This document shows, piece by piece, positions 1 through 64,000 of a stretch of DNA of 64,000 nucleotides (positions within the stretch are counted from its first letter, which is position 1; every line of letters starts with the position of its first letter). Origin of the DNA: Cyanosarcina radialis HA8281-LM2 (GTDB lineage: Bacteria; Cyanobacteriota; Cyanobacteriia; Cyanobacteriales; CCAP-1448); the NCBI GenBank assembly GCA_019359615.1, contig JAHHHA010000005.1, positions 124,001 to 188,000 on the forward strand. The letters are read 5' to 3'. The notes beneath the pieces were generated by a model. That model was not told the DNA's origin. It saw nothing but the letters and a program-made list of their open reading frames with translations, and made no database searches. The position numbers and the translations under genes are program-made.

Positions 1-196
1 TCGAGGCGCGAGTGTATTATTCCCCATAAAGGTAGAGGCAAAGAAAGCGGAGAGAGTGGAGAGTGAGGAGAGGGGGAGATGGGGAGGCAGGGGAGGCAGG
101 GGAGGATTTTTAACTCAACACTCAACACTCCACACTTAACACTTCCTGAACTCCTCTTTCATAATTCATAATTTATAATTCATAATTCCTAGAGCC
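1..196. other. Left-edge spacer with low-complexity repeats
   Basis: No gene is seen. The stretch holds GA-rich tracts of the GGGGAGGCAGG type (about 60-107) and AT-rich short repeats (actcaacactcaacactcc, then attcataatttataattcat) just before the first gene. Such tracts recur in spacers throughout the window. No convincing promoter or terminator could be picked out. Confidence 0.5.
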
Positions 197-889
197 ATGG
201 GATTAATCGATCGCCTTTGGCGGGCAATTAGAGCCAACATTACCAGCCTGGTTTCTCAAGCAGAAGATCCAGAGAAAATCTTGGAACAGGCCGTGGACGA
301 TATGCAGCAGGAATTGATTAACCTGCGGCAAGCTGTGGCTGGGGCGATTGCTACCCAAAAACGCACTGAGAGACAGTGCAGCCAAAATCGCTCCTCGGCG
401 GCGGAGTGGTATCGTCGCGCTCAGTTAGCCCTGCAAGCGGGCAACGAGGAGTTAGCGCGGCAAGCTCTGACTAAACGAAAAACTTATCAGGAGACAGAGG
501 AGGCGCTGAAAGCTCAGTTAGAGCAGCAAAATGCGATCGTTACCAAACTGAAGCGAGATATGCGGACGCTAGAGGGCAAAATCTCGGAAGCGAGAACGAA
601 AAAGGATATGTATATTGCCCGCGCTCGCTCGGCTCAAGCCACCCAAAGGTTGCAAGAAATGCTGGGAAATACGAACGCCAGTACCTCGCTTAATGCCTTT
701 GAACGGATGGAAGATAAAGTCATGCAGCTAGAAGCCCAATCGGAAGCGATCGCTTCTTTGAATGCTGACGAGCTAGAAAAACAATTTCTTTCTTTGGAAG
801 ATGCCGATGAGGTAGACGACGAGCTAGCTGCGATGAAAGCCCAAATGCTCTCTGGCAATAATCCTCCTCAATTAGAGCAGGGGGATTGA
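197..889 (+). CDS. PspA/IM30 family protein (Vipp1 paralog)
   Basis: The 230-residue protein is an almost continuous helical coiled coil typical of PspA/IM30, the bacterial ESCRT-III-like proteins that polymerise on membranes and protect or remodel them. The N-terminal amphipathic helix (MGLIDRLWRAIRAN) and the family signature around EDPEKILEQAVDDMQ (residues 23-37) are clear. It resembles the next gene along its whole length but ends at the PspA core and lacks the C-terminal tail that marks Vipp1. ATG at 197 is chosen because the amphipathic helix starts there; there is no good ribosome binding site. Family assignment is firm; whether it is a stress PspA or a diverged second Vipp1 is inference. 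Confidence 0.9.
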   Translation: MGLIDRLWRAIRANITSLVSQAEDPEKILEQAVDDMQQELINLRQAVAGAIATQKRTERQCSQNRSSAAEWYRRAQLALQAGNEELARQALTKRKTYQETEEALKAQLEQQNAIVTKLKRDMRTLEGKISEARTKKDMYIARARSAQATQRLQEMLGNTNASTSLNAFERMEDKVMQLEAQSEAIASLNADELEKQFLSLEDADEVDDELAAMKAQMLSGNNPPQLEQGD

Positions 890-1179
890 GAGGGGAGGGG
901 GAGATGGGGAGATGGGGAGATGGGGAAGCAACTAGCAATTTAACATTTCGCACTCCACACTTTCTAAATTTTATTCCCGATTTGGGGTTTGAGTTTATAA
1001 ACTGGATAAGAAGCCCCCATTTTTGATTTTTTTTGAAAATCTATGTGAGTTACTCAAGAGAGAGGTTTAGACTGGAGAGGGACTTGGGAATAATTGCTAC
1101 ATAATTGAAGTTAAACCTAGCAGGCGATCGCCTAAGCTTGCTAATACTTTAAGTAAACGCCAAGAGGATAGACAGCATT
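890..1179. other. Spacer upstream of vipp1 with octamer repeat
   Basis: Starts with GGGGAGAT-type tandem repeats (about 893-925) directly after the stop of the first gene, followed by AT-rich DNA with a T8 run near 1026-1035 and a HIP1 site near 1122. Presumably holds the vipp1 promoter; no boxes are certain. Confidence 0.4.
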
Positions 1180-1962
1180 ATGGGATTATTCGATCGCATT
1201 GGGCGAGTCGTCAGAGCCAATCTTAACGACATGGTGAGCAAGGCTGAAGATCCAGAAAAGATTCTGGAGCAAGCCATCATCGATATGCAGGAAGACTTGG
1301 TATCGCTCCGCCAAGCAGTGGCTCAATCAATTGCCACTCAGAAGCGCACCGAGCAACAATACAACAAAAATATGACCGAAGCCAACAATTGGCAGCAAAG
1401 GGCGCAGTTGGCTCTTACCAAAGGGGATGAGAACCTGGCGCGCGAAGCGTTGCAACGGAAAAAGAATTTTGGCGAGACTGCGGCTCAACTTAAATCTCAG
1501 TTAGATCAGCAAGCTGGCCAGGTAGAAACCCTTAAGCGCAACTTAATTGGCTTAGAAAGCAAGATTTCGGAAGCTAAGACCAAGAAAGATATGCTCAAGT
1601 CGCGGGCTGCTGCTGCTAAAGCTAACGAGCAGTTGCAAAATACTATTGGCAACTTAGGTACGAGTAGTGCCATGGGAGCCTTCGAGCGGATGGAAGAAAA
1701 AGTGCTGATGATGGAAGCGAAATCTCAGTCAGCCGCAGAACTAGCTGGAGCAGACTTAGAGAGTCAATTTAAGATGCTAGAGTCTGGCAGCGGTGTAGAT
1801 GATGAGCTAGCAGCAATGAAAGCTCAAATGCTGGGTGCTGCTCCTCAGTCGAGTGGAGTGCTGCCTCCGGCCAATGCCAACCAAACCGCTAACCCTCAAC
1901 CAGCTACGCCTCCTGTAGATGCCGAACTAGAGGAATTACGGAAGCAAATCAACCAATATTAA
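1180..1962 (+). CDS. vipp1: Vipp1/IM30, membrane-remodelling ESCRT-III homologue
   Basis: A 260-residue PspA/IM30 family protein: N-terminal amphipathic helix (MGLFDRIGRVVRANLND), signature EDPEKILEQAIIDMQ, then coiled coil to about residue 215. It has the extra C-terminal part that separates Vipp1 from PspA: a Pro/Gln/Ala linker (residues 220-243) and a final helix ending ELEELRKQINQY. Vipp1 forms large rings and rods on inner and thylakoid membranes and is needed for thylakoid biogenesis and maintenance in cyanobacteria and plastids. The upstream neighbour is a shorter paralog about 290 bp away in the same direction, so the pair probably arose by tandem duplication. ATG start with a GAGGATA ribosome-binding-like stretch upstream (1163-1169). 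Confidence 0.95.
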   Translation: MGLFDRIGRVVRANLNDMVSKAEDPEKILEQAIIDMQEDLVSLRQAVAQSIATQKRTEQQYNKNMTEANNWQQRAQLALTKGDENLAREALQRKKNFGETAAQLKSQLDQQAGQVETLKRNLIGLESKISEAKTKKDMLKSRAAAAKANEQLQNTIGNLGTSSAMGAFERMEEKVLMMEAKSQSAAELAGADLESQFKMLESGSGVDDELAAMKAQMLGAAPQSSGVLPPANANQTANPQPATPPVDAELEELRKQINQY

Positions 1963-1965
1963 GAG

Positions 1966-2012
1966 AAGTCAGAAGTCAGGAGTCAGAAGTCAGGAGTCAG
2001 AAGTCAGGAGTT
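1966..2012. repeat. Tandem AGAAGTCAGGAGTC repeat
   Basis: About three and a half copies of a 14-bp unit (agaagtcaggagtc) follow the vipp1 stop codon, then a C/T-rich stretch (2018-2056) leads into the convergent DUF1338 gene. Short tandem repeats of this kind sit in many spacers of the window. There is no recognisable hairpin terminator here. Confidence 0.7.
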
Positions 2013-2056
2013 AATTTTCTCCCCTGCTCCTCTGCTCCCCCTGCTCCCTCTCTCCC

Positions 2057-2986
2057 TCACCCCTTGCGAGTCATTTCAAATAAGTTCTTGGCTTGAGAAC
2101 TGAGAAAACCTTGAAACAGATCGATCGCACCTGGAGCGACTTCAACCGGATGGCGCTCGGCGATTTCGTAGTAAGCATAAGTCCAAGGAATCTTGATTAA
2201 CTCCCCGGTGCTGTCGTCTCGGACTAGCACGTTTTCGATCGCAGCTTGGGTGGCTGTTTGTTGCAGTCCCGTGCTGACGCTGCCTTCAATTTTGGCTTTC
2301 ATGGGAATACCTAGTTCGGCCAAGGCTCGCGCCGTGCTGGCAATATCGGGATAGCGCGGAGTTTGCTGGCGATTGACGTAACCAGTAAAGTGATTCACGG
2401 CATAGCCGTGTAACAGTACCCAAGCCCCATATTGGGTAACTTGATTTACTGCTTCCACGATGGATTTTTGAGGAGGTTCCCAAGGGCGGATAAATATCTC
2501 CTGAAGTCGGGTGGCAATTCGATCTAACTCGGTTTCGGGGAAAGCGGCGGCAATGTCTTCGATTAGAGTTTGGGAATTGAAAAACTGACCGGAAGCCACT
2601 ATTTGAGCAATTACATCGGCAATCTTCTCCGGTAAGGCATCTACCAACAGTTCGCTAACAAACAGCTTGGGCAAGTCAAATTCATCTTGGTCTGGATGCT
2701 GGTAGTGCAGGGCGTAAAGTTGCTGTTCGGGAAATTCGTACTCTCCAGCGACTTTGTAACCTAAAGCTTCAACTATGCGGCCGATGTAGGGAATTCCTAA
2801 TTCGATCTTCCCCTTGGGAGTGTCAGCAGTCAGGCGTAGAGAACGAAAAGCAATGTGATCGTTAGCTAGCGTTCCTCCAGCGGCTTCGATCGCTTGTTGA
2901 TAGGTGCGAGCATATGGAACTCTGCGGCTGTAATCCTCCCAGAGTTTAGCCCACGTCAAACGAGCAATCTGGATGTTTTTCATCAT
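2057..2986 (-). CDS. DUF1338 family 2-oxoacid dioxygenase/decarboxylase-like protein
   Basis: The protein (309 residues from this start) matches the DUF1338/HglS family of Fe(II)-dependent enzymes, whose characterised members convert 2-oxoadipate to 2-hydroxyglutarate in lysine breakdown. Likely metal ligands are the His of NDHIAFRS (residue 44), a His of LLHGYAVNHFTGYV, and the Glu of YAYYEIAER near the C-terminus; the substrate here is unknown. The reading frame is open upstream to 3094, but that extra N-terminus is read from an inserted repeat (3004-3122), so it is rejected. The start at 2986 (tandem ATGATG) has GAGG about 6 bp upstream. The gene is convergent with vipp1. Confidence 0.85.
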   Translation of the reverse strand: MMKNIQIARLTWAKLWEDYSRRVPYARTYQQAIEAAGGTLANDHIAFRSLRLTADTPKGKIELGIPYIGRIVEALGYKVAGEYEFPEQQLYALHYQHPDQDEFDLPKLFVSELLVDALPEKIADVIAQIVASGQFFNSQTLIEDIAAAFPETELDRIATRLQEIFIRPWEPPQKSIVEAVNQVTQYGAWVLLHGYAVNHFTGYVNRQQTPRYPDIASTARALAELGIPMKAKIEGSVSTGLQQTATQAAIENVLVRDDSTGELIKIPWTYAYYEIAERHPVEVAPGAIDLFQGFLSSQAKNLFEMTRKG

Positions 2987-3003
2987 TCCCAACCTCGATC
3001 TAA

Positions 3004-3122
3004 TATCAAATCCGGTTCTCATACCATCCTTTGCTGCCCTCACCCCCAACCCCTCTCCCACGGGAGAGGGGAGCCGGAGTCGGGGCGAGGTCAAGACGGT
3101 TTTGGAAACCGGATTTGGTATA
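3004..3122. mobile_element. MITE-like element, ACCAAATCCGG ends (copy A)
   Basis: About 119 bp bounded by inverted ends: TATCAAATCCGGTT on the left and AACCGGATTTGGTATA on the right. The middle holds CCCCAACCCCTCTCCC facing GGGAGAGGGGAGCC, so the whole can fold into a long hairpin. A second copy with the same interior lies at 47580-47849. The ends abut TA, which would fit a TA target as in IS630/Tc1-derived MITEs (inference). It lies about 18 bp upstream of the DUF1338 start. Confidence 0.75.
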
Positions 3123-3177
3123 ACTAGCCACGACCTTCAATTTCCAAGATCTACCTCTATTGTAGATTTACAATCTC

Positions 3178-3211
3178 TACTTATTACTTATTACTTGTTA
3201 CTTATTACTTA
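3178..3211. repeat. Heptamer STRR (ATTACTT) at pyrF stop codon
   Basis: Five tandem heptamers of the TTACTTA type. On the coding (minus) strand of pyrF the array begins at the stop codon itself (TAAGTAATAAGTAACAAG). Such short tandemly repeated repetitive sequences are known from cyanobacteria. Confidence 0.8.
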
Positions 3212-3943
3212 ACGATCGCGATCGCTAAATACTTTACCAATTCGATGCTGTAAATCTTGGGCGGCTTGGTAAGGATCTGGTGCTAACTTTATCGGTCTGC
3301 CAACTACAATATAATCGGCACCATTTAAGAATGCCTGCTCGACATCAACCGTGCGTTTTTGATCGTCTACGTTGGCGATCGGTCGAATTCCAGGAGTAAC
3401 TATCAAGAAATTCTCTCCCAATGATTCTCTTAACGAACGGGCTTCTAGTCCCGAAGAAATTACGCCATCGCATCCTAACTGCAAGGCTCTTTTGGCTCTC
3501 GACAGTACCAGGTTTTCGACATTGCATTCAAATCCTAAATCATCGAGATCGTGGCGATCGAGGCTGGTTAGAACTGTGACTGCTAATATCTTTAAATCTC
3601 CTTTTTCTTTAACTGCTGCCTCTAAAATCTTGTCATTTCCATGAACCGTAGTAAAAGTGGCATTTTTATTTCTTAATTGTCTGACGGCAGAACCAACTGT
3701 TTGGGGTACGTCGAAAAACTTCAAATCGACAAATACTTTCTTCCCGTTATTTGCCAGCCAATCGACTAACTCATAGTAGCCTCCAGCCATGAAAAGCTCT
3801 AATCCAAGTTTGTAGAAAATTACCGTATCTCCGAGGCGTTCTACTATTTCTCTCGCTTCTTTATTACTTTCAAAATCGAGAGCAAAAATCAATCTTTCAC
3901 TGACGTTAATATTCTTGGTAGATAGATAAGAAGTTTTATTCAT
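3209..3943 (-). CDS. pyrF: Orotidine 5'-phosphate decarboxylase
   Basis: Catalyses OMP to UMP, the last step of de novo pyrimidine synthesis. The 244-residue protein has the catalytic DxKxxD signature in DLKFFDVPQT (Asp73, Lys75, Asp78), the N-terminal strand FALDFES, and the C-terminal phosphate-binding VTPGIRP and GADYIVVGRPI segments. Length is normal for the short bacterial class. The first 15 residues precede the usual start (VSERLIFALD) and may be an extension. It follows the S4-domain gene by 16 bp in the same direction, so the two, and narM before them, may be co-transcribed. The 3' end runs straight into a heptamer repeat. Confidence 0.95.
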   Translation of the reverse strand: MNKTSYLSTKNINVSERLIFALDFESNKEAREIVERLGDTVIFYKLGLELFMAGGYYELVDWLANNGKKVFVDLKFFDVPQTVGSAVRQLRNKNATFTTVHGNDKILEAAVKEKGDLKILAVTVLTSLDRHDLDDLGFECNVENLVLSRAKRALQLGCDGVISSGLEARSLRESLGENFLIVTPGIRPIANVDDQKRTVDVEQAFLNGADYIVVGRPIKLAPDPYQAAQDLQHRIGKVFSDRDR

Positions 3944-3959
3944 GGTCTGCGATTTGCAA

Positions 3960-4739
3960 CTAAATAAAGCGGGTAAGTTGAACTCGATAACGTTCTTTTT
4001 TGGTAACTGCTACTTCTCCAACTTCGAGTCTGCCTTTACCGCTAAGGGCGATTAAGTCTCCAGATTTAACTAAATAACTCGGTTGAGTAACTTCTTTCCA
4101 GTTGACGCGAACGTCGCCACCATTAATCGAGTCAACCATTTTGCTGCGAGAGAGGCCAAACCCTGCCGAAGCGATCGCATCTAGCCGCATTGATGCTTCG
4201 GTGGTGGTTAACTCTTTCTTTTTCGGTTCTCGAACTTTTAATTCGCTCAATTGAATCTGCCTGGTTTTTACCGTTACCGATCGCACTTGCGTGAGGCTTG
4301 CAGTTAAAAACTCTACCATTTCAGGCACTACAATTACTTGCGCTCCCTGTTCGCCTAAAACGATGATGTCGCCCGTTTTATCTCTAACGATTCCCGTCGC
4401 TAACATTGCCCCTAAAAAGTCGCGGTGGGTAGCGGGATCGAACAGGAAATTCCCAGCAATTTCTAAGGCTGCTAGGGGAATTTGGCTGGGATCGAGAGGC
4501 AATTCCGAACGTGCGATCGCTAAACGTTGGCGTTCGGCTTGAGGGTAGCCGCCACCCGCTAATAGTTGAACTTCCTCCAACCGCTTAAATACTTGCTGCG
4601 CTTCGATCGATTCTGGGGGAGAAAGAAAATCTGTTACAGCTACTTCCCAGGTTTTAATTGCCTGTTCAGCGCGATCGATAACACGGGCGACGCTATCTCG
4701 ATTTTCTACCCCTTTTAACAGTTCTTCTCTTGGTAACAT
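3960..4739 (-). CDS. S4-domain RNA-binding protein (YlmH / photosystem II S4 type)
   Basis: A 259-residue protein of the YlmH-like family that cyanobacterial annotation calls photosystem II S4 domain protein. The C-terminal S4 RNA-binding fold covers roughly residues 180-245 (MRLDAIASAGFGLSRSKMVD, then GGDVRVNWK and KSGDLIALSGKGRLEV). The N-terminal half resembles the YlmH helper region. YlmH in Bacillus acts in ribosome quality control; a link to photosystem II rests on naming only. It lies 22 bp after narM and 16 bp before pyrF on the same strand. Confidence 0.85.
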   Translation of the reverse strand: MLPREELLKGVENRDSVARVIDRAEQAIKTWEVAVTDFLSPPESIEAQQVFKRLEEVQLLAGGGYPQAERQRLAIARSELPLDPSQIPLAALEIAGNFLFDPATHRDFLGAMLATGIVRDKTGDIIVLGEQGAQVIVVPEMVEFLTASLTQVRSVTVKTRQIQLSELKVREPKKKELTTTEASMRLDAIASAGFGLSRSKMVDSINGGDVRVNWKEVTQPSYLVKSGDLIALSGKGRLEVGEVAVTKKERYRVQLTRFI

Positions 4740-4761
4740 ACTGACTAAATAGGATTTATTT

Positions 4762-5235
4762 TTAACTTATCTGCGATCGATCGTTAACAATTTGAAATTC
4801 TTTAAGTGCGGGCAAAAAATTGCTATTTTCATGGCTGGAGCGGCTGAGTTTGATTAAAGCAAAACGCTGTAAGGGAGTGAGGTTTTTCCATTGGGATTGA
4901 GCGATAGTTACGTCAAATTCTTGAGCTTTTTCTTGGACGGCGATCGGAATATTTATATCGTCCATCCAGGCAGGTATATCTTCAACTGGCAGATCTTTAG
5001 CTGGCACGCCTGTACGCTGTATGACTAGCCGATTTAAGAACTGACGATAGGTTTGAACTTCAGAGGCAATCGCACAAGGTAAATCTACTAGTTGTTGGCG
5101 TTCTTCAGCAGCAAACTTGTGCCAATCTTGCAATTTTAATTTAATTCCACAAGTATCTAACTTCATCCTGACTTGCATCGGAATACAGCGTAAAGATTCT
5201 ACAAAATCGGATTCAAATTGAAAAAAATCAGTCAT
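4762..5235 (-). CDS. narM: Nitrate-reductase-associated protein NarM-like
   Basis: The 157-residue protein matches the cyanobacterial nitrate-reductase-associated family (MTDFFQFESDFVESLRCIPM; VRMKLDTCGIKLKLQDW; HKFAAEERQQLVDLPC). NarM is needed for nitrate reductase activity in Synechococcus elongatus, probably in enzyme maturation, although its biochemical role is not settled. No narB or nitrate transporter lies in this window. The molybdenum cofactor gene mobA is 14 kb away. The ATG at 5235 is preceded by GGAG with a short spacing. It heads a possible narM - S4 - pyrF transcript. Confidence 0.85.
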   Translation of the reverse strand: MTDFFQFESDFVESLRCIPMQVRMKLDTCGIKLKLQDWHKFAAEERQQLVDLPCAIASEVQTYRQFLNRLVIQRTGVPAKDLPVEDIPAWMDDINIPIAVQEKAQEFDVTIAQSQWKNLTPLQRFALIKLSRSSHENSNFLPALKEFQIVNDRSQIS

Positions 5236-5248
5236 GACTCCAATGGGT

Positions 5249-5310
5249 AATTAACTTATTACTTGTTACCCTTCGGCAGGCTCAGGGCAAGCTTATTACT
5301 TATTACTTAA
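5249..5310. repeat. Heptamer STRR interrupted by a 25-bp insert
   Basis: TTACTTATTAC heptamers flank a non-repeat piece (cccttcggcaggctcagggc, about 5269-5293). As at pyrF, on the minus strand the array begins at the stop codon of the pentapeptide gene (TAAGTAATAAG). Confidence 0.7.
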
Positions 5311-6098
5311 CAATGAATCGTGCGATCGGGCATAATCGCTTCTTGCAGGTTGGCTTGATGAAAATTGACATCTCGCAGATTAGCTCCTGTAAGATTAGCT
5401 CCTTGAAGATTGACACCTCGCAGGTTGGCTCCTCTCAGGTTAGCACCTGTGAGATTAGCTCTGCTGATATTCGCTTTACTAAAATTAGTCCACCTACAAT
5501 CCGCCCCGCTCAAATTAGCCCCGCTCAAATTAGCTCCAAACAAATCAGCTTTAATTAAATGCGCTGCGCTCAGGTTAGCTTGCTGCAAATTAGACTTGTA
5601 AAACCGAGCTTCCATTAATTCGGCTTCGTGCAAATTAGCATTACTCAAATTTGCGCCAATTAAAACCGCTGCTGTCAAGTTAGTGTCGCTCAGGCTAGCG
5701 CCGATTAAGTTAGCATCGCTCAAATCGCCATCTTGAAAGTTTGCTGCTCTCAAATCCGCTCCCATGAGGTTAGCACGACTGAAATTGGCTCCTCGCAAGT
5801 CAGCCTCGTTCAGGTTAGCGCCGATAAAATTAGCGGAGATCGCTTCCACATCGATTAGTTCTGCTCGATAAAGATTGGCCAGACTGAGGTTAGCCGCCGT
5901 CAGGTTAGCTGCGATCGGTTTAGCCCCTTGCAGATCTGCGCTTTTAAGGTTAACTGCTTTAAGATTTGCTCCTCTCAGATTGGCTCCAATGAGATTGGCT
6001 CCGCTCAAATCTGGTTCTATATCAGGATAGCTATCTCTCCATTCCAGCCACCTCACCGCACCCGCTTCAAGTAGTGCTAAATGCTCTACATTTGCCAT
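5307..6098 (-). CDS. Pentapeptide-repeat protein
   Basis: The 263-residue protein consists from about residue 28 to 255 of roughly forty A(D/N)LxX pentapeptides (ANLRGANLKAVNLKSADLQG and so on), which fold as a right-handed quadrilateral beta helix. The N-terminus (MANVEHLALLEAGAVRWLEWRD) is the cap common in cyanobacterial members. No signal peptide or membrane segment is visible, so it is probably cytosolic. Some relatives mimic DNA and bind gyrase; most have no known role and nothing in the neighbours points to one. Opposite-strand open frames here are artefacts of the periodic sequence. Confidence 0.9.
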   Translation of the reverse strand: MANVEHLALLEAGAVRWLEWRDSYPDIEPDLSGANLIGANLRGANLKAVNLKSADLQGAKPIAANLTAANLSLANLYRAELIDVEAISANFIGANLNEADLRGANFSRANLMGADLRAANFQDGDLSDANLIGASLSDTNLTAAVLIGANLSNANLHEAELMEARFYKSNLQQANLSAAHLIKADLFGANLSGANLSGADCRWTNFSKANISRANLTGANLRGANLRGVNLQGANLTGANLRDVNFHQANLQEAIMPDRTIHC

Positions 6099-6165
6099 CA
6101 GATGCGCGTGCCTACGGTTGATTTGGGGTCAATATCCTCTTGGAGATCGATTTCGGGAGCGATCG

Positions 6166-6229
6166 AGTGCGTTGTCATCAAGCTAGTTAGATTAGGGTAG
6201 CCATATTCAGATTAACAGGCGATCGAGGT
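6166..6229. repeat. 64-bp direct repeat, left copy
   Basis: Begins agtgcgttgtcatcaagcta and ends ggcgatcgaggt. It matches 8047-8110 in the same orientation with about three mismatches. The two copies enclose the trypsin-WD40 gene, starting 20 bp beyond its stop codon. Confidence 0.9.
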
Positions 6230-6249
6230 TTGATGAAATCGATCGCTCG

Positions 6250-7974
6250 TTACCGCCCTTCCACTCGCCAAATTTCAATCCTCTTATCATAACCGCCACT
6301 GGCTAAAGTCTGCCCATCAGGACTAAAAGCGACAGAATCAGCCGAGTGTCCTTTGAGGGTGCGAATTTGTTTCCCTGTCGCCAGATTCCAGATTTTGATG
6401 GTCTTATCACTGCTGCCACTAGCTAAAGTCTGCCCATCAGGACTAAAACCAACGGAATTAACCTCCTTGGAATGTCCAGAGAGAGTGTGGATTTTTTTCC
6501 CAGTGCCAAGATTCCAAATTTCGATCGTATCGTCGCTATTATCGCTATCGCCAAGACCGCTAACGGCCAAAGTCCGCCCATCAGGACTAGTAGCAACTGT
6601 CGTAACCAAAGCAAACAAATCGGGGTTTTCAGTTAGTGTACGGATTTCTCGGCCCGTCGTCAGATTCCAGATTTTGATGTTCTTCTCATGACTGCTGCTA
6701 GTTAAAGTCCTTCCATCCGGGCTAAAGGCAACGAAAATCACCCATTTTGAATGTCCTTTCAGGGTGCGAATTTGTTTACCTGTCGAGAGATTCCAGATGA
6801 TGATCGCGCCGTCTCTACTGCCACTAGCTAAAGTCTGCCCGTCAGGGCTAATGACGACGCAATCCACCGATTCGGAATGACCTTTGAGGGTGCGGATTTC
6901 TGCCCCTGTAGACAGATTCCAGACTTTGATAGTGCTGTCGCCACTGCCACTAACTAAAGTCTGACCGTTGGGGCTAATGGCAACCGAATTAACCTCTCTA
7001 GCATGACCGGAAAGGGTGCGAATTTCTTCCCCAGTAGCCAGATTCCAGATTTTGATAGTCCTGTCGCCGCTGCCGCTAGCTAAAGTCTGACTGTTGGGGC
7101 TAATGGCGATGGCAACAACTGGCTGAGAATGTCCGGTGAGAGTTTTTGCTAGAGAAAAGCTAGATCGAGAGTAGTAGGCAACGCTGTTATTAATGCGGCG
7201 TGGAGTGTTACCTTGCGATCGCGGTGTTGGTGCTGGTGTAGTTGTGGTACTACGTAGCGCTGTCGCAGTCCTAACAGGAGGAGAGGGGTTAGTTGAGGGG
7301 GGATTTCTTCTCGGTACGGAAGCAAGCTTGATATATGTATCGATCGGAATCCCAAAATAATCGTTGTCTCCAGTTCTACCATCAGGTATAGTTGCCCCGT
7401 TAATCCCCACTAATAAACCCTCGTCGTTTAAGACCGGGCCTCCACTCATCCCTGGTTTAGCGACATTGGTATAAACTAAGCCATACCCATTTTTAGGCTT
7501 TGCCACCCGCCCGGAAAGGTTCCCTGTTAAAAATTTATATCCTCGCTCTGGATTGATGCGATCTGGTTCAGCCCAGCCTGCGACAAAAACCGTTGCACCT
7601 TCGCTCAGTCGCTCCGAATTGCCTAACTCTGCCTGACGGTAATTAATCTCGCTACTAAATTGCAATACCGCTAAATCTACCCCACCCAGTCTTTTGATTT
7701 GGCTAGAATTCACTTGGTAGCGTTTGCCATCAGAGGTTTGAACCGTATAAGTTCCAGACTGCTCGACTACGTGCCAGTTAGTGACAACCGTGTAAGTATT
7801 TCCTTGCTTGTCAACAATTACTCCCGAACCAGTGTTAGCCCCATCAATTCGTACCGTAATCTGTTGGGCAATACCATTGACTTCCGTGGGGGATAATCCT
7901 ACAGCAAGTTGCGGGATCGCGATCGTTACTACCGTCCCTAACAAAATTGCTGGCAATTTAGGCAAAAAATTCAT
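6250..7974 (-). CDS. Trypsin-like serine protease fused to a WD40 propeller
   Basis: Residues 1-26 form a signal peptide or anchor (MNFLPKLPAILLGTVVTIAI). Residues 30-225 are a trypsin/HtrA-like protease with a complete triad: His68 (TNWHVVE), Asp100 (GGVDLAVLQF) and Ser177 (KPGMSGGPV). A Pro/Thr/Ser linker (about 225-262) leads to seven WD40 units (about 275-570), each with an IWNL(S/A)TGxxIRTL ending, enough for one closed seven-bladed propeller. The likely role is a periplasmic or membrane protease with a protein-binding platform; the substrate is unknown. The gene is enclosed by 64-bp direct repeats. Confidence 0.9.
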   Translation of the reverse strand: MNFLPKLPAILLGTVVTIAIPQLAVGLSPTEVNGIAQQITVRIDGANTGSGVIVDKQGNTYTVVTNWHVVEQSGTYTVQTSDGKRYQVNSSQIKRLGGVDLAVLQFSSEINYRQAELGNSERLSEGATVFVAGWAEPDRINPERGYKFLTGNLSGRVAKPKNGYGLVYTNVAKPGMSGGPVLNDEGLLVGINGATIPDGRTGDNDYFGIPIDTYIKLASVPRRNPPSTNPSPPVRTATALRSTTTTPAPTPRSQGNTPRRINNSVAYYSRSSFSLAKTLTGHSQPVVAIAISPNSQTLASGSGDRTIKIWNLATGEEIRTLSGHAREVNSVAISPNGQTLVSGSGDSTIKVWNLSTGAEIRTLKGHSESVDCVVISPDGQTLASGSRDGAIIIWNLSTGKQIRTLKGHSKWVIFVAFSPDGRTLTSSSHEKNIKIWNLTTGREIRTLTENPDLFALVTTVATSPDGRTLAVSGLGDSDNSDDTIEIWNLGTGKKIHTLSGHSKEVNSVGFSPDGQTLASGSSDKTIKIWNLATGKQIRTLKGHSADSVAFSPDGQTLASGGYDKRIEIWRVEGR

Positions 7975-8046
7975 CGCTCAGGTGATATAGGCAAGTATTG
8001 CTCTTAATGTAGCAATAGGATAAATCGAAGGGCGACAATCGCCTGA

Positions 8047-8110
8047 AGTGCGTTGTCATTAAGCTAGTTAGATTAGGGTAGCAATATTCAGATTAACAGG
8101 CGATCGAAGT
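8047..8110. repeat. 64-bp direct repeat, right copy
   Basis: Same-orientation partner of 6166-6229 (starts agtgcgttgtcattaagcta). It lies 72 bp upstream of the protease-WD40 start and 112 bp upstream of the membrane protein gene on the plus strand, so it may contain promoter sequence shared by the two loci. Confidence 0.9.
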
Positions 8111-8222
8111 ATGGTAAAGTTCTCGATCGCCTCTGAGTCCTTCCTCCCAACAGGCTAGATACAAAACGTTGAGGATCTTAGCGATCCGGTTTCAACCATT
8201 TTGGTTTGGTACAAGAGAAATT

Positions 8223-9995
8223 ATGAAGCAGAGATTACGAGCCTTTATATATCTTCTCAGTGAAGGTAATCTTAAAGTTTTTGGCACCATTTTTATTACA
8301 GGATTATTTGTAATCCTAGCCAGAGTTCTGGCACCAGTTCAGATCGCTAGCGATCAGGGGCTTCAGTTACAAGCCGCTCATCGTCTGGTGCAAGGTCTAG
8401 GGCTAACAGTTGCCTTAAGTTTAAATTTCGATCTCAATCAACCACCAAATTCTGAATATCTCACCCATTTCCCGCCAGCATTTTCACTACTCGTTGCGTC
8501 TTTGCTATTTTTCAAGATGCCGCTGGCAACTGCTCTCAAAATCATCTATGGGCTGACAACCATAGTGGGCTGGTTCTGTTGGGCGGCGATCGGTAGTCGT
8601 TTGCTCTCAACATCCTTGAAGGTGGGTAAATTCTTGCTACCTCTACAGTACGTCATAGCTGTCATCCTGCCTATCTTATACACTCCATCTTGGAGCACTC
8701 AAGGAACCGATATATTTTTGTGGTCTGGCGTTCCGGCGATCGTACTTTTACTCCTTCATTCATCTGACAACAGATTTAAAAACATATTCTCGATATCGGC
8801 TGGACTGCTATTTGGATTGTTATTTGCCTTTCGCTATAACAGTATTTTTCTGGTGTTAGCCGCATTCCTGATTCTACTTCAAGTTAATTTTCCAAGATTG
8901 TTAGAGTTGAGTAAAAACTATACTATTTTTCTTGCTTCGTCTTGTTTTTTTATTGTCCCAGTTTTTATTTATAATAAGATGGTTATGAGTGGCAATATCC
9001 TACCAAGTCAGGCTACACGAAGTAAAGGATTGCTAATTACTGAAGGAATTGATGAAATCTTGAAAAGTCTATCGATGACATCAGTTCTATCTGGATTCAT
9101 CCCAACAAGTTTCATAAGTCACATACAATCTTACACCCTAATAAATTACGTATATGGTTTGGTTTGGTTCTCGATCTTATTATCTGCTCCATTTATTGTT
9201 GCTTTATATAAAAAGTCTAATATTGTCGCAATCGCGAAAGATACTGCGATCGCTATATCTCTTTTGCCAATTTCATTAATTATATATTTTATTGCTGCGG
9301 TATTTCGCGTCTCCTATAGTCCGATCGATATTGCTAGATATTATCTCCCTATCAATTTTTGTCTGATTCTGATTATCTACAATCTTGCTACCTTACCAAA
9401 CGATCGAATTTCACTTCGATTAGGAAAAGAGCAACACCTTAGAGCGAGATCGCTCTTACAAAAAATTAGCTATTTTATCGAGACTGCTACTTACATTTCT
9501 ATTTGTCTATTTCTGGTTTTTAATCTTTTTTATCGGCCTGCTGCTTTCGCCTTAAAAAAATTTACAACTTTCACCGATCTATTTCTAGGAATCACTGCGG
9601 TGCCCAAATTGGAATATCCTGCTAACAAAATAATTACAGAGTACGATCGCTCCTTATCTGTAATGGAGGCATTAGCTAAGGAAGATGCAAATACGCTGTT
9701 CTTCGTGCAGGATGCTGCTATCCTTAGTTATAATAATCCCGATAATTATCGCAGAATACCCAACCAGCAATTTTGGGAGAGAGCCTTCGTAAGTAAAGCT
9801 ACAAAAATGGTTTGGGTTATCGCCGATCCAAACTGCTCTCAAATTTGTACTTCTCAAGATGCTCTGGTGGGAAATTCAGTTCCTATAGATTTAGCTTTAC
9901 CTCATCTAAAACTGCTGTTTGTCGATCCATTTAATGGCACAAAGATTATGATTTCTGATTTGCCTGACAAGTATGAGTTTTCTAGAAAACGCTAA
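8223..9995 (+). CDS. Polytopic membrane protein, GT-C glycosyltransferase-like
   Basis: The 590-residue protein has about ten to twelve hydrophobic segments up to residue 450, then a soluble C-terminal domain (about 455-590). The architecture and the acidic motif in the first outer loop (IASDQGLQLQAAHRLVQG) resemble GT-C fold lipid-linked sugar transferases of the ArnT/PMT kind, but no signature is strong enough for a substrate. The open frame extends upstream to a TTG at 8169; ATG 8223 is preferred because AAGAGAAATT gives a ribosome binding site and a hydrophobic segment follows. The base composition is more AT-rich than the neighbours, which may indicate transfer. Function is inference. 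Confidence 0.6.
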   Translation: MKQRLRAFIYLLSEGNLKVFGTIFITGLFVILARVLAPVQIASDQGLQLQAAHRLVQGLGLTVALSLNFDLNQPPNSEYLTHFPPAFSLLVASLLFFKMPLATALKIIYGLTTIVGWFCWAAIGSRLLSTSLKVGKFLLPLQYVIAVILPILYTPSWSTQGTDIFLWSGVPAIVLLLLHSSDNRFKNIFSISAGLLFGLLFAFRYNSIFLVLAAFLILLQVNFPRLLELSKNYTIFLASSCFFIVPVFIYNKMVMSGNILPSQATRSKGLLITEGIDEILKSLSMTSVLSGFIPTSFISHIQSYTLINYVYGLVWFSILLSAPFIVALYKKSNIVAIAKDTAIAISLLPISLIIYFIAAVFRVSYSPIDIARYYLPINFCLILIIYNLATLPNDRISLRLGKEQHLRARSLLQKISYFIETATYISICLFLVFNLFYRPAAFALKKFTTFTDLFLGITAVPKLEYPANKIITEYDRSLSVMEALAKEDANTLFFVQDAAILSYNNPDNYRRIPNQQFWERAFVSKATKMVWVIADPNCSQICTSQDALVGNSVPIDLALPHLKLLFVDPFNGTKIMISDLPDKYEFSRKR

Positions 9996-10169
9996 AGTTA
10001 ATCCCACCCCTAAAGCCAACTTTTTGCCCGCTGGCGGCAGAAGCTGCCAACGCTCGGCGAGGATGTCAAGAATCAACCCTACCCCTCAAAAGGTGTGGTA
10101 GAGGGTTAGGGTTCTTAATGTACCTCACCAAAGCGATCGATGCTATATAGTGACTAGATTTGCCTGAGT

Positions 10170-10454
10170 TCAGAAACGGTTAGAGCGAATAATGATGCGG
10201 CGCGGTCCGACGTAAATACCGCGCTTGGGACCGTAATAAATGGTGCGGCGCGGTCTGACGTAAATATTGCGCTTGGGACCGTAATAAATGATGCGGCGCG
10301 GTCTGACGTAAATATTGCGCTTGGGACCGTAATAAATGATGCGGCGCGGCCCGCGATAGACGACTGGATGGGCTTGAGCCGCCAGAGGAGCGATAGCTGG
10401 GGCTAGAGCCACAACAGCAGCCAGAATCAGGGAGATAGAATTAGGTTTAAACAT
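10170..10454 (-). CDS. Small secreted basic repeat protein (YYGPKRNIYVRPRRII units)
   Basis: Only 94 residues: a signal peptide (MFKPNSISLILAAVVALAPA, cut probably after AQA at residue 28) and a mature part of about 65 residues that is almost entirely a 16-residue tandem repeat rich in Tyr, Arg, Lys, Pro and Gly. The DNA shows the same as a 48-bp unit repeated nearly exactly (10198-10345), so the expansion is recent. The mature protein is strongly basic, without Cys. I recognise no family. A role in the cell envelope or in binding polyanions such as polysaccharide is speculation. Confidence 0.7.
   Translation of the reverse strand: MFKPNSISLILAAVVALAPAIAPLAAQAHPVVYRGPRRIIYYGPKRNIYVRPRRIIYYGPKRNIYVRPRRTIYYGPKRGIYVGPRRIIIRSNRF
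10198..10345. repeat. 48-bp tandem repeat, three copies, inside the small secreted gene
   Basis: Unit of the form tgcggcgcggtctgacgtaa plus atattgcgcttgggaccgtaataaatga. Copies two and three are almost identical; copy one has a few changes. The length is a multiple of three, so the frame is kept when copies are gained or lost. Confidence 0.85.
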
Positions 10455-10549
10455 CTGATTCGATTTCCTCGCTTGAACTACTTCTATTTAGACTAGAACT
10501 GCTGGCTAAAGGTTCAAAGTCAGACGACCTTATTTTGCTAAATGGCTCG

Positions 10550-11347
10550 TTAACTTAAAGCTTTATCCCACTCTAATTGATGCGCTAAACCATACTTGAT
10601 AAAATCTTCTTCTTGGGCGCGATCGCTTTTGCCAAAAACACCTAAACTGTATGGATTCTCTTGCATCCGTTCTGTGACTTCTTGGCGTTCAAACTCAATG
10701 GCTTTCTCTCTAGCCCAATCTGGTTTAAAAAAGTCTACAACTAAAACGGTTCGATCACAATTAGTGTAATTATGAGGACAATGCGGATAGCTGTGATCTA
10801 AAACCATAAATTCCCCTTCATGCCAATAATACTTATCGTGGCAGATTTTCATCGCTACATCGCCTTGGGGTACGATTAACCCTAAATAGCCGCGATTCAT
10901 ATGAGGATTGTGGTTAACGTGCAGTTTAATATCCAATCCGGGACGAAACGTACCAAAATAGACATTTCTGAGGATGTCATCTTCGATCGAATTTGCTTGG
11001 GCGATCGCTTTAGCTAAATTAGGAAAGTATTTCTCTCTCAGTATTAGTGCTTTTTCTGCTGCTTCATCAGCACTGTATTCTGGATATTTTATTTGGTGGA
11101 CTTTAATGTATTCTTCGATAAAAAAACCTTGAAATAAAATCCCAAAAGCACTGTATTTTGAATTACCTTTAGTTTTAATGGTTTTACTTTTAGGACCCAG
11201 AACCTCGTAAGTAAATTCTAGTTCTTCTTCGGACGCGCGATCGATAAACCCTGTAAACTCATCTCTAATCGCTTGCCAGCACTCTTGCAAGTTTTTGAGG
11301 AAAGAAAATTGGTCTGGGTTGAGATGATATTCATTAAAATTTTCCAT
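10550..11347 (-). CDS. Aspartyl/asparaginyl beta-hydroxylase-like protein
   Basis: The C-terminal half carries the Asp/Arg hydroxylase pattern: LDIKLHVNHNPHMNRGYLGL (about residues 137-156), then WHEGEFMVLDHSYPHCPHN and TVLVVDFFKPDW (about 177-212). This family uses Fe(II) and 2-oxoglutarate; the likely iron ligands are the first His of the NHN segment and the His of HCPHNYT, with a downstream Arg binding 2-oxoglutarate. Length 265 residues, no signal peptide, cytosolic. The substrate is unknown. In plant-type bacteria similar proteins hydroxylate amino acid side chains of peptides or free amino acids. Start ATG 11347 is preceded by GAGGAGAAA, a good ribosome binding site. Confidence 0.75.
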   Translation of the reverse strand: MENFNEYHLNPDQFSFLKNLQECWQAIRDEFTGFIDRASEEELEFTYEVLGPKSKTIKTKGNSKYSAFGILFQGFFIEEYIKVHQIKYPEYSADEAAEKALILREKYFPNLAKAIAQANSIEDDILRNVYFGTFRPGLDIKLHVNHNPHMNRGYLGLIVPQGDVAMKICHDKYYWHEGEFMVLDHSYPHCPHNYTNCDRTVLVVDFFKPDWAREKAIEFERQEVTERMQENPYSLGVFGKSDRAQEEDFIKYGLAHQLEWDKALS

Positions 11348-11543
11348 GGTCTTTTCTCCTCAAGTAGCTCAAAAGAGATAGCGTTTGTATATGCAGCCTA
11401 CTTTTGGGATGGCCGCGATCGGTTTAGTTTGGCTATAGATTAAGTATAAAAAATATTTTTAACCAGGTAGGTTGGCAGACGGCTGCGCAATAGTAGTACA
11501 GGAAATCCAAGCAGGTATTCAGCAGATCGAATGGATCGCATTA

Positions 11544-11948
11544 TTAGGTTGTGGCTGAAATAACTAAGGGATTGTCACCTGTGTCTGGGATAAGCACCAA
11601 TGGCCCAACTTGATTTGAAAGCTCTTTGAGAATTAAGGCAATGAGGTTTCTCGATCCTTTTGCAAACCAAATTTTCTGTTGCTTGTCGTCACCAGAATAT
11701 TCTGTAATGTTGAGTACAGTCCATTCGCCGGAATCGCCACCAGATTTTGAAACAATGGATGCTTGCCAGCTAGCACCGACACCGTTGTCATCTACCTCAA
11801 CGTCGAAATCTGAGAGTGCAGGAAGAACTTCCTTTACTTCCCGACCAGTGGGAAACTTAGAGAAAGCGTTTGGATATCCAACCCCAATCTCGTCCAACCA
11901 ATCCTTCATTTGCTCGTCTAGAAGGAAAACAGTCCAAATAACCCCCAT
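11544..11948 (-). CDS. Conserved hypothetical protein, 134 aa
   Basis: Not recognised. A small soluble protein with mixed alpha/beta character: MGVIWTVFLLDEQMKDWLDE at the start, a central pair of beta strands (ASWQASIVSKSG, EWTVLNITEY) and a final helix and strand (NLIALILKELSNQVGPLVLI). The frame opens at a TTG at 11963, but ATG 11948 is preferred: TTGGAG then sits nine bases upstream as ribosome binding site. It lies among orphan small genes (Rpn nuclease, DUF4279), a setting often seen for horizontally acquired genes. An immunity-type role is possible but unsupported. Confidence 0.55.
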   Translation of the reverse strand: MGVIWTVFLLDEQMKDWLDEIGVGYPNAFSKFPTGREVKEVLPALSDFDVEVDDNGVGASWQASIVSKSGGDSGEWTVLNITEYSGDDKQQKIWFAKGSRNLIALILKELSNQVGPLVLIPDTGDNPLVISATT

Positions 11949-12048
11949 ATTCACAAGCTCCAAAAAGATCGGCCATAAATGAGATCGGGCTTTTCTGTAA
12001 AGGATTTCAATGGAGGAAATGAGAGCGATTGCCCACTTTTCGCCCTCG

Positions 12049-12942
12049 CTACCTAGAGGTGGTCGATCTCAATAGCTGAATTTCAGCTACGGTCAAGCCT
12101 GTCTTTTGACAGATAGTTTCCACATCTAACACGTCTAACAACTGCCGAGCAATTTCTAATCTTTCCTCTTGTCTGCCTTTCTGTTCCCCTTCTTTAAGTC
12201 CATCCTGCCGTGCTTTGAGAATGGCATTGCGGTTGTCGTGCAAAAACATTTGCCGTTTCTCCAAAATCTCTAGTTCCTTGCGACTGAGCTTGCTTTGCTG
12301 TGCTACTGTAAAGGCGTGGTTCAGTGCGGGCACGGCTTTCATCGCTGGTGGCACCGATTCTAGTTCGTTGGCGCACTTGAGAAAATACAGCCACTTGTCA
12401 ACCATAGTTGCCAATTCGTCTAAGCTTTTGTGAAACTTGGGTAGCTCCACAAACACTAACTCGATATCGTCGCTGTAGTCGGTCAGATCGTCTTTTTCTT
12501 TTAGTCGATAGCGGGATATAACCCGATCGATTTTGCCCGCTGGTGGAGCATCGCTGCTAGGAAACATCTCAAAGTCAGTAATCGTAAGGGCAATTACCGG
12601 ATTGAGCAGCGTGTAGTCCTCGCCTACTCCCAGTTGAATCGAGAAGGCTTTGGCAGCGTTGTACAAAACTCGTTTCTCAAACCCCAGGACGTTTAATACC
12701 TGCATCTCAATGATGACGGTTTTGCCATCTTGGAGAGTGGCTTTGACATCCAGGTAAGAATCTTTGATGCCTTTGATGCGCGGGGCTTGATATGGATCGA
12801 GAACGACTAGATCTTGAATGGTATCTCGTTCGTAGTAAAGAATGGCATTGAGAAAGCTAATCAAAATATCTTTGCTTTCTTTGGAGCCGAAGATCTTCTT
12901 GAAAGCAAAGTCAGTTTTGGGGTTGATAAAGACAGCAGGCAT
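12049..12942 (-). CDS. Rpn family PD-(D/E)XK nuclease/putative transposase
   Basis: The 297-residue protein starts with the family signature VFINPKTDFAFKKIFG and contains the PD-(D/E)XK core: SYLDVKATLQDGKTVIIEMQ (about residues 62-81), where Asp, Glu and Gln form the nuclease site. The C-terminal region is a charged helix rich in E/K/Q (LKEGEQKGRQEERLEIA) followed by a small helical ending (VETICQKTGLTVAEIQLL). E. coli RpnA relatives cut DNA and promote RecA-independent recombination. These genes occur in high copy number in cyanobacteria. Two more members of the broad Rpn group are at 15656 and 39265. Confidence 0.9.
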   Translation of the reverse strand: MPAVFINPKTDFAFKKIFGSKESKDILISFLNAILYYERDTIQDLVVLDPYQAPRIKGIKDSYLDVKATLQDGKTVIIEMQVLNVLGFEKRVLYNAAKAFSIQLGVGEDYTLLNPVIALTITDFEMFPSSDAPPAGKIDRVISRYRLKEKDDLTDYSDDIELVFVELPKFHKSLDELATMVDKWLYFLKCANELESVPPAMKAVPALNHAFTVAQQSKLSRKELEILEKRQMFLHDNRNAILKARQDGLKEGEQKGRQEERLEIARQLLDVLDVETICQKTGLTVAEIQLLRSTTSR

Positions 12943-13088
12943 GGCAGGTAGCTGCGATCGCTTGTCTTAATTATATCGTGGCTGTCTTTGCTGCATACCG
13001 ATCGGGATCTGGCGGGTAATTAACCTTAAGATTTTAGACTCCAAACGTTAAAATATTGCCTAGATGGGTAGTTTGATTGACTGAAGTT

Positions 13089-13610
13089 TTAGGTCGTTTC
13101 GTTTGGTAGTTCATCGTTATCCTGAAAATACGCATCAATATTTAGCGACAACCCCCTCTCGACAACCAGGGACAGGGTAAGCAGGTCGAGATTGAATTCT
13201 CGATTCCAATTGTTTGCATAACCAACAAGTGAAACATGGCCGTCATACTTAGATGCAAGAGTACGCCAAGTAACAAGATCTTGAGATGCGGAAGCAAAGA
13301 TTTTAGCGATCGTCTCAGCAACTGAAGTTCCTGTTGAATCTATCTTTAAAAACCATTTCCCATAGTCAAGGATTCGCATTGTTCCAGACTTTTTCCCAAT
13401 GGGATGAAGCTCGCCAGTATTCCATGCTTTCGTTGGGTTTAGTTCCAGCCCGCTAGTGATGCTTTCCCGGTCTAGCTCTGATGCCTTAAATTCAATATAA
13501 ACATAGCACTCATCAAATTGACCTCCTAATTCACACATATGCGTGAGTTCTTCCAGAGGAGGAGGCTGCGGGACTGGAATTTCATTACCGTCAGAATCAA
13601 ATAGCTGCAT
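13089..13610 (-). CDS. DUF4279 domain protein
   Basis: The 173-residue soluble protein looks like DUF4279: VYIEFKASELDRESITSGLELNPTKAW followed by the GKWFLKIDSTGTS core and the ending LLTLSLVVERGLSLNIDAY. The role of the domain is unknown; it is often scattered near toxin-immunity and orphan genes. No signal peptide or membrane segment. It stands alone between divergent or unrelated genes. Start ATG at 13610; no strong ribosome binding site. Confidence 0.65.
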   Translation of the reverse strand: MQLFDSDGNEIPVPQPPPLEELTHMCELGGQFDECYVYIEFKASELDRESITSGLELNPTKAWNTGELHPIGKKSGTMRILDYGKWFLKIDSTGTSVAETIAKIFASASQDLVTWRTLASKYDGHVSLVGYANNWNREFNLDLLTLSLVVERGLSLNIDAYFQDNDELPNETT

Positions 13611-13779
13611 ATGTTAGACCTAACTATAGTTAAAAAATCTCCCTAAGAAATTGTTACATAGTGATGGAAGCGATCTTCATTTCGATACGATGTTGTTAGT
13701 CCTGAGTCAACCAAAATATCGATTTATCTTCGAGCATTAAAACCTTGGTATCTGTACTCATTTAAGTGCGAGGTTTCCC

Positions 13780-15249
13780 GTGTCTGAAGCTCCCGAACTA
13801 GATCTAATTATCAAAAACGTGCGGGTAGTGCGTCCCCATCGAGATGCTGTCGAACTGCTGGATTTGGGAATTAAGGATGGGAAATTTGCCCAGATCGCTC
13901 CTAATATTAGTCCAGAGGCAGGCAAAGAGGTCTTTGATGGTAAAAACCTCATCGCTTTTCCTGGGGTGGTTGATGCCCATATGCACGTCGGTATTTATCA
14001 ACCGCTCGATCGCGATGCCGTAACTGAAACTAAAGCCGCTGCCACGGGCGGGGTGACTACTAGCTTAAATTACATCCGTACTGGGCAGTATTATCTCAAC
14101 AAAGGCGGGTCTTATAAAAACTTTTTCCCCGAAGTTTTGGCATTATCTGAAGGGAATTTTTTTGTCGATTACAGCTACCATATCGCCCCAATTAGCGCCA
14201 CTCATATCGATGAGATGCAAATGCTGTTTGAAGAGTATGGAATTAGTTCGTTTAAGATTTTTATGTTTTACGGCGGTTATGGTTTACACGGACTTTCGGA
14301 CCAACAAAACCTATTTTTGATGATTAATAAAGAAGAAAGATACGACTTCGCTCACTTTGAATTTATTATGCGCGGTCTAACTAAGCTGAGAGAATTATAT
14401 CCAGAAGCAAGCGATCGCCTCAGTCTCAGTCTGCATTGCGAAGTAGCCGAAATCCTCAACGCCTATACCAAAATCGTTCAACAAGATTCTACCCTTACTG
14501 GTTTAAAAGCTTATAGTGCAGCGCGTCCGCCGCATTCTGAAGGCTTAGCTATTTGTATCGCTTCCTATTTAGCACACGAAACTAATTGTTTGAATATCAA
14601 TTTATTACACCTCAGTTCTCGCAAAGCTGTAGAAGCCGCTTTGATGATGCAAACCATCTTTCCTCACATCAATTTTCGCCGGGAAGTAACTGTCGGACAT
14701 TTGTTATTAGATGTGGATGCACCTACAGGTAAATGGGCCAAAGTAAACCCGCCAATTCGTTCTCGTGCTGACGTTGAATATTTATGGCAAGCTGTATGCG
14801 ATCGCCAAATCGATTGGATCGTTAGCGATCATGCTTGTTGTTCGGCCGAGCAGAAAGCTAGTTGGCAAGATCCTAATAATATTTGGCTGGCTAAATCGGG
14901 TTTTGGCGGTACGGAATACCTACTTTCTGGAGTGTTTAGCGAAGGTAGTAAAAGGGGGATGTCTTACAATCATATGGCTGAATTGCTAAGTTGGAATCCT
15001 GCCCGCAGATTTGGATTGAATTCAAAAGGCGATATCGCCGTTGGTTATGATGCCGATTTAGCCCTACTAGATCCCCAGGAAACCTTTGTGGTTCGCGCAT
15101 CGGAGTCGGAGTCGCAGCAAGGCTACACGCCATTTGAAGGATTGGAGTTAACCGGACGGGTAAAGAGTACCTTTTTGCGGGGAAATCCGATCTACAACAA
15201 CGGACAGGTTTTAGGTTCCCCCACTGGACGATATCTGAAAAGAAATTAG
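13780..15249 (+). CDS. Dihydroorotase/hydantoinase-type cyclic amidohydrolase
   Basis: A 489-residue metal-dependent hydrolase of the PyrC/hydantoinase branch. Visible site residues: HxH in VVDAHMHVG (about 66-74), the Lys expected to be carboxylated in SSFKIFMFYGG (about 155-165), His of LSLHCEVAEI, His of LLHLSSRKA and Asp of WIVSDHACC (about 349). It opens ring amides such as dihydroorotate or hydantoins. Cyanobacteria usually have another pyrC, so the pyrimidine role is likely but not proven; pyrF lies 10 kb away. The start is GTG with GCGAGG 7 bp upstream; no in-frame ATG offers a better site. Confidence 0.85.
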   Translation: MSEAPELDLIIKNVRVVRPHRDAVELLDLGIKDGKFAQIAPNISPEAGKEVFDGKNLIAFPGVVDAHMHVGIYQPLDRDAVTETKAAATGGVTTSLNYIRTGQYYLNKGGSYKNFFPEVLALSEGNFFVDYSYHIAPISATHIDEMQMLFEEYGISSFKIFMFYGGYGLHGLSDQQNLFLMINKEERYDFAHFEFIMRGLTKLRELYPEASDRLSLSLHCEVAEILNAYTKIVQQDSTLTGLKAYSAARPPHSEGLAICIASYLAHETNCLNINLLHLSSRKAVEAALMMQTIFPHINFRREVTVGHLLLDVDAPTGKWAKVNPPIRSRADVEYLWQAVCDRQIDWIVSDHACCSAEQKASWQDPNNIWLAKSGFGGTEYLLSGVFSEGSKRGMSYNHMAELLSWNPARRFGLNSKGDIAVGYDADLALLDPQETFVVRASESESQQGYTPFEGLELTGRVKSTFLRGNPIYNNGQVLGSPTGRYLKRN

Positions 15250-15655
15250 AGTCAGAATATGAAGCTATGATAAAAGCGGTTAAAATCTTAGAATTTACTG
15301 AATCTTGTCAGTGCGATCGCCCTAGATTTGGGTAAGATACAGATAAGTTTGCCGCCTAATTACCTGAATCCGAAACTTAGGCTGCAATTGGTTTGACGTA
15401 AAAGTGATAAATCCTTTGTAATTAAGTGAAGTTCAAATTCCTCAGCTTGTTCCGATTGTGAATGATAAAGAATTGAAGAAAATAATGTCAAGGGTGCCAA
15501 CATATGTAGGTTTAGAGAGAGTGATGCGCTTTGCCCTGCTAAAATTTCTTCACACGAATGGTGTTTATATTCACAGTGATTTAGACGATAATCCTTCATC
15601 AAACGTTAAATTCGCTCAAAATCAAATAAGTGTAGACAATGATAAAGTCATACCC

Positions 15656-16426
15656 ATGTATGATGACACCTGCCGATTTCTTGCCGAACACTTCTCCGCC
15701 GACTTCGCCAGTTGGCTGCTAGGAAGATCTTTCACCCTGACAGAACTCCAACCCTCCGAACTATCACTCGACCCGATTCGAGCCGATGCCTTGATTTTCC
15801 TAGAGTCGGACGAATCCATTTTGCATATCGAGTTTCAAACGCTCCCTAAAGATAATATTCCCTTCCGCCTGCTGGATTACCGCGTGCGAGGCTATCGCAA
15901 ACATCCAGCTAAACCGATGCGGCAAGTGGTAATTTACCTGAAGCAGACTAGCTCGGAGTTGGTGTATCAAACCAGCTTTACGATGGAACGCACCAATCAT
16001 GAATTTGATGTCATCCGGTTGTGGGAGCAACCTGCTTCACTCTTCCTGGAATATCCAGGACTAATTCCCTTTGCGGTTTTGGGTCAAAGTGCGGATGCAG
16101 AAGAAACGTTGCGCCAAGCGGCTCAAAGGATCGATCGGATTGCCGATCCTCAAAAGCAAGCAAATCTGATGGCAGCATCAGGGATTCTAGCGGGGCTAAA
16201 ATTAGAAGAAAACGCGATCTATCGTTTATTGCGGAGGGATGTCATGCAAGAATCCACTGTTTATCGTTCGATCTTCGCAGAAGGAGAGGTGAAGAAACAA
16301 CGAGAAATCGCACTCAACTTTCTACGGGAAGGCTTAGCAGTTGAAACCGTCGCCCGTGGAACAGGTTTATCGATCGAGGAAGTCCAACAGCTTCAACAGC
16401 AATTGAACGAGTCTCAGCAAAACTAA
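15656..16426 (+). CDS. Rpn family nuclease (DUF4351-like)
   Basis: The protein proper (256 residues) begins MYDDTCRFLAEHFSADFASWL, as its relatives do. The open frame runs back to an ATG at 15458, but those 66 residues do not belong to the family, so the inner ATG is chosen although its ribosome binding site is weak. The nuclease core is RADALIFLES....ILHIEFQT (about residues 41-62; Asp and E-x-Q). The C-terminus has a helical region with EGEVKKQREIALNFLREGL and a small final motif IEEVQQLQQQL. Function as for the Rpn/PD-(D/E)XK group. Confidence 0.85.
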   Translation: MYDDTCRFLAEHFSADFASWLLGRSFTLTELQPSELSLDPIRADALIFLESDESILHIEFQTLPKDNIPFRLLDYRVRGYRKHPAKPMRQVVIYLKQTSSELVYQTSFTMERTNHEFDVIRLWEQPASLFLEYPGLIPFAVLGQSADAEETLRQAAQRIDRIADPQKQANLMAASGILAGLKLEENAIYRLLRRDVMQESTVYRSIFAEGEVKKQREIALNFLREGLAVETVARGTGLSIEEVQQLQQQLNESQQN

Positions 16427-16544
16427 GCCTGATGCAGTTCATCGGTTTGGCGGGCAGAGTTTGAGAAAACCCGTATGATGCAGGAATTTGTTGTTTGTAT
16501 CAATAATTGAGATTACTTATCTTTCAACTCTTGGATAAGAAAGC

Positions 16545-16793
16545 CTGAAAGTAGAGCTTAAAAAAAGCTTTGAAAAAGATCTTTGTCAAATTAGGGATGA
16601 AGACTTGCTAGCCAGAATAAAAGCTGCGATCGCCATTGAGCCAAACTTCGTAAACGATCAAATCGCCTATGCTGAAGACGAAGGACAAGTGATTTTGCAT
16701 TATTCTCAAGATGACAAACTCGTTCTAGTAGAAATACTAGACTTTCGGCGCTCGATCTCGAATGAGACTGTGACTGCATTATTAGCCTCCTAA
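16545..16793 (+). pseudogene. Decayed RelE-type toxin start joined to a DUF2283-like end
   Basis: Reading from 16545 gives LKVELKKSFEKDLCQIRDED and LLARIKAAI, the usual beginning of RelE/ParE toxins (typically M-K-V-E-F-x-K-S-F-x-K-D-L). The expected ATG is CTG. Instead of continuing as RelE, the frame passes into GQVILHYSQDDKLVLVEIL and DFRRSISNETVTALLAS, which resembles the end of small DUF2283 proteins. The 3' part alone could still be made from TTG 16605 (62 residues). Read as a deletion remnant of a toxin-antitoxin type locus; family matches are by eye. Confidence 0.5.
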
Positions 16794-16873
16794 GAAAATG
16801 GCGAAAATAAGAGGAGGACGAGCGATCGAAACTAATTATTAAGGTCAATCTCTTGCTTATAAAAATAGCAATA

Positions 16874-16896
16874 GTAGGGGCACATTGTACCCCTAC
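16874..16896. terminator. Inverted repeat between convergent genes
   Basis: GTAGGGG...CCCCTAC, 7-bp stem with a 9-nt loop, in the spacer where the remnant gene (plus) and the M50 protease gene (minus) converge. It lacks a good T run, so it may equally be one of the many GGGGC repeat palindromes. Confidence 0.35.
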
Positions 16897-16933
16897 CACT
16901 AGCAGAAAATCCTGAGATTTGTCTGAATCTTAA

Positions 16934-18055
16934 TTACGCTAGATTGGCTTGAAATTGCTGTTGTAACAACCGGATAATAGCCGCTTTTTCCAAAAGTCCG
17001 ACTAGCACCCCATTGTCTCGAACTACAGGCAATTGAGTTAACTGTCGTTGTTCTAGCAAATTCACTACTTCTAGAAGCGAGCGATCCGATTCGACTGCGG
17101 TATCAGAATCTATTGGTTGCATCAGTTCGCGCACGTAAGTTTCCGTCCATGAAGAAGTAGGAATGGTTTTCAAACTATCGACAGCGATCGCACCAATTAA
17201 TCTTCCGCTATCATCTGTGACTAAGAACTTACGCCACTTAGCTTGTCCGATGACATATTCGTTAGCAAATGTCCGCAGCGATAGATCGGCAGAGACTATC
17301 GGACTATCGGGAACTACGGCTTGTTGTGCGGTTAACCCTGCTAATTGGTTTTGCACTCTGGCAGTTTGGGTAGCTCCATTGGCATTTTGCAATAAGAACC
17401 AACCGATTAACACGTTCCAAACCCCACCGAAAGTACCGTACAGGAATAGGGGAATTAAACCAGAGGCGATCGCTACCCAACCAAAAACCTGACCGACTCT
17501 ACCAGCAAATACGACACCTTTATAGGGATTGCCAGTAATTTTCCAAACTAGGGCTTTAAGGATATTCCCGCCATCTAAAGGCAAGCCAGGAATGAGGTTG
17601 AACAACGCCAGGGCTAAGTTAATGGAAGCTAGCAGCCCGACGATCGCGCCTAGAGCGCCAGAAACTCCTGTAGTCGTGCCAATTAAGGTAAAAAGTCCAA
17701 ACAGGACTAAGCTGACAATAGGTCCGGCGATCGCTACCCAAAAGGCTTCTCCTGGAGTTTTTGATTCTTTCTCTAAGTTTGCCAGCCCGCCGAATAGAAA
17801 CAGATTAATCGATTTGACTTCAATGCCCTGCTGTTTAGCTACAAAGCTATGCCCCAATTCGTGGGCTAGCACCGAGGCAAACAACAACAATGCCGTCATC
17901 AATCCTAGCAGCCAGGATGCTAAACCCAATCCCGGAAAGCTAGATGCTAGGGCGCTGCCATAGTTCCAAGTTATTAATAACAATACCAACAACCAGGAAG
18001 GATGGAGGTAGAAGGGAATTCCAAATAGGTTGCCAACGCGAAAAGAATTGTTCAT
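16934..18055 (-). CDS. Site-2 protease family M50 metalloprotease with CBS pair
   Basis: An integral-membrane zinc protease with C-terminal regulatory domain, 373 residues. The zinc site HELGH lies in the second or third membrane segment (VLAHELGHSFVAKQQGIEV, about residues 65-83); the second motif is LPLDGGNILKALV, with the Asp zinc ligand (about 176). About six membrane segments occupy residues 15-245. Two CBS motifs follow (about 255-370), which bind adenine nucleotides in other proteins. M50 enzymes cut membrane-embedded regulators such as anti-sigma factors. The frame extends upstream to 18106, but MNNSFRVGNLFGIPFYLHPS is the usual family beginning. Confidence 0.92.
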   Translation of the reverse strand: MNNSFRVGNLFGIPFYLHPSWLLVLLLITWNYGSALASSFPGLGLASWLLGLMTALLLFASVLAHELGHSFVAKQQGIEVKSINLFLFGGLANLEKESKTPGEAFWVAIAGPIVSLVLFGLFTLIGTTTGVSGALGAIVGLLASINLALALFNLIPGLPLDGGNILKALVWKITGNPYKGVVFAGRVGQVFGWVAIASGLIPLFLYGTFGGVWNVLIGWFLLQNANGATQTARVQNQLAGLTAQQAVVPDSPIVSADLSLRTFANEYVIGQAKWRKFLVTDDSGRLIGAIAVDSLKTIPTSSWTETYVRELMQPIDSDTAVESDRSLLEVVNLLEQRQLTQLPVVRDNGVLVGLLEKAAIIRLLQQQFQANLA

Positions 18056-18322
18056 ATCAAAACCGTGGTATGTGGAGCGTGGAGTTAAGAATTCTCCCGG
18101 TGTCACTCCGACCTGCTATGTAACGAAATGTAACAAGGGTTTAATCTGTTTGCCTAGCGTACTATCCGCCCTCAGAGGTTCGGTTTTGGGAATAGAGCGC
18201 TAGAGGGTATACCTCAAACCCTTGGGCATAATAGAGTAGATGGAGTGCGAGCGAGCGAAAAGTTTAACCTTACTTCTCAACTTCTGCCTCCTGAACTCCT
18301 GAACTCCTGAACTTCTAAAACT

Positions 18323-18817
18323 ATGGCAGTTCCCGAACACCAAAGCATCCGCGTCTACGATCGCGAAGAAATTCAGCAGATTTTGCACCTAGCGATCGCC
18401 CGTCAAGCCCAAGATCGAGATAAAGAGTTTGCTTACGAGCATATTGTCGAAATTGCAGCGGAATTAGAAATCCCGCCTGAAGCCATCCAACTGGCTGAAA
18501 CCGAGTGGTTAGCCCAAACATCCGATCGGCAAAAACGACAGAATTTTAATATTTATAAACGCAAAAAGCTCCAAAAGCATTTCGGCAATTATGTAATTGT
18601 TAATTCCTTTTTAATGGCAATTAATTTCTTAAGTGCTGGTACGATTTCTTGGGCTTTATACATTTTGCTGTTTTGGGGAATGCCGTTAACTCTAAAAACC
18701 TGGAATGCTTATAAATCTGAAGGGGAAGATTACGAAAGAGAGTTTGAGAAGTGGAATCGTCGGCAACAAGTACGGCGATCGCTGGACTCTTTTTTTAAAA
18801 AACTACTGAGCGCTTAA
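18323..18817 (+). CDS. 2TM domain protein
   Basis: A 164-residue protein: residues 1-75 are soluble and helical (REEIQQILHLAIARQ; EIAAELEIPPEAIQLAETEW), then the 2TM domain with two membrane helices (about 95-135, FGNYVIVNSFLMAINFLSAG and WALYILLFWGMPLTLK) and a charged tail. The 2TM domain occurs in bacterial membrane regulators and alone; the function is unknown. The gene follows a CTGAACTCCTGAACTCCTGAA tandem tract and is 69 bp upstream of mobA, so a shared transcript is possible. Confidence 0.8.
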   Translation: MAVPEHQSIRVYDREEIQQILHLAIARQAQDRDKEFAYEHIVEIAAELEIPPEAIQLAETEWLAQTSDRQKRQNFNIYKRKKLQKHFGNYVIVNSFLMAINFLSAGTISWALYILLFWGMPLTLKTWNAYKSEGEDYEREFEKWNRRQQVRRSLDSFFKKLLSA

Positions 18818-18886
18818 TAAAAGGACTTTCTCGTAATTTAATGAGGTTATTTGCTTAGCTATCCAGCAAATCCGGCAAGTCTTCAA

Positions 18887-19468
18887 ATGACAAAAAATAG
18901 ATTAAATATCTCAGCGATCGTCCTAGCAGGAGGACAAAGTTCTCGCATGGGTAGAGATAAAGCCTTAATTGCGATCGCTGGCGTACCCATGATTCAGCAA
19001 ATTTGCCAAGTGGCTCAAGCTTGTGCGGCTGAAGTTTATGTAGTTACCCCGTGGGTGGAAAAATACCAGGAGATTTTACCGAATAATTGCCATCCGATCG
19101 CAGAAAGCCAACCTCAAGGCCCGCTGGTGGGATTTGCCCGTGGATTGAACCAAGTAAAAACAGATTGGGTACTGTTACTAGCTTGCGATTTACCCAAGTT
19201 AAAAGTAGAGGTGTTGCAAGCTTGGGCAGAGAGATTAGCAGAAGTACCAGAAGAAGCGATCGCTACTCTTCCTAAAAATCCCAAAGGTTGGGAACCATTG
19301 TGCGGATTTTATCGCCGCAGTTGCCTACCATTATTGAATGAGTTTATTAAAGATGGCGGGCGATCGTTTCAAGATTGGTTAGCTCAGCACCCTGTTGTCG
19401 AAATACCAATATCAGACTGGGAAATGTTATTTAATTGCAATACCCCAGACGATATCGCTCGATTATGA
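18887..19468 (+). CDS. mobA: Molybdenum cofactor guanylyltransferase
   Basis: Transfers GMP from GTP to molybdopterin-Mo to form the bis-MGD cofactor used by nitrate reductase and related enzymes. The nucleotide-binding start is textbook: SAIVLAGGQSSRMGRDKALI (about residues 9-28), followed by ACDLPKL (about 106, Mg-binding Asp) and the PLCGFYRRSC region. 193 residues, normal for MobA. ATG 18887 is selected; the frame is open 12 codons further up without a recognisable start context. Its stop overlaps the next start (ATGA), showing translational coupling. The narM gene in the window fits a nitrate-assimilating organism. Confidence 0.93.
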   Translation: MTKNRLNISAIVLAGGQSSRMGRDKALIAIAGVPMIQQICQVAQACAAEVYVVTPWVEKYQEILPNNCHPIAESQPQGPLVGFARGLNQVKTDWVLLLACDLPKLKVEVLQAWAERLAEVPEEAIATLPKNPKGWEPLCGFYRRSCLPLLNEFIKDGGRSFQDWLAQHPVVEIPISDWEMLFNCNTPDDIARL

Positions 19469-20322
19469 ATCAGCAATTGCCTCACCTCGTCCATCGCATT
19501 GTCGATCGCTTGCAGTCAGTTCGGGGAGTAGCCGCGATCGCTTTAGGTGGTTCGAGAGCTAGAGGTACTCATACCGAGAAGTCAGATATAGATCTGGGAA
19601 TTTATTACCAGCCAGAGAATCCGATCGATCTAATTGCTCTAAATCGCCTCGCTTCCGAACTCGACGACGATCGCCGCCCCAATCTAGTTACCCCCATTGG
19701 TGGGTGGGGAAAATGGATTAATGGCGGCGGTTGGTTGCGAATAGAAGGCGTACCTGTAGATTTTCTCTACCGCGATCTGGCTGAGGTTGGCGGCGTTATC
19801 GATGATTGCCATGCCGGGCAAGTGACGATCGATTACCAACCAGGACATCCCCACGGCTTTGTGTCGTCTATTTATATGGGCGAAGTTGCCCTGTGCGCGT
19901 CACTTCACGATCCAGAGGGCGTTTTAAAGGCTTTAAAGGCGAAGACAACTCCCTATCCCATTAATCTTCAACAAGCGACGATCGATAAGTTTGCCTGGGA
20001 AATTAGTTTTTCTCTGGTACTTGCCCACAAGTCAGTCGCACGCGGCGATGTTGCTTATGCAGCAGGTTGTTGTTTCCGCAGCGTGGCTTGTATGAATCAG
20101 GTTTTATTCGCCCTGAACGAAGATTACTTATTAAACGAGAAAGGCGCTGTAGCAATTGCCAACGGCTTCGCGTTGCGTCCGCAAAACTATCAACAACGGG
20201 TAGAGTCAGTGTTTGCTTTGTTAGCGACCGATCCCAAAGCCATATTCGATGCGATCGCCATCCTGGATGGAATCGAGCGCGATCTGGGTCAATGGTACGG
20301 CGATCGACGGTTAGTAATCTAA
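19465..20322 (+). CDS. Nucleotidyltransferase-domain protein
   Basis: The 285-residue protein has the polymerase-beta type nucleotidyltransferase motif: ALGGSRARGTHTEKSDIDLG (about residues 27-46, GS...DxD), with a third acidic residue likely in VPVDFLYRD (about 99). The C-terminal helical half resembles DUF4037/aminoglycoside-transferase-like proteins. It probably moves a nucleotide onto a small molecule or RNA; the substrate is unknown. Start ATG 19465 overlaps the mobA stop by four bases (ATGA). The pairing with mobA may be only positional. Confidence 0.8.
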   Translation: MNQQLPHLVHRIVDRLQSVRGVAAIALGGSRARGTHTEKSDIDLGIYYQPENPIDLIALNRLASELDDDRRPNLVTPIGGWGKWINGGGWLRIEGVPVDFLYRDLAEVGGVIDDCHAGQVTIDYQPGHPHGFVSSIYMGEVALCASLHDPEGVLKALKAKTTPYPINLQQATIDKFAWEISFSLVLAHKSVARGDVAYAAGCCFRSVACMNQVLFALNEDYLLNEKGAVAIANGFALRPQNYQQRVESVFALLATDPKAIFDAIAILDGIERDLGQWYGDRRLVI

Positions 20323-20440
20323 TATTTGTTAACACCGCGATCGAAATCCCTGCTAGATCCTCCCTAGCCTCCTCAAATGGAAGTTAAAAAAATGGGGTAA
20401 TGATTGGGGATAGCCCTCTGGGCTGTCCCACAAGATGGCG

Positions 20441-20670
20441 GGCAGGATGCCATTGGTGTCAAGTTAACGGTCAAAACCTTTATCCGTCAGGGGTTGAAAA
20501 CCCCTGCCTCATAGCTAAAGTCCTCTAAAGAGGACTAAATTGAGGTAGAGTTAGTCCATTTTAATGGACTTGGGCTATTAGCCAAGGGTTTTCAACCCTT
20601 GGCGATTGACGCTGAAGATCGAGGTACAACAATGGCTCTAGCCCTAAGTTGACACCAATGGCAGGATGCC
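20441..20670. mobile_element. MITE with ATTGGTGTCAA ends and 11-bp target duplication
   Basis: The element spans 20452-20659 with inverted ends ATTGGTGTCAAGTTA / TAAGTTGACACCAAT. On each side lies the same 11 bp, GGCAGGATGCC (20441-20451 and 20660-20670), a perfect direct repeat as expected for a target site duplication. The interior holds small palindromes: CAGGGGTTGAAAACCCCTG, AGTCCTCTAAAGAGGACT, AGTCCATTTTAATGGACT and AAGGGTTTTCAACCCTT. No coding capacity. A second copy is at 44018-44346 in the opposite orientation. Confidence 0.85.
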
Positions 20671-20723
20671 CAGCCCAGTCGACAATTACGCTATGTCACC
20701 CTTCAAATTTCATCATTCATAAT

Positions 20724-21584
20724 TCAGAAAAGCCAACGTTTTTTCCAGCGAGAGGTAGGTTCTAAAGAACTAGATTGCTGCTCGATTTGACGGCGCTGTA
20801 TAATCTCGGCGGCTGAGTCGCACAAATGCGGATCGCTATAGGGAATAGCAGCGCGAGTTTGTAAATGTTCTTCTTCTTGCAAAGAGAGGGGAGGTAAATC
20901 TGTAGCCGTGAAGCTGGCAACCGTACCAGGCGATCGCCTGCCCACAGGAGTTGTAGCCCCAATTTTTAATCCTGCTGCTAGCAAAGCCGATCGCACCGCT
21001 GCCGCACAGGAATAGGTAGCCAATCTGCCATCTGGTTTTAAACATTGGGCGACTAAAGCTAAAAATTCCACCGTCCACAATTGCGGGCATTTGGGTGGCG
21101 AAAACGGATCGAGAAAGATAGCATCTGCTTGAAAACCAGAATTTTTGATCGTAGCTATCGTCTTTCTGCCATCGCCAATAATCAATCGTGCTGTTAACTT
21201 ATCGGTTTTAACTTCATGAGAGGTTGCTAACTGCGTCAAGATTTCTACTATTTGGAGGTTGTGCCATAAGTTAGAAATGCTTTCAATAGCAATTATGGGC
21301 GTATTTATATCTAATTCCAACCCGATTAACTCTACTTGGCAATTAGGATTAACTGCCCAAACTTTCTCCAACGCTGCGGCAGTGTTATAGCCTAGTCCGT
21401 AACAAACGTCTAGGAGTTTTATTTTAGGTTTACGAGCTACTCGTTCGATTTGTGTAGTTTCGACAAACTTCAGATGAGCTTCAGTTTTCGCCCCTTGACA
21501 ACTATGAAAAGTTTCACCAAACTCGCTCGAAAAGAAAGTCAACGAACCATCTGCTGTTAGTTGCGCGGTTAATTTACTATCCAC
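20724..21584 (-). CDS. MnmC/MnmD-like tRNA U34 methyltransferase
   Basis: SAM-dependent methyltransferase similar to the N-terminal half of MnmC, which methylates the 5-aminomethyl group at the wobble uridine of tRNA. Visible: substrate-entry motif FFSSEFGETFHS (about residues 17-28), SAM site LLDVCYGLGYNTAAALE (about 58-74), acidic strand IGLELD, and the catalytic segment AIFLDPFSPPKCPQLW (about 153-168). The FAD oxidase half of E. coli MnmC is absent, which is normal for the stand-alone form. 286 residues. The start is a GTG at 21584 reached directly from the heptamer repeat, so the exact start is uncertain. Confidence 0.85.
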   Translation of the reverse strand: MDSKLTAQLTADGSLTFFSSEFGETFHSCQGAKTEAHLKFVETTQIERVARKPKIKLLDVCYGLGYNTAAALEKVWAVNPNCQVELIGLELDINTPIIAIESISNLWHNLQIVEILTQLATSHEVKTDKLTARLIIGDGRKTIATIKNSGFQADAIFLDPFSPPKCPQLWTVEFLALVAQCLKPDGRLATYSCAAAVRSALLAAGLKIGATTPVGRRSPGTVASFTATDLPPLSLQEEEHLQTRAAIPYSDPHLCDSAAEIIQRRQIEQQSSSLEPTSRWKKRWLF

Positions 21585-21618
21585 GTACTTATTACTTATT
21601 ACTTATTACTTATTACTT
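21585..21618. repeat. Heptamer STRR filling the spacer between kinase and methyltransferase genes
   Basis: Five tandem TTACTTA heptamers. On the minus strand the repeat begins within the last codons of the kinase gene (CATAAGTAATAAGTAA), providing its stop codon, and runs up to the start of the next gene. Confidence 0.8.
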
Positions 21619-22938
21619 ATGATAGTTGAGCCAATCTTGAATTTCTTGAGCTAACCACGCACATTCCTCATCGCTTAAACCATCTCCAAAAAAGTGAGAA
21701 TAATTGCCTGAATAATTGTGAGAACGAATTCCCAATTTTAGCTCGTTACCATTACCATGCAAAAATATACCTAAAATAGCAGAAATATATCCTTTGTGTC
21801 GCAAGTAAGTAAATCTAAATATTTGGCGATCGATTTCAAATACATCTCCATAAAATTTTATTTGATAGTTTTGTCCGCAGTATTGCAATAAGTTAAAAAC
21901 AATAAATAATAAAAAGATTAACCCAATCGGATACCATAAAATAAATCTAGCCAATGGAGCTAAGAATACTAAACCGGCCGAGATAAATAACAATCTTCCG
22001 ATTTTAATTTCTCGGCTAGGGATGCGAATTTCTAATGAGTTGGCAGACTTGTTAACCTCAATGCGACTGCCAGCAGGTTTACCAATTTTTTTGAGAGCAG
22101 ACGCGAGGCGATCGGGAGAAGCTTTAACTAAACCAGATTCCATCATTTTTAAGGCTTCGCGAGCCGTACTAAACCTTTTTTCTACAGCAGTTTCCGTCAG
22201 TTTTTCAATCCAAGCGATCGCCCCCGAAGGCAAACTGACGCGATCGGCAAATTGAATTCGAGAATCTTTGAGAGGTAAATCGGTAGGAGCAACCCCAGTT
22301 AATAAGTGAATTAATGTGGCTCCTAAAGCATAAAGATCCGAAGCCGGAACCGCTCTTCCCCAAAATTGTTCTAAGGGGGCATAACCGCTAGTGCCCACAA
22401 CCGTAAAAGTCACTCCCGTAAAAGCTGCTTTATCTTGAACCGCGCCAAAATCTACTAAATAGATCTGGCGATCTTCTCCTAAGATGAGATTGCTGGGCTT
22501 AATATCGCGGTGCAAAACTGGGGGACTGAGTTCGTGCAAATAAATCAAAATTTTGAGAACTTGGGTGGCAACATCTTTAACTTGTTTTTCGGAAAAGCGT
22601 TTGCCCTGTTCCAATAATTCTTGTAATGAGTTCCCTGGAATATAATCTTGGACTAATACGAACCAGGGTAAGCCTGCGCCAGTTTGGGTATCTAAAGAAA
22701 AGAAATCTCGATAGCGAGGAATTTGGGGGTAATTGAGATTGGCTAAAACTTGAGCCTCTCTTTCAAACAGCTTCAATTCTTCCCACTGCATCTGAGGGCT
22801 AAACGCTAACAATTTGACCACCACCTGTTCGTTAGTTTGCAAATCTTTTACTAGCCAAGTTTGACGACCTGCCGCCGTTCGTCCTAACTGGCGTTGTAGT
22901 TGATAGCGTTCTTGAAGTATCTGTTCTGCCTGCAACAT
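21613..22938 (-). CDS. Serine/threonine protein kinase, membrane-bound
   Basis: Hanks-type kinase of 441 residues. Lys42 (VVVKLLAF) for ATP, catalytic HRDIKPSNLIL (143-153) and DFGAVQDK (163-170), followed by the TSGYAPLEQFWG activation segment. The kinase domain ends near residue 270. Two membrane helices follow (about 318-360, LLFISAGLVFLAPLARFILW) and a C-terminal domain of about 80 residues of unknown fold. Substrates are unknown; cyanobacterial kinases of this sort regulate stress and motility responses. It lies 28 bp upstream of the MnmC-like gene, same strand. Confidence 0.92.
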   Translation of the reverse strand: MLQAEQILQERYQLQRQLGRTAAGRQTWLVKDLQTNEQVVVKLLAFSPQMQWEELKLFEREAQVLANLNYPQIPRYRDFFSLDTQTGAGLPWFVLVQDYIPGNSLQELLEQGKRFSEKQVKDVATQVLKILIYLHELSPPVLHRDIKPSNLILGEDRQIYLVDFGAVQDKAAFTGVTFTVVGTSGYAPLEQFWGRAVPASDLYALGATLIHLLTGVAPTDLPLKDSRIQFADRVSLPSGAIAWIEKLTETAVEKRFSTAREALKMMESGLVKASPDRLASALKKIGKPAGSRIEVNKSANSLEIRIPSREIKIGRLLFISAGLVFLAPLARFILWYPIGLIFLLFIVFNLLQYCGQNYQIKFYGDVFEIDRQIFRFTYLRHKGYISAILGIFLHGNGNELKLGIRSHNYSGNYSHFFGDGLSDEECAWLAQEIQDWLNYHK

Positions 22939-23309
22939 TCTTTGCGGGTTGCCCTACGCCCTACGCCCGAATAACTTAGCTTCCAGCATAGCCTGGGAAA
23001 TCGGAAACCTGCCAGTTCGCGTTACAGCTACTAGTAGTTCATCAAGTTAGAAATGATGGATAGCCCTCATCCCCAACCCCTCTCCCACCTCACCCTACCC
23101 TCTCCACCTCACCCTGCCCTCTCCTACAAGGAGAGGGGAAAGGAAGTTCCTTTTTATTGGAGAGGGAAAAGGAAGTTTTTGTTTACTGGAGAGGGGAGAA
23201 TAGATCCCTCAATTTAAAGTTGACAGACCACTAGATTTTTAAGCCACAATAGGAGAAGAAAATTTTTAGATAACTCTATAGTAACGACGCTAGCCCCTGT
23301 CGGAAATAA
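22939..23309. other. Spacer with pyrimidine-rich/purine-rich inverted repeats
   Basis: No gene. The middle (23060-23215) consists of several CCCTCTCC-type blocks followed by GGAGAGGGGAAAGGAAG blocks, able to pair as a long stem; the tightest hairpin is CCTCTCCT/AGGAGAGG at 23118-23136. This is the same type of palindrome seen at 3050-3075, 50375-50430 and 60835-60875. Confidence 0.6.
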
Positions 23310-23786
23310 ATGAAATCTGGTTCTGATTTATTATTCTCACCACTATCTCTGCTGCGATTTTACCTGTGGCTTTTAGGAACCGCGCTACTGCTGCAAGGGA
23401 CAATCTCGCTGCTGCTGATTTTAGCTAACATCGAGCCGTTAGAATATCTTGCTAAACTGCTGACAAGCGATCGCCTGCACGCCGCTATCCATATCGGCTG
23501 GGGAATGGCGATTTTGGGACTGCTAAAGACGGTAAATCGCGATCGATTCTTGGCAGGGTTGGGGTTTGCCTTTGGCGGGTTCTACCTAATGCTAGGAGTG
23601 TTAGGCGCGATCGCTGAATATCCCTTGGGGATGACGCTGAGATGGAGCGAAGATCTATTTCACCTAGTTGTCGGCCCGGTAGCGTTGCTGCTGAGTTGGA
23701 AAACTTTAACATTAAAAGGCGATCGCCATTACACACAAGACTCAGGCAAAGTCTTTAAACGTAGTGGCGCGTCAAACTTAAAGTAG
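23310..23786 (+). CDS. Four-helix membrane protein of unknown function
   Basis: The 158-residue protein has four predicted membrane helices: residues 12-37 (LLRFYLWLLGTALLLQGTIS), 55-72, 81-103 (LGFAFGGFYLMLGVLGAIAE) and 115-132. The short tail is basic. I do not recognise a named family; similar four-helix proteins are common in cyanobacteria. ATG at 23310 without strong ribosome binding site. No operon partner: neighbours on both sides are on the other strand. Confidence 0.6.
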   Translation: MKSGSDLLFSPLSLLRFYLWLLGTALLLQGTISLLLILANIEPLEYLAKLLTSDRLHAAIHIGWGMAILGLLKTVNRDRFLAGLGFAFGGFYLMLGVLGAIAEYPLGMTLRWSEDLFHLVVGPVALLLSWKTLTLKGDRHYTQDSGKVFKRSGASNLK

Positions 23787-23832
23787 TGGAACAATACACC
23801 TAAAACAGTTCGATCGCGAACTCCGAGGTAGT

Positions 23833-24090
23833 TTACTCATAATGATAACGGCATTGAACGATAATAATGCAGTCGTCTTGCACTTGATAAACTAGACGAT
23901 GTTCTTGGTTAATCCGGCGCGACCACAACCCCGACAGATCGAACTTCAACGGTTCTGGTTTCCCTAAACCCTCAAACGGCTCTCTTTGGGTATCTTTTAT
24001 CAATTCGTTGATGCGCTTGAGGATTTTTTTATCGGTTTTTTGCCAATACAAATAATCCTCCCACGCATCATTTAAAAACCTGATGTCCAT
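23833..24090 (-). CDS. yoeB: Toxin YoeB (mRNA interferase)
   Basis: The 85-residue toxin of the RelE superfamily cuts mRNA at the ribosome. Family features: WEDYLYWQKTDKKILKRINELI, PFEGLGKPEPLKFDLSGLWS, RRINQEHRLVY, and the conserved ending CRYHYE with catalytic His-Tyr. Glu46-type and Arg65-type residues (EPLK, SRRINQEHR) are present, so it looks intact. ATG 24090 is chosen over the upstream ATG at 24123 because homologues begin M-D-I-R-F. The gene overlaps the antitoxin gene by 23 bp, the usual translational coupling. Confidence 0.93.
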   Translation of the reverse strand: MDIRFLNDAWEDYLYWQKTDKKILKRINELIKDTQREPFEGLGKPEPLKFDLSGLWSRRINQEHRLVYQVQDDCIIIVQCRYHYE

Positions 24091-24376
24091 GCCAAGGCTG
24101 CTCCGATCGCTCACCAAGCTCATCCGGTTCGAGCAAATTCTGTTTTTGGTGTTGCCCAGCTTTTAATTCTTCCAATGCTCTGTAGAGCCGCTGGGCATTT
24201 TTGGGACTTTTAAGCAAGTAGAGCGTTTCTTGGATGGCATTGTAATCTTCTAAAGACATCATGACCACTGGGCGCTCTGATTGACGAGTAATGATAATGG
24301 GCGCATGGTCGTCACAAACTTGGTTCATTACTGAAGTGAAGTTTTTCCGTGCTTGGGTATAGGTAATAGCATCCAT
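24068..24376 (-). CDS. yefM: Antitoxin YefM (Phd/YefM family)
   Basis: The 102-residue partner of YoeB. The N-terminal DNA-binding Phd fold is clear: MDAITYTQARKNFTSVMNQV, then PIIITRQSERPVVMMSLEDY (residues 26-45). The C-terminal half is the flexible toxin-binding part, longer than the usual 83-90 residues and ending GERSEQPWHGHQVFK; the last stretch overlaps the yoeB start. YefM-YoeB dimers normally repress their own promoter, which would lie just above 24376. Confidence 0.93.
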   Translation of the reverse strand: MDAITYTQARKNFTSVMNQVCDDHAPIIITRQSERPVVMMSLEDYNAIQETLYLLKSPKNAQRLYRALEELKAGQHQKQNLLEPDELGERSEQPWHGHQVFK

Positions 24377-24586
24377 CGGTGTAATTCTACTCTGTATCTT
24401 CTATTTTACCGTTTAGGTACTTAAGTGGCTACAGACTTGAACTGCGGTATGCCCTTTCTGGCCATGCCTAGCAGCAGCCAGCGTCAACTAAAGCTAGAGC
24501 GATCGCACTAGATGAGCGATTGCTATGCCCTGCTGTCTGAGAGGAAACTATAGAAGCGATCGAGAGGCTTCAGTTCGGGGAGCACA

Positions 24587-25462
24587 TTAACGAACGTACT
24601 TCTGCAACAGTAAACTCAATTTCTCCTTAGTCGCGGCTGGTACTCGATCGAGAGGAGTGAGAATGGCGTGTTTCAAAGCCGAGTGCGCCTCAGATTTCGG
24701 TGGATTTTCGTGGAGGCGGCGAACGGTTTCTTGAATCACCTTTTGAGCGTTGCTGGCATTAGCTTGAAGGTTGGCAATTACCATCTCTACCGTCACGCTA
24801 TCGTGTTCTGGATGCCAACAATCGTAATCAGTGGCTAAAGCTAGAGTTGCATAGGCAATTTCTGCCTCTCTAGCTAGTTTTGCTTCTGGCAAATTAGTCA
24901 TACCGATTACCGTTCCACCCCAACTGCGATAAAGATGAGATTCTGCTTTCGTAGAAAAGGCAGGGCCTTCCATACAGACGTATGTACCGCCGCGATGCAA
25001 AGTGACGTTAGGGAAATCGAGGGATGCGATCGCTTCAGCTAAAATCCCAGCCAATTTGCTACAAATTGGGTCGCCAAAGCCAACGTGAGCCACTATGCCG
25101 CCACCGAAAAAAGTAGAAACTCGGTTCTTGGTTCGATCGATAAATTGATCCGGCACTACCAGATCTAAGGGTTTAACTTCTGCTTTTAAAGACCCAACGG
25201 CGGAGGCAGAAATAATATATTCCACCCCCAACTTTTTCATCGCATAAATATTGGCCCGGAACGGCAATTCTGAAGGCATGAGATGGTGATAGCGACCGTG
25301 ACGGGCGAGAAAAGCTACTCTTGCGCCTTCTAGCGTGCCTAAAATCAAAGCATCTGAAGGCGAACCAAAAGGCGTATCGACTTGCACCTCTTGTACGTCT
25401 TTGAGGGCATCCATTTTGTAGAGTCCGCTACCCCCGATAATTCCAATTCGAGCCTCAGTCAT
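24587..25462 (-). CDS. mtnP: S-methyl-5'-thioadenosine phosphorylase
   Basis: Splits methylthioadenosine to adenine and methylthioribose-1-phosphate in methionine salvage and polyamine metabolism. The 291-residue protein shows the PNP/MTAP fold: [39 protein letters not shown] in part, [15 protein letters not shown]-like segment ([15 protein letters not shown], about residues 159-173) and [20 protein letters not shown], with the substrate-binding Met-Thr-Asn. Length is normal. Starts ATG 25462, 92 bp downstream of the epimerase gene on the same strand, a possible two-gene unit. Confidence 0.93.
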
Positions 25463-25554
25463 GACTTATTTCCTAACAAGCACCAGCATTTTGAGAGTTT
25501 ATGGCTTGCCGATCGAGTTTGTCAATTTTATCTCGATATTGCCGATCGACAACA

Positions 25555-26739
25555 CTACCCATGTTGACCAGCGCCGATCGATTCAAATTGCTGCCAGCAA
25601 AGATACAGTGCTCGTGGGACGTGAAAGCAGCCTTTCCATTTGCCCCCTTTCAGATTTAATAGCACATCTCCACGGCGATCGAGGTAGCCAAACCACTCGC
25701 CGTATTCTGGATCGGCAAAGTGCGACCAGGCATAATCGTGTACCTTTTGATACCACGACCAGCATTCGGGGCGCTGCGTCAAACGATAGCCCATGGCTAG
25801 GGCTACCAGCGTTTCTAGGTGTACCCACCACAGTTTTTGATTCCACTCCAATTGTTGGGGCGGATGACCCTCAGCATCCATAAAGTAATACAATCCCCCA
25901 TACTCCTCATCCCAAGCAAAATTGAGGATATTGAGGACGACATCGATCGCTCGATCTATGGTCTTGGCATCCTGGCGGCGCTGGGCGATGTCCATAATAA
26001 ACCACATCGCTTCAATGCCATGACCGGGGTTGAGCAGTCGTCCTTCAAAACAGTCTACGTGCGAACCATCGGGGGCAACGTTTTCGTACATCAACCCGCG
26101 TTCCGAGTCGAGAAAATCTGTCATCACTTCCCGCACGGTTTTGTCTAAGATACTCTCTAAGCGATCGCTAGGCAGCAGCCAACTCATTTCCAGCGACAGA
26201 TTGGCTAAAATCATCGGCACCGCTAGGGTTTTCAGGGGACGAGTACCGGGGTAGGTCTTGTTATATTTTCCCTTGGGGTTATCTTGGCGGCGCAACACGT
26301 TATTGTAAGCTTGCAGCGCCACTTCTTTGGCCCATTCTTCGCCAGCGGCGAGAGCGTAGCGACTGAATGCCATGGCGGCAAAGCAGTCAGAAAAGATATT
26401 GTAGGGCTGCACCAAAGGCTCTCCAGTGCGATTTAGGGCAAAGTACCAGTTACCCTCTTCATCTCGACCGTATTTAGCCAGAAAATCGGCACCATTTTTA
26501 GCAATTTGCAGCCAATCTTCTCGGCGTTCCAACTGCTGGTAAAGCATCGAAAAAGTCCACACCTGGCGATTTTGCAGCCAGATAAACTTATCGGTGTCGT
26601 ACACCTTACCAGTTCGATCTAGACAAGTGAAATAGCCGCCTTTTTCCCAATCGATCGAGTGTTTTTCCCAAAAAGCGATCGCATCTTCGAGCAGGGCATT
26701 TTTATAAAGTTCGGCCAATTTTTTGTATTCTTCGGTCAT
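25555..26739 (-). CDS. N-acylglucosamine 2-epimerase family protein
   Basis: The 394-residue protein is an (alpha/alpha)6-barrel sugar epimerase like renin-binding protein: [20 protein letters not shown] (about 51-70), [15 protein letters not shown] with the catalytic His (about 239) and [31 protein letters not shown] with the second His near the C-terminus. It interconverts N-acetylglucosamine and N-acetylmannosamine; in cyanobacteria it may also act on cellobiose-like sugars. ATG 26739 is chosen, since the upstream extension to 26799 reads through a HIP1-rich spacer. It precedes mtnP. Confidence 0.88.
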
Positions 26740-26854
26740 AAAATTAAATCCAGACGATCGATCGTAATTATGTAGTGATAAGGTGCAATGCGATCGCACT
26801 ACACGTTAGATGGTCTGCGTGGAGGAAATGAGCTATAGCAATTCTCAATTTAAT

Positions 26855-28097
26855 GGCTCTCCTCCATTTAAGAGGATAACTAAAACTTATTTAAATAAGC
26901 AAGCTAACAGTTTTTCACGCAAAGAATCGAATGTATTAAAGCCATAGCTTTGTCTAATAATCAATTTAATCTTATTATTAATTCCCTCCATGACTCCACT
27001 AGTTGTTCTTTGAATAAAGTAATGGCAAATCTCCTGAGTATGTTTGGCTAAAGTTTCAGCCGTCTGACCGAAAAGACAGCGAGCCAAAACTAACCACTTT
27101 TGAAACCTTCTCAATCCCATTTTCACAGTCGTGCTGGTTTCATAAATATCTCGAAGTTCCTCTTTTAACTCATAAGCAATAGTTAAGCACGGAGACTGAT
27201 TTAATAGTTCTTGTAAGTCGAGCTTTTCTTCTGGAGTTAAATCTGGACTATTTTTCATCAGCAAACAGCGATTTTTTAAGCCTTTTAAATCTAATGATAA
27301 TCGAATTTTATTCAAAGCTTTGTTGACTAATTTCATGACGTGAAATCGATCGATTACAATTACAGCTTGGGGGAAAACTTTTTTAATTACTTTCGGAAAA
27401 CCGCCCCACATATCTACACTAACTTCTTTGACCTTTTCCCTAATTTCCAGGGTTTGCTGGTTTAAAACTTCGATAATCTCATCGCTTTGATGAGAATCAA
27501 TTACTTCTAATAAAGAGCTTTTGTCCAGGTCACTCACCACAGTAACAAAATTTCCTTGCCCTTTTTGACGACTAAATTCATCTAGGCTTAAACGCTCAGG
27601 TAGTCCCCAGTCTTTTTTTTCTACTGGCCATTCTTTGAAAAATACTGGTGACTATTTTCGGGCTTAAATCTTCATTTTGACTCACTTGTTCGGCGGTTAA
27701 CTCTTTCACTCTTTCATAAATATACTCTTCGTACCTGACGGTATATCGTCTTCTCGTTTCGAGAAAACTAAGGCGTTCGGTTGAAGTTTTTTGGCAGTTA
27801 GGACATTCAAATTGGCGACGAGGGACTTGCAGATAGACTTTTTGCCCACAAATCGATAAATCTCTGACTAAAATTGGACGATCTTCATGTAATTTATCAG
27901 TGTAAGTTTGACAATGATGGCAGTTAATTCCCTCATTAATTAAATCTAATTTTAGAATAATAAACCCTGCTTTTTGATAACAAGTAAAGACGGTGGCATA
28001 GGGCAACCCTAATAAGGTATCTAAATGAATATCCATGGTAACGGCAGAGGTAAAATGTAGCGCCAGCTACATTTTACCTCTTTATGCTCAGAGAGCC
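26855..28097 (-). mobile_element. ISL3-family insertion sequence
   Basis: About 1243 bp. The left end GGCTCTCCTCCATTTAAGAG (from 26855) and the right end read inwards GGCTCTCTGAGCATAAAGAG (from 28097) form imperfect inverted repeats with a fully shared GGCTCTC tip and shared AAGAGG. Inside is one transposase gene on the minus strand, frameshifted. No 8-bp target duplication is evident (AATTTAAT left, GAATTTTT right). The right end cuts into the Uma2 gene. Confidence 0.8.
26887..28036 (-). pseudogene. ISL3 family transposase, one frameshift
   Basis: The 5' part (28036-27596, 146 residues) has the zinc-ribbon CHHCQTYTDKLHED...CPNCQKTS and the helix-turn-helix. The 3' part (to 26887) holds the DDE nuclease: VVSDLDKSSLLEVIDSH, VSVDMWGGFPKVIKKVFPQA, IVIDRFHVMKLVNKALNKIR, and the terminal RTTSGVMEGINNKIKLIIRQ with catalytic Asp, Asp and Glu. 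The frames differ by one base: the first stops after RKKRLGTT while the second is open from FKEWPVEKKDWGLPERLSL. Removing one A from the A8 run at 27613-27620 would join them. Read as one inactivated gene unless frameshifting occurs. Confidence 0.85.
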
Positions 28098-28796
28098 GAA
28101 TTTTTGAGACAATTGCCGTACAAATGCAGCGTGTTCTGGAGAATTTAATCCTTGTTGTAAAACGGCTAAAACAGTAGTCATATCGCCTGCTAATAAAGCA
28201 CCGATCGCCAACCATAAACCTGGAAAAACTCGACTTTTAATAATGCCTGCTTCATCGGCTGTCAGCGTTACATATTCGCCGTTTTGTAAGCTGAACCAAT
28301 CGAGTCTATTATCCAATGTTTGCCAAACAATATATTCTCTAACTCCATTGCGACGATAAGCTTTCTTTTTATCGTGCAAGTCATTTGCTGCACTGCTAGC
28401 CGCCACTTCTGCCACTAATTCGGGTGCGCCTTCCACGTAGTCGTCTTCACTAATACGTGCTTGCCTGCCGCATCTCTCATCAATTAACAGCACTACATCA
28501 GGTTGCGGTTCGTTATCTAGATCCAGACGAACGGTAGAATTGTTGCCTAACTCTACTCCAGGAGTAAAAATTTGATAATTTCCTAACCAAACAATCAAAC
28601 GTCCATGAGGTTTGCCATGACTGTTGAATCGTAACGGTGAGGCCACATACACAACTCCTTCAACTAATTCAGCTTTTTTGATGTGTGGCATGGCTGTATA
28701 ACGCCGCTCGAATTCTAACAGAGAAAGGCGATCGCCACTTTCTAAAAGCGGAATGCGATCGCTTGAATTTAAACCTAGTTTCACAGAAGCTGTCAT
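28074..28796 (-). CDS. Uma2 family endonuclease, C-terminus replaced by IS end
   Basis: The 240-residue protein (DUF820/Uma2, PD-(D/E)XK fold) shows KAELVEGVVYVASPLRFNSH, PQPDVVLLID and APELVAEVAASSAANDLHDKK, with nuclease-type Glu, Asp, Glu and Lys in order, then YRRNGVREYIVWQTLDNRLDW. ATG 28796 has a perfect GGGAGGA ribosome binding site; the longer frame to 28853 is rejected. The last seven codons (GSLSIKR and stop) are read from the right end of the adjoining ISL3 element, so the native C-terminus was lost or altered. Biological role of Uma2 genes, common in cyanobacteria, is unknown. Confidence 0.85.
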   Translation of the reverse strand: MTASVKLGLNSSDRIPLLESGDRLSLLEFERRYTAMPHIKKAELVEGVVYVASPLRFNSHGKPHGRLIVWLGNYQIFTPGVELGNNSTVRLDLDNEPQPDVVLLIDERCGRQARISEDDYVEGAPELVAEVAASSAANDLHDKKKAYRRNGVREYIVWQTLDNRLDWFSLQNGEYVTLTADEAGIIKSRVFPGLWLAIGALLAGDMTTVLAVLQQGLNSPEHAAFVRQLSQKFGSLSIKR

Positions 28797-28841
28797 CAAT
28801 TCCTCCCAGATTCCCTTTCCGATCTCCAATTTTTGACTTTT

Positions 28842-28869
28842 GTACGGGCGCAATGCTTTGCGCCCCTAC
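28842..28869. terminator. GTACGGGCGCAA palindrome between Uma2 and Band7 genes
   Basis: Imperfect 28-bp palindrome (gtacgggcgcaatg / ctttgcgcccctac), relative of the perfect one at 62416-62443. On the minus strand it follows the Band7 stop codon by 8 bp and is followed by AAAAGTCAAAAATTGG, so it could end that transcript; it may also be a dispersed repeat. Confidence 0.4.
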
Positions 28870-28876
28870 GACTTTT

Positions 28877-29866
28877 TTACGCTTCCTCTTCTAAATCTAA
28901 AAACTGAGGCTCCGATCGATCGATATCTCCGACGATCGATCGAATTCCTTCTAAGGTAGCGGGAATGCTGCGGGGATCGATAAACATGACTTTGCTGCTA
29001 TCGCTCTTGCCAATGGTAGATCCCATATCGAGATAGCCTAAAGCAAATAACACTTCTAAGGCTTGGGCGGCTTGGGGGTTGCTCTTGATTTTTTGGGAAA
29101 TAATTTCAGCCGACTCAGCGATCGCTTGAGCTTTGAGGATTTGTTGGCGATATTCAGCCTGTGCTTTCAGGATCAGTGCTTGTTGTTGGGCTTGTGCATC
29201 TAAAACTACAGATTTTTGACGCGCTTCTGCGTCTAAAATCCTGGATTCTGCTTGCCCTCTAGCAGAGTTAATCGCTGCTTCTCTCTCCCCTTCAGAGTTG
29301 AGAATTGCTGCCCGCTTTTTCCGTTCGGCTGACATCTGCAATTCCATCGATTCTTGAACCGCTTGAGAAGGGATCAAATCTCTAAGTTCTACCCTTGTGA
29401 CTTTAATTCCCCAAGGCTCGGTGGCAATATCTAACTCTCTGAGGAGATACTCGTTAATTTTAGTCCGAGCAGTAAAGGTTTCATCTAAATCTAAAGTTCC
29501 CATTTCGGCCCGAATTTGAGTGAGAATTAAATTCTGTAAGGCTGAATAGAGATTTTCGACTTTGTAGTAAGCTTTTTCCATATCAATTATTCGCCAATAG
29601 ACCACCGCATCAACGGTAATGCTAACGTTATCGCGGGTAATACAAGATTGCGGCGGTACTTCCATCACTCGCTCCCGGATGGTGGCTTGATAGGCAATTC
29701 TTTGATAAACCGGAATCATAAAATTCAATCCCGGTGTTAGTTTTTTACCGTTATACTTACCTAAAGTTTCAACTAAAGCTTCTTCTCCTTGCTTGATAAT
29801 CTTGACTCCAGAAAGTGCCGATCCACCTAAGAAGATAGCTATAACCAGACCGAATAATGGCTCCAT
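28877..29866 (-). CDS. SPFH/Band 7 protein (stomatin/paraslipin type)
   Basis: A 329-residue membrane-scaffold protein. An N-terminal hydrophobic segment ([20 protein letters not shown]) anchors it; the SPFH domain spans about 22-185 ([53 protein letters not shown]). A long Ala/Glu/Gln-rich coiled coil (about 185-265) and a tail of about 60 residues ([21 protein letters not shown]-like) follow, as in slipin-2/paraslipins. These proteins form oligomeric membrane microdomains and recruit proteases. The NfeD-type gene immediately upstream on the same strand is the classic partner. Confidence 0.93.
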
Positions 29867-29970
29867 ATGCTTAATCCTTTGTTAGTTATTAATCTGTCAG
29901 TTAGCAATTTTTGGCACGTTCGCTGCGCCTTCTACTTCGCTCAGTACATCGCTCAGTGCAAGCATTTAAC

Positions 29971-30399
29971 TCAATCGAGATGTTCTGGCATCACAATCAA
30001 TGTAGTGCCTTCGCGTCCGACTACATAAACTTTGCGATCGCTCTCGATCGCACAACCCGTTTCTCCACAACGCGCCCGCCAGGAATTGCCTTCATATAGC
30101 ACCCGTCCCGTCTGTCCTGGTAAAATTTCTGTTAGTGTCTGAGCCTCCGTAGCATCTTGAATAGCACGAACCTTGCGCTTGGGCACGAAACGATGGCTGA
30201 TGAAGACAAAAATTGTGGAAAAAAGCATCCAAAGAAAAATTTGTAACCCCACCTGCGACGGCAGCGCGATCGCTACTAATGCCACCCCAAAAGCGCTGAT
30301 TCCCATGACGAAAGCAGTAAACGCAGTGGGAACGACAGCCTCGATCGAGCAAAGTATAATCCCAGCTATCAGCCAGAGGGCGCTAGGGCTAAGCCACAT
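29971..30399 (-). CDS. NfeD family membrane protein
   Basis: The 142-residue short-form NfeD: membrane helices at about 6-25 (ALWLIAGIILCSIEAVVPTA), 28-47 and 52-70, then the soluble OB-fold beta barrel (about 88-140, LPGQTGRVLYEGNSWRARCG, VYVVGREGTTLIVMP). NfeD proteins pair with stomatin/SPFH proteins in conserved two-gene operons; here the SPFH gene follows 104 bp downstream, with a TTCGCTGCGCC-type repeat between. A role in membrane quality control is inferred from the family. Confidence 0.92.
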   Translation of the reverse strand: MWLSPSALWLIAGIILCSIEAVVPTAFTAFVMGISAFGVALVAIALPSQVGLQIFLWMLFSTIFVFISHRFVPKRKVRAIQDATEAQTLTEILPGQTGRVLYEGNSWRARCGETGCAIESDRKVYVVGREGTTLIVMPEHLD

Positions 30400-30469
30400 A
30401 TTAACCTCTCAGTCATTACATTTTTAATATTGCATAGTGTTAGATGGAACCATTCCACCATTTCCCCTT

Positions 30470-31975
30470 ATGAAGAGTTCGGAGCCGCAGATCGATCGCC
30501 ATTTGTGGGCAGCCAATCTGTCGGCAAAACTAATACCTGCTGGCAAGCTAGTCGCCAATAGATATCAAGCACTTGCCCCGCAAATTTGGCTAGATACCAA
30601 TCCTCAAATCGCTCCATCCGCCTTTGAGCCTCAATCTGATGAGATTGTTCCTTACCAGCGGTTAGCCGATCGATACCTGCATTGTCCCCAAGTGTATGGA
30701 TACACAGAGTCGATCGAAGATTTAGGATCGCCAGGGGTACTGTTGCTGAAAAACGTACCTCTAGATCCTGAAGGTCATCTCATGCCATCAATTATAGAAG
30801 CGTGGTCTGAGGCATCGCCAGTACGTCAAGTTTACTGGCTGTGGCAAATGTTGCAACTCATGCCCTCTTTAGCCGAACTCAATGTCGCTTCTAGTCTCTT
30901 ATTGGGGGATAATCTCCGAGTGGATGGATGGCGAGTGCGGCTATTGCAACTTTATCAAGATTCAGGCGATCGATCTGGAGTTCATAACCTCCAAAAACTG
31001 GGAAATTGTTGGTCATCTTGGTTTCAGGCAGCCCAGGAACCAATAAAAAACAAACTGCAAGCTATTTATCAAAGGATGCAGGTCCAAAAAGCAACAGTAG
31101 AGGCAATAGCTCCACAACTCAATCTGTTGTTACTCGAACAAGCGGCACAGTCGTCCTTAAGCTTGCAGGTAGCAGCAAAGAGCGCTCGCCATCCAGATAG
31201 CTGCTATCCCCACCCAACAGAGGAGCAGAGCGGAATTTCTCCCCCTCTCCCCCTCTCCCCCTCTCTCCCTCTCTCCCAGCACCTTTCGATCGTCTGCACT
31301 CCTACTAGAAGTAATGCTGAAGGGGCAACGGTCAGCCGATGGGCAGTTAAGTCGATTCAGGTTCTGGTACGGGCGCTGTTAAAAGAAGTTGCCGAACAGC
31401 CTCAAATTATGACTCCGGAGGTAGTAGCGCAGCAGTTAGAGGTAATTATTCGCGTTACTAATAACTTACTTGCTGCCCGCAATGAGGAACGACCAGAATT
31501 GCGCTACCCATTGGGGGCGACACTAATAATGGCAATTCAGTTACCGCAGCTAGTACGAACTGCCAAGGGGACTGCTAACGCGCCTGAACTCTACATCGCT
31601 CGACTGGGAGACAGCCATGCTTATTGGCTCGATGCCCGTCAAATCATACCCCTGACCGACTCTAGCCCAGCGATCGATCCAGCCGAAGTCGAATCGAGTG
31701 CTACCACTATCCCTCAAGCCTTGGGTATCAGCGATCCAGTGCTCTTACACCCTCAGATCCAGAGATTAATTATCGAAGAAGACGGGATGTTACTGTTGAG
31801 TTCTGAAAGCCTTAGTCATAATTGCTTAGAGCAGTTCGGGAGCGACTGTACTCCAGCAATTTTGGCAGGCAAAATGGCACTTGAGGAAGCGGTGGAGTCT
31901 TTAATTAACTTAGGCGATCGCCATAATTTGTCAGTAGTTTTGACTCATTACCGCGTTTCCTTACCGCTAGCATAG
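30470..31975 (+). CDS. PP2C-like protein, probably degenerate
   Basis: The 501-residue soluble protein has a C-terminal part (about 320-500) resembling PP2C phosphatases: PLGATLIMAIQLPQLV, LYIARLGDSHAYWLD (GDSxAY motif), IIEEDGMLLLSSESLSHN, and the end RHNLSVVLTHYRV. The first Asp-rich motif typical of PP2C is replaced by STPTRSNAEGATVSRW-like sequence (CTPTRSNAEGATVSRWAVKS), so metal binding may be lost. The N-terminal 230 residues are unique. A low-complexity insert of Pro/Leu/Ser (about 253-270) comes from a CCCTCT repeat. Start could also be GTG 30437. Function uncertain. Confidence 0.55.
   Translation: MKSSEPQIDRHLWAANLSAKLIPAGKLVANRYQALAPQIWLDTNPQIAPSAFEPQSDEIVPYQRLADRYLHCPQVYGYTESIEDLGSPGVLLLKNVPLDPEGHLMPSIIEAWSEASPVRQVYWLWQMLQLMPSLAELNVASSLLLGDNLRVDGWRVRLLQLYQDSGDRSGVHNLQKLGNCWSSWFQAAQEPIKNKLQAIYQRMQVQKATVEAIAPQLNLLLLEQAAQSSLSLQVAAKSARHPDSCYPHPTEEQSGISPPLPLSPSLPLSQHLSIVCTPTRSNAEGATVSRWAVKSIQVLVRALLKEVAEQPQIMTPEVVAQQLEVIIRVTNNLLAARNEERPELRYPLGATLIMAIQLPQLVRTAKGTANAPELYIARLGDSHAYWLDARQIIPLTDSSPAIDPAEVESSATTIPQALGISDPVLLHPQIQRLIIEEDGMLLLSSESLSHNCLEQFGSDCTPAILAGKMALEEAVESLINLGDRHNLSVVLTHYRVSLPLA
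31222..31279. repeat. CCCCCTCT tandem repeat inside the PP2C-like gene
   Basis: CTCCCCCTCTCCCCCTCTCC and continuing tract, about 50 bp, read in frame as SPPLPLSPSLPLSQ. The same sort of tract is otherwise found in spacers of this window. Confidence 0.8.
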
Positions 31976-32065
31976 AAAATCTCAAAGTCAAAATATAAGA
32001 TGGGTTGGCCCTACTGTGCAAAAATAATAAGGTTGTCTTTGACCAAAATCTGGGCGTGGTATCAG

Positions 32066-32079
32066 CGGTATTAATACCG
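32066..32079. promoter_or_regulatory. Perfect palindrome upstream of ftrV
   Basis: CGGTATTAATACCG, a 14-bp perfect palindrome 23 bp before the ftrV start codon. Size and position suit an operator or a leader hairpin; the binding factor is unknown. Confidence 0.4.
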
Positions 32080-32102
32080 TTGGAGAGGAAACACATAAAG
32101 TT

Positions 32103-32327
32103 ATGAAAATTGGCGATCGCGTTCGTATTATTGAATCTGTAATTGTTTACCATCATCCCGAACACCGAGGTCAACCCCTTGACATCAAAGACCGAGAGGG
32201 AGAAATCGTCTCTTTTGCTAATGAGTGGCAAGGTAAAGCGATCAGTGCCAATTTCCCTGTGGTTGTTAAGTTTGACAAAAAATTCCGCGCCCACTTGCGC
32301 CCAGATGAGGTAGAAGTTTTGTCGTAA
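32103..32327 (+). CDS. ftrV: Ferredoxin-thioredoxin reductase variable (alpha) chain
   Basis: The 74-residue protein matches FtrV over its length: MKIGDRVRIIESVIVYHHPE, DIKDREGEIVSFANEWQGK, ISANFPVVVKFDKKFRAHLR, DEVEVL. It forms an SH3-like open barrel that supports the catalytic FtrC chain in the enzyme passing electrons from photosynthetic ferredoxin to thioredoxin, thus light-regulating metabolism. ftrC is not in the window. ATG 32103 follows GGAGAGGAAACACATAAAGTT, a good purine-rich ribosome binding region. Found only in organisms with oxygenic photosynthesis and close relatives. Confidence 0.95.
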   Translation: MKIGDRVRIIESVIVYHHPEHRGQPLDIKDREGEIVSFANEWQGKAISANFPVVVKFDKKFRAHLRPDEVEVLS

Positions 32328-32481
32328 CCAGAAGAGGGCGAGAGGGCGAGAAAATAATTCCGAATTACGAACTCCTGAAATCCTTTGAGGTTAATGGTGT
32401 GGCAGGGCGGGTTCAATTGCGCCTTGATGGTTAGGGGAGAAGAGGGCTGGCAAAACCCGCCCCTACAAGCGAACTCCTGGC

Positions 32482-32709
32482 TTATTTTCTCCCGCGATTG
32501 AACCAACCCATAATATTGATGTCGCCTTTAAGTTTCTCTGCCTCTTGCTGGTGCAGTTCGGCCGTGCTTTGATACCACTGACAGTAATCGGCCATCGCTT
32601 GTCGATATTCAGCTTCGCGGCGAAACTCGTGCGCCATGCGATAAGAGATAAATATTTCCGCCGCTGGTGAGCGGATAGGATTAATTTGGATAAACTCCTT
32701 GGGAATCAT
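32482..32709 (-). CDS. Small conserved hypothetical protein, 75 aa
   Basis: A short helical, charged protein (EFRREAEYRQAMADYCQWYQ; STAELHQQEAEKLKGDINIM; ending WFNRGRK). No signal peptide or hydrophobic segment. I do not recognise a named family, though codon use and the clean gene limits support a real gene. It is divergent from the helicase gene that begins 85 bp away. Confidence 0.6.
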   Translation of the reverse strand: MIPKEFIQINPIRSPAAEIFISYRMAHEFRREAEYRQAMADYCQWYQSTAELHQQEAEKLKGDINIMGWFNRGRK

Positions 32710-32793
32710 CTAAATTGGGGTTTGAGGTTTTACATTAGGAAAAGGCTGCTTTATCTTTTTTAGCCTAATATCCACCTCAGTTGCGTACCCAAA

Positions 32794-35226
32794 ATGTCAG
32801 ATGCCTTAGAAACTAATTTGAGCCGCTTCGATCGTCTGACAGCAACACCAACCTCTGATGATGAGGCTTTATCGCCGATGGCGTTGCAGCAACAGGTAAT
32901 GCAGCAACTCCGTCAAGGCTTGCGCCAAGGACAGCAAGAAATGGCTGACTGGCAGGGGGGATATTTAGCCGTTTCAGCCGTTCCAGGAGCGGGCAAATCT
33001 ACTGGGATGGCGGTAGCAGCAGCTTTGGCGATCGCTCGCTATCAACTTCATTCTCGTCGGCAGTTGGTAGTCGTTACTTTCACGCGATCGGCTGCCAGCA
33101 ACCTCAAAGCCAAAATTCGCGACTGCTTGCGCCAATTATCTCTACCGCAAAATGGCTTTATTGTCAATACGCTGCACGGTTTAGCTCTCAATATTGCCAG
33201 TCGCCATCAAGATTTAGCGGGTTTGAATTTAGAAATTGCCACCTTAGTGTCGCCCAACCAAAGCCACCGACTGCTGAGATCCAGCGTCGAACAGTGGATC
33301 GTGGCTCATCCCAAGCAATATTTCTCGCTGTTGGAGGGGCACGAGTTTGACGGGGAAGAAACCGAACGACTGCGGCGACAGTCGGTGTTGCGAACTGAAG
33401 TGTTACCCAACCTGGCTAGTATAGTCATTCACGAAGCCAAAAGCTCTGGACTAATGCCCCAAGATTTGTGGCGCTTGAGCCAAACTGCGGCTGATAGTTA
33501 TGGAATATTATCGATCGCGGCTGGCCTGTACGAGCAATACGAGAATAATTTGCGCCGTCAGAACTTAATCGACTACGACGACATGATTCTGGCAGCTTTA
33601 AGGGTATTAGATAATCCTACCGCTAGAAAGCTCTGGCAAGAGCAAGTTTTCGCCGTTTTTGAAGATGAGGCTCAAGATTCGAGTCCGCTTCAGACTAAGC
33701 TGCTAGAGATTTTGGCAGCGGAGGAGGGAGATGGGGAGATGGGGAGATGGGGAGATGGGGAGATGGGGAGATGGGGAGAAGCGAACCCAATCCAAAATCC
33801 AAAATCCAAAATCCAAAATCTCGTGCGCGTGGGAGATCCGAATCAAGCGATCAATTCTACTTTTACGCCTGCCGATCCGGTTTATTTTCGGGAGTTTTGC
33901 CAGCAATGCCAACAACAAAACCGCCTAGCGACGATGGATCGAGCCGGACGCAGTACCCGAATTGTCATTGACGCGGCCAACTTTGTCCTGAAGTGGGTCA
34001 ACGATTCTAAGATGGCTGGCAAGGAACAACCTTTTAGCCTTCAGGCGATTCGTCCGGTGGATGCTGACGATCCTCAACCCGATGCCAATCCGCTACCCGT
34101 GGGACAAGGGTTAGAAATTTATACCCCGCGAGATGTTTATCATACGGTACAACTGATTGGAGAGAGGGCGATCGAATTATTTGCCGCCGATCCAGAAGCC
34201 CGCGCTGCCGTGCTAGTCAGGGAAAATCGTCAAGGGAGTTTTGTCGCCGAACAGTTAAACTATTTGCGATCGCGTCAGCCCAAAATTGAAGTTTACGACG
34301 TGGCTCAGAGCGATCGCTATACTCACATTCCTGCCGAAATTTTGGCGCTGCTGCAATTCGTTGACAGGCCTCATTCCCCCGATTACTTAAAAGCGGCGCT
34401 CGAAGTCTTAGTTCAGCGCAAACTGATTGCTACCCAAGATTTAAACGCCCTTGCCACCCAGCCGGAAAAATTTCTCTATCCCAGTCCTTTAGATCCCCCC
34501 CCAACGCCGTCGGTATTAGCAGCGCGGCGCTATTGTTGCCGATTGCTCGATGCGCGTCTGAAGCTACCTCTTTACCAACTAATTACTTTTATTGCCTCGG
34601 TCATATTGAAGTATGACAAAACCGAACTCGCTACCTCCGATAAATTAGCCGAACGAATCATACAACAAACATCGGGCAACCCTTCCATGAGTGCGATTCT
34701 AGGTGCTTTGAGCGAAATTGTCAGTTCGGAAAGATTTGAAGCTGTAGAAACCGAAGATTTAGAATCTCGCTACGTTCGCAGCGGGCAATTAACGGTAATT
34801 ACCATGCACAAAGCCAAAGGGTTGGACTGGGATTATGTTTTCATCCCCTTCTTGCATGAAGATGTCCTTCCTGGAACTACTAGAGTGCCGAACGCCGCCC
34901 AGTTTTTGGGAGATTTTACCTTAGCAGAAGTCGCCAGAGCGCAAATTCGGGCGGATCTGCACGGTAAACCCCTGCTGACGGTAGCTGAAGCTTGGGAACA
35001 AGCAGCTAACCTGAAGACAGCCGAAGAATTTCGCCTGCTTTACGTCGCCATGACTAGAGCCAAACGCTTGCTGTGGATGTCTGCTGCTCAAAAAGGTCCT
35101 TTCCGCTGGAACACTTTTAATTGGAATCAAGGAGACAACTTGCAAGAGAAAAAACCTTGTCCTGTATTACCTGCTTTAAAAAGTCGATTTCCGCCGCCGA
35201 TCTTCCGGGAATCAATACAAATATAA
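32794..35226 (+). CDS. UvrD/Rep-type ATP-dependent helicase with in-frame repeat insert
   Basis: The 810-residue SF1A helicase carries the full motif set: Walker A AVPGAGKS (about 62-69), TFTRSAA (Ia), NTLHGLA (Ib), FEDEAQD (II, about 289-295), VRVGDPNQAI (III, about 345-354), VLVRENRQG (IV), LTVITMHKAKGLDWD (V) and LLYVAMTRAKRLLW (VI). It unwinds DNA with 3'-5' polarity in repair or replication, by family. Between motifs II and III is a low-complexity insert of about 34 residues (GDGEMGRWGDGEMGRWGE, then NPIQNPKSKIQN) coded by repeats that elsewhere lie in spacers. The rest is normal, so the insert is probably tolerated in a surface loop. Confidence 0.92.
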   Translation: MSDALETNLSRFDRLTATPTSDDEALSPMALQQQVMQQLRQGLRQGQQEMADWQGGYLAVSAVPGAGKSTGMAVAAALAIARYQLHSRRQLVVVTFTRSAASNLKAKIRDCLRQLSLPQNGFIVNTLHGLALNIASRHQDLAGLNLEIATLVSPNQSHRLLRSSVEQWIVAHPKQYFSLLEGHEFDGEETERLRRQSVLRTEVLPNLASIVIHEAKSSGLMPQDLWRLSQTAADSYGILSIAAGLYEQYENNLRRQNLIDYDDMILAALRVLDNPTARKLWQEQVFAVFEDEAQDSSPLQTKLLEILAAEEGDGEMGRWGDGEMGRWGEANPIQNPKSKIQNLVRVGDPNQAINSTFTPADPVYFREFCQQCQQQNRLATMDRAGRSTRIVIDAANFVLKWVNDSKMAGKEQPFSLQAIRPVDADDPQPDANPLPVGQGLEIYTPRDVYHTVQLIGERAIELFAADPEARAAVLVRENRQGSFVAEQLNYLRSRQPKIEVYDVAQSDRYTHIPAEILALLQFVDRPHSPDYLKAALEVLVQRKLIATQDLNALATQPEKFLYPSPLDPPPTPSVLAARRYCCRLLDARLKLPLYQLITFIASVILKYDKTELATSDKLAERIIQQTSGNPSMSAILGALSEIVSSERFEAVETEDLESRYVRSGQLTVITMHKAKGLDWDYVFIPFLHEDVLPGTTRVPNAAQFLGDFTLAEVARAQIRADLHGKPLLTVAEAWEQAANLKTAEEFRLLYVAMTRAKRLLWMSAAQKGPFRWNTFNWNQGDNLQEKKPCPVLPALKSRFPPPIFRESIQI
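33725..33822. repeat. GGGAGATG octamers plus CCAAAAT heptamers inside the helicase gene
   Basis: About six tandem GGGAGATG units (33725-33778) followed by four CCAAAAT units (33792-33819). The total is in frame. Loss or gain of one octamer would shift the reading frame, while three units would not. Confidence 0.9.
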
Positions 35227-35319
35227 TTCTCCGTCTAGCACAGCCAGAGCATCCAATGTTTTCTGATTCTTTGAATGCTCTTAGCGCCTTTCTGGCTTTT
35301 GATAGTTTTTCCGGGACGA

Positions 35320-35874
35320 CTAATTAAAATGTTGCCGATAATTGTTGCGACAGTAAGCTAGAAGTCGGCGATCGCCACTGCCGAGTCGGCTAACTCGCTG
35401 ATATCCTTGAAGCCCTATCTGGTTGCTGCTGGCCAGCAAGGAGTTAGGTCGCAAGGCGATCGAGTGAGCATATGTAAAACGATCGAATGGATCTACTACA
35501 TTTAAATCCATCCCACTACCATCGATCGAGCCATAAAAGCAACTGAACTCCGAACCTGGGATATAAAACGCTCCGATCGCCTTACCATTTTTGGTTTCAA
35601 ACACCATATACTCTTTGCCGTATTGCTGCGGCTTAGAGGATTGACCGTAAACGTAAATGCCATCTTTTATTTGCTTGATTTCCCGTCTAATTGGGACATT
35701 TGACGAGCGGGCGCGAACGGCTACTAATGGTTGTTCTGGCGATCGAGCTAGTTTGACAGCAGAAGCCATACCGAGTTCCGCGCTACTTGCCAACAATCCT
35801 AAACCCAGCAATAAACTAGTTAGTGGCTTTTGGTTTCTTTGTAAAAGAGATTTCCAGAGTTTTCTTCCCAACAT
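35320..35874 (-). CDS. Secreted protein of unknown function, 184 aa
   Basis: The N-terminus has a basic start and hydrophobic core (LTSLLLGLGLLASSAELGMA, about residues 18-37), a signal peptide with possible cleavage after ASA. The mature part (about 145 residues) has beta-rich stretches: IKDGIYVYGQSSKPQQYG, KEYMVFETKNGKAIGAFYIP, EFSCFYGSIDGSGMDLNV. The GIYVYG...YMVFE pattern recurs in cyanobacterial exported proteins, function unknown. ATG 35874 has GGGGGGAAG just upstream, deciding it against the frame start at 35934. Confidence 0.65.
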   Translation of the reverse strand: MLGRKLWKSLLQRNQKPLTSLLLGLGLLASSAELGMASAVKLARSPEQPLVAVRARSSNVPIRREIKQIKDGIYVYGQSSKPQQYGKEYMVFETKNGKAIGAFYIPGSEFSCFYGSIDGSGMDLNVVDPFDRFTYAHSIALRPNSLLASSNQIGLQGYQRVSRLGSGDRRLLAYCRNNYRQHFN

Positions 35875-36354
35875 GGCTTCCCCCCAAGTATTTAAACCTA
35901 ATATCCAGCGAAACTGGTTAAAACCAATACCCACTAAAGGCAGACAACTCTACCCTCTAAGGGCAGACCTAAATTATCTAAGAAACTAATTTTTGTTTAT
36001 ATCTTCAATAATAGGGAATTTCCCTGGTGCTTGGTTCCGGTTGCTTAAACATTCTTATCCTTGCTAACGCGCTTAAGAGTAACTTCATTAGCAACCATCA
36101 GCCTTCCGGAAAAGTTTACAAAACTTTACAAAAAGAAGAATGTAGGAGTTATCGAAAAATTTCCCAAAAATTAAAAGGACGCAGGCTAGCTGCGTCCCGA
36201 CTAGATGTTTGCGATCGAATCCGTGTAATTAGTAGTGCGAGCGTCTCGCTCGCGGCATCTCGATCGCGATATTGCGATTGAACTTTGAACTCCGAACTCT
36301 GTTGGCGGAGCCTGCGCTAGGCGCATACTCCGAACTCCGAATTCCGAATTCATT
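35875..36354. other. Spacer between secreted protein and sigma factor genes
   Basis: No gene seen. It contains the sigma gene terminator (36167-36197), a HIP1-rich patch (36205-36275) and an ACTCCGAACTC short tandem tract with GGCGGAGCCTGCGCTAGGCGC (36285-36350). Confidence 0.5.
36167..36197 (-). terminator. Rho-independent terminator of the sigma factor gene
   Basis: On the minus strand GGACGCAG-CTAGC-CTGCGTCC (8-bp perfect stem, 5-nt loop, 36177-36197) is followed by TTTTAATTTTT. It lies about 160 bp past the stop codon of the sigma factor gene. Confidence 0.75.
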
Positions 36355-37338
36355 TTAGCTCGCTACATACTCCCGCACGTTGGCATGATGACGGCGTAGA
36401 TGAGCTAAAGCTTGGTGTTCTAGCTGTCTGACTCGTTCGCGGCTGAGATTGAGCCGCTGGCCTACCTTAGCCAGAGATAGTTCGTTGCCATCTTCCAAGC
36501 CGAAGCGCAAACTAATTACTTCTCGCTGTTGGGGGGTGAGTTCTGCTAGTAAGTTTTCTAGATCTTGCCGCAGAGCCTCTTGGGTGGTGTAATGCTCTGG
36601 TGAAGGAGCGCGATCTTCCAACAGATCGGAAAGTTCGGTGTCTTGGTTATCTCCCACCCGCACGTCTAAAGAGATGGGCTGACGGGCAATATTCAAGTAT
36701 TCTCTGATCTGGGCTGGTTCCAGTTCCAACGCTTGGGCGATCTCGGTTGGGGTAGCATGGCGACCCAATCGCTGCGAGAGTTCCCGTTGCGTCTTCTTGA
36801 TCTTATTGAGCTTTTCGGTAATGTGGATGGGCAAGCGGATGGCTCGTGCTTGCTGGGCTATAGCTCGCGTAATCGCTTGGCGAATCCACCAATAAGCATA
36901 GGTAGAAAACTTGTAACCTCGCGTGGGATCGAACTTTTCTACTCCTCGTTCTAAGCCCAAAGTGCCTTCCTGGATCAGATCGAGGAATTCCATATTGCGC
37001 TTCTGGTACTTTTTGGCTATGGCTACCACCAAACGCAAGTTAGCTTCGATCATCTTGCGCTTGCCGTACTGCCCTAACTGCATAATCCGGTTCAGTTCGG
37101 GTTCTTCAAGATGAGCGTCTTTTGCCCACTCAGAAGAAGTCGGTTCGCGCTGGAGTTTTTCTGCTAGAGCTTCTTTTTGCTCGCAGAGCGCCATCATTTG
37201 TTGTACTTGCTTGCCGTAAACGATTTCTTGCTCGTGCGTCAATAATGGCACGCGACCGATCTCATGCAGATAAGTACGAACCATATCAGCCGTAAACATT
37301 GGCTTAGTTGTTTTCTTTGGGGTTTTTGCATTAGGCAT
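36355..37338 (-). CDS. Group 2 sigma-70 factor (RpoD/SigA family)
   Basis: The 327-residue sigma factor has regions 1.2 to 4.2: MVRTYLHEIGRVPLLTHEQE (1.2), ANLRLVVAIAKKYQKRNMEF and LDLIQEGTLGLERGVEKFDP (2.1-2.2), TRGYKFSTYAYWWIRQAITR (2.3-2.4), region 3, and LSLAKVGQRLNLSRERVRQL (4.2). It lacks the long acidic region 1.1 of the primary sigma factor, so it is a non-essential group 2 factor of the SigB/SigD kind; exact letter cannot be fixed. Such factors adjust transcription to light, heat, salt and nitrogen. An inverted repeat lies 125-165 bp upstream. Confidence 0.92.
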   Translation of the reverse strand: MPNAKTPKKTTKPMFTADMVRTYLHEIGRVPLLTHEQEIVYGKQVQQMMALCEQKEALAEKLQREPTSSEWAKDAHLEEPELNRIMQLGQYGKRKMIEANLRLVVAIAKKYQKRNMEFLDLIQEGTLGLERGVEKFDPTRGYKFSTYAYWWIRQAITRAIAQQARAIRLPIHITEKLNKIKKTQRELSQRLGRHATPTEIAQALELEPAQIREYLNIARQPISLDVRVGDNQDTELSDLLEDRAPSPEHYTTQEALRQDLENLLAELTPQQREVISLRFGLEDGNELSLAKVGQRLNLSRERVRQLEHQALAHLRRHHANVREYVAS

Positions 37339-38348
37339 GAGAGTGGTGCCTCCGTAAACAAGCGACTGAGAAAATGCAGGGGTAAACTGCTCGAAGATGA
37401 AGGCTAAACGGTTGACGCTGTAGCCGTTGCTGGCTGTCTAAAGCACGCATACCATCCGAAAGGATGAAATTATAAACTGTTCATCCTGAATATTTCATCC
37501 CTCACTAGAGCAGTTTTTGGAGGAAATTTTCTACCTCGATGGTGGTGTCATGGCTAGATGGCTGATTTTTCACCTGAGAGTTTGTTGCTCGTAACTGAGA
37601 GACCAGAAATCCGAAGTCGATATGAGTTTGTTTAATTCTAGCTTATGACATATTTAGACTGATGTAAAGAGGAAAAAGTTCACCTCTAAATGTTGCAGTC
37701 AATTTAGCTGTCGAGCCAGAGGTGGCTGACAGCGTTTGCTAGCCCTAGTACTCGTGTATTACTATAATGGCTCATCCAGTCGGTAACTGCTAGAGGCCTA
37801 AAAGCGTGATAACCGAACGAATTCAGGGGCAATCTCCTCCGTTGTCATAATACACCCATATTACAAAGATTCCCCCTTACCACCGAGCCAAAGCGTGAGG
37901 TCTTACGCTTCGATTGTGCGCGTCCAGCAGGTGAACTAGGACGATCGCCAACAAATATACCACTCCGAGTTTGAAGTCAAAATCGGAGCCAATTTGACAA
38001 TTTTGATGAATTAAGTTTAATGCAGATCTAAATCTAGAGCATCCTGGTTTCATTTCCTGATACCACAGGGACTTATTGATGATTCTCTGCTAGAGGCAAG
38101 AGTATCACTCCACGTTCAATTCGCTCATGTTAGCCAGAACAAATTTAGTTCTGATTATCGTGCGATCGCTGTTCCAAGGCGAGAGCGCGCGCTGCTTTGC
38201 AGATACCGCATACCGCAAGGGTCGCCGAACGATTCCGAAATGCGATCGCGCGTGTCAGCAGGGAAACTTAGATTACTAAAAGTGGATTGCGGTGAGTTGG
38301 TATAGGCGATCGCCTATACTCAAAGAGTAGTTTCTGGCAGTCGGCACC
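37339..38348. other. 1-kb spacer upstream of sigma factor gene
   Basis: No convincing protein gene on either strand. It holds an inverted repeat upstream of the sigma factor gene (37462-37500), an isolated TATAAT-like box near 37762, a small AAGCGT/ACGCTT hairpin near 37892-37911, and HIP1-rich ends. Long leaders and small RNAs are possible but not shown. It is the longest non-coding stretch in the window not filled by recognisable repeats. Confidence 0.5.
37462..37500. promoter_or_regulatory. GGATGAAAT inverted repeat upstream of the sigma gene
   Basis: GGATGAAAT (37462-37470) and ATTTCATCC (37492-37500), with a further TTCATCC at 37480-37486. The 21-bp gap and the position about 125 bp upstream of the start fit an operator; no regulator is assigned. 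Confidence 0.4.
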
Positions 38349-39080
38349 GTGGTTTCTCAGCCCCTGTCCCAATTCTTACCCAGCACTGCCGACTTGCCCT
38401 GCTCGGATGAGACCCCCGTGGATAATGAAGACCAGAATCTGCTGCCCAATGTCTTGCTATTTCTACTCAAAAGCATTTGGGCCGAGCGGATGGACTGGTA
38501 CTTTGGCGTGGATATGGCGGTCTACCACACCACTGGGGAAGACCCCACTATTCCTGTGGTGCCCGATGCCTTTTTGAGCATCGGTGTGGAGCGGCGCAAG
38601 GGGGGCAAATCGCGCCTCAGTTATGCGGTGTGGGAAGAAGCCGGGGTGGTGCCCATTCTCGTCTTGGAGATGGTATCTCAAACGCTCAGGGGTGAGTACG
38701 ACGATAAGATGGGTATCTATGCCAAGTTGGGAGTGCTGTACTACCTGGTGTACAATCCAGAACTCTGGGGGCAGAAGCGCAACAAGAAGCATCAAGCGTT
38801 TGAAGCCTACAAGCTGGTGGGTGGGGAATACCAGTTGCAAGTTGGAGAGCCGTACTGGATGCCCGAAGTGGGGCTGGGCATCGGGCGCGCTCAGGTGATG
38901 TCAGACAACGAGTTGCAGGAGCAGTTAGCCTGGTTTAACCAAGGGGGCGATCGCTATCTGACAGCAGAGGAACGGGCAGAACAGCAGCAAGCACGGGCAG
39001 AGCAGGAGCAACGCCAACGAGAACGGTTGGAAGCGTATTTGCGATCGCAAGGCATTGACCCGAACCAACTACCGGATTAG
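38349..39080 (+). CDS. Uma2 family endonuclease
   Basis: A 243-residue DUF820/Uma2 protein: WYFGVDMAVYHTTGEDPTIP, VPDAFLSIGVERRKGGKSRL, YAVWEEAGVVPILVLEMVSQT, then DKMGIYAKLGVLYYLVYNPE. The Asp (VPDAFL) and Glu (LEMVS) with following Lys fit a PD-(D/E)XK site. The C-terminus is a charged helix (AEERAEQQQARAEQEQRQRE) ending RSQGIDPNQLPD, as in many cyanobacterial members. The start is GTG at 38349. A second Uma2 gene lies at 28074. Confidence 0.9.
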   Translation: MVSQPLSQFLPSTADLPCSDETPVDNEDQNLLPNVLLFLLKSIWAERMDWYFGVDMAVYHTTGEDPTIPVVPDAFLSIGVERRKGGKSRLSYAVWEEAGVVPILVLEMVSQTLRGEYDDKMGIYAKLGVLYYLVYNPELWGQKRNKKHQAFEAYKLVGGEYQLQVGEPYWMPEVGLGIGRAQVMSDNELQEQLAWFNQGGDRYLTAEERAEQQQARAEQEQRQRERLEAYLRSQGIDPNQLPD

Positions 39081-39264
39081 CCAGACCTCGATCTGGCAGG
39101 GATTTTGGCGATCGCCCCCTCCCTTCATCGCTTTACCTCTAACGCTTCGCGAACACCCATCCACCCATCTACTTCCTACTCCCCACTCCCTTCTGATTGA
39201 CGAGGTATTTTTCCAGGTCATCCAGCTAGAGTACACTCGATCGTATTGTTTCTCGCCTGCTCCA

Positions 39265-40152
39265 ATGCGCCGCGACCCGCTCTTTTATAAACTGTTTCAA
39301 CAATCCTCTGAACTCTTGTTTGACTTGATTGAGACTAAACCTGAAAATGCCTCTGACTATCGCTTTGACTCAGTTGCAGTCAAAGAACCAAAGTTTGAAA
39401 TTGATGGGGTGTTTCTGCCACCAGAAAATCAGATGGGCGCAGTCTACTTTTGCGAGATTCAAATGCAGAAGGATGAACGGCTTTACGAAAGACTGCTAGC
39501 GGAATCGACGTTATATTTCTACCGCCATCGAGACCGTTTTAGTGATTGGCAAGCCGCGATTATTTATCCATCACGCAGTGTGGAACAAAGCGACCTGTAT
39601 CCTCACCGCACGTTTCTCAATGGTGAGCAAGTGCATCGCGTGTATTTGGATGAATTAGGGGAGGTGAATTCTCTACCCGTCACAGTTGGGGCGATCGTCT
39701 TAACCATTGTGGACGAGGCTGAAGCCCCAGAAGCTGCGAGAGCCTTGATTGCACGAACAGAGCAGGAGCGATTAACACCCGCCCAGAAACAGGACATAAT
39801 AGATATTGTGACTTCAATTCTGGTTTACAAGCTCACAAATTTAAATCGGTCGGAGATTAAAGCGATGTTGGGCATAGATTTAACCCAAGAACCACGAGCG
39901 ATTCGGGAAGCTAAGCAAGAAGGACGAGAAGAAGGACGAGAAGAAGGACGAGAAGAAGGACGGGAATTGGCTCTGCAACGTCAACGATCGCTGATCCTCC
40001 GCCAACTGACCAAAAAGGTGGGAGCCTTGAATGAAGCGATCGTCGATCGCTTCTCGTCCTTATCGGTTGAACAACTCGAAGTCTTAGGGGAAGCCTTACT
40101 CGATTTCACCACATTGGCGGATTTGGAAGCTTGGCTAGAGGCGCAGGGGTAG
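39265..40152 (+). CDS. Rpn family nuclease (DUF2887-like)
   Basis: The 295-residue protein begins at MRRDPLFYKLFQQSSELLFD, the usual family start; the frame upstream to 39055 overlaps the Uma2 gene and is rejected. Core: EIDGVFLPP and AVYFCEIQMQKDERLYERL (Asp, then Glu and Gln of the PD-(D/E)XK site), YFYRHRDRFSDWQAAIIYPS, and the C-terminal LTPAQKQDIIDIVTSILVYK. A tandem 12-bp repeat encodes GREEGREEGREEGRE (39928-39965), which links the nuclease part to a helical tail. Role: recombination-linked nuclease by family. Confidence 0.88.
   Translation: MRRDPLFYKLFQQSSELLFDLIETKPENASDYRFDSVAVKEPKFEIDGVFLPPENQMGAVYFCEIQMQKDERLYERLLAESTLYFYRHRDRFSDWQAAIIYPSRSVEQSDLYPHRTFLNGEQVHRVYLDELGEVNSLPVTVGAIVLTIVDEAEAPEAARALIARTEQERLTPAQKQDIIDIVTSILVYKLTNLNRSEIKAMLGIDLTQEPRAIREAKQEGREEGREEGREEGRELALQRQRSLILRQLTKKVGALNEAIVDRFSSLSVEQLEVLGEALLDFTTLADLEAWLEAQG
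39926..39967. repeat. 12-bp tandem repeat (GAAGGACGAGAA) in Rpn gene
   Basis: Three and a half copies of GAAGGACGAGAA, encoding repeated Gly-Arg-Glu-Glu. Being a multiple of three, length change would keep the frame and change only the linker. Confidence 0.85.
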
Positions 40153-40321
40153 AGCGATCGCTCGAAGCTTGGAAGTATGGTTCGGGACAAGACTCATTTG
40201 AGAGTTCAAAATAGCGATCGCCATAAAGAGGTAATTTCTTATAGGCTGGCTTCCTCTTCATCTGATGTCATCAAAAATCCTTTTTTGTGTTTGTAGACAA
40301 GACCAGAAGATGGATTGAGTT

Positions 40322-41299
40322 CTAAGTTTGTGGCGTGTTAACAAGATATTTTTCCAAATCGTCAAGGATGGCATTAATCGCAAAAATATCGTTCTGATGC
40401 CAATGTTCGCCAACAAAATAAATTTTATTTTGTTGAAAAACTTTGAGTTGTAACCATAAAGGACTTTGTTTGAGCTTCTCTAATGTCTTCCGATCGTCTT
40501 TGCTTTCTGAAGCCACAAAGAAAAGAACATCCCCATCAATATCAGATATTTTTTCCTTCGATATATTTTCGATATAAAAGAAATCCCCTCGCTGAAATTT
40601 GGGACGTTGCAGACCAATATCCTTCAAGACCGATCCAGAAAAATGCTTGTCTCCGTAAGACCAAATGCCGTATTCTGATGCTGTATTGGCAATCGATACC
40701 TCCATTGTTTCGCGGCTTTTGCCCAAAGCCTGTTGAAGTTTTTCGACTCGTTGCCAATATCGATCCATCAACTGTTTATGAACCTCTTCTTTTCCCAATA
40801 CTTGAGCGAGTTCCTCTAACATATCTCCCCAAGAGGGTAAAGGAAAAGGTCTGTTGAGTACGATCGTAGGCGCAATATAAGACAATTGTTTGTAAATACC
40901 TTTAAACTCAGAACCACAAATAATTAGGTCTGGTTTAAGTCTCAAGATTTTTTCTATATTCGGGCTACTATAATCTCCAACAGATTCTACTTGCTCTAAT
41001 TTACCTTGAAGATATTGGGGCAGCGACAAACCCTTATTGAAATAATAAGTTGATGCAATAGGACGGATACCTAATGCCCAAGTATTTTCAAAACTATCAA
41101 GGGTCACTACCCTTTCAGGATTACGAGGAATGCAGATTCTACCCATTTCATGTTGCACGGTTCGGCAATTTTCAACAGGCTGTTTATAGCTAGTAATACT
41201 GATATCATGAGTTGTGGAACAAGCCGAAACCAGTATTACTGCTAAGATATTCAAAAGCATCAAACGAGTGAGGCGACGCAAATAAATACTTGTGAACAT
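40322..41299 (-). CDS. Iron-siderophore ABC transporter substrate-binding lipoprotein
   Basis: A FecB/FhuD-type periplasmic protein of 325 residues. The signal ends in a lipobox, LVSAC with Cys27, so it is a lipoprotein. The mature part shows MGRICIPRNPERVVTLDSFE (about 52-71), EKILRLKPDLIICGS and the C-terminal NAILDDLEKYL, all typical of siderophore-binding class III proteins. It hands ferric siderophore from the outer-membrane receptor to an inner-membrane ABC permease, which is not in this window. It starts 10 bp after the TonB receptor gene, so they form one transcript. Confidence 0.92.
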   Translation of the reverse strand: MFTSIYLRRLTRLMLLNILAVILVSACSTTHDISITSYKQPVENCRTVQHEMGRICIPRNPERVVTLDSFENTWALGIRPIASTYYFNKGLSLPQYLQGKLEQVESVGDYSSPNIEKILRLKPDLIICGSEFKGIYKQLSYIAPTIVLNRPFPLPSWGDMLEELAQVLGKEEVHKQLMDRYWQRVEKLQQALGKSRETMEVSIANTASEYGIWSYGDKHFSGSVLKDIGLQRPKFQRGDFFYIENISKEKISDIDGDVLFFVASESKDDRKTLEKLKQSPLWLQLKVFQQNKIYFVGEHWHQNDIFAINAILDDLEKYLVNTPQT

Positions 41300-41309
41300 C
41301 TAACACACT

Positions 41310-43805
41310 CTAAAACTTCCATGAAATCGTCCCTTGGACGGTGAAAGGGCTGCCTGGATTCACAAACGTTCCAGACCCAGCAGCCGATGTGTAATACTCT
41401 ACATCAAAAAGATTACGGAAATTTAGAGCAGCACGGAATCGATCGCGTTCATAAAAAATGGCTACATCTGTGCGGAAAAAACTAGGTAGCTCTACAGTAT
41501 TAGCTAAATCTGCGGCTACTTCACCAACATAGTAGAAGCCTAAACCAAACCCTAGCCCTCGCAGATCGCCTTGTTGAATTCTGTAGGTTGTCCATAGATT
41601 AAAGGAGTGTTCGGGAGCAGAAAATAATCGATTGCCGACAGGAATATCATTATCTTTTGTGACTCTGGCATCGTTGTAAGCATAGCCTGCAATAATATTC
41701 CATCCCGGTAAAATTTCGCCACTGATATCTAATTCAATCCCTCGGCTTCTTTGTTCTCCAGTTTGAACCGAAAAGCCAAGATTATCTGGATCGTTCGTCG
41801 TCACATTGGTGCGGGTCAAATCGTAGAAGGCAAGGGTAGTAGAAAGTCTGCTGGTTAAGTCAGCCTTAATACCGACTTCATACTGCGTCCCCCGTCCTGG
41901 TTGGAATGACTCTCCGCTAGCGGATATACCAATAGTTGGGGTAAAAGCCTTAGAATAACTAACATACAGAGAAATCGCTGGAATCGGTTGATAAACAATC
42001 CCCACCCGTGGGCTGAATGCGGTGTCCGATTGGCTCGTTTCTGTGTTTGCCAGTCGATCTGTTGTGCGTTCCTCAAATATATCGACTCGTCCACCTATTA
42101 GAAGCTTCAAGTTTTGGGCAAGCGCGATCTGGTCTTGGATATAAATACCAAGCGTATCTCTAGTGGTTGAACTGTCAAAGGTTGAAACACCAGTAGGAAA
42201 AACAGTTTGGTCGTAGACTGGATTAAAGATGTCTAACGGGGCCGCAGGCACAGATTCAGAAGAACCGTCGCTAGTATTTCGATTCAAACTAAAGCCGAAT
42301 AAGATTTGATGCTCGATTGAGCCAGTGCTGAATTTACCCAGTAAGTTGGTATCAAGAAAGTAAGTTTTGGAAGGTGAGCCAGATGAAAAAAAACCTTCTC
42401 GATTTAGAGTTCGATTATCTTCAGCCAGCCCAGTGGGATAAATCTCAAACTGTTCGCTATTGTCGTAAAAGGTATAACGAAAGGCATTACGTAACTTCCA
42501 GTCGTCATTAAATCGATGTTCCAAAGCATATCCCACTCTGCCAGTGATTATGGTGTCGGCTGGTTGTGGTCCACTCAAGCTCAAACTGCGGCGTACTTTT
42601 CCATTCGGGTTCGGTAACACAGAGCCTATGGCTGGAACTCCATCAGGTTGGTTTCCCTCTCGTGCCACTCTGTTGTAATCACCTTCTATAATTAGATCTG
42701 TATTTTTCCCCAAGCTAAAGCTGAAACTGGGGGCAATAGAAAGCTGTGTCGCTGAGTTAAAGTCAACAAAAGTCTCAACGTTTCGATAAAGCGCATTCAG
42801 GCGGTAGAGAGAGGTTTTTGAATCGTTCAACGGCCCAGAGAAATCGATCGCTCCCTGATAGTCATTAAAACTACCAATCGTCGCGCTGATTTCGTAAAAC
42901 GGATCGCGTAATGGTTTTTTCGTGACAAAGTTAATCGTTCCACCAATACCGCCCGATCCGCTGTCTCCATACAGAACGGAGGCTGGTCCCTTCAGCACTT
43001 CTAGCCTTTCCACATTGGCAAAGCCACCGTCATTAGCGATCTGTGAGTCAGGAAGTCCATTGACGAGAGCACCATAAGACTCGAAGCCCCGAATCGTGAA
43101 ATATTCTCTACTTGACTCAGCCCCATACCCAATTGCGGTTACACCGCTGACATTTTCCAATCCGTCTGTGATTCTTCTGGCATTGCGATCGCGCAGCACT
43201 TGTGGCGGTACAACCTGAATCGATTGGGGAATATCGCGCAAAGGTGTATCGGTTCTCGTCCCTACACTGGTATTAGGGACGCGATAGCCTTCTTCTTGCT
43301 CCCCAGTCACTACGACTTCAAGTTCTTCTTCCTGTTGCGCCACTAATTCTGCATTCAACACCAAGCCACTGGCAGCGGGAACAATTTGACCCGTGGGAAT
43401 GGCATTTATCCCCGCGATCGCTAGTTGTACTCGATTTCCTTCTAAGGTCGTCACCGTAACGCTTTGAATGCCGCTAGCCGGATTATCCGATCTAAACGCT
43501 TGCCCATCGGGTAGTTTCAGCACCGCATTAGGAATTTCTGCAATCAGGGTATTTCCTTCTTGGCGGGTGGTAGCTTGTAGGGTTTTGCCTTCTGCTGTTT
43601 CTAGGGTAACTTGCAAACCTTGGGGAGTAGGATTTAACTTCACGGCTGTTATCCTAGCGATCGCAGCTTCAGTTTGAGCCAGCCATTCTTTCACCGTGGT
43701 TGCTGCTTGGGGAGGTTCTGCCCGCGCCGCCTCGATTGCCAATACGGAAAATAAACCGACCAAAATTAGCGATCGCTGCCACAAATTCAATATCACAACC
43801 CACAC
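41310..43805 (-). CDS. TonB-dependent siderophore receptor with AMIN domain
   Basis: The 831-residue outer-membrane receptor: signal peptide (SLILVGLFSVLAIEAARA, cut about residue 29), AMIN domain (about 50-135, LNPTPQGLQVTLETAEGKTL; IQSVTVTTLEGNRVQLAI), TonB box region EELEVVVTGEQEEGYRV, plug (about 190-310, TPLRDIPQSIQVVPPQVLRD, VLKGPASVLYGDSGSGG), and a 22-strand barrel ending in Phe (TVQGTISWKF). This is the FhuA/FoxA-like family with the N-terminal AMIN domain seen in cyanobacteria, where it may bind peptidoglycan. The start appears to be GTG. A Fur-box-like motif and paired AraC-type repeats lie just upstream. Confidence 0.93.
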   Translation of the reverse strand: MWVVILNLWQRSLILVGLFSVLAIEAARAEPPQAATTVKEWLAQTEAAIARITAVKLNPTPQGLQVTLETAEGKTLQATTRQEGNTLIAEIPNAVLKLPDGQAFRSDNPASGIQSVTVTTLEGNRVQLAIAGINAIPTGQIVPAASGLVLNAELVAQQEEELEVVVTGEQEEGYRVPNTSVGTRTDTPLRDIPQSIQVVPPQVLRDRNARRITDGLENVSGVTAIGYGAESSREYFTIRGFESYGALVNGLPDSQIANDGGFANVERLEVLKGPASVLYGDSGSGGIGGTINFVTKKPLRDPFYEISATIGSFNDYQGAIDFSGPLNDSKTSLYRLNALYRNVETFVDFNSATQLSIAPSFSFSLGKNTDLIIEGDYNRVAREGNQPDGVPAIGSVLPNPNGKVRRSLSLSGPQPADTIITGRVGYALEHRFNDDWKLRNAFRYTFYDNSEQFEIYPTGLAEDNRTLNREGFFSSGSPSKTYFLDTNLLGKFSTGSIEHQILFGFSLNRNTSDGSSESVPAAPLDIFNPVYDQTVFPTGVSTFDSSTTRDTLGIYIQDQIALAQNLKLLIGGRVDIFEERTTDRLANTETSQSDTAFSPRVGIVYQPIPAISLYVSYSKAFTPTIGISASGESFQPGRGTQYEVGIKADLTSRLSTTLAFYDLTRTNVTTNDPDNLGFSVQTGEQRSRGIELDISGEILPGWNIIAGYAYNDARVTKDNDIPVGNRLFSAPEHSFNLWTTYRIQQGDLRGLGFGLGFYYVGEVAADLANTVELPSFFRTDVAIFYERDRFRAALNFRNLFDVEYYTSAAGSGTFVNPGSPFTVQGTISWKF

Positions 43806-43817
43806 CAGTTAAGTTAC

Positions 43818-43836
43818 TAAGAATTTATCTCAGTTA
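43818..43836 (-). promoter_or_regulatory. Fur-box-like motif before the TonB receptor gene
   Basis: TAAGAATTTATCTCAGTTA, 13 bp upstream of the receptor start. It matches 45396-45414 upstream of the AraC gene at 16 of 19 positions. Read on the minus strand (TAACTGAGATAAATTCTTA) it resembles Fur boxes of the TGAGAATnATTCTCA type. Confidence 0.5.
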
Positions 43837-43872
43837 GCTTACAGGAAATAAAAGTTGCTTATGTCACTGTAA

Positions 43873-43913
43873 TTCGGCTCAGACGGAATTTCTTTTCGGC
43901 TCAAACGGAATAT
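43873..43913 (-). promoter_or_regulatory. Paired 15-bp repeats, likely AraC/PchR operator
   Basis: TTCGGCTCAGACGGAAT (43873-43889) and TTCGGCTCAAACGGAAT (43895-43911) are direct repeats spaced 22 bp, two helical turns, 68-108 bp upstream of the receptor start. This is the layout expected for an AraC-type activator dimer; the adjacent gene encodes one. Confidence 0.6.
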
Positions 43914-44017
43914 TTTTGCACGTATCCTTTTTTGTCAGTTTCGGTACGCGATCGAGGCTAAGCTTTGCAGAAGAAAGGTTTTGGTAGAGGCGATCGAATC
44001 TTGGCAACAATGCTTTC

Positions 44018-44346
44018 ATTGGTGTCAACTTAGGGCTAGAGCCGCTGCTGGACCTCGATCTTCAGCACCAACCGCCAGAGGTTTTCAACTTCTGGCTAAT
44101 AGCACAAGTCCATTGAAATGGACTAGGTTGACTACAGTTATACTAAATCCGGTTTGAAAATACCCTTTATTTTTTTAGTCCGCGCAGGCGGACGAAAGTT
44201 TGTATAGCTGCGGTTTCAACCGCCAGCGCCAAAAAGGGGTTATCTCTGCGGATTTGGTATTAGTCCTCTTTAGAGGACTTTAGCTATGAGGCAGGGGTTT
44301 TCAACCCCTGACGGATGAAGCTTGCGATCGTTAAGTTGACGCGCAT
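44018..44346. mobile_element. MITE with ATTGGTGTCAA end, second copy, with nested insertion
   Basis: Inverted relative to 20452-20659. The left end is ATTGGTGTCAACTTA; the right end TAAGTTGACGCGCAT has decayed. AATGCTTT occurs on both sides (44009-44016 and 44348-44355), probably the target duplication. Between AGTCCATT...AATGGACT and AGTCCTCT...AGAGGACT lies an extra piece, 44140-44261. Confidence 0.8.
44140..44261. mobile_element. Nested MITE-like piece, ACTAAATCCGG / CGGATTTGGTAT ends
   Basis: About 122 bp with inverted ends similar to the elements at 3004-3122 and 47580-47849, but with a different interior (AGTCCGCGCAGGCGGAC palindrome and CGGTTTCAACCGCCAGCGCC). Absent from the other copy of the host element. 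Confidence 0.65.
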
Positions 44347-44363
44347 GAATGCTTTGCACCTAC

Positions 44364-45356
44364 TCAAGCGGAATATTTTTTCATGTAGTCTCGCGGCCGC
44401 ATTCCAAACTTCTGAGAAAAAGCTCTACCAAAAGCGGTAAGGTCTTTGTAACCAACAATTTTGGCAGCTTCTCCCACTTTCCAATTGCCTGCTTCTAGCA
44501 GTTGTCTTGCTTGCTCCAGGCGATGGTGATGCAGATAGCCGAATACCGTAGTGCCAAAAATCTCTCGAAATCCTCGCTTGAGGCTACACTCGTTTAATCC
44601 TACAAGTCTTGCCAAGATTGCCAGTGAAGGGGGGTCGTCCAATCGTTGCAACAGAAGCTCTTTAGCATGATGTATTCTTTCTACGGCATCAGATCGATCG
44701 AGATAAGATGAGCGATCGCCATCACCGATCTCGATTTCTAGATCGATCGTCATCCCGATTAATTCTAAAACTTTGCCTTCTAAATACATCCGCTTGGCAA
44801 TTCCTTGATAGGGACATCGGACGATTTGTTTTGCCGCCATCTGCATCGCAGGGGTTGCGGTTCCCATGCGACTGTAAAGCTCGCGATCTAAAGGTCTTAT
44901 CCACCGCTGTAATGCTGGGGGTAATTGTCCTTCTCGATCGGCAGCAAAGGAATAAAGTAATTCTGGTTGCATTTGAATGACAACCTCAAGGTATGGTTCT
45001 TTCTCCCCACAATCGCAAATGTCTTGAGGAAACAAGCCACTACCGTAGAAGCCATATTGTCCACTACCAAGACAATGATATCTGTCTTGATGCTCTCCAG
45101 AAAAATGAAAATGATACTCTAAATAATTTTCTCCTTCTGGGGTTCTCAGCATCATGCGATCGTGCAATTGCAGCTTGCCGAGCGTTAATTGCAACCCTTC
45201 TCGCAGTTCGATTTCTCGCGTGTACCCCCGTCCTAAAGATGGTGGATATCGATACGCTACATCTAATAAATCGTCGGGATCTGGATGTTGCGATCGCTCT
45301 ACTGTCTCTTGATGTAATATTTCATCGTAGGCTTGCCGAGAAATAGTAATAGTCAT
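44364..45356 (-). CDS. AraC family transcriptional regulator (PchR type)
   Basis: The 330-residue regulator has a variable sensor part (residues 1-225) and two helix-turn-helix motifs at the C-terminus: DDPPSLAILARLVGLNECSL with KRGFREIFGTTVFGYLHHHR, then WKVGEAAKIVGYKDLTAFGR and AFSQKFGMRPRDYMKKY. PchR-type members sense ferric siderophores in the cytoplasm and activate receptor genes. Its place beside a siderophore receptor and binding protein supports this. ATG 45356 (MTITISRQAYDEILHQ) is the usual family start; the frame extends to 45389. A Fur-box-like motif lies 40 bp upstream. Confidence 0.92.
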   Translation of the reverse strand: MTITISRQAYDEILHQETVERSQHPDPDDLLDVAYRYPPSLGRGYTREIELREGLQLTLGKLQLHDRMMLRTPEGENYLEYHFHFSGEHQDRYHCLGSGQYGFYGSGLFPQDICDCGEKEPYLEVVIQMQPELLYSFAADREGQLPPALQRWIRPLDRELYSRMGTATPAMQMAAKQIVRCPYQGIAKRMYLEGKVLELIGMTIDLEIEIGDGDRSSYLDRSDAVERIHHAKELLLQRLDDPPSLAILARLVGLNECSLKRGFREIFGTTVFGYLHHHRLEQARQLLEAGNWKVGEAAKIVGYKDLTAFGRAFSQKFGMRPRDYMKKYSA

Positions 45357-45395
45357 GGAGGTGCGTCTGCTAAGATCGCAGATCGTCAATTTTAA

Positions 45396-45414
45396 TAAGA
45401 AATTATCTCATTAA
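45396..45414 (-). promoter_or_regulatory. Fur-box-like motif before the AraC gene
   Basis: TAAGAAATTATCTCATTAA; on the minus strand TTAATGAGATAATTTCTTA. Shared with the receptor promoter (43818-43836). Suggests iron repression of both the activator and its target. Confidence 0.5.
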
Positions 45415-45416
45415 AC

Positions 45417-45575
45417 TTTCACAAATGTAGCGATCGGATTCAGATAAGCTGCCAGAAATTCATCCATTGGCAGTGGATCGGCAACTAAATATTCCCAATC
45501 CTGCATCCAAAGTTCGTTAAATAAATTAAACGACGTGCCAAAGCATCTATCGCTTCAGCCGCCGAAAAACGCCAT
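45417..45575 (-). pseudogene. Decayed gene fragment, family unknown
   Basis: On the minus strand one frame reads RFSAAEAIDALARR and, one frameshift later, FNLFNELWMQDWEYLVADPL and PMDEFLAAYLNPIATFVKV before a stop at 45415-45417. The pieces join naturally, suggesting a broken gene that resembles small cyanobacterial proteins with an N-x-P-x-MQDW-x-x-x-VADP segment. No start is left. Confidence 0.4.
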
Positions 45576-45584
45576 AAGCATTAT

Positions 45585-45619
45585 GGTAGAGCCATTGGCT
45601 TTACTATTGCGGCTCTACC
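45585..45619 (-). terminator. Hairpin downstream of comFB
   Basis: GGTAGAGCC / GGCTCTACC, 9-bp perfect stem with a 17-nt loop, 23 bp past the ComFB stop codon. No T run follows on the minus strand, so a terminator role is tentative. Confidence 0.4.
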
Positions 45620-45641
45620 TCAAATAACCAAACAACCCCTA

Positions 45642-46181
45642 CTACGATTGATGCTCGAAATTAGGGGCGTATTGCTCCAGCAAATTGCTCACGTTCTTGA
45701 GCAGATCCTTGCCGGAACTCTTGCCAATTACTTGCCGTTCTGGGAAGAAGTCGGGACGATCTAAGTTGCGGCCGATCGCTTCCGATACTTGTTGGGCGAT
45801 TAACTCTTGCAGTTCCTCTTTCGCTCGTTGGCGCTGATAGATCCCTCCCTCTTCTGTAGTGGCATAAAGAGGGGGCAAGCGGTTGAGGGCATAAGCAGCA
45901 ATATCGCCTACATCCATGATCCGATCGCTGGTAGCTTGAATTTCGGCTACTCTGGCGATCGCTTCTGTCAGTACCAATTCTTCCATGACATTAATAAATT
46001 GCTTGCGAGCGACTGTCACCACTTCACCAGTCAGCAGCGCTGCCATCAGGCGATCCATCGCCATGTATTCATCGATCGAAAGCTCGGAGGCGTTATCGCA
46101 GATTCTTGCCACTTCAGCTTCCATGGCTGGCGTTAGATAACCATCGCGCAGAGCTTGTTCGACAATTTTTTCAATACTCAT
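45642..46181 (-). CDS. ComFB family protein (cyclic di-nucleotide receptor type)
   Basis: The 179-residue protein contains the ComFB fold (about 58-140): VARKQFINVMEELVLTEAIA, DIAAYALNRLPPLYATTEEG, YQRQRAKEELQELIAQQVSE. Cyanobacterial ComFB proteins have been described as receptors for c-di-GMP/c-di-AMP acting on cell size, motility or competence. The N-terminal 55 residues are helical (ALRDGYLTPAMEAEVARICD) and typical of the cyanobacterial form. Cytosolic; stands alone. The upstream spacer is a long octamer tract. Confidence 0.85.
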   Translation of the reverse strand: MSIEKIVEQALRDGYLTPAMEAEVARICDNASELSIDEYMAMDRLMAALLTGEVVTVARKQFINVMEELVLTEAIARVAEIQATSDRIMDVGDIAAYALNRLPPLYATTEEGGIYQRQRAKEELQELIAQQVSEAIGRNLDRPDFFPERQVIGKSSGKDLLKNVSNLLEQYAPNFEHQS

Positions 46182-46264
46182 GACATCTATATACTTGTTC
46201 TGATAGGAAATAGTCCGCTGATAATTATAAGAGTTTAACAGACTTTAGGGTTTTAAGGGAGCGG

Positions 46265-46438
46265 GAGGAGATGGGGAGATGGGGAGATGGGGAGATGGGG
46301 AGATGGGGAGATAGGGAGCAGGGGAGATGGGGAGATGGGGAGATGGGGAGATAGGGAGATGGGGAGATAGGGAGCAGGGGAGATGGGGAGATGGGGAGAT
46401 AGGGAGATGGGGAGATAGGGAGCAGGGGAGCAGAGGAG
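46265..46438. repeat. Long GGGGAGAT octamer array
   Basis: About 175 bp of GGGGAGAT units, broken at intervals by AGGGAGCA, giving a higher-order repeat (several GGGGAGAT, one AGGGAGAT, one AGGGAGCA). Followed by GAACTCCTGAACTCCTGAAC repeats to 46512. It fills the space between comFB and the M23 peptidase gene; strongly purine-rich on the plus strand. Confidence 0.9.
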
Positions 46439-46517
46439 AAAATTAACTACTGACTACTGACAATTGACATTCTGAACTTCTGAACTCCTGAACTCCTGAA
46501 CTCCTGAACTTCTTATT

Positions 46518-47453
46518 TCATTCCCATCCGGCAGAGAGCCAAGATGCAGGGTCGATCGACTCTCCCTGGACGTACAATCCCCAGTGTAAATGAGGGCCGG
46601 TAGAAGCGCCAGTGGAACCGATCGCGCCGATCGCTTGACCTGGTTTCACCAAATCTCCTTCTTTGACTTTAATCTTGCTCAGGTGCATAAAGATACTGAC
46701 TACACCTTGGCCGTGATCGACTCCGACGACATTGCCGTGGACGCGGAAGCCTTCCGATTCCCTCCCGACTAAAGCCACGCGCCCAGCAGCGGGGGCTACT
46801 ACTAGCGAACCGAACCCACCAGCGTAGTCTACGCCGCGATGGTAATAATCTTTGGCAAATTTGCCGTTGTAGTAGCGACGAACGCCAAAACCCGTACTCC
46901 TGCGACCTTTATTCGGAGCAATAAAGGACCCACTCCAATATTTTTGGGGAGTGACTAAAGCTTTAAATGCTCTCACTTGTTGGCGTTCGGTTTCAGTGGC
47001 ATTTCGGCTTTTGCCCGGTGGTAAATTAATCCTTTGGATGGGAAAACGCCGATTGCTAACTTTGACAGTTAGTTTTTCCGATTTACCTTCGCCAGATACT
47101 TGAATTTGCCAAGTTCCAGGACTATCTAGGGGAGTGGTAGGCAGCAGCGCTCGAAACCGATTGTTGCCAATGGGAAACGTGGAGTAGGTTTTATCTTTAA
47201 ATCTTACCGTCGGTGCTGCACTGCTTCCTGGATTATCCGATCGCACCACCACCGAGAGGGTATCCCCCAGCTTGGGACTGGCAGGTTTGATTTGCACCTG
47301 CATCGCTGCTAATGGGGTCGCTAAAGCGATCGCGCTGGCAGCTATGCCCACATTCAGACCAACGAATTTGTAGAGACGTGGCACGGCTACGTCTTTAGGA
47401 AAAGACGGCAGCAAAGTTGTAAATCTAGTCATCAGCAATCTATCGATCGTCAC
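46518..47453 (-). CDS. M23 family metallopeptidase (murein endopeptidase)
   Basis: The 311-residue exported zinc peptidase hydrolyses peptidoglycan cross-links. Hydrophobic signal region at about 27-47 (FVGLNVGIAASAIALATPLA), an Ig-like stretch with LGDTLSVVVRSDNPGSS and TWQIQVSGEGKSEKLTVKVS (about 55-135), then LytM/M23 domain (about 180-300): YHRGVDYAGGFGS with His-x3-Asp zinc ligands, and TGPHLHWGLYV with HxH. All ligands are present, so it should be active. Start may be GTG 47453 or ATG 47432. It acts in cell-wall remodelling or division, by family. Confidence 0.9.
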   Translation of the reverse strand: MTIDRLLMTRFTTLLPSFPKDVAVPRLYKFVGLNVGIAASAIALATPLAAMQVQIKPASPKLGDTLSVVVRSDNPGSSAAPTVRFKDKTYSTFPIGNNRFRALLPTTPLDSPGTWQIQVSGEGKSEKLTVKVSNRRFPIQRINLPPGKSRNATETERQQVRAFKALVTPQKYWSGSFIAPNKGRRSTGFGVRRYYNGKFAKDYYHRGVDYAGGFGSLVVAPAAGRVALVGRESEGFRVHGNVVGVDHGQGVVSIFMHLSKIKVKEGDLVKPGQAIGAIGSTGASTGPHLHWGLYVQGESIDPASWLSAGWE

Positions 47454-47579
47454 TTTTATGCTCTCGATAGACTACCACTGTGTGAATTAAGTTTCCATCG
47501 GTTGTTTGGAGAAATTTTTAAAATCCTCGTAGGTTGGCGTTGAGCGCAGCGAAACCCAACGTTAACGAAGTCAGGAGTC

Positions 47580-47849
47580 ATACCAAATCCGGTTCTCATA
47601 CCATCCATTGCTGCCCTCACCCCCAACCCCTCTCCGTTCCCGCAGCGTGCGCTTTGCGCATTCCCCCTGCCTCCCCTTAAAAAGCGGATGCGCTGTGCGG
47701 AGGTTCCCTCCGCATACAAGCGCACCAAGCAGCGGATGCAAGTCGTGGCGAGGAAACCTCGCCGAGCAGCTTGTACCAAGCAGGGGGGTGGGAGAGGGGA
47801 GCCGGAGTCGGGGCGAGGTCAAGACGGTTTTGGAAACCGGATTTGTTAT
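47580..47849. mobile_element. MITE, ACCAAATCCGG ends (copy B), with nested repeat
   Basis: Ends TACCAAATCCGGTTCTC and AAACCGGATTTGTTA. Both halves are nearly identical to 3004-3122, but the hairpin tip is replaced by about 155 bp (about 47635-47790). That insert contains a block (CTTAAAAAGCGGATGCGCTG ... CAGCTTGTACCAAGCAG) also found at 55946-56100. Open frames across it are by-products. Confidence 0.75.
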
Positions 47850-47978
47850 CAGGAGTATGTTTTTGCTTCATTACCGGAAAAAGGTTTGTCATCAGGATTC
47901 GGCCTCCTTCGCTTTGAGCTTCAGGTTTAGTATGCTTAAAGTTAATAGAGCTTAATAATTTTTTATGGCAAGCAATCG

Positions 47979-50324
47979 GTGCTAGAAGATTTTCGACTGA
48001 TCGTTGATTTGGTAGCAGTTCTGGCAGCGGCGGCTGTCGGCGGAGTTTTGGCTGGGTTATGCCGCCAGCCAGCTTTACTGGGCTACATTTTGGGTGGAAT
48101 GGTGGTCGGTCCGACGGGACTGGGGCTAGTTAAAGAATTGTTGCAAATCGAGACTTTAGCCCAATTTGGTGCTGCGTTTTTGTTGTTTGCTCTGGGGGTC
48201 GAGTTTTCTTTTGCCGAGCTTAAAAAAGTCCGAGCGATCGCTTTAGGTGGTGGCGGCCTGCAAATCCTCCTGACTATAGGCGTGACAGTGGCGGTTTGCT
48301 GGCTGACAGGGGCTTGGGAAACTTTACCAGCTAAGGGAGTGTTTTTAGGGGCGATTTTGTCCTTGTCCTCGACAGCGGTGGTGCTGAAGTGCTTGATGGA
48401 GCGCAACGAAACCAGCACTCCCCACGGGCAGGTGATGCTGGGGATTTTGGTAGTGCAAGATCTGGCTCTGGGCTTAATGTTGGCAGTTTTGCCAGCCCTG
48501 AACCAACCAGCCGAAGTCATCGGCCTGGCTTTAGGTCAGTCGCTATTGAAAATCGGTTTATTCGCTGCTGGGGCTGTAGCGGCAGGGATTTGGCTGATTC
48601 CGCCCCTGCTGCGCTTGCTGGCTAAAACCGAGAGTCGAGAGCTATTTTTACTCGGTGTCGTCACCTTGTGTTTGGGGATCGCCCTATTGACCGAGCATTT
48701 AGGACTGTCGATCGAAATGGGGGCATTTGTCGCCGGATTGATGATTTCGGAAGTCGAATATGCCGATCAAACTCTGACTTATGTAGAGCCGTTACGAGAT
48801 GTATTTGCCGCTCTATTCTTTGCCGCCGTGGGGATCTTGATCGATCCGGTTTTCCTGTGGAACAATCTCGAACTGATATTAGGGCTGGTAGCTTTAGTAT
48901 TGCTGGGCAAGTTTGTAATTGTCGCCCCTATAGTCCGCCTGTTTCGCTATCCTTGGAAAACTGCCATCATTGCTGGCTTGGGACTAGCTCAAATCGGTGA
49001 ATTTTCGTTCGTTCTGGCGAGCGAGGGGAGAAATTTGGGGTTGGTTTCGCGCCGAGTTTACCTGTTAATTTTAGGGACGACCGCCGTTACCTTGGTAGTG
49101 ACTCCCTTCGTGCTGCAACTAGCACCGCAATTATTGAACTGGATCGAAAGAGTACCTTGCTTGAAACACTATTTCGATCCGACAGAACTGCCTCAAGAAG
49201 TCGCAGTTCAGCCGAGTTTGTCCGGTCATGTCGTCGTCTGCGGCTACGGGCGAGTCGGTCGAAATTTGGTAAAACTGCTAGAAGACCATAACTTGCCGAT
49301 GTTGGTCATCGACCAATCGGAAGCGATAATTCAAAAGTTGCGCGATGCGGGCGTGCCTTATATTTACGGCAATGCCGCTAGCTTGCACGTTTTAGAAAAA
49401 GCAAATCTCGATCGCGCCAAGTCGATGGTCATTGCCCTGCCGGATGCGATGAGTACCAGACTGGCTTTAAAGCGGGCCTTAGAGTTAGCCCCAGCCCTCG
49501 ATGTCGTCATCCGTGCCAACAGCGAACGAGATATCGAACTGCTTTACCAATTGGGAGCTAGAGAAGTAGTTCAGCCAGAATTTGAAGTCAGCTTGGAAAT
49601 GGCCACCCATTTGTGGAGCGTTTATGGGATGCCAGTATCGGTAATTCAAGGGGAAGTGCAGCAAATTCGCAGTTCTCACTATCTCGATCTACGCCCTACC
49701 GCCTCAGCCTCAGAAATTACTCGCAGCTTGCAATTAGCGGCTCAAGAGATGAGCAGCAAGTGGTACACCCTGCCAGAAAAATCTCCCTTAGTGGGCATGA
49801 CAATTGAAGAAGCTAATATTCGCTGGTTGACGGGCGTGAGTTTGGTAGCAGTGCGCCGCGCTGAGGGCGAACAGCTAGATTATCCTGCTCCCCAAACGAT
49901 TTTAGAGGCAGGCGATCGCTTTTTACTTGTCGGTCAACCAGAAGAGCAAGCCGCTTTTGACGAACTGGCCAAAGGAGCGGTTGCAGTTCCAGGTAGCACT
50001 ACGCCCTGTCAGTGGTTGGTAATTCCGGATGGTTCTCCAGCAGTGGGGAAAACTTTGCAAGAGTTGCATCTGAGGCGACAGTACGGCGTGCAAGTTCAAG
50101 CCATTCGCCGCGAAGGTAAGTTCATCCGCTTTCCCGACGGTCGGGTAGAACTGCGCTCTGGAGATTTGCTGCTGTGGTGCGGCGGCAGTTATCCGCTCAA
50201 TCAATTACAACAGTGGATCGCGCCGATAGCTCAACCGGAAGCCCTGCCAGTGCCCACGATTAAGGTGCAAGTGAGCGAGGCTTTAGAGGAGTTTCTGCCG
50301 CTCGATAGCAAGCGAGAAGGTTAA
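47979..50324 (+). CDS. CPA2 cation/proton antiporter with RCK and TrkA-C domains
   Basis: The 781-residue transporter: about 12 membrane helices up to residue 385 (AVGGVLAGLCRQPALLGYIL; VLKCLMERNETSTPHGQV; EMGAFVAGLMISE), an RCK/TrkA-N domain (about 408-530, VVCGYGRVGRNLVKLLEDHN with the NAD-binding GxGxxG), then two TrkA-C domains (about 590-660 and 670-750). KefB/GerN-like; it exchanges K+ or Na+ for H+ and is gated by nucleotides. Function in pH, salt or thylakoid ion balance is inferred. Start GTG 47979; an ATG at 47965 is out of frame. Confidence 0.92.
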   Translation: MLEDFRLIVDLVAVLAAAAVGGVLAGLCRQPALLGYILGGMVVGPTGLGLVKELLQIETLAQFGAAFLLFALGVEFSFAELKKVRAIALGGGGLQILLTIGVTVAVCWLTGAWETLPAKGVFLGAILSLSSTAVVLKCLMERNETSTPHGQVMLGILVVQDLALGLMLAVLPALNQPAEVIGLALGQSLLKIGLFAAGAVAAGIWLIPPLLRLLAKTESRELFLLGVVTLCLGIALLTEHLGLSIEMGAFVAGLMISEVEYADQTLTYVEPLRDVFAALFFAAVGILIDPVFLWNNLELILGLVALVLLGKFVIVAPIVRLFRYPWKTAIIAGLGLAQIGEFSFVLASEGRNLGLVSRRVYLLILGTTAVTLVVTPFVLQLAPQLLNWIERVPCLKHYFDPTELPQEVAVQPSLSGHVVVCGYGRVGRNLVKLLEDHNLPMLVIDQSEAIIQKLRDAGVPYIYGNAASLHVLEKANLDRAKSMVIALPDAMSTRLALKRALELAPALDVVIRANSERDIELLYQLGAREVVQPEFEVSLEMATHLWSVYGMPVSVIQGEVQQIRSSHYLDLRPTASASEITRSLQLAAQEMSSKWYTLPEKSPLVGMTIEEANIRWLTGVSLVAVRRAEGEQLDYPAPQTILEAGDRFLLVGQPEEQAAFDELAKGAVAVPGSTTPCQWLVIPDGSPAVGKTLQELHLRRQYGVQVQAIRREGKFIRFPDGRVELRSGDLLLWCGGSYPLNQLQQWIAPIAQPEALPVPTIKVQVSEALEEFLPLDSKREG

Positions 50325-50564
50325 CAAAATTGGTAGGGGCAAAGCATATATAGCCAGTCTAAATGATTCACTTTCCAGCCCTCACCCCCTGTGTCCCCCC
50401 TTGGTAAGGGGGGAGTTGGGAGAGGGGAGCAGGAAATCTCACAACTCATTTAGGATCGCTATACATATAGCCATTTGTTGATGTGGGGTTGAAGAACAAA
50501 ACCCCACCTACAATATCTACGATCGCCACCAAATTCGATCGGCTAAACCAAACCGCAGACATTA

Positions 50565-52568
50565 TTAATCAATGGTTAAAGAATCCAAAAAAGCCCTAGC
50601 TTCGGGAAAAGTGAGATTGCCATCTTCAGCCACGACGATCGCTTGATACAAAGTCGGTCCGTCGGGATCGACAATCATCCGCTGGATAATACCTAGATTG
50701 TTCTGTCCCCTCATCGTCACCTCTCTGCCTGGATACCCATTTTGGGTAATCTGTTGTTCGCTGATGACAGTGGCGTTAGTGCTTTTAGCTGCGCTATCCC
50801 TGGCCCCATCTAACCCTTTTTGCACGTCAAAAGTCGCTCCAGATGGCAATGTAACTTCACTTTCAGCCGTGCCGTAAAATCGTTTGTTGGTATTATCGCT
50901 GTAGCCTACTAAGATAAACTCTGCCGAGTCAGCATTTTGTTTTTGTTCTGTCGGTTGGGCGGGAAACCTAGCATTATAGTTACCGCTTTGAGACGAATAA
51001 GCGTACCAATTAGTAGTATCGCTATTAGAGTTATTGACAGGCTCAGTTGTATCAGGGGAAGAAGAGGTAACTGGGGAGTTGCTGGGTTCGGGTTCGACGC
51101 TGGGAGAAGAATTAATCGATTGCTCGCTGCTAGAGCTACTATCGGCACCAAGCGCCTCTAAAACCTTGGTATTCACATAGGTATTGAATACAAACAGTGG
51201 TATACACAAAAACAAACCCGCGATCGTCCAAGTTTTTTGATGTGCTTTAAAATCTGGCAGGCTTTGCCATTGCCGACTTCTCCAACCCCAGGCATTACCT
51301 TTGGCTCCCAAAATAAAGGGCATGACCATATTAACTAGGGGAACCCAAGCTAATAAACCGATCCACACTCGGTTAGAGAAAGGCCAGAATTGCGGTGCTA
51401 AAAAAGCTCCCCAGTTCCAACCCTGTATTTCGTGAGGTACGGGGACGGATGTATTAAACGTACCCCCACCACCTACCGGACCGGAAGAAAACCCCCCAGA
51501 TTGGTAGGATGGCTGCTGCTGATAGGGATTTTGCCCCTGATATGGAGGTGTTTGGTAGGGATTGGCAGGCTGCTGGTAAGGGGTAGAAGATTGATAAGAT
51601 CCCTGCTGATATGGGTTTTGCTCCCCGTAGGCAGGCTGTTGGTACGGATTGGCAGCCGGAGGAATCTCTGTGGGTGGGGCAACGTTTTGGGGCTGGTTGG
51701 GAACTGTGGGCGGGACAAATTGCGGTGGCGACGAAGGTACGCTGCCAGAAGAGGGTTGCAAGGCATCGAGCATTTGTTTGGCGCTCTCATAGCGATCGCG
51801 AGCATTGGGTTCGATCGCTTTATCTAATACTGCTGCCAGCGAAGGGCTAACGGTCAACGCCTCCTGATGCCACATAATTTCGCCCGTGCGGTGGTCGGTT
51901 TCCAATTCTTGGGGCATCTTGCCCGTCAATAAATAAATGGCTGTCAGCCCGATACTATATAAATCGCTTCCGTAAACTGGTCTGCCAGCGGCTTGTTCTG
52001 CGGGCATAAATCCGGGCGTACCGATGACGATCGAACTAGCGGCACCGCCTTGAGAAGTCATCACGGTTCCCATGGTTTCCCTGACTGCCCCAAAGTCGAT
52101 TAAAACTGGCTTGTTATCGACATCTCGAAGAATAATGTTATCGGGTTTGATATCTCGATGCACGATCCGCTTGCTGTGGACGAAGTTCAGGACTGGCAAG
52201 ATATTCTTCAAGATATCTCTGACCGCACTTTCGCTCAGTCGTCCTTCTCGGTCTACTTTTGTGCTTAAAGTTTTCCCTTCTACCCACTCTTGAACTAAGT
52301 AAAACTGCTCGTCTTCTTGAAAGTAGGCATATAAAGTAGGAATCTGGCTGTGACGACCTAAATCTTCTAAGATCGCAGCTTCCCGCTGGAACCGCTGCTG
52401 CACTAGCTGTTGAATTTGAGGATTGTAAGTCACGGGCTTGAGTTGCTTGATCACGCATCTGCGTCCCGACGGCATTTGGGTATCTTCTGCCAAAAACGTA
52501 CTGCCAAACCCACCTTCGCCCAGTTCTTGAATCACCCGATAGCGGTAGTTCAACACCTTTGATGTCAT
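50565..52568 (-). CDS. Serine/threonine protein kinase with Pro/Gln linker and extracytoplasmic domain
   Basis: A 667-residue kinase: Gly loop GEGGFGSTFLAED, catalytic HRDIKPDNIILRD and DFGAVRETMG; the kinase domain ends near 270. A long linker of PYQQ-type repeats (about 275-370) follows, then a short domain with membrane helices (about 385-465), a Ser/Pro/Thr-rich stretch, and a C-terminal domain (about 520-667, YNARFPAQPTEQKQ; DVQKGLDGARDSAAKSTNAT) found in cyanobacterial exported sensors. ATG 52568 has GAGGAT upstream and is preferred to 52598. Probably senses envelope or turgor conditions; inference. Confidence 0.92.
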   Translation of the reverse strand: MTSKVLNYRYRVIQELGEGGFGSTFLAEDTQMPSGRRCVIKQLKPVTYNPQIQQLVQQRFQREAAILEDLGRHSQIPTLYAYFQEDEQFYLVQEWVEGKTLSTKVDREGRLSESAVRDILKNILPVLNFVHSKRIVHRDIKPDNIILRDVDNKPVLIDFGAVRETMGTVMTSQGGAASSIVIGTPGFMPAEQAAGRPVYGSDLYSIGLTAIYLLTGKMPQELETDHRTGEIMWHQEALTVSPSLAAVLDKAIEPNARDRYESAKQMLDALQPSSGSVPSSPPQFVPPTVPNQPQNVAPPTEIPPAANPYQQPAYGEQNPYQQGSYQSSTPYQQPANPYQTPPYQGQNPYQQQPSYQSGGFSSGPVGGGGTFNTSVPVPHEIQGWNWGAFLAPQFWPFSNRVWIGLLAWVPLVNMVMPFILGAKGNAWGWRSRQWQSLPDFKAHQKTWTIAGLFLCIPLFVFNTYVNTKVLEALGADSSSSSEQSINSSPSVEPEPSNSPVTSSSPDTTEPVNNSNSDTTNWYAYSSQSGNYNARFPAQPTEQKQNADSAEFILVGYSDNTNKRFYGTAESEVTLPSGATFDVQKGLDGARDSAAKSTNATVISEQQITQNGYPGREVTMRGQNNLGIIQRMIVDPDGPTLYQAIVVAEDGNLTFPEARAFLDSLTID

Positions 52569-52828
52569 GTTTCTATCCTCAATTTCCCCTTGGTGCACCT
52601 AACTACATACAGCTTGCCCAACCCCAAGTACGGAAATTATCTTTTTCCTACTAATCTCTGAGCGTTGGTGCTAGAGGAGCGTGCTAGCACGTATCGCTCG
52701 ATCGCCAAGCCACAAAGACCACTGTGCGATCGAGCCATCTGCATTTTAACGATAACGATCTCTCCAACTTAGTAGAGTATATGCTTTGGACTGCTGCCAA
52801 CAATAGATTTTAGATCGCGGCCGCCTGT

Positions 52829-53236
52829 TTACGATGATTTCGGTTTTACTTCAAACTCTAATTTGGAACGGTAGAAGCAAACATCAAATTGAAGAAAAAA
52901 GTTAGTCTCACGTAGAATCAATGGTACGTTCTGACTTTCCACCCATGCAAATATTAATTCCGTTGGTGGAAATTCTCCGATGTGAGCGATCGTAGCAAAG
53001 GGCATTGCTAGACGATCGCCAAGATTACCTGCTAATTGAATGATGGCTTTGCGATCGTCCCAAATTCCCCCTAACTGAAGGCCGAGTTCGTATGGCAAAA
53101 CATTAACCGTAGCCCCGCTATCGACTAGCCCAACTGCTTCGACTCTCCGATCTTCTCCATGCAGCGATAACGGAAGTCTCGGCAGGCTGTCAAACTCGTT
53201 TTGGGTTGGGCTAGTAGTTGAATATTTAAGCCGCAT
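52829..53236 (-). CDS. Retropepsin-like aspartic protease domain protein
   Basis: The 135-residue protein carries the single-domain aspartic protease signature in VEAVGLVDSGATVNVLPYEL (about 31-50; catalytic Asp of DSGAT) and the flap-like LGDRLAMPFATIAHIG and hydrophobic PLILRETNFFLQFDVCFYRS. Like retroviral protease it would need to dimerise. Proteins of this type form a widespread but poorly studied bacterial group. It starts 3 bp after the stop of the small gene upstream; the two are clearly a unit. Confidence 0.8.
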   Translation of the reverse strand: MRLKYSTTSPTQNEFDSLPRLPLSLHGEDRRVEAVGLVDSGATVNVLPYELGLQLGGIWDDRKAIIQLAGNLGDRLAMPFATIAHIGEFPPTELIFAWVESQNVPLILRETNFFLQFDVCFYRSKLEFEVKPKSS

Positions 53237-53239
53237 ACA

Positions 53240-53455
53240 TTATTGGTGATTTGTATCCGAATGCTTGAGGGCTTCCATTAAAACTGCACCTGCCCCAAAG
53301 CAATCGTATGGAGTCGGCAAATCATAGGTTTTAAAAGGTTCTAACGGTGAAATATCCTCAGCCATCTCCAAATCCTCAGCCAGTATTCGGATGAGCTTGA
53401 GTTTCTCTGTGGGAGAAAGCCGTCGTGCGGCAGGAAGCAATTCAGCTAATGTCAT
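53240..53455 (-). CDS. Small partner protein of the retropepsin-like gene
   Basis: A 71-residue protein: helical beginning LAELLPAARRLSPTEKLKLI and RILAEDLE, then SPLEPFKTYDLPTPYDCFGA and GAVLMEALKH. The first half recurs in cyanobacteria as a short ORF paired with aspartic-protease-like genes (recollection of the pattern, not checked). It has the size and charge of antitoxin-like proteins; no function is assigned. AAAGAGGAACATAACGT upstream of ATG 53455 gives a ribosome binding site. Confidence 0.65.
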   Translation of the reverse strand: MTLAELLPAARRLSPTEKLKLIRILAEDLEMAEDISPLEPFKTYDLPTPYDCFGAGAVLMEALKHSDTNHQ

Positions 53456-53536
53456 ACGTTATGTTCCTCTTTTGGAGAACTCATACCTACACCTTGCCCT
53501 ACAGTAACTTAGGCAAGCTCAGAGGGTAGGCGTAAT

Positions 53537-53830
53537 TTATGCCAGCGTACAGATTATTGCAGTACCGGACTCATTCGATCGACAAGAACCACCAACAGAA
53601 AAAATAACAGATGCTATCGCTCCAGATGTTCTGGTGGTGGGAATTTCATCTGAAATTTCCCACCATCGCTTGTCCAAGACAATACCAAACTTCATTCGAT
53701 CGAGACTGATTAACTTTCCCTGTTCTTCCAAGTAATTTAAAACGGCCTTATCTAGATATATATCTTGAGAATCGAAAATTGGCTCGATGACTTTAGCTCT
53801 ATCATTAGAGCTATTAACTTCTAACTTCAT
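53537..53830 (-). CDS. Hypothetical protein, 97 aa
   Basis: Not recognised. Begins MKLEVNSSNDRAKVIEPIFD, a mixed segment with YLDKAVLNYLEEQGKLISLD and WWEISDEIP, and ends in a Gly/Ser/Cys-rich tail (VGGSCRSNESGTAIICTLA) that could be a small peptide core. ATG 53830 has a perfect AGGAGGT ribosome binding site. No modification enzyme lies nearby, so a peptide natural product is only a thought. Upstream 53831-54163 (333 bp) shows nothing recognisable beyond AT-rich spacer. Confidence 0.55.
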   Translation of the reverse strand: MKLEVNSSNDRAKVIEPIFDSQDIYLDKAVLNYLEEQGKLISLDRMKFGIVLDKRWWEISDEIPTTRTSGAIASVIFSVGGSCRSNESGTAIICTLA

Positions 53831-54163
53831 ATTACCTCCTATTTTTTGATGGTTTACAACGCCCACTCATAGTTTAATCTAATCAATGCAATTTGTGCAG
53901 ATGCTGGTTAATCGTCACCTACAAATTCTTAGATTTTATTACTGTGGTGCTAGGCTTTAACTTCAGATTAAAACTCGCCTACACCCGAAAAATTCTGGGT
54001 AAAATCGAGAACTGCTTTTGTTCGATCTAACAAATCGATCGCCAGTGCATCCTTCAATAAAAACTAGAGATGGCTATAACTGAGGGACGATTATAGGCCG
54101 TCTTGCTCTGGAGACTAGCAATTTATTTCGATTCAGGCTTTACGATCGATCGCTCAAATCGCC

Positions 54164-54997
54164 TCAAATTTCGATCGCCTTCACGCCCAAACCTACCATT
54201 TTTCCGTTGCCATTTTGAGTAACAGAATCGATCGCCTGTACGTCTTCTAACAAGCAGTAAGGACGGCTGTAACTGAGTGGTGATTCTAAGTGATGCCGTT
54301 CTAAAAAATCGCGATCGCCTAATATTTGTTCTGTCGCCCCGTCGCCTACAACTTTGCCCTCGCTCAGAACGATGGTGCGATCGCACAACTCTAAAGCCAA
54401 ATCTAAGTCGTGAGTGGCAATTAATTGCGTTAACGGCAGGCTTTGTAATAAGTAGATTAACTGGCGGCGCGATCGTGGATCGAGTTGAGCCGAAGGTTCG
54501 TCGAACACCAAAACTTGCGGTTGCATGGCCAGTACCCCAGCTATAGCCACTCGCTTTTTTTCGCCCCCAGATAGGTTTTGAGCGTTTCTTTGAGCGTAGC
54601 GTTCGGGATCTAGCCCGACAGCGTGCATCGAGAGAGTACAGCGATCGTCTAATTCCTTCCCCTGCAATCCCTGATTCATCGGTCCGAAAGCAATATCTTC
54701 CCAAACGGTAGGCATAAATATTTGGTCGTCAGGATTCTGAAATACTAAACCCACAAAGTTCCGGATGTTACGCAGATTCTTAGGTGCCATCTGGTACTCT
54801 CCTACCACTACCTGTCCTTCCTGGGGTAGCAGAATCCCGTTGAGGTGCTGGAGCAAAGTTGATTTTCCAGAACCATTAGCGCCTACTAGCGCCACTCGTT
54901 CGGTCGCTTTAATATGTAAATCTATTCCCTTCAGCGCTTGAGTTCCATCTGGATAGATATAGCTAAGATTTTCAATAGAAATGGGATTGTGGTGCAT
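54164..54997 (-). CDS. cbiO: ECF transporter ATPase for cobalt/nickel
   Basis: The ATPase of the group I energy-coupling-factor importer. The 277-residue protein has Walker A GANGSGKSTLLQHLNG (about 38-53), Q-loop FQNPDDQIFMPTV, ABC signature LSGGEKKRVAIAGVLAM (about 142-158), Walker B LVFDEPSAQLDP and H-loop IATHDLDLA. It pairs with CbiQ, CbiM and the PDGLE protein upstream. Metal specificity, Co or Ni, cannot be read from this subunit. It follows cbiQ by 48 bp, last gene of the unit. Confidence 0.93.
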   Translation of the reverse strand: MHHNPISIENLSYIYPDGTQALKGIDLHIKATERVALVGANGSGKSTLLQHLNGILLPQEGQVVVGEYQMAPKNLRNIRNFVGLVFQNPDDQIFMPTVWEDIAFGPMNQGLQGKELDDRCTLSMHAVGLDPERYAQRNAQNLSGGEKKRVAIAGVLAMQPQVLVFDEPSAQLDPRSRRQLIYLLQSLPLTQLIATHDLDLALELCDRTIVLSEGKVVGDGATEQILGDRDFLERHHLESPLSYSRPYCLLEDVQAIDSVTQNGNGKMVGLGVKAIEI

Positions 54998-55004
54998 GGA
55001 GGTA

Positions 55005-55034
55005 TAAGTAATAAGTGATAAGTAATAAGTAAAG
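55005..55034. repeat. Heptamer STRR between cbiQ and cbiO
   Basis: AAGTAATAAGTGATAAGTAA and following units; same heptamer family as at 3178, 5249 and 21585. Lies 12 bp after the cbiQ stop codon on the minus strand. Confidence 0.75.
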
Positions 55035-55045
55035 AATAGCGACTA

Positions 55046-55822
55046 CTATTTTAAGTAAACAGCTTGCCCTAACAAAGCCAAAAGCGCTGTCGAGGTTAAT
55101 GCCAAAATATCTCTTCGTTGATTTTTGGGCATCTTTCTGAGGTGCGGTAAACCATCGTAGCCGCGCGAGAGCATGGCATAATGCACCCGTTCTCCTCGTT
55201 CGTAGGTGCGGATAAATAAAGCTCCGATCGCATTGCCAATTACCAACCGATGCCAGCGCCTGTTACTCATCAAGTTGCGAGAAACTGCGGCTCGTTGCAT
55301 CGAGTTGAATTCCTCGATCAACACCCCGATGTAGCGATACATCGAGGCCAGAATTGCCACCAGCAAGGGAGGAACTCGCAGCGCACCTAGTGCTTGAAGC
55401 AGCACCGGAATTGGAGTGGTGAGAACTAGCAAATTTAGCAGCAATAGCGACAATCCTGCTTTTAGGGTAACGCTGCCTAAAACTGTTAAACCCGTAGTGG
55501 TAATTCTCAGCCAACCCCACTGCCACAGAACTTCTCCCCCATCGCGGAACAACGTACCCAGTAAGATAACCCCGACAAAAGATAGCTCGACGGCAAATCG
55601 CTTCAGCAGCACCGAAAAAGTTACTCGACTGGCCAGCAAAACTCCTAGAATACCGACTCCATAAATTGCCCAAGTCCACCAACGGCCGTTAGGGGTAAGA
55701 GCGATCGCCAGTACCATTAATAGCACGCACGAGATCCGAATTTGAGGAGTCAGATCGTGCCAAGAAGTTTGCTTGTGGCTGTCAACATCTAGGCGAACCC
55801 CACCAATATGTAGTAGCAGCAT
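55046..55822 (-). CDS. cbiQ: ECF transporter T component
   Basis: The 258-residue transmembrane coupling protein with about five to six helices and the two cytoplasmic coupling motifs with Ala-Arg-Gly-like cores: ASMYRYIGVLIEEFNSMQRA (first region) and AMLSRGYDGLPHLRK (second, SRGY). These bind the grooves of CbiO. The start region (MLLLHIGGVRLDVDSHKQTS) is close to a repeat-rich spacer, and the HIGGVRLDVDS beginning is usual for the family. Separated from its partner genes upstream by about 550 bp of nested repeats. Confidence 0.92.
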   Translation of the reverse strand: MLLLHIGGVRLDVDSHKQTSWHDLTPQIRISCVLLMVLAIALTPNGRWWTWAIYGVGILGVLLASRVTFSVLLKRFAVELSFVGVILLGTLFRDGGEVLWQWGWLRITTTGLTVLGSVTLKAGLSLLLLNLLVLTTPIPVLLQALGALRVPPLLVAILASMYRYIGVLIEEFNSMQRAAVSRNLMSNRRWHRLVIGNAIGALFIRTYERGERVHYAMLSRGYDGLPHLRKMPKNQRRDILALTSTALLALLGQAVYLK

Positions 55823-55880
55823 AGGATTGAAGTTAGTTGTAATATTTCTTGTTTCCCCTGCCGTTCTTCCCTCTCCTCGC

Positions 55881-56200
55881 AGGCTACCGTGTATACATAA
55901 GTTATCAGTTTGAAGTTCAGCCTTATCGATCCCCCTAAATTTCCCTTAAAAAGCGGATGCGCTGTGCGGAGGGAACCTCCGCATACAAGCGCACCAAGCA
56001 GCGGATGCAAGTCGCGGCGAGGTTCCCATCTCCTAGCGGAGACGCTTCGCGTACCGTCAGGTCGTCCGCAGGACTTACGCCGTGCAGCTTGCACCAAGCA
56101 GAGGGACGAAGAGATCGGGTTCCCCCCTTTTGAAGGGGGGCTAGGGGGGATCTGCGAGGGTGTAGGCATCAAAACTAAAGATGTGTATACACGGTAGCCT
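55881..56200. mobile_element. 320-bp element with 17-bp perfect inverted ends
   Basis: AGGCTACCGTGTATACA (55881-55897) and its exact reverse complement at 56184-56200. The interior includes the CTTAAAAAGCGGATGCGCTG repeat block (about 55946-56100) shared with 47680-47785 and a CCCCCCTTTTGAAGGGGGG hairpin (56121-56140). It sits in a CCTCTCCT / AGGAGAGG palindrome and parts the PDGLE gene from cbiQ. No coding capacity that I accept. Confidence 0.75.
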
Positions 56201-56368
56201 ACAAGGAGAGGGGCTGGGGGTGAGGTCGGCTTGTGACAGACCTAAAATAATGCGTTTTAAGAAAGCCAAAGCGATCGCCCTCTAACGCACCCTACCGGAT
56301 CGATACGGCCAAAATGAGGCATTGCGGTTGGGTTCGTTGGGTTTCGCTTCGCTCAACCCAACCTACAG

Positions 56369-56722
56369 TTATTCCAATTGAGAGGCATCATCGCTCTCAG
56401 GGGACTTGCGAACTACTAACTTCCCAATTCCCCAAGCTAAACCAAAGGTAGCTAGAGTGCCGACTAAACCAGCTAAAGGAGTAGCTACAGACTCCGGTAC
56501 GCCTCTAAGGGCATACTCATCGAAGATGGCGTAGAACGGCAATTTTTGGGCAGGTTGTTCTTCAACCGCCTTGCTATCGAATTTTAAATCTTGGGCAACC
56601 CGGTCTAATCCATCTGGATTTTGGCTAGCTAGAGGAGACAAAAATACAGCTATTAGCAGGGCAATACCTAAGCCAGTCAGGAAAAATATCCGGTTGCGGG
56701 TACGAGAAGAGTTGTTGTTCAT
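56369..56722 (-). CDS. PDGLE domain protein (CbiN/NikN-like ECF component)
   Basis: The 117-residue membrane protein has two helices, FFLTGLGIALLIAVFLSPLA (about 13-32) and PLAGLVGTLATFGLAWGIGK (about 82-101), with the PDGLD motif just after the first (family consensus P-D-G-L-E) and a periplasmic loop. In nickel/cobalt ECF systems this small protein assists CbiM/NikM. It is placed between cbiM and cbiQ as usual. An octamer GGGGAGAT tract separates it from cbiM. Confidence 0.9.
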   Translation of the reverse strand: MNNNSSRTRNRIFFLTGLGIALLIAVFLSPLASQNPDGLDRVAQDLKFDSKAVEEQPAQKLPFYAIFDEYALRGVPESVATPLAGLVGTLATFGLAWGIGKLVVRKSPESDDASQLE

Positions 56723-56723
56723 A

Positions 56724-56776
56724 AGAGAGAGAGGGAGATGGGGAGATGGGGAGATGGGGAGATGGGGAGATGGGGG
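56724..56776. repeat. GGGGAGAT octamer array between cbiM and the PDGLE gene
   Basis: Five GGGGAGAT units after GAGAGAGAGG, immediately before the PDGLE start codon on the minus strand, followed by short CAACTGACAACTGACAACT repeats. Confidence 0.85.
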
Positions 56777-56831
56777 AAATTAACAACTGACAACTGACAA
56801 CTCCGCACTCCACACTTCCAAAGCTTCTGAT

Positions 56832-57584
56832 TTAACGAGATGAAAGGTGATGCAGTGTAGAAGCTCTGGGTTTTCGGGGCGGACGATAGAACAAATCCGG
56901 TCGAGTGCGCCAAATATAGGCTACGGTGGCGACAGTAATCAAGGCTTCGCCGATACCGATTAAGACGTGCCAACCTACCATGGCGGTTAAAGCTACCGCT
57001 AAGGGTGTCGTTCCCGATATAGCCAGTTGAAACGCGCAGATGGCAGCAGCTACTACTACGCTAACCCAAGAAGCCACAGCCGTACCGATAACCATACCTG
57101 GTAACTTGTCTTGCCCGATCGCTTGTCGAATGGCCTGGAATAAGTAGTAACCGCCAAACGTGCCAATTAATCCCATATTAAAAATATTGGCTCCCATGAC
57201 GCTAATACCGCCATCTTGAAACAGGAAGCCTTGGACGATAAACACTGCTACCATTACCAACGATCCCGCCCAAGGTCCGAGTACGGCACCCGCCAGAGTT
57301 CCGCCCAGCAAGTGGCCGGAGGTACCGCCAGGAATGGGAAAATTAATCATCTGAGCCGCAAAAATAAAAGCAGCACAAACCCCCATTAAGGGAACGGTTC
57401 GGTCTTTATACTCTGCTTCTACTCGCTTCAGTGCTAGAGCAATTAATCCCACAGAGATTGCCCAGGTAACTACACAAACAGGTGGATTTAAATACCCATC
57501 AGGAATATGTAGTGCGAGATAGGGCTGAAAAGTCCATTCTAACCAGCTTGAGAATAACTCTGAAGGCAACATAGTGACGTTCAT
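56832..57584 (-). CDS. cbiM: ECF transporter S component for cobalt/nickel
   Basis: The 250-residue membrane protein that binds the metal. The signature HIPDGYL, which in mature CbiM/NikM coordinates the ion, is at residues 26-32 after an extension (MLPSELFSSWLEWTFQPYLA). About six to seven helices follow, with AAQMINFPIPGGTSGHLLGG carrying the second metal-site His, and GGISVMGANIFNMGLIGT. Start ATG 57584; frame upstream begins at TTG. Preceded by the NicO transporter gene in the same orientation. Confidence 0.92.
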   Translation of the reverse strand: MNVTMLPSELFSSWLEWTFQPYLALHIPDGYLNPPVCVVTWAISVGLIALALKRVEAEYKDRTVPLMGVCAAFIFAAQMINFPIPGGTSGHLLGGTLAGAVLGPWAGSLVMVAVFIVQGFLFQDGGISVMGANIFNMGLIGTFGGYYLFQAIRQAIGQDKLPGMVIGTAVASWVSVVVAAAICAFQLAISGTTPLAVALTAMVGWHVLIGIGEALITVATVAYIWRTRPDLFYRPPRKPRASTLHHLSSR

Positions 57585-57763
57585 AACTAAAACCAAAACT
57601 CCTAAAAGTTGAGTAGATGGCGACTTGACTGGCTGGAGACAGATTTCAACTTTCTTTCAGTAGATACTCTACTTAGGGGGAAATACAATCCCCTCTAGAG
57701 GGATATAAAGTCGTTAAAGCCTTAAAGCTTTCTAAAACTTTTCGACGAACCCACGGGGATCGG

Positions 57764-59284
57764 CTAAATCGGTCGCATTTGCCATATCGCCTGAATGCTA
57801 ATTCCCAAGCCTAAGAGGGTAATTAGTACCGCGCTGGCTACGGGCAATCCCTTCACCCATCGCCCTCGTGCGGGTAGTCGATCGAACAGTCGTTTAGAGC
57901 TAACTAGCAGCAATCCCAACCCTGTCAAAGTAGCTGCTAGTCCCAAACTGAAGGCGAATACTAGCATCAGTCCAGAGCCAATTTGACCGATCGCGATCGC
58001 GCTGAGCAGTAAAACCAAAGCCGAAGGACACGGAACCAAACCACCAGAAATTCCTAAAGCCAGTAGGCTGCGCCAAGTAACAAGCGAACCGTCTGCACCA
58101 GGAGGTAAATGGGAGTGAGCGGGACCGCCATCATGACTGTGGTAGCCGTGGATGTGGTGAGAGTCATCAGCAGCGAAAGCTAAAACTAGGGTTCCAGATT
58201 CTTCCCCATGGTGATGGTTATGGGAATGTTCCCCATGGTGATGGTCATGGGAATGTTCCTCGTGGTGATGGTGGTGATGAGCGTGAGAATGTTCCCCGTG
58301 GTGATGATGTTCGTGAGAATGTTCTCCATGGTGATGGTGGTGGGAATGTTCCTCGTGATGATGGTGGTGATGTTCGTGAGGATGTTTCCAGCGGGACTTT
58401 TTGAAGAGCGGCAGATTAGGGAATCGTTCTTTCAACAGATTGATGCCGATCGCTGCTACCAACAAACCAGATAATAAGCTCAACCAAGGAGTAAGCTGTT
58501 CTGCCAAGATATAGCGGGAAGCAAATAGCGTTACCAACCCCAAAGCGAACACGCCAATAGTATGAGTAATAGTAGTAGTCAATCCTAAAAACAGAGCGTG
58601 TTTTGGGGTAGCTTGCGATCCTACTAGGTACGCACCGACGATCGTTTTCCCATGTCCGGGCGATATCGCGTGAGCCGCACCCCAAACAAAAGCCCCTGCG
58701 ATCGCCATCAATAAGCCCCCAGCGAGCAATTCAGTCGAACGCGGCATCAAAGCAAACTGGCGATTATCTGGACTAAAGATCGAATTTTGAACTTGGCCTT
58801 GATAAAAGATCGTCGCTACGCAACGAGCCGTAGGCACTCCTGGCAGAAACAAATTGTAGTCGATCTTTAAATCTTGAATCGGCTGCTGCCAAGTGTAAGT
58901 TAATAGTAAAGTGCTGTGAGTATTACCTTGGGCCTGCAAATTAGGTGGCAAATTAGCTGTATCTGATGCTCGAACGCTAAGGATACCATTTTGGTGATTA
59001 CCATCCGTCAGACGAATGCGATCGCCCAAAGTAACTTGCAATTGAGTTTGATGTTTGTCAATTTCCCCTGACGACAACCGACCATCTCGATCGTCGTCGG
59101 CCGAACCCACCAAACCAGTAGGAAAAGTCAAAGTCATCGCGGTTTGAGTTTCCCCCACCATCACCTCAGCCACCGCCAGATCTGCCCAGTGAGCCTGCAC
59201 CGGAGTACCAAAAGCGATCGCCAGCAACAAAGCCCCCACAAAAGAGATAAATCTAATCCTGTATCGATGCCATGTCTTATACAT
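57764..59284 (-). CDS. NicO-family nickel/cobalt transporter with EF-hand and His-rich loop
   Basis: A 506-residue membrane protein. Signal peptide (FVGALLLAIAFGTPVQAHWA), an outside domain (about 30-180) with a perfect EF-hand loop DDDRDGRLSSGE (about 60-71), then about six helices. AHAISPGHGKTIVGAYLVGS with TTTITHTIGVFALGLV are the NicO/RcnA-type metal motifs. Between helices lies a loop of about 100 residues (about 295-400) made of HHHHHHEEHSHD-like units, very rich in His. A later helix reads GISGGLVPCPSALVLLLSAI. Direction (uptake or export) cannot be settled. ATG 59284 has GGAGGATATATAT upstream; the frame to 59365 is rejected. Confidence 0.9.
   Translation of the reverse strand: MYKTWHRYRIRFISFVGALLLAIAFGTPVQAHWADLAVAEVMVGETQTAMTLTFPTGLVGSADDDRDGRLSSGEIDKHQTQLQVTLGDRIRLTDGNHQNGILSVRASDTANLPPNLQAQGNTHSTLLLTYTWQQPIQDLKIDYNLFLPGVPTARCVATIFYQGQVQNSIFSPDNRQFALMPRSTELLAGGLLMAIAGAFVWGAAHAISPGHGKTIVGAYLVGSQATPKHALFLGLTTTITHTIGVFALGLVTLFASRYILAEQLTPWLSLLSGLLVAAIGINLLKERFPNLPLFKKSRWKHPHEHHHHHHEEHSHHHHHGEHSHEHHHHGEHSHAHHHHHHEEHSHDHHHGEHSHNHHHGEESGTLVLAFAADDSHHIHGYHSHDGGPAHSHLPPGADGSLVTWRSLLALGISGGLVPCPSALVLLLSAIAIGQIGSGLMLVFAFSLGLAATLTGLGLLLVSSKRLFDRLPARGRWVKGLPVASAVLITLLGLGISIQAIWQMRPI
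58190..58385. repeat. His-codon tandem repeat in the NicO gene
   Basis: Irregular units of about 30-36 bp of the type ATGTTCCCCATGGTGATGGT, coding on the minus strand for GEHSHxHHHHGEHSH. Copies vary slightly and length changes would often stay in frame. Confidence 0.85.
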
Positions 59285-59385
59285 ATATATATCCTCCAAC
59301 CCACGACTGATAACTAAAACTCTGCGCACCTTTGCGCCAATCTCTGCGCACTTCTGCGTTAACAAAGGATCTCCAACCCCCCCGA

Positions 59386-60783
59386 TCAGTTCAATCCAGC
59401 TAGTCCTATCCCCAACCCCAAAGCCAGCCGCGCCTTCTCATCAAATGTGGGGTCAACCTTTTGAGCTTGTTGGAAAAAATTATTAGCAGCCGTTTGGTTT
59501 CCCAGAGCTTGTTCGATTTCCCCTGCTTGGTAAAACAATCCAGCATCCCGAATGCCCGATCTCAACGCCTCTTGCATGACTTTCTGCGCTTCACCCCAAC
59601 GTCCCGCGCTACCCAAAGCCGAAGCTAAAATACTCAGAGTTTCAGGATCGCGGCGGTTGCCAACTTCTTTGAACATCAAAGATAGGGCTGATTTTGCATC
59701 TTCAGGATTTCCCCTTTCTAATAGCAACCGCGCCAACTCTCCTTGATGTCCGAAACCGACTAGATCCTCGCGCAGCCTAGCTTCCGCTCGATCTTGCAAT
59801 TCCGTAGCCTTAGCCTTATCGCCTTGCAAAGCCTGAACGCGAGACATTCCCCGCAAAACGACGTGATCGTAAGTATTAGGCGCTTTTTGCAAGCTAATAG
59901 CAAATTGAGAGTAAGTTTTCTCGGCTTGTTGGTAATTTCCCCGTCTCACCTCTAACTGAGCCAGATTCAACAAAGCTGGAGGATGTTCCGGCAAGATCCG
60001 CAGGCTCTCTCGATAAAGCTGTTCGGCTCGATCGAGTTGTCCTTGCTTGTAGTAGAGGCGGCCGAGTAGAGTTCGCGCCCAAACCGAACTGCCAGCTTCA
60101 CCTGGTTCTTCCAGAGCGATCGCTTGTTGCAAATCTTGCAAGGCTTCTGCATCTCTCCCTTGAGCCACCCGCACCAGAGCGCGTAAAGTTAAAGTTCCTA
60201 AAGTAGGGATGCGATCGACTAGGGTATTAGCCGCACGCTCGGCTTTATCTACCCGACCCAGAGCCAGATTAGATGTCACCAAGATCGAAAAGGTATCCTC
60301 GTTGCCAGAGGCCGATTCGGCTAGTTGAATCGCTTGTTTGAAGTCGTGTCTGGCTTCTGCCACCCGCGCCAAGACGATCGTTGCACCTTGATTCTCAAAG
60401 GGCATTTTCGCCAAAGATTGTTGGGCGTTCTGTTCTGCCAGTAAATACCAACTCGCTTCCCCAGTAGCGCGAGCCATCTTCAGATAGGTTCTAGCCAAAG
60501 AAGCTTGATATAACCCGCTTTCCGGATCTAAGCGCATCTTTCCTTGATAGAAAGCGATTTCTTTTTGTAATGCCAGGGTGACGTTACTCGATGAGGTTTT
60601 CTCAAACGGGTAACGATAGGCACTGTTGGTTCCCGATCCGATCGTCTGCGAAAATAAATGCCAACCGATAGGCACAGCTATCAGAGCTATACCTACAACC
60701 GATAAGCCGATTACCAGGGACTTTGGCAAACTCCTTCTTACTTTTGGCTGCTGCTGGCGATCGTCAACCTTGGTACTTTGCAT
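59386..60783 (-). CDS. Membrane-anchored tetratricopeptide repeat protein
   Basis: The 465-residue protein has a short cytosolic start, one membrane helix (about 22-43, LVIGLSVVGIALIAVPIGWH) and then at least eight TPR-like helix pairs facing outside: LDPESGLYQASLARTYLKMA, ALQDLQQAIALEEPGEAGSS, GQLDRAEQLYRESLRILPEH, GNYQQAEKTYSQFAISLQKA, GNQTAANNFFQQAQKVDPTF. A protein-docking scaffold. It lies between the DUF4331 genes and the NicO transporter, all same strand, suggesting a common process in the periplasm. Confidence 0.88.
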   Translation of the reverse strand: MQSTKVDDRQQQPKVRRSLPKSLVIGLSVVGIALIAVPIGWHLFSQTIGSGTNSAYRYPFEKTSSSNVTLALQKEIAFYQGKMRLDPESGLYQASLARTYLKMARATGEASWYLLAEQNAQQSLAKMPFENQGATIVLARVAEARHDFKQAIQLAESASGNEDTFSILVTSNLALGRVDKAERAANTLVDRIPTLGTLTLRALVRVAQGRDAEALQDLQQAIALEEPGEAGSSVWARTLLGRLYYKQGQLDRAEQLYRESLRILPEHPPALLNLAQLEVRRGNYQQAEKTYSQFAISLQKAPNTYDHVVLRGMSRVQALQGDKAKATELQDRAEARLREDLVGFGHQGELARLLLERGNPEDAKSALSLMFKEVGNRRDPETLSILASALGSAGRWGEAQKVMQEALRSGIRDAGLFYQAGEIEQALGNQTAANNFFQQAQKVDPTFDEKARLALGLGIGLAGLN

Positions 60784-60883
60784 CTCACTAACTCTCCAGT
60801 TTTGAGTAAAATCATCTTTTCTGCTTCCTCCCCTCTCCTATCTCCCCTCTCCTGCGAGGAGAGGGGCTGGGGGTGAGGTCTTA

Positions 60884-62134
60884 CTAGTTAGGCAAAGCCA
60901 AGTAAGGGAAGGACCCAACTAACGGATCGTGTCCTTGAGCGGGGTTTCCAGGAGTGCCAGCATAGGAGACATTATCGGTAGTCACTGCACCATTAGTGAG
61001 AACCTTGAGGGTCAGATCGATGACATCATCTTCAAGCTTGCGACCGCAGATCGGACTTTTCTTAGCATTCAAGCAACTGGCAGGAATACTAGGGCTGTAG
61101 TTACTCGGCTGCGTGGTATCGATCCGCAGCACATCTGGCAAGAAAGCACCAGCTATAGCCGCAATCTGAGTATCGTTGTTACCCAAGGCTTTTAAGGTTT
61201 TCACCGCTTCTGCCACCACTGGAGCCGCCGCTGGACTCAAATCTTGGCTGGGTGGAATGGAATTGAAGGCATTGAGAAAGTCGTTGGTATAGATCAGACC
61301 CTCATTTACCCCCGGTCGCCCCAATCGTTCAAACTGCTTGAAAGTGCCATTTGGCTGCTGTACCGAGATGGTTTGCCAGACATCAAAAGTGGTGGCATTC
61401 ATTGAACCTTTCAAAAACGCTCGCGGTACGCGCACGACTACCGTGTTAACGTTGTAATCTTTCGCAAAGTCAACCGCCTTGTCAGGAGTGCGGAAACTGG
61501 TAGTAGACGGTAAAGGTAGTTTAATAAACCCAGCATTTTTTAACAGAGTGGCACGTAAGGCAAAAAAGCGCGTCACATCAAAAAAGAATGGATCTTCTCG
61601 CAAGCCAGCAAATACGCTCAATTTATAACCGCCGAGATCGATCTGGTTAACAGTAGGAGTAGTAGCTTGACTCAAAGGGGTGGTGAAGATGCGATTGCCA
61701 GAAGTGGTTTTATTAGTGACTAAGTATTGGCCATCGCGAACGGCAACCACCGTTACGTGCTGCCGACCGAAAGGATCTGGGGGAGTAAACCGGAAGCGGA
61801 GTAGAATGTTTCTGGTTCCTGTTGGCGTGGCATTTTTATCGGCGACGCGGGTGATATTGAAGTCGTATAAAGCGGTAGTGCTGAAGTAATATTGCTGGCT
61901 GGGAAGCGATCGCGGATTGCTGTTCATTACCAAGATCAGATCGTCAGCAGCAGCAGTCCGGTTCCGATCGATTTCGCGGAACGCATACAAATCAGTCAAA
62001 CTGACGTTGCGCCCCTTTGTATCGACTTCTCCGTCATCGTGGTCGGATGCCTCAGTATACCAAGGGCTAATCGCAGCCGTTGCTGTCAGCGATAGGGCTA
62101 ATAGACCTACTCCAATAGCTTTTTTGAGATTCAT
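60884..62134 (-). CDS. DUF4331 secreted protein, second copy
   Basis: The 416-residue protein has a signal peptide (MNLKKAIGVGLLALSLTATA, cut near residue 30) and the DUF4331 hallmark right at the mature start: EASDHDDGEVDTKGRNVSL, then TDLYAFREIDRNR, VLVMNSNPRS, FAGLREDPFFFDVTRFFALR and the end GHDPLVGSFPYLALPN. The Asp/His-rich SDHDDGE looks able to bind metal, but the function of the family is unknown. About half of the residues match the upstream paralog. ATG 62134 has AGAGGAG upstream. A DUF4331 - TPR - NicO series follows in the same direction. Confidence 0.9.
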   Translation of the reverse strand: MNLKKAIGVGLLALSLTATAAISPWYTEASDHDDGEVDTKGRNVSLTDLYAFREIDRNRTAAADDLILVMNSNPRSLPSQQYYFSTTALYDFNITRVADKNATPTGTRNILLRFRFTPPDPFGRQHVTVVAVRDGQYLVTNKTTSGNRIFTTPLSQATTPTVNQIDLGGYKLSVFAGLREDPFFFDVTRFFALRATLLKNAGFIKLPLPSTTSFRTPDKAVDFAKDYNVNTVVVRVPRAFLKGSMNATTFDVWQTISVQQPNGTFKQFERLGRPGVNEGLIYTNDFLNAFNSIPPSQDLSPAAAPVVAEAVKTLKALGNNDTQIAAIAGAFLPDVLRIDTTQPSNYSPSIPASCLNAKKSPICGRKLEDDVIDLTLKVLTNGAVTTDNVSYAGTPGNPAQGHDPLVGSFPYLALPN

Positions 62135-62233
62135 TTGAGTTGCTCCTCTGATTGTCAGAATCAGTTATTTTTAGCGATCTTGAGGTTCGATCGACTTTTC
62201 AGTTGCATTTTCTTGCCGTTAAATGCTCTGTTT

Positions 62234-62270
62234 CCAGACCAAAACCTGCTCGTTTTTTGTTCGTTTATGT
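62234..62270 (-). promoter_or_regulatory. Conserved upstream block before second DUF4331 gene
   Basis: Begins ccagaccaaaacctgctcg and ends ttcgtttatgt; 31 of 37 bases match 63795-63831 upstream of the first DUF4331 gene, in the same orientation. It ends 100 bp before the start codon. Confidence 0.6.
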
Positions 62271-62342
62271 CGCGAAAGACAAAACATCTCCCCCCAACTC
62301 CCTTTCATGTTGTTGAAAAGGAGATGTTAATTCTTGATTGGT

Positions 62343-62390
62343 GTTGGGTTGTAGGCGTACCCTGCGGGAAGGCTACGCCTACAACCCAAC
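62343..62390. repeat. 17-bp-stem palindrome (GTTGGGTTGTAGGCGTA)
   Basis: Perfect 17-bp arms with a 14-nt loop (CCCTGCGGGAAGGC), between the two DUF4331 genes. Related GTTGGGTT...AACCCAAC palindromes occur near 56333-56365 and 47531-47561. Probably a dispersed REP-like repeat that may also stop transcription. Confidence 0.7.
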
Positions 62391-62415
62391 CTACAATTCA
62401 CCGTTTTTGACTTTT

Positions 62416-62443
62416 GTACGGGCGCAAAGCTTTGCGCCCGTAC
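62416..62443. terminator. 28-bp perfect palindrome after the first DUF4331 gene
   Basis: GTACGGGCGCAAAG / CTTTGCGCCCGTAC without loop, 15 bp downstream of the stop at 62459 (minus strand), followed on that strand by AAAAGTCAAAAACGG. Could act as terminator or processing site; its relative at 28842-28869 is in the same position after another gene. Confidence 0.45.
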
Positions 62444-62458
62444 GACTTTTGACTTGAT

Positions 62459-63742
62459 TTAATTCGGTTCGGCCAAGTAGGGGAAGTTCGCTAGCAACGG
62501 TTGATGGCCCGTACCGCCAGCGTTAGGCCCTTCGTAAGAAACGTTATCGGTCTTGACTGCGCCATCCGATAAGACGCTTAAGGTGATATCGATTACGTCG
62601 TCTTTGAGCATTCGACCGCGAATCGGGCTGAGTTTGCCATTGAGGGCGTTGCCATAGCCGCTGGGGCCGGTGGTATCGATTCGCATCACGTCGGGCAGAA
62701 AAGCTCCCAAGAGGGCATTAGCTCGATCGTCGCTGTTGCCCAAAGCCTTTAAGGTTGCTTTGGCTTCGGCCACAATCGGCGCGGCGATTTTAGCAGCAGG
62801 TTCTTTTCCTGCTAGGGCATCAGCTTGGAAATCAGGACCGACGCTGTTGTAAGCTGCCAATAGATTTTGACGGATTAGTAGGCCTTCAGCGATTCCAGGT
62901 CGCGCTAGCTGCTCGAACTGCTTGTACTTGCCGCCTCTATCTGGGACTGAAATTGTTTCCCAAACATCAAATGTGGTCGCAGGCTTTTCCCCAAAAGTTT
63001 TAGTACCTTGGAGGAATTTAATCGGAACTCGCACCGCGATCGCATTGACGTTATAACCAGCGGCAAAATCATATCCAGGGCTGCGGAAACCGACTTTGGG
63101 ACCGAAACCAGCTAACCCAGCCCGAACGCGGAAAAACTGCTCGACATCGAAGAAGAAAGGGTCTTCTCGCAAACCAGCAAACACTGCTAATTTATTGCCC
63201 TCTACCGACATCTGGTTGATTATCGGTTCGGCATTGAGTGGGGTGGTGGTGTGTCCTGGAGATTTAATCGCCTTACCGCCTCGAATAATCGTTGCCGTAA
63301 TGCGTTGCTGTCCTTTATCGTTCGGTTCGCCAAATTCAAACCTCAGTACCACATCTTCTTTACCAGTAGCAGCAGCATCGTTATTGCCCACTCGCGTCAC
63401 TTTAAATTCGTAACGGGCGTTAGTGCTAAAGAAGTATTGTTGTCTGGCTAGCGATCGCGGATTGGTGTTCATGACCAAAACTAGATTATCGCCATCAGCA
63501 TTAGGGTTCTGGTCTTTTTCGCGGAAGACGTATAAATCGGTCAAACTCAGGTTGCGTCCCTTGGTATCCACCTCACCATCGTCGTGATCGGAAGCGTTGA
63601 TGTACTGGGGAATAGTGGTAACGCCCAAAGTTAAAGTTAGGGCCAGCAAACTTAAGCCAATAGTTTTTTTCAGATTCATTGGGGGAACTCTGAAAGAAAA
63701 GCGGGGTGAAGATTTGTCATCATCGGTCGTTCGATTTGCCAT
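62459..63742 (-). CDS. DUF4331 secreted protein, first copy
   Basis: The 427-residue paralog of the next gene. From ATG 63742 (AAGGAG ribosome binding site, 7-bp spacing) it has a 21-residue polar extension (MANRTTDDDKSSPRFSFRVP) before the signal core MNLKKTIGLSLLALTLTLGV; the extra part may give a longer signal sequence. The mature protein begins INASDHDDGEVDTKGRNLSL, then FAGLREDPFFFDVEQFFRVR and the end GHQPLLANFPYLAEPN. The role of the domain is unknown. It is the first gene of the colinear nickel/cobalt region. Confidence 0.9.
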   Translation of the reverse strand: MANRTTDDDKSSPRFSFRVPPMNLKKTIGLSLLALTLTLGVTTIPQYINASDHDDGEVDTKGRNLSLTDLYVFREKDQNPNADGDNLVLVMNTNPRSLARQQYFFSTNARYEFKVTRVGNNDAAATGKEDVVLRFEFGEPNDKGQQRITATIIRGGKAIKSPGHTTTPLNAEPIINQMSVEGNKLAVFAGLREDPFFFDVEQFFRVRAGLAGFGPKVGFRSPGYDFAAGYNVNAIAVRVPIKFLQGTKTFGEKPATTFDVWETISVPDRGGKYKQFEQLARPGIAEGLLIRQNLLAAYNSVGPDFQADALAGKEPAAKIAAPIVAEAKATLKALGNSDDRANALLGAFLPDVMRIDTTGPSGYGNALNGKLSPIRGRMLKDDVIDITLSVLSDGAVKTDNVSYEGPNAGGTGHQPLLANFPYLAEPN

Positions 63743-63794
63743 ACTTGTCTCCTTTGGGTTTTGATTTATTTTCGATTCGCCTAATCCTCGGTTG

Positions 63795-63831
63795 CCAGAC
63801 CGAAAACTGCTCATTTTTTGCTCGGTTTTGT
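63795..63831 (-). promoter_or_regulatory. Conserved upstream block before first DUF4331 gene
   Basis: Begins ccagaccgaaaactgctca and ends ctcggttttgt; partner of 62234-62270. Lies 53 bp before the start codon. The conservation outside coding sequence points to a shared promoter or regulator site, or to duplication of gene plus promoter. Confidence 0.6.
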
Positions 63832-64000
63832 GGTTAAATGCGATCGCAGGAACACAGCCAAGCTGAAGCTTTCACTCCTAACGGGGTGCAGCTATAGCAA
63901 CAAAGGGCTATGCGGTTGGCACTCGATCGATGTGGCTCGATCGATGCCTAGATGAAATTAATGTGGATAACTCCAGACCGTAGACTGCGGTAGCTTTTAA
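63832..64000. other. Right-edge spacer
   Basis: No gene recognised. It contains HIP1 sites and the inverted repeat CACTCGATCGATG / GGCTCGATCGATG region near 63920-63947. The DNA continues beyond the window. Confidence 0.4.

Follow-up and report, generated by a model that had tools for sequence, protein, structure and literature searches.

The window, a 64,000-nucleotide stretch of contig JAHHHA010000005.1 from Cyanosarcina radialis HA8281-LM2, carries eight open reading frames (ORFs) between positions 54164 and 63742, all on the minus strand and with every named domain reaching its Pfam cut-off in a profile search (Table 1), as described in a first-pass annotation. According to the ORF coordinates, the intergenic gaps along the array measure 324, 100, 20, 167, 109, 546, and 48 bases, and the array is not tightly packed. 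Since the 546-base gap preceding cbiQ contains an approximately 344-base inverted-repeat element, which we infer to be MITE-like, one transcript across all eight genes is not implied. The ORF of DUF4331 paralog A is open to position 63814, but a start at the in-frame ATG at 63742 is more likely, because this ATG is preceded by the ribosome-site-like AAGGAGAC.

Table 1. Genes and features of the DUF4331 cluster (positions within the window).
Feature	Coordinates	Strand	Evidence
DUF4331 paralog A, exported (predicted)	62459..63742	-	PF14224 203.9 bits (cut-off 27)
DUF4331 paralog B, exported (predicted)	60884..62134	-	PF14224 210.4 bits (cut-off 27)
TPR protein, one N-terminal hydrophobic anchor	59386..60783	-	several Pfam TPR models
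NicO-type Ni/Co transporter	57764..59365	-	PF03824 70.7 bits (cut-off 27.7) and DsbD_2
CbiM, substrate component of ECF Ni/Co importer	56832..57596	-	PF01891 227.3 bits
PDGLE-domain protein (CbiN/NikN-like)	56369..56722	-	PF13190 86.8 bits; NCBIfam CbiN models under cut-off
CbiQ, T component	55046..55822	-	PF02361 119.7 bits; TIGR02454 145.9 bits (cut-off 111.8)
CbiO-like ATPase	54164..54997	-	ABC_tran 103.7 bits; ECF_ATPase_2 257.8 (cut-off 330); cbiO 205.9 (cut-off 211.8)
Element of ~344 bases with 29-base terminal inverted repeats, between PDGLE and cbiQ	55869..56212		inverted-repeat search

Inspection by eye placed the TPR part of the anchored protein, by prediction, outside the cytoplasmic membrane and divided the NicO protein into a signal-like stretch, an ectodomain starting at A/HWADLAVAE (here and below, a slash marks the predicted cut), the NicO membrane part, and a long loop rich in His. 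A His1 motif behind a hydrophobic stretch was found in 126 of 127 partner transporters of DUF4331, using motif words chosen after reading the sequences. As in the CbiMNQO/NikMNQO ECF importers, CbiM, a CbiN-like PDGLE protein, CbiQ, and CbiO occur together, and the M, N-like, Q, and O components are thus all present at Pfam cut-offs; with NCBIfam models, CbiQ alone scores over a cut-off. Unlike in those importers, the set is joined to DUF4331-TPR-NicO, and a scan at Rfam cut-offs returned no riboswitch for the window or for five loci that bear CbiM, so that a cobalamin riboswitch was discarded as a candidate. CbiM is N-terminally extended, with HIPDG following ...PYLA/L, and its predicted start is Xaa-His or Met-His. 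It is the only CbiM match in the C. radialis genome, which also encodes urease alpha and a NiFe-hydrogenase-family match.

Both DUF4331 paralogs, which share 57% identity across the mature part, contain A/SDHDDGEVD behind a hydrophobic segment, in agreement with their earlier description as exported proteins bearing this motif, and the predicted mature N terminus, Ser-Asp-His, begins at position 63592 in paralog A and 62047 in paralog B. In other DUF4331 proteins, the acidic stretch varies by lineage (SSHREAP, SDHQD, SHHLD, and SNHF), and SDHDDGEVD is therefore not the informative feature. Its suggested role as an Asp/His metal site survives insofar as it lies at the mature N terminus, but as a family motif it was rejected, Xaa-Xaa-His alone being common to the family. 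In an alignment of 110 nonredundant DUF4331 proteins, His3 of the predicted mature chain is present in 108/108 rows, a count that rests on the alignment, as motif regexes requiring small residue-x-His could not test the His itself; the other two rows (L042 and L232) are cut by a contig end and lack the N terminus. His3 is the sole His among the 30 best-conserved columns, and Pro occupies position 2 in none of the 108 rows. A signal-peptidase-like site with Ala at position -1 precedes Xaa-Xaa-His in 82/90 rows, and the start codon lies directly before it in each of the 18 rows that lack a signal-like stretch. Val takes position -1 in a single row of the 90, probably L189, whose public start is a GTG just before the motif and which thus falls under the start-codon route. 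Among fragments of <300 residues, kept outside the 110, two depart from the motif: none is visible in L043, and L268 reads Ser-Asp-Tyr. The paralog A sequence lacks its first Ser in two family alignments, and that of paralog B is complete.

These alignment data suggest that the N terminus itself is kept, via either a cleavage site or a start codon, and point to it as the candidate metal site of the family. Xaa-Xaa-His at this position corresponds, by prediction, to an ATCUN Cu(II)/Ni(II) motif, in which residue 2 must not be Pro and Cu(II) is usually held tighter than Ni(II). NikM/CbiM (Met-His) and Ni-SOD likewise bind metal via their own N terminus. The same holds for nickel and the MHE motif of HypA, as stated in an excerpt of PMC7055735. 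DUF4331 would share with these proteins a His at position 2 or 3 and the terminal amine as a ligand, both predicted, but differs from them by its length of ~390 residues, its mostly exported state, and its Xaa-Xaa-His sequence. An invariant, terminus-locked Xaa-Xaa-His provides a sharp biochemical prediction for the family.

The DUF4331-TPR-transporter triad recurs in 20/29 other stretches from the phylum of the window, in 33/79 sampled actinobacterial stretches, and in 68/80 nearest actinobacterial loci. In contrast, CbiMQO lies beside DUF4331 in 5/80 of these nearest loci, in 2/79 sampled actinobacterial stretches (L242 and L251), and in 0/29 stretches from the window's phylum, despite the presence of CbiM in 16 of their 26 genomes; on these counts, CbiMQO was rejected as a constant component of the system. 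As judged from gene neighborhoods, the conserved unit is DUF4331-TPR-transporter, usually without CbiMQO. The adjacency anticipated in the first-pass annotation was hence recovered for the exported DUF4331 class and is largely absent from the signal-less class, and its proposed unit with both NicO and CbiM stands for the triad, whereas CbiMQO joins only occasionally and in several geometries. Among the nearest loci, the window's order is seen in L136, L137, and L141, with CbiMQO upstream in L091 and divergent in L132; the Nocardioides locus L136 has a single DUF4331 gene instead of two, and no PDGLE gene was detected in L137 and L141. CbiMQO-DUF4331 pairs numbered 2 among the 25 CbiM-bearing sample genomes, versus 0.16 expected. 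Neither TPR nor transporter was found in 32/79 sampled actinobacterial stretches (11 cut by a contig end downstream), mostly of the signal-less class. Left out of the counts were G386 (the center, chosen for having CbiM), G475 (under cut-off), and the fragments G614:C163 and G397:C8.

Other Ni/Co-type transporters also neighbor DUF4331. A NicT equivalog scoring over its cut-off adjoins it in Rhizobium bangladeshense, HupE/UreJ is found near it in Rhizobium and, at a distance of three genes, in a Pseudomonas plasmid, and HupE_UreJ_2 lies beside it in L033, L034, L035, L059, and L060. No Ni/Co transporter was present within the stretch in 7/12 annotated plasmid records with DUF4331 that were examined. 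Because the neighborhood profiles were built from the same loci that they scored, nine transporters were checked independently with Pfam, and 9/9 passed the HupE or NicO cut-off. A link of DUF4331 to Ni/Co-type transporters far beyond C. radialis is supported at the level of gene context. A c-type cytochrome and an alternative oxidase are also among the DUF4331 neighbors elsewhere. No viral relative of the window DUF4331 protein was confirmed.

The structure model of paralog B was modest (pLDDT 66.7), and that of the Nocardioides relative was good (pLDDT 88.4, pTM 0.91). Foldseek searches against PDB and BFVD returned no match at E 0.001 or better, the best PDB row being a CBM9 carbohydrate-binding module (E 2.7e-3, prob 0.51, TM-score 0.16 by query length), and a sequence search for solved relatives gave a single weak match (E 0.003). 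The fold searches yielded no relative with known function. In VIA, antibody beta-sandwiches ranked highest (Z 6.9 over 119 residues and Z 6.2 over 149), a likeness that we take as no more than a common arrangement.

A divergent ECF sigma factor and ChrR-cupin anti-sigma pair (Sigma70_r2, 61.7 bits; ChrR cupin PF12973, 62.1 bits) sits just outside the window and was thus beyond the reach of a window-only reading. This order, ECF sigma then ChrR-like cupin anti-sigma, is that of ECF11 sigma-E/ChrR from Rhodobacter sphaeroides. However, the zinc anti-sigma domain of ChrR uses His6, His31, Cys35, and Cys38, according to an excerpt of PMC6852236, and the anti-sigma partner beside the cluster lacks this set, its first ~100 residues containing no Cys on inspection by eye. 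The cupin carries H-x-H-x3-E plus later His residues. The promoter-like site also differs from that of the R. sphaeroides system: it reads GATCCA-N15-CGTATA and was found at 7/7 loci with the sigma/ChrR pair. A second such site in the genome, at C5:34610, is followed only by a 69-residue ORF and is likely due to chance. Ferritin-like and DUF4394 genes elsewhere bear the same site; no paper on DUF4394 was found in the open-access literature searched.

Taken as a whole, we lean slightly toward reading the locus as a Ni/Co handling cluster with a DUF4331-TPR-NicO core, in which ATCUN-type DUF4331 feeds or relieves NicO. DUF4331, which we infer to carry or buffer Ni/Co (or Cu) outside the cytoplasm for NicO-type transport, would mature to Ser-Asp-His via signal peptidase, and its signal-less relatives would expose Xaa-Xaa-His via removal of the initiator Met. 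A square-planar ATCUN site made up of the N-terminal amine, two backbone amides, and His3 could then hold Ni(II), Co, or Cu(II). Through its beta-sandwich body and the anchored TPR protein, on which it may dock, DUF4331 would stay close to the His1 ectodomain of the transporter, and the NicO permease would receive metal from it or give metal up to it. The genome's sole CbiM-type ECF importer might add an ATP-driven uptake route, and the divergent ECF sigma, held by an anti-sigma with a metal-ligand-bearing cupin, probably switches expression.

The direction of transport may be the opposite, with the locus acting as an efflux or tolerance module in which NicO exports in the manner of RcnA and DUF4331, as a periplasmic modulator or sink, keeps exported Ni/Co from coming back, much like RcnB next to RcnA, a reading that we find somewhat unlikely. 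NCBIfam yields a single match for the window NicO, the Ni/Co efflux transporter model NF007454 (145 bits, under the cut-off of 195), which we take to be RcnA and which is also the best match for relatives L062, L136, L046, and L196 (101 to 117 bits, under the same cut-off); the sequence therefore does not favor uptake. The His-rich loop of NicO, the CDF genes adjoining DUF4331 in L040 and L061, and the stress-type sigma control are likewise consistent with export, yet the neighbors in other genomes belong to the importer families NicT, HupE, and CbiMQO. According to an excerpt of PMC7689651, RcnA is a Ni/Co efflux pump and RcnB a periplasmic protein. The Escherichia coli pair thus resembles the window in combining a NicO-family permease that has a His-rich loop with a periplasmic protein, but the window NicO stays below the NF007454 cut-off and possesses a signal-like stretch and ectodomain, DUF4331 and TPR stand in RcnB's place, and a divergent ECF sigma/anti-sigma pair adjoins the cluster.

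A structural role for His3, or its placement in a buried site with conserved acidic residues rather than in a free N-terminal clamp, is unlikely. Several Asp columns (Asp48, Asp181, Asp186, Asp298, Asp369, Asp370, and Asp387 in paralog B numbering) come close to His3 in conservation, with Arg365 and Asp48 kept in 109/109 rows; however, the first ten residues of the otherwise good Nocardioides model average a pLDDT of 54, and the start-codon and cleavage-site data argue that the terminus itself is kept. A copper or redox role for DUF4331, with transporters carrying another cargo, appears improbable. ATCUN sites accept Cu(II) as well as Ni(II) (excerpt of PMC7701195), R. sphaeroides ChrR answers singlet oxygen (excerpt of PMC6852236), and the cytochrome, oxidase, ferritin-like, and DUF4394 neighbors elsewhere would suit this role, but the recurrent transporters are Ni/Co families and 0/8 window genes match a copper family in Pfam or NCBIfam. 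As for a secreted protein pair lying by chance next to an unrelated ECF importer, the lack of CbiMQO near DUF4331 elsewhere in the phylum is in its favor; the recurrence of the triad in two phyla, together with the window's order in three actinobacterial loci, makes it highly improbable, and for the triad, chance is already disfavored by gene context.

Extending the Ni/Co handling reading to the whole family is more tentative, possible but short of probable: DUF4331 would form a widespread, undescribed family whose members carry Ni(II)/Co or Cu(II) at an ATCUN site, with Xaa-Xaa-His exposed by signal peptidase outside the cytoplasm or by Met removal inside it, and metal would pass to transporters with an N-terminal His, along a path from one N-terminal His to the next. 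In Pfam, PF14224 is labeled a domain of unknown function, and neither this accession nor DUF4331 is named in the open-access literature searched, in which the control DUF3494 was found. If true, this would add a new Ni/Co (or Cu) carrier family in Cyanobacteria, Actinobacteria, and Proteobacteria and tie DUF4331 to its partner transporters, whose names in public records are nickel transporter, TauE/SafE, and HupE/UreJ.

The eight colinear genes reported by the first-pass annotation were all recovered by ORF calls and profile searches, with position, strand and domains as claimed, in a genome of 6.5 Mb, judged cyanobacterial from the resemblance of its genes to those of fetched loci that include Nostoc; on the minus strand they run DUF4331, DUF4331, TPR, NicO, CbiM, PDGLE, CbiQ, CbiO. 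With gaps of unequal length, one of them containing an inverted-repeat element that looks like a MITE, a single operon is a candidate reading only. A palindromic hairpin lies between the DUF4331 genes; having its T-rich tail on the plus strand, it is no classical terminator for their strand.

Features located in the window and in loci fetched from other genomes (L numbers)
Feature	Sequence	Position	Remark
Inverted-repeat element, 344 bases	window	55869-56212	between PDGLE and cbiQ; terminal inverted repeats 29-base, 93% complementary
8-base tandem repeat GAGATGGG	window	56727-56774	between cbiM and PDGLE gene
Transporter with EF-hand-like loop in ectodomain	window	57764-59365	
Palindromic hairpin	window	62414-62445	14-pair stem
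Ferritin-like gene	L045	10991-11767	between sigma and DUF4331; own copy of ECF promoter-like site
Alternative oxidase gene	L058	8831-9538	immediately downstream of signal-less DUF4331 gene
HWADLAV ectodomain fused to HupE_UreJ_2	L059	3768-4880	in place of NicO membrane part
HWADLAV ectodomain fused to HupE_UreJ_2	L060	11153-12208	in place of NicO membrane part

PF14224 (DUF4331) had matches in 27 of the 386 genomes that were sampled from the window's phylum, the window's own genome counted, and in 68 of 396 genomes of an actinobacterial sample (the phylum of a Nocardioides genome), a figure that counts that genome and one match below the cut-off. From the first sample we took 29 stretches (26 genomes besides the window's own), and from the second 79 stretches (66 genomes). 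Classification used profiles built within the analysis, a triad being DUF4331 with TPR and a NicO-, HupE- or NixA-type transporter within 5.5 kb. The triad occurred in 20 of the 29 stretches; TPR at a contig end accounted for two others, HupE alone for one, and neither partner for six, including L036 with a weak TPR match. The actinobacterial stretches gave 33 triads in 79, TPR alone in 12, the transporter alone in 1 and neither in 32, 11 of them cut by a contig end; L264 has TPR and NicO with a DUF4331 fragment excluded by the ORF-length limit. Of the 80 loci closest to the query, 68 carried it, but they had been selected by their likeness to a sequence that itself includes a triad member. 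All nine transporters checked against Pfam passed the HupE or NicO cut-off. The DUF4331-TPR-NicO adjacency proposed earlier recurs in these stretches but mostly not around signal-less DUF4331 proteins, which lack a hydrophobic N-terminal stretch and whose neighbors include alternative oxidase, a sodium/proton exchanger and an MFS protein. These partnerless genes count against a purely transporter-bound role.

Apart from NicO-type permeases, DUF4331 adjoins HupE/UreJ in Rhizobium, and on a Pseudomonas plasmid it is followed by a c-type cytochrome and DUF4198 gene, then HupE/UreJ; a NicT nickel transporter adjoining DUF4331 passes its curated cut-off (458 versus 450), and CDF transporters also adjoin it. 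In Nostoc sp. MS1, the order is DUF4331-hypothetical-TauE/SafE, the last two being of TPR and NicO types by profile searches. One Streptomyces plasmid carries DUF4331-TPR-nickel transporter, and another observation on a Streptomyces plasmid is DUF4394 near DUF4331. No such transporter neighbor lay within the stretch in 7 of 12 annotated plasmid records opened (Methylocystis, three Streptomyces, Mycobacteroides, two Rhodobacterales), and the PLSDB gene tables behind the plasmid neighbor counts are incomplete. According to passages of PMC2667541, NiCoT, UreH and HupE/UreJ are secondary nickel/cobalt transporters, and primary ones include CbiMNQO. CbiMQO follows the triad as CbiM-CbiQ-CbiO in Nocardioides L136 (with PDGLE after CbiM), L137 and L141, stands upstream in L091 and divergent in L132, and in the evenly drawn actinobacterial sample lies near DUF4331 in L242 (divergent) and L251 (different order). 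Two of 25 CbiM-bearing sample genomes have CbiM within 10 kb of DUF4331, against 0.16 pairs expected (P about 0.012), an expectation based on rounded genome sizes with the window, being the finding, left out. CbiMQO was beside DUF4331 in none of the 29 stretches of the window's phylum, though 16 of the 26 genomes carry CbiM. Nickel uses in the window's genome include urease alpha and a NiFe-hydrogenase-family match.

A single histidine of DUF4331 is highly conserved. In an alignment of 110 proteins (70% redundancy filter, drawn from 200 sequences 300 or more residues long), His32 of paralog B, residue 3 in predicted mature numbering, is kept in 108 of 108 rows reaching that column; the 30 best columns contain no second His. 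A hydrophobic stretch (nine-residue Kyte-Doolittle mean above 1.5 within 30 residues before the His, scored without a signal-peptide program) precedes it in 90 rows, with residue -1 being Ala in 82, Gly in 3, Ser in 2, Thr in 2 and Val in 1, and residue -3 always A, S, G, V, L, T or I, as would suit signal cleavage. In each of the 18 rows lacking the stretch, the codon that immediately precedes the motif is a start codon (15 ATG, 2 GTG, 1 TTG). Public annotation begins the chain at that codon in seven of the eight signal-less plasmid genes fetched (L063, L188-L193) and 18 residues earlier in L064. Position 1 holds Ser (104 rows) or Ala (4), before which the initiator Met is normally removed; position 2 holds Ser, Asp, His or Asn and in no row Pro. 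The exceptions are fragments: L268 (Ser-Asp-Tyr) and L043 (motif not seen). Since two separate routes would both expose Xaa-Xaa-His, the free amine is likely to matter; the pattern is otherwise hard to explain. Xaa-Xaa-His is the ATCUN motif, described in passages of PMC7701195 as a Cu(II)/Ni(II) site, and the nickel chaperone HypA is described in part of PMC7055735 as using its own N-terminal amine and His2.

The partner transporters show a related arrangement, the ectodomain opening with His straight after a hydrophobic, AxA-like stretch in 126 of 127; the His words (HPLG, HWAD and similar) were picked after reading the sequences, so that the actual tests are the stretch and residue -1 (Ala 114, Ser 6, Thr 3, Gly 2, Met 1) rather than the His. 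The remaining transporter, L231, has a shortened frame start and reads AAA|HPLG. For CbiM, ATG directly precedes HIPDG/HVPDG in 10 of 15 sources and Ala-Leu in three (window, L278, L283); an Ala before that Met leaves the maturation route ambiguous in L277 and L280, and L091 and L251 gave no usable match. By eye, a loop resembling an EF-hand (DDDRDGRLSSGEID or a variant of it), which may bind calcium, was seen in the ectodomains of the window, L037, L039, L046, L059 and L065. By domain content, the L059 and L060 transporters have the membrane domain swapped and the ectodomain kept; DUF4331 is split into two ORFs in both, as in L056.

On balance, we slightly favor DUF4331 as a nickel/cobalt (or copper) carrier or buffer serving NicO-type transport, in uptake or efflux. 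It would dock on the TPR protein, and metal would pass by hand-over within the DUF4331/transporter system. The structure model of the window protein was of modest quality; that of a Nocardioides relative was good (pLDDT 88.4, pTM 0.91); it is rich in strands and also has some helices, and weak fold matches hint at a beta-sandwich. Over the first ten residues of the Nocardioides model the mean pLDDT is 54, consistent with a free arm but also with missing metal. Fold searches with the DUF4331 models returned no relative with a clear function. The names DUF4331 and PF14224 were absent from the open-access papers searched, which leave most subscription papers uncovered; the control DUF3494 was found in 32.

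Reading 12 kb beyond the window edge, we found that the first DUF4331 gene adjoins a divergently oriented pair, an ECF sigma gene with a ChrR-cupin anti-sigma gene; such a pair is also divergent from DUF4331 in six other loci (L044, L045, L047, L048, L049, L050). Of the 79 actinobacterial stretches, 10 have an ECF sigma gene no more than 3.5 kb away on the opposite strand, and two more have one on the same strand; in the five whose anti-sigma gene was tested, that gene is RskA-type, not ChrR. Each of the seven intergenic regions that have the ChrR pair contains GATCCA-N15-CGTATA, oriented towards DUF4331, and 7/7 genomes with the pair carry it at this locus. Across 13 DUF4331 genomes, it gave 20 sites versus 4 for the pattern read backwards; five of the six genomes without the pair had none, and the sixth, G197, had one, followed by just a 93-residue ORF. 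The sites form a predicted regulon in which the motif may act as promoter. The L304 site, before a frame probably coding already, is likely chance. Within one cyanobacterial genus, further sites stand upstream of RTX-repeat proteins, by sequence, in L288, L300, L302 and L303, with DUF4394 confirmed by Pfam in L288 alone, and the motif precedes a ferritin-like gene in L301 and L045.
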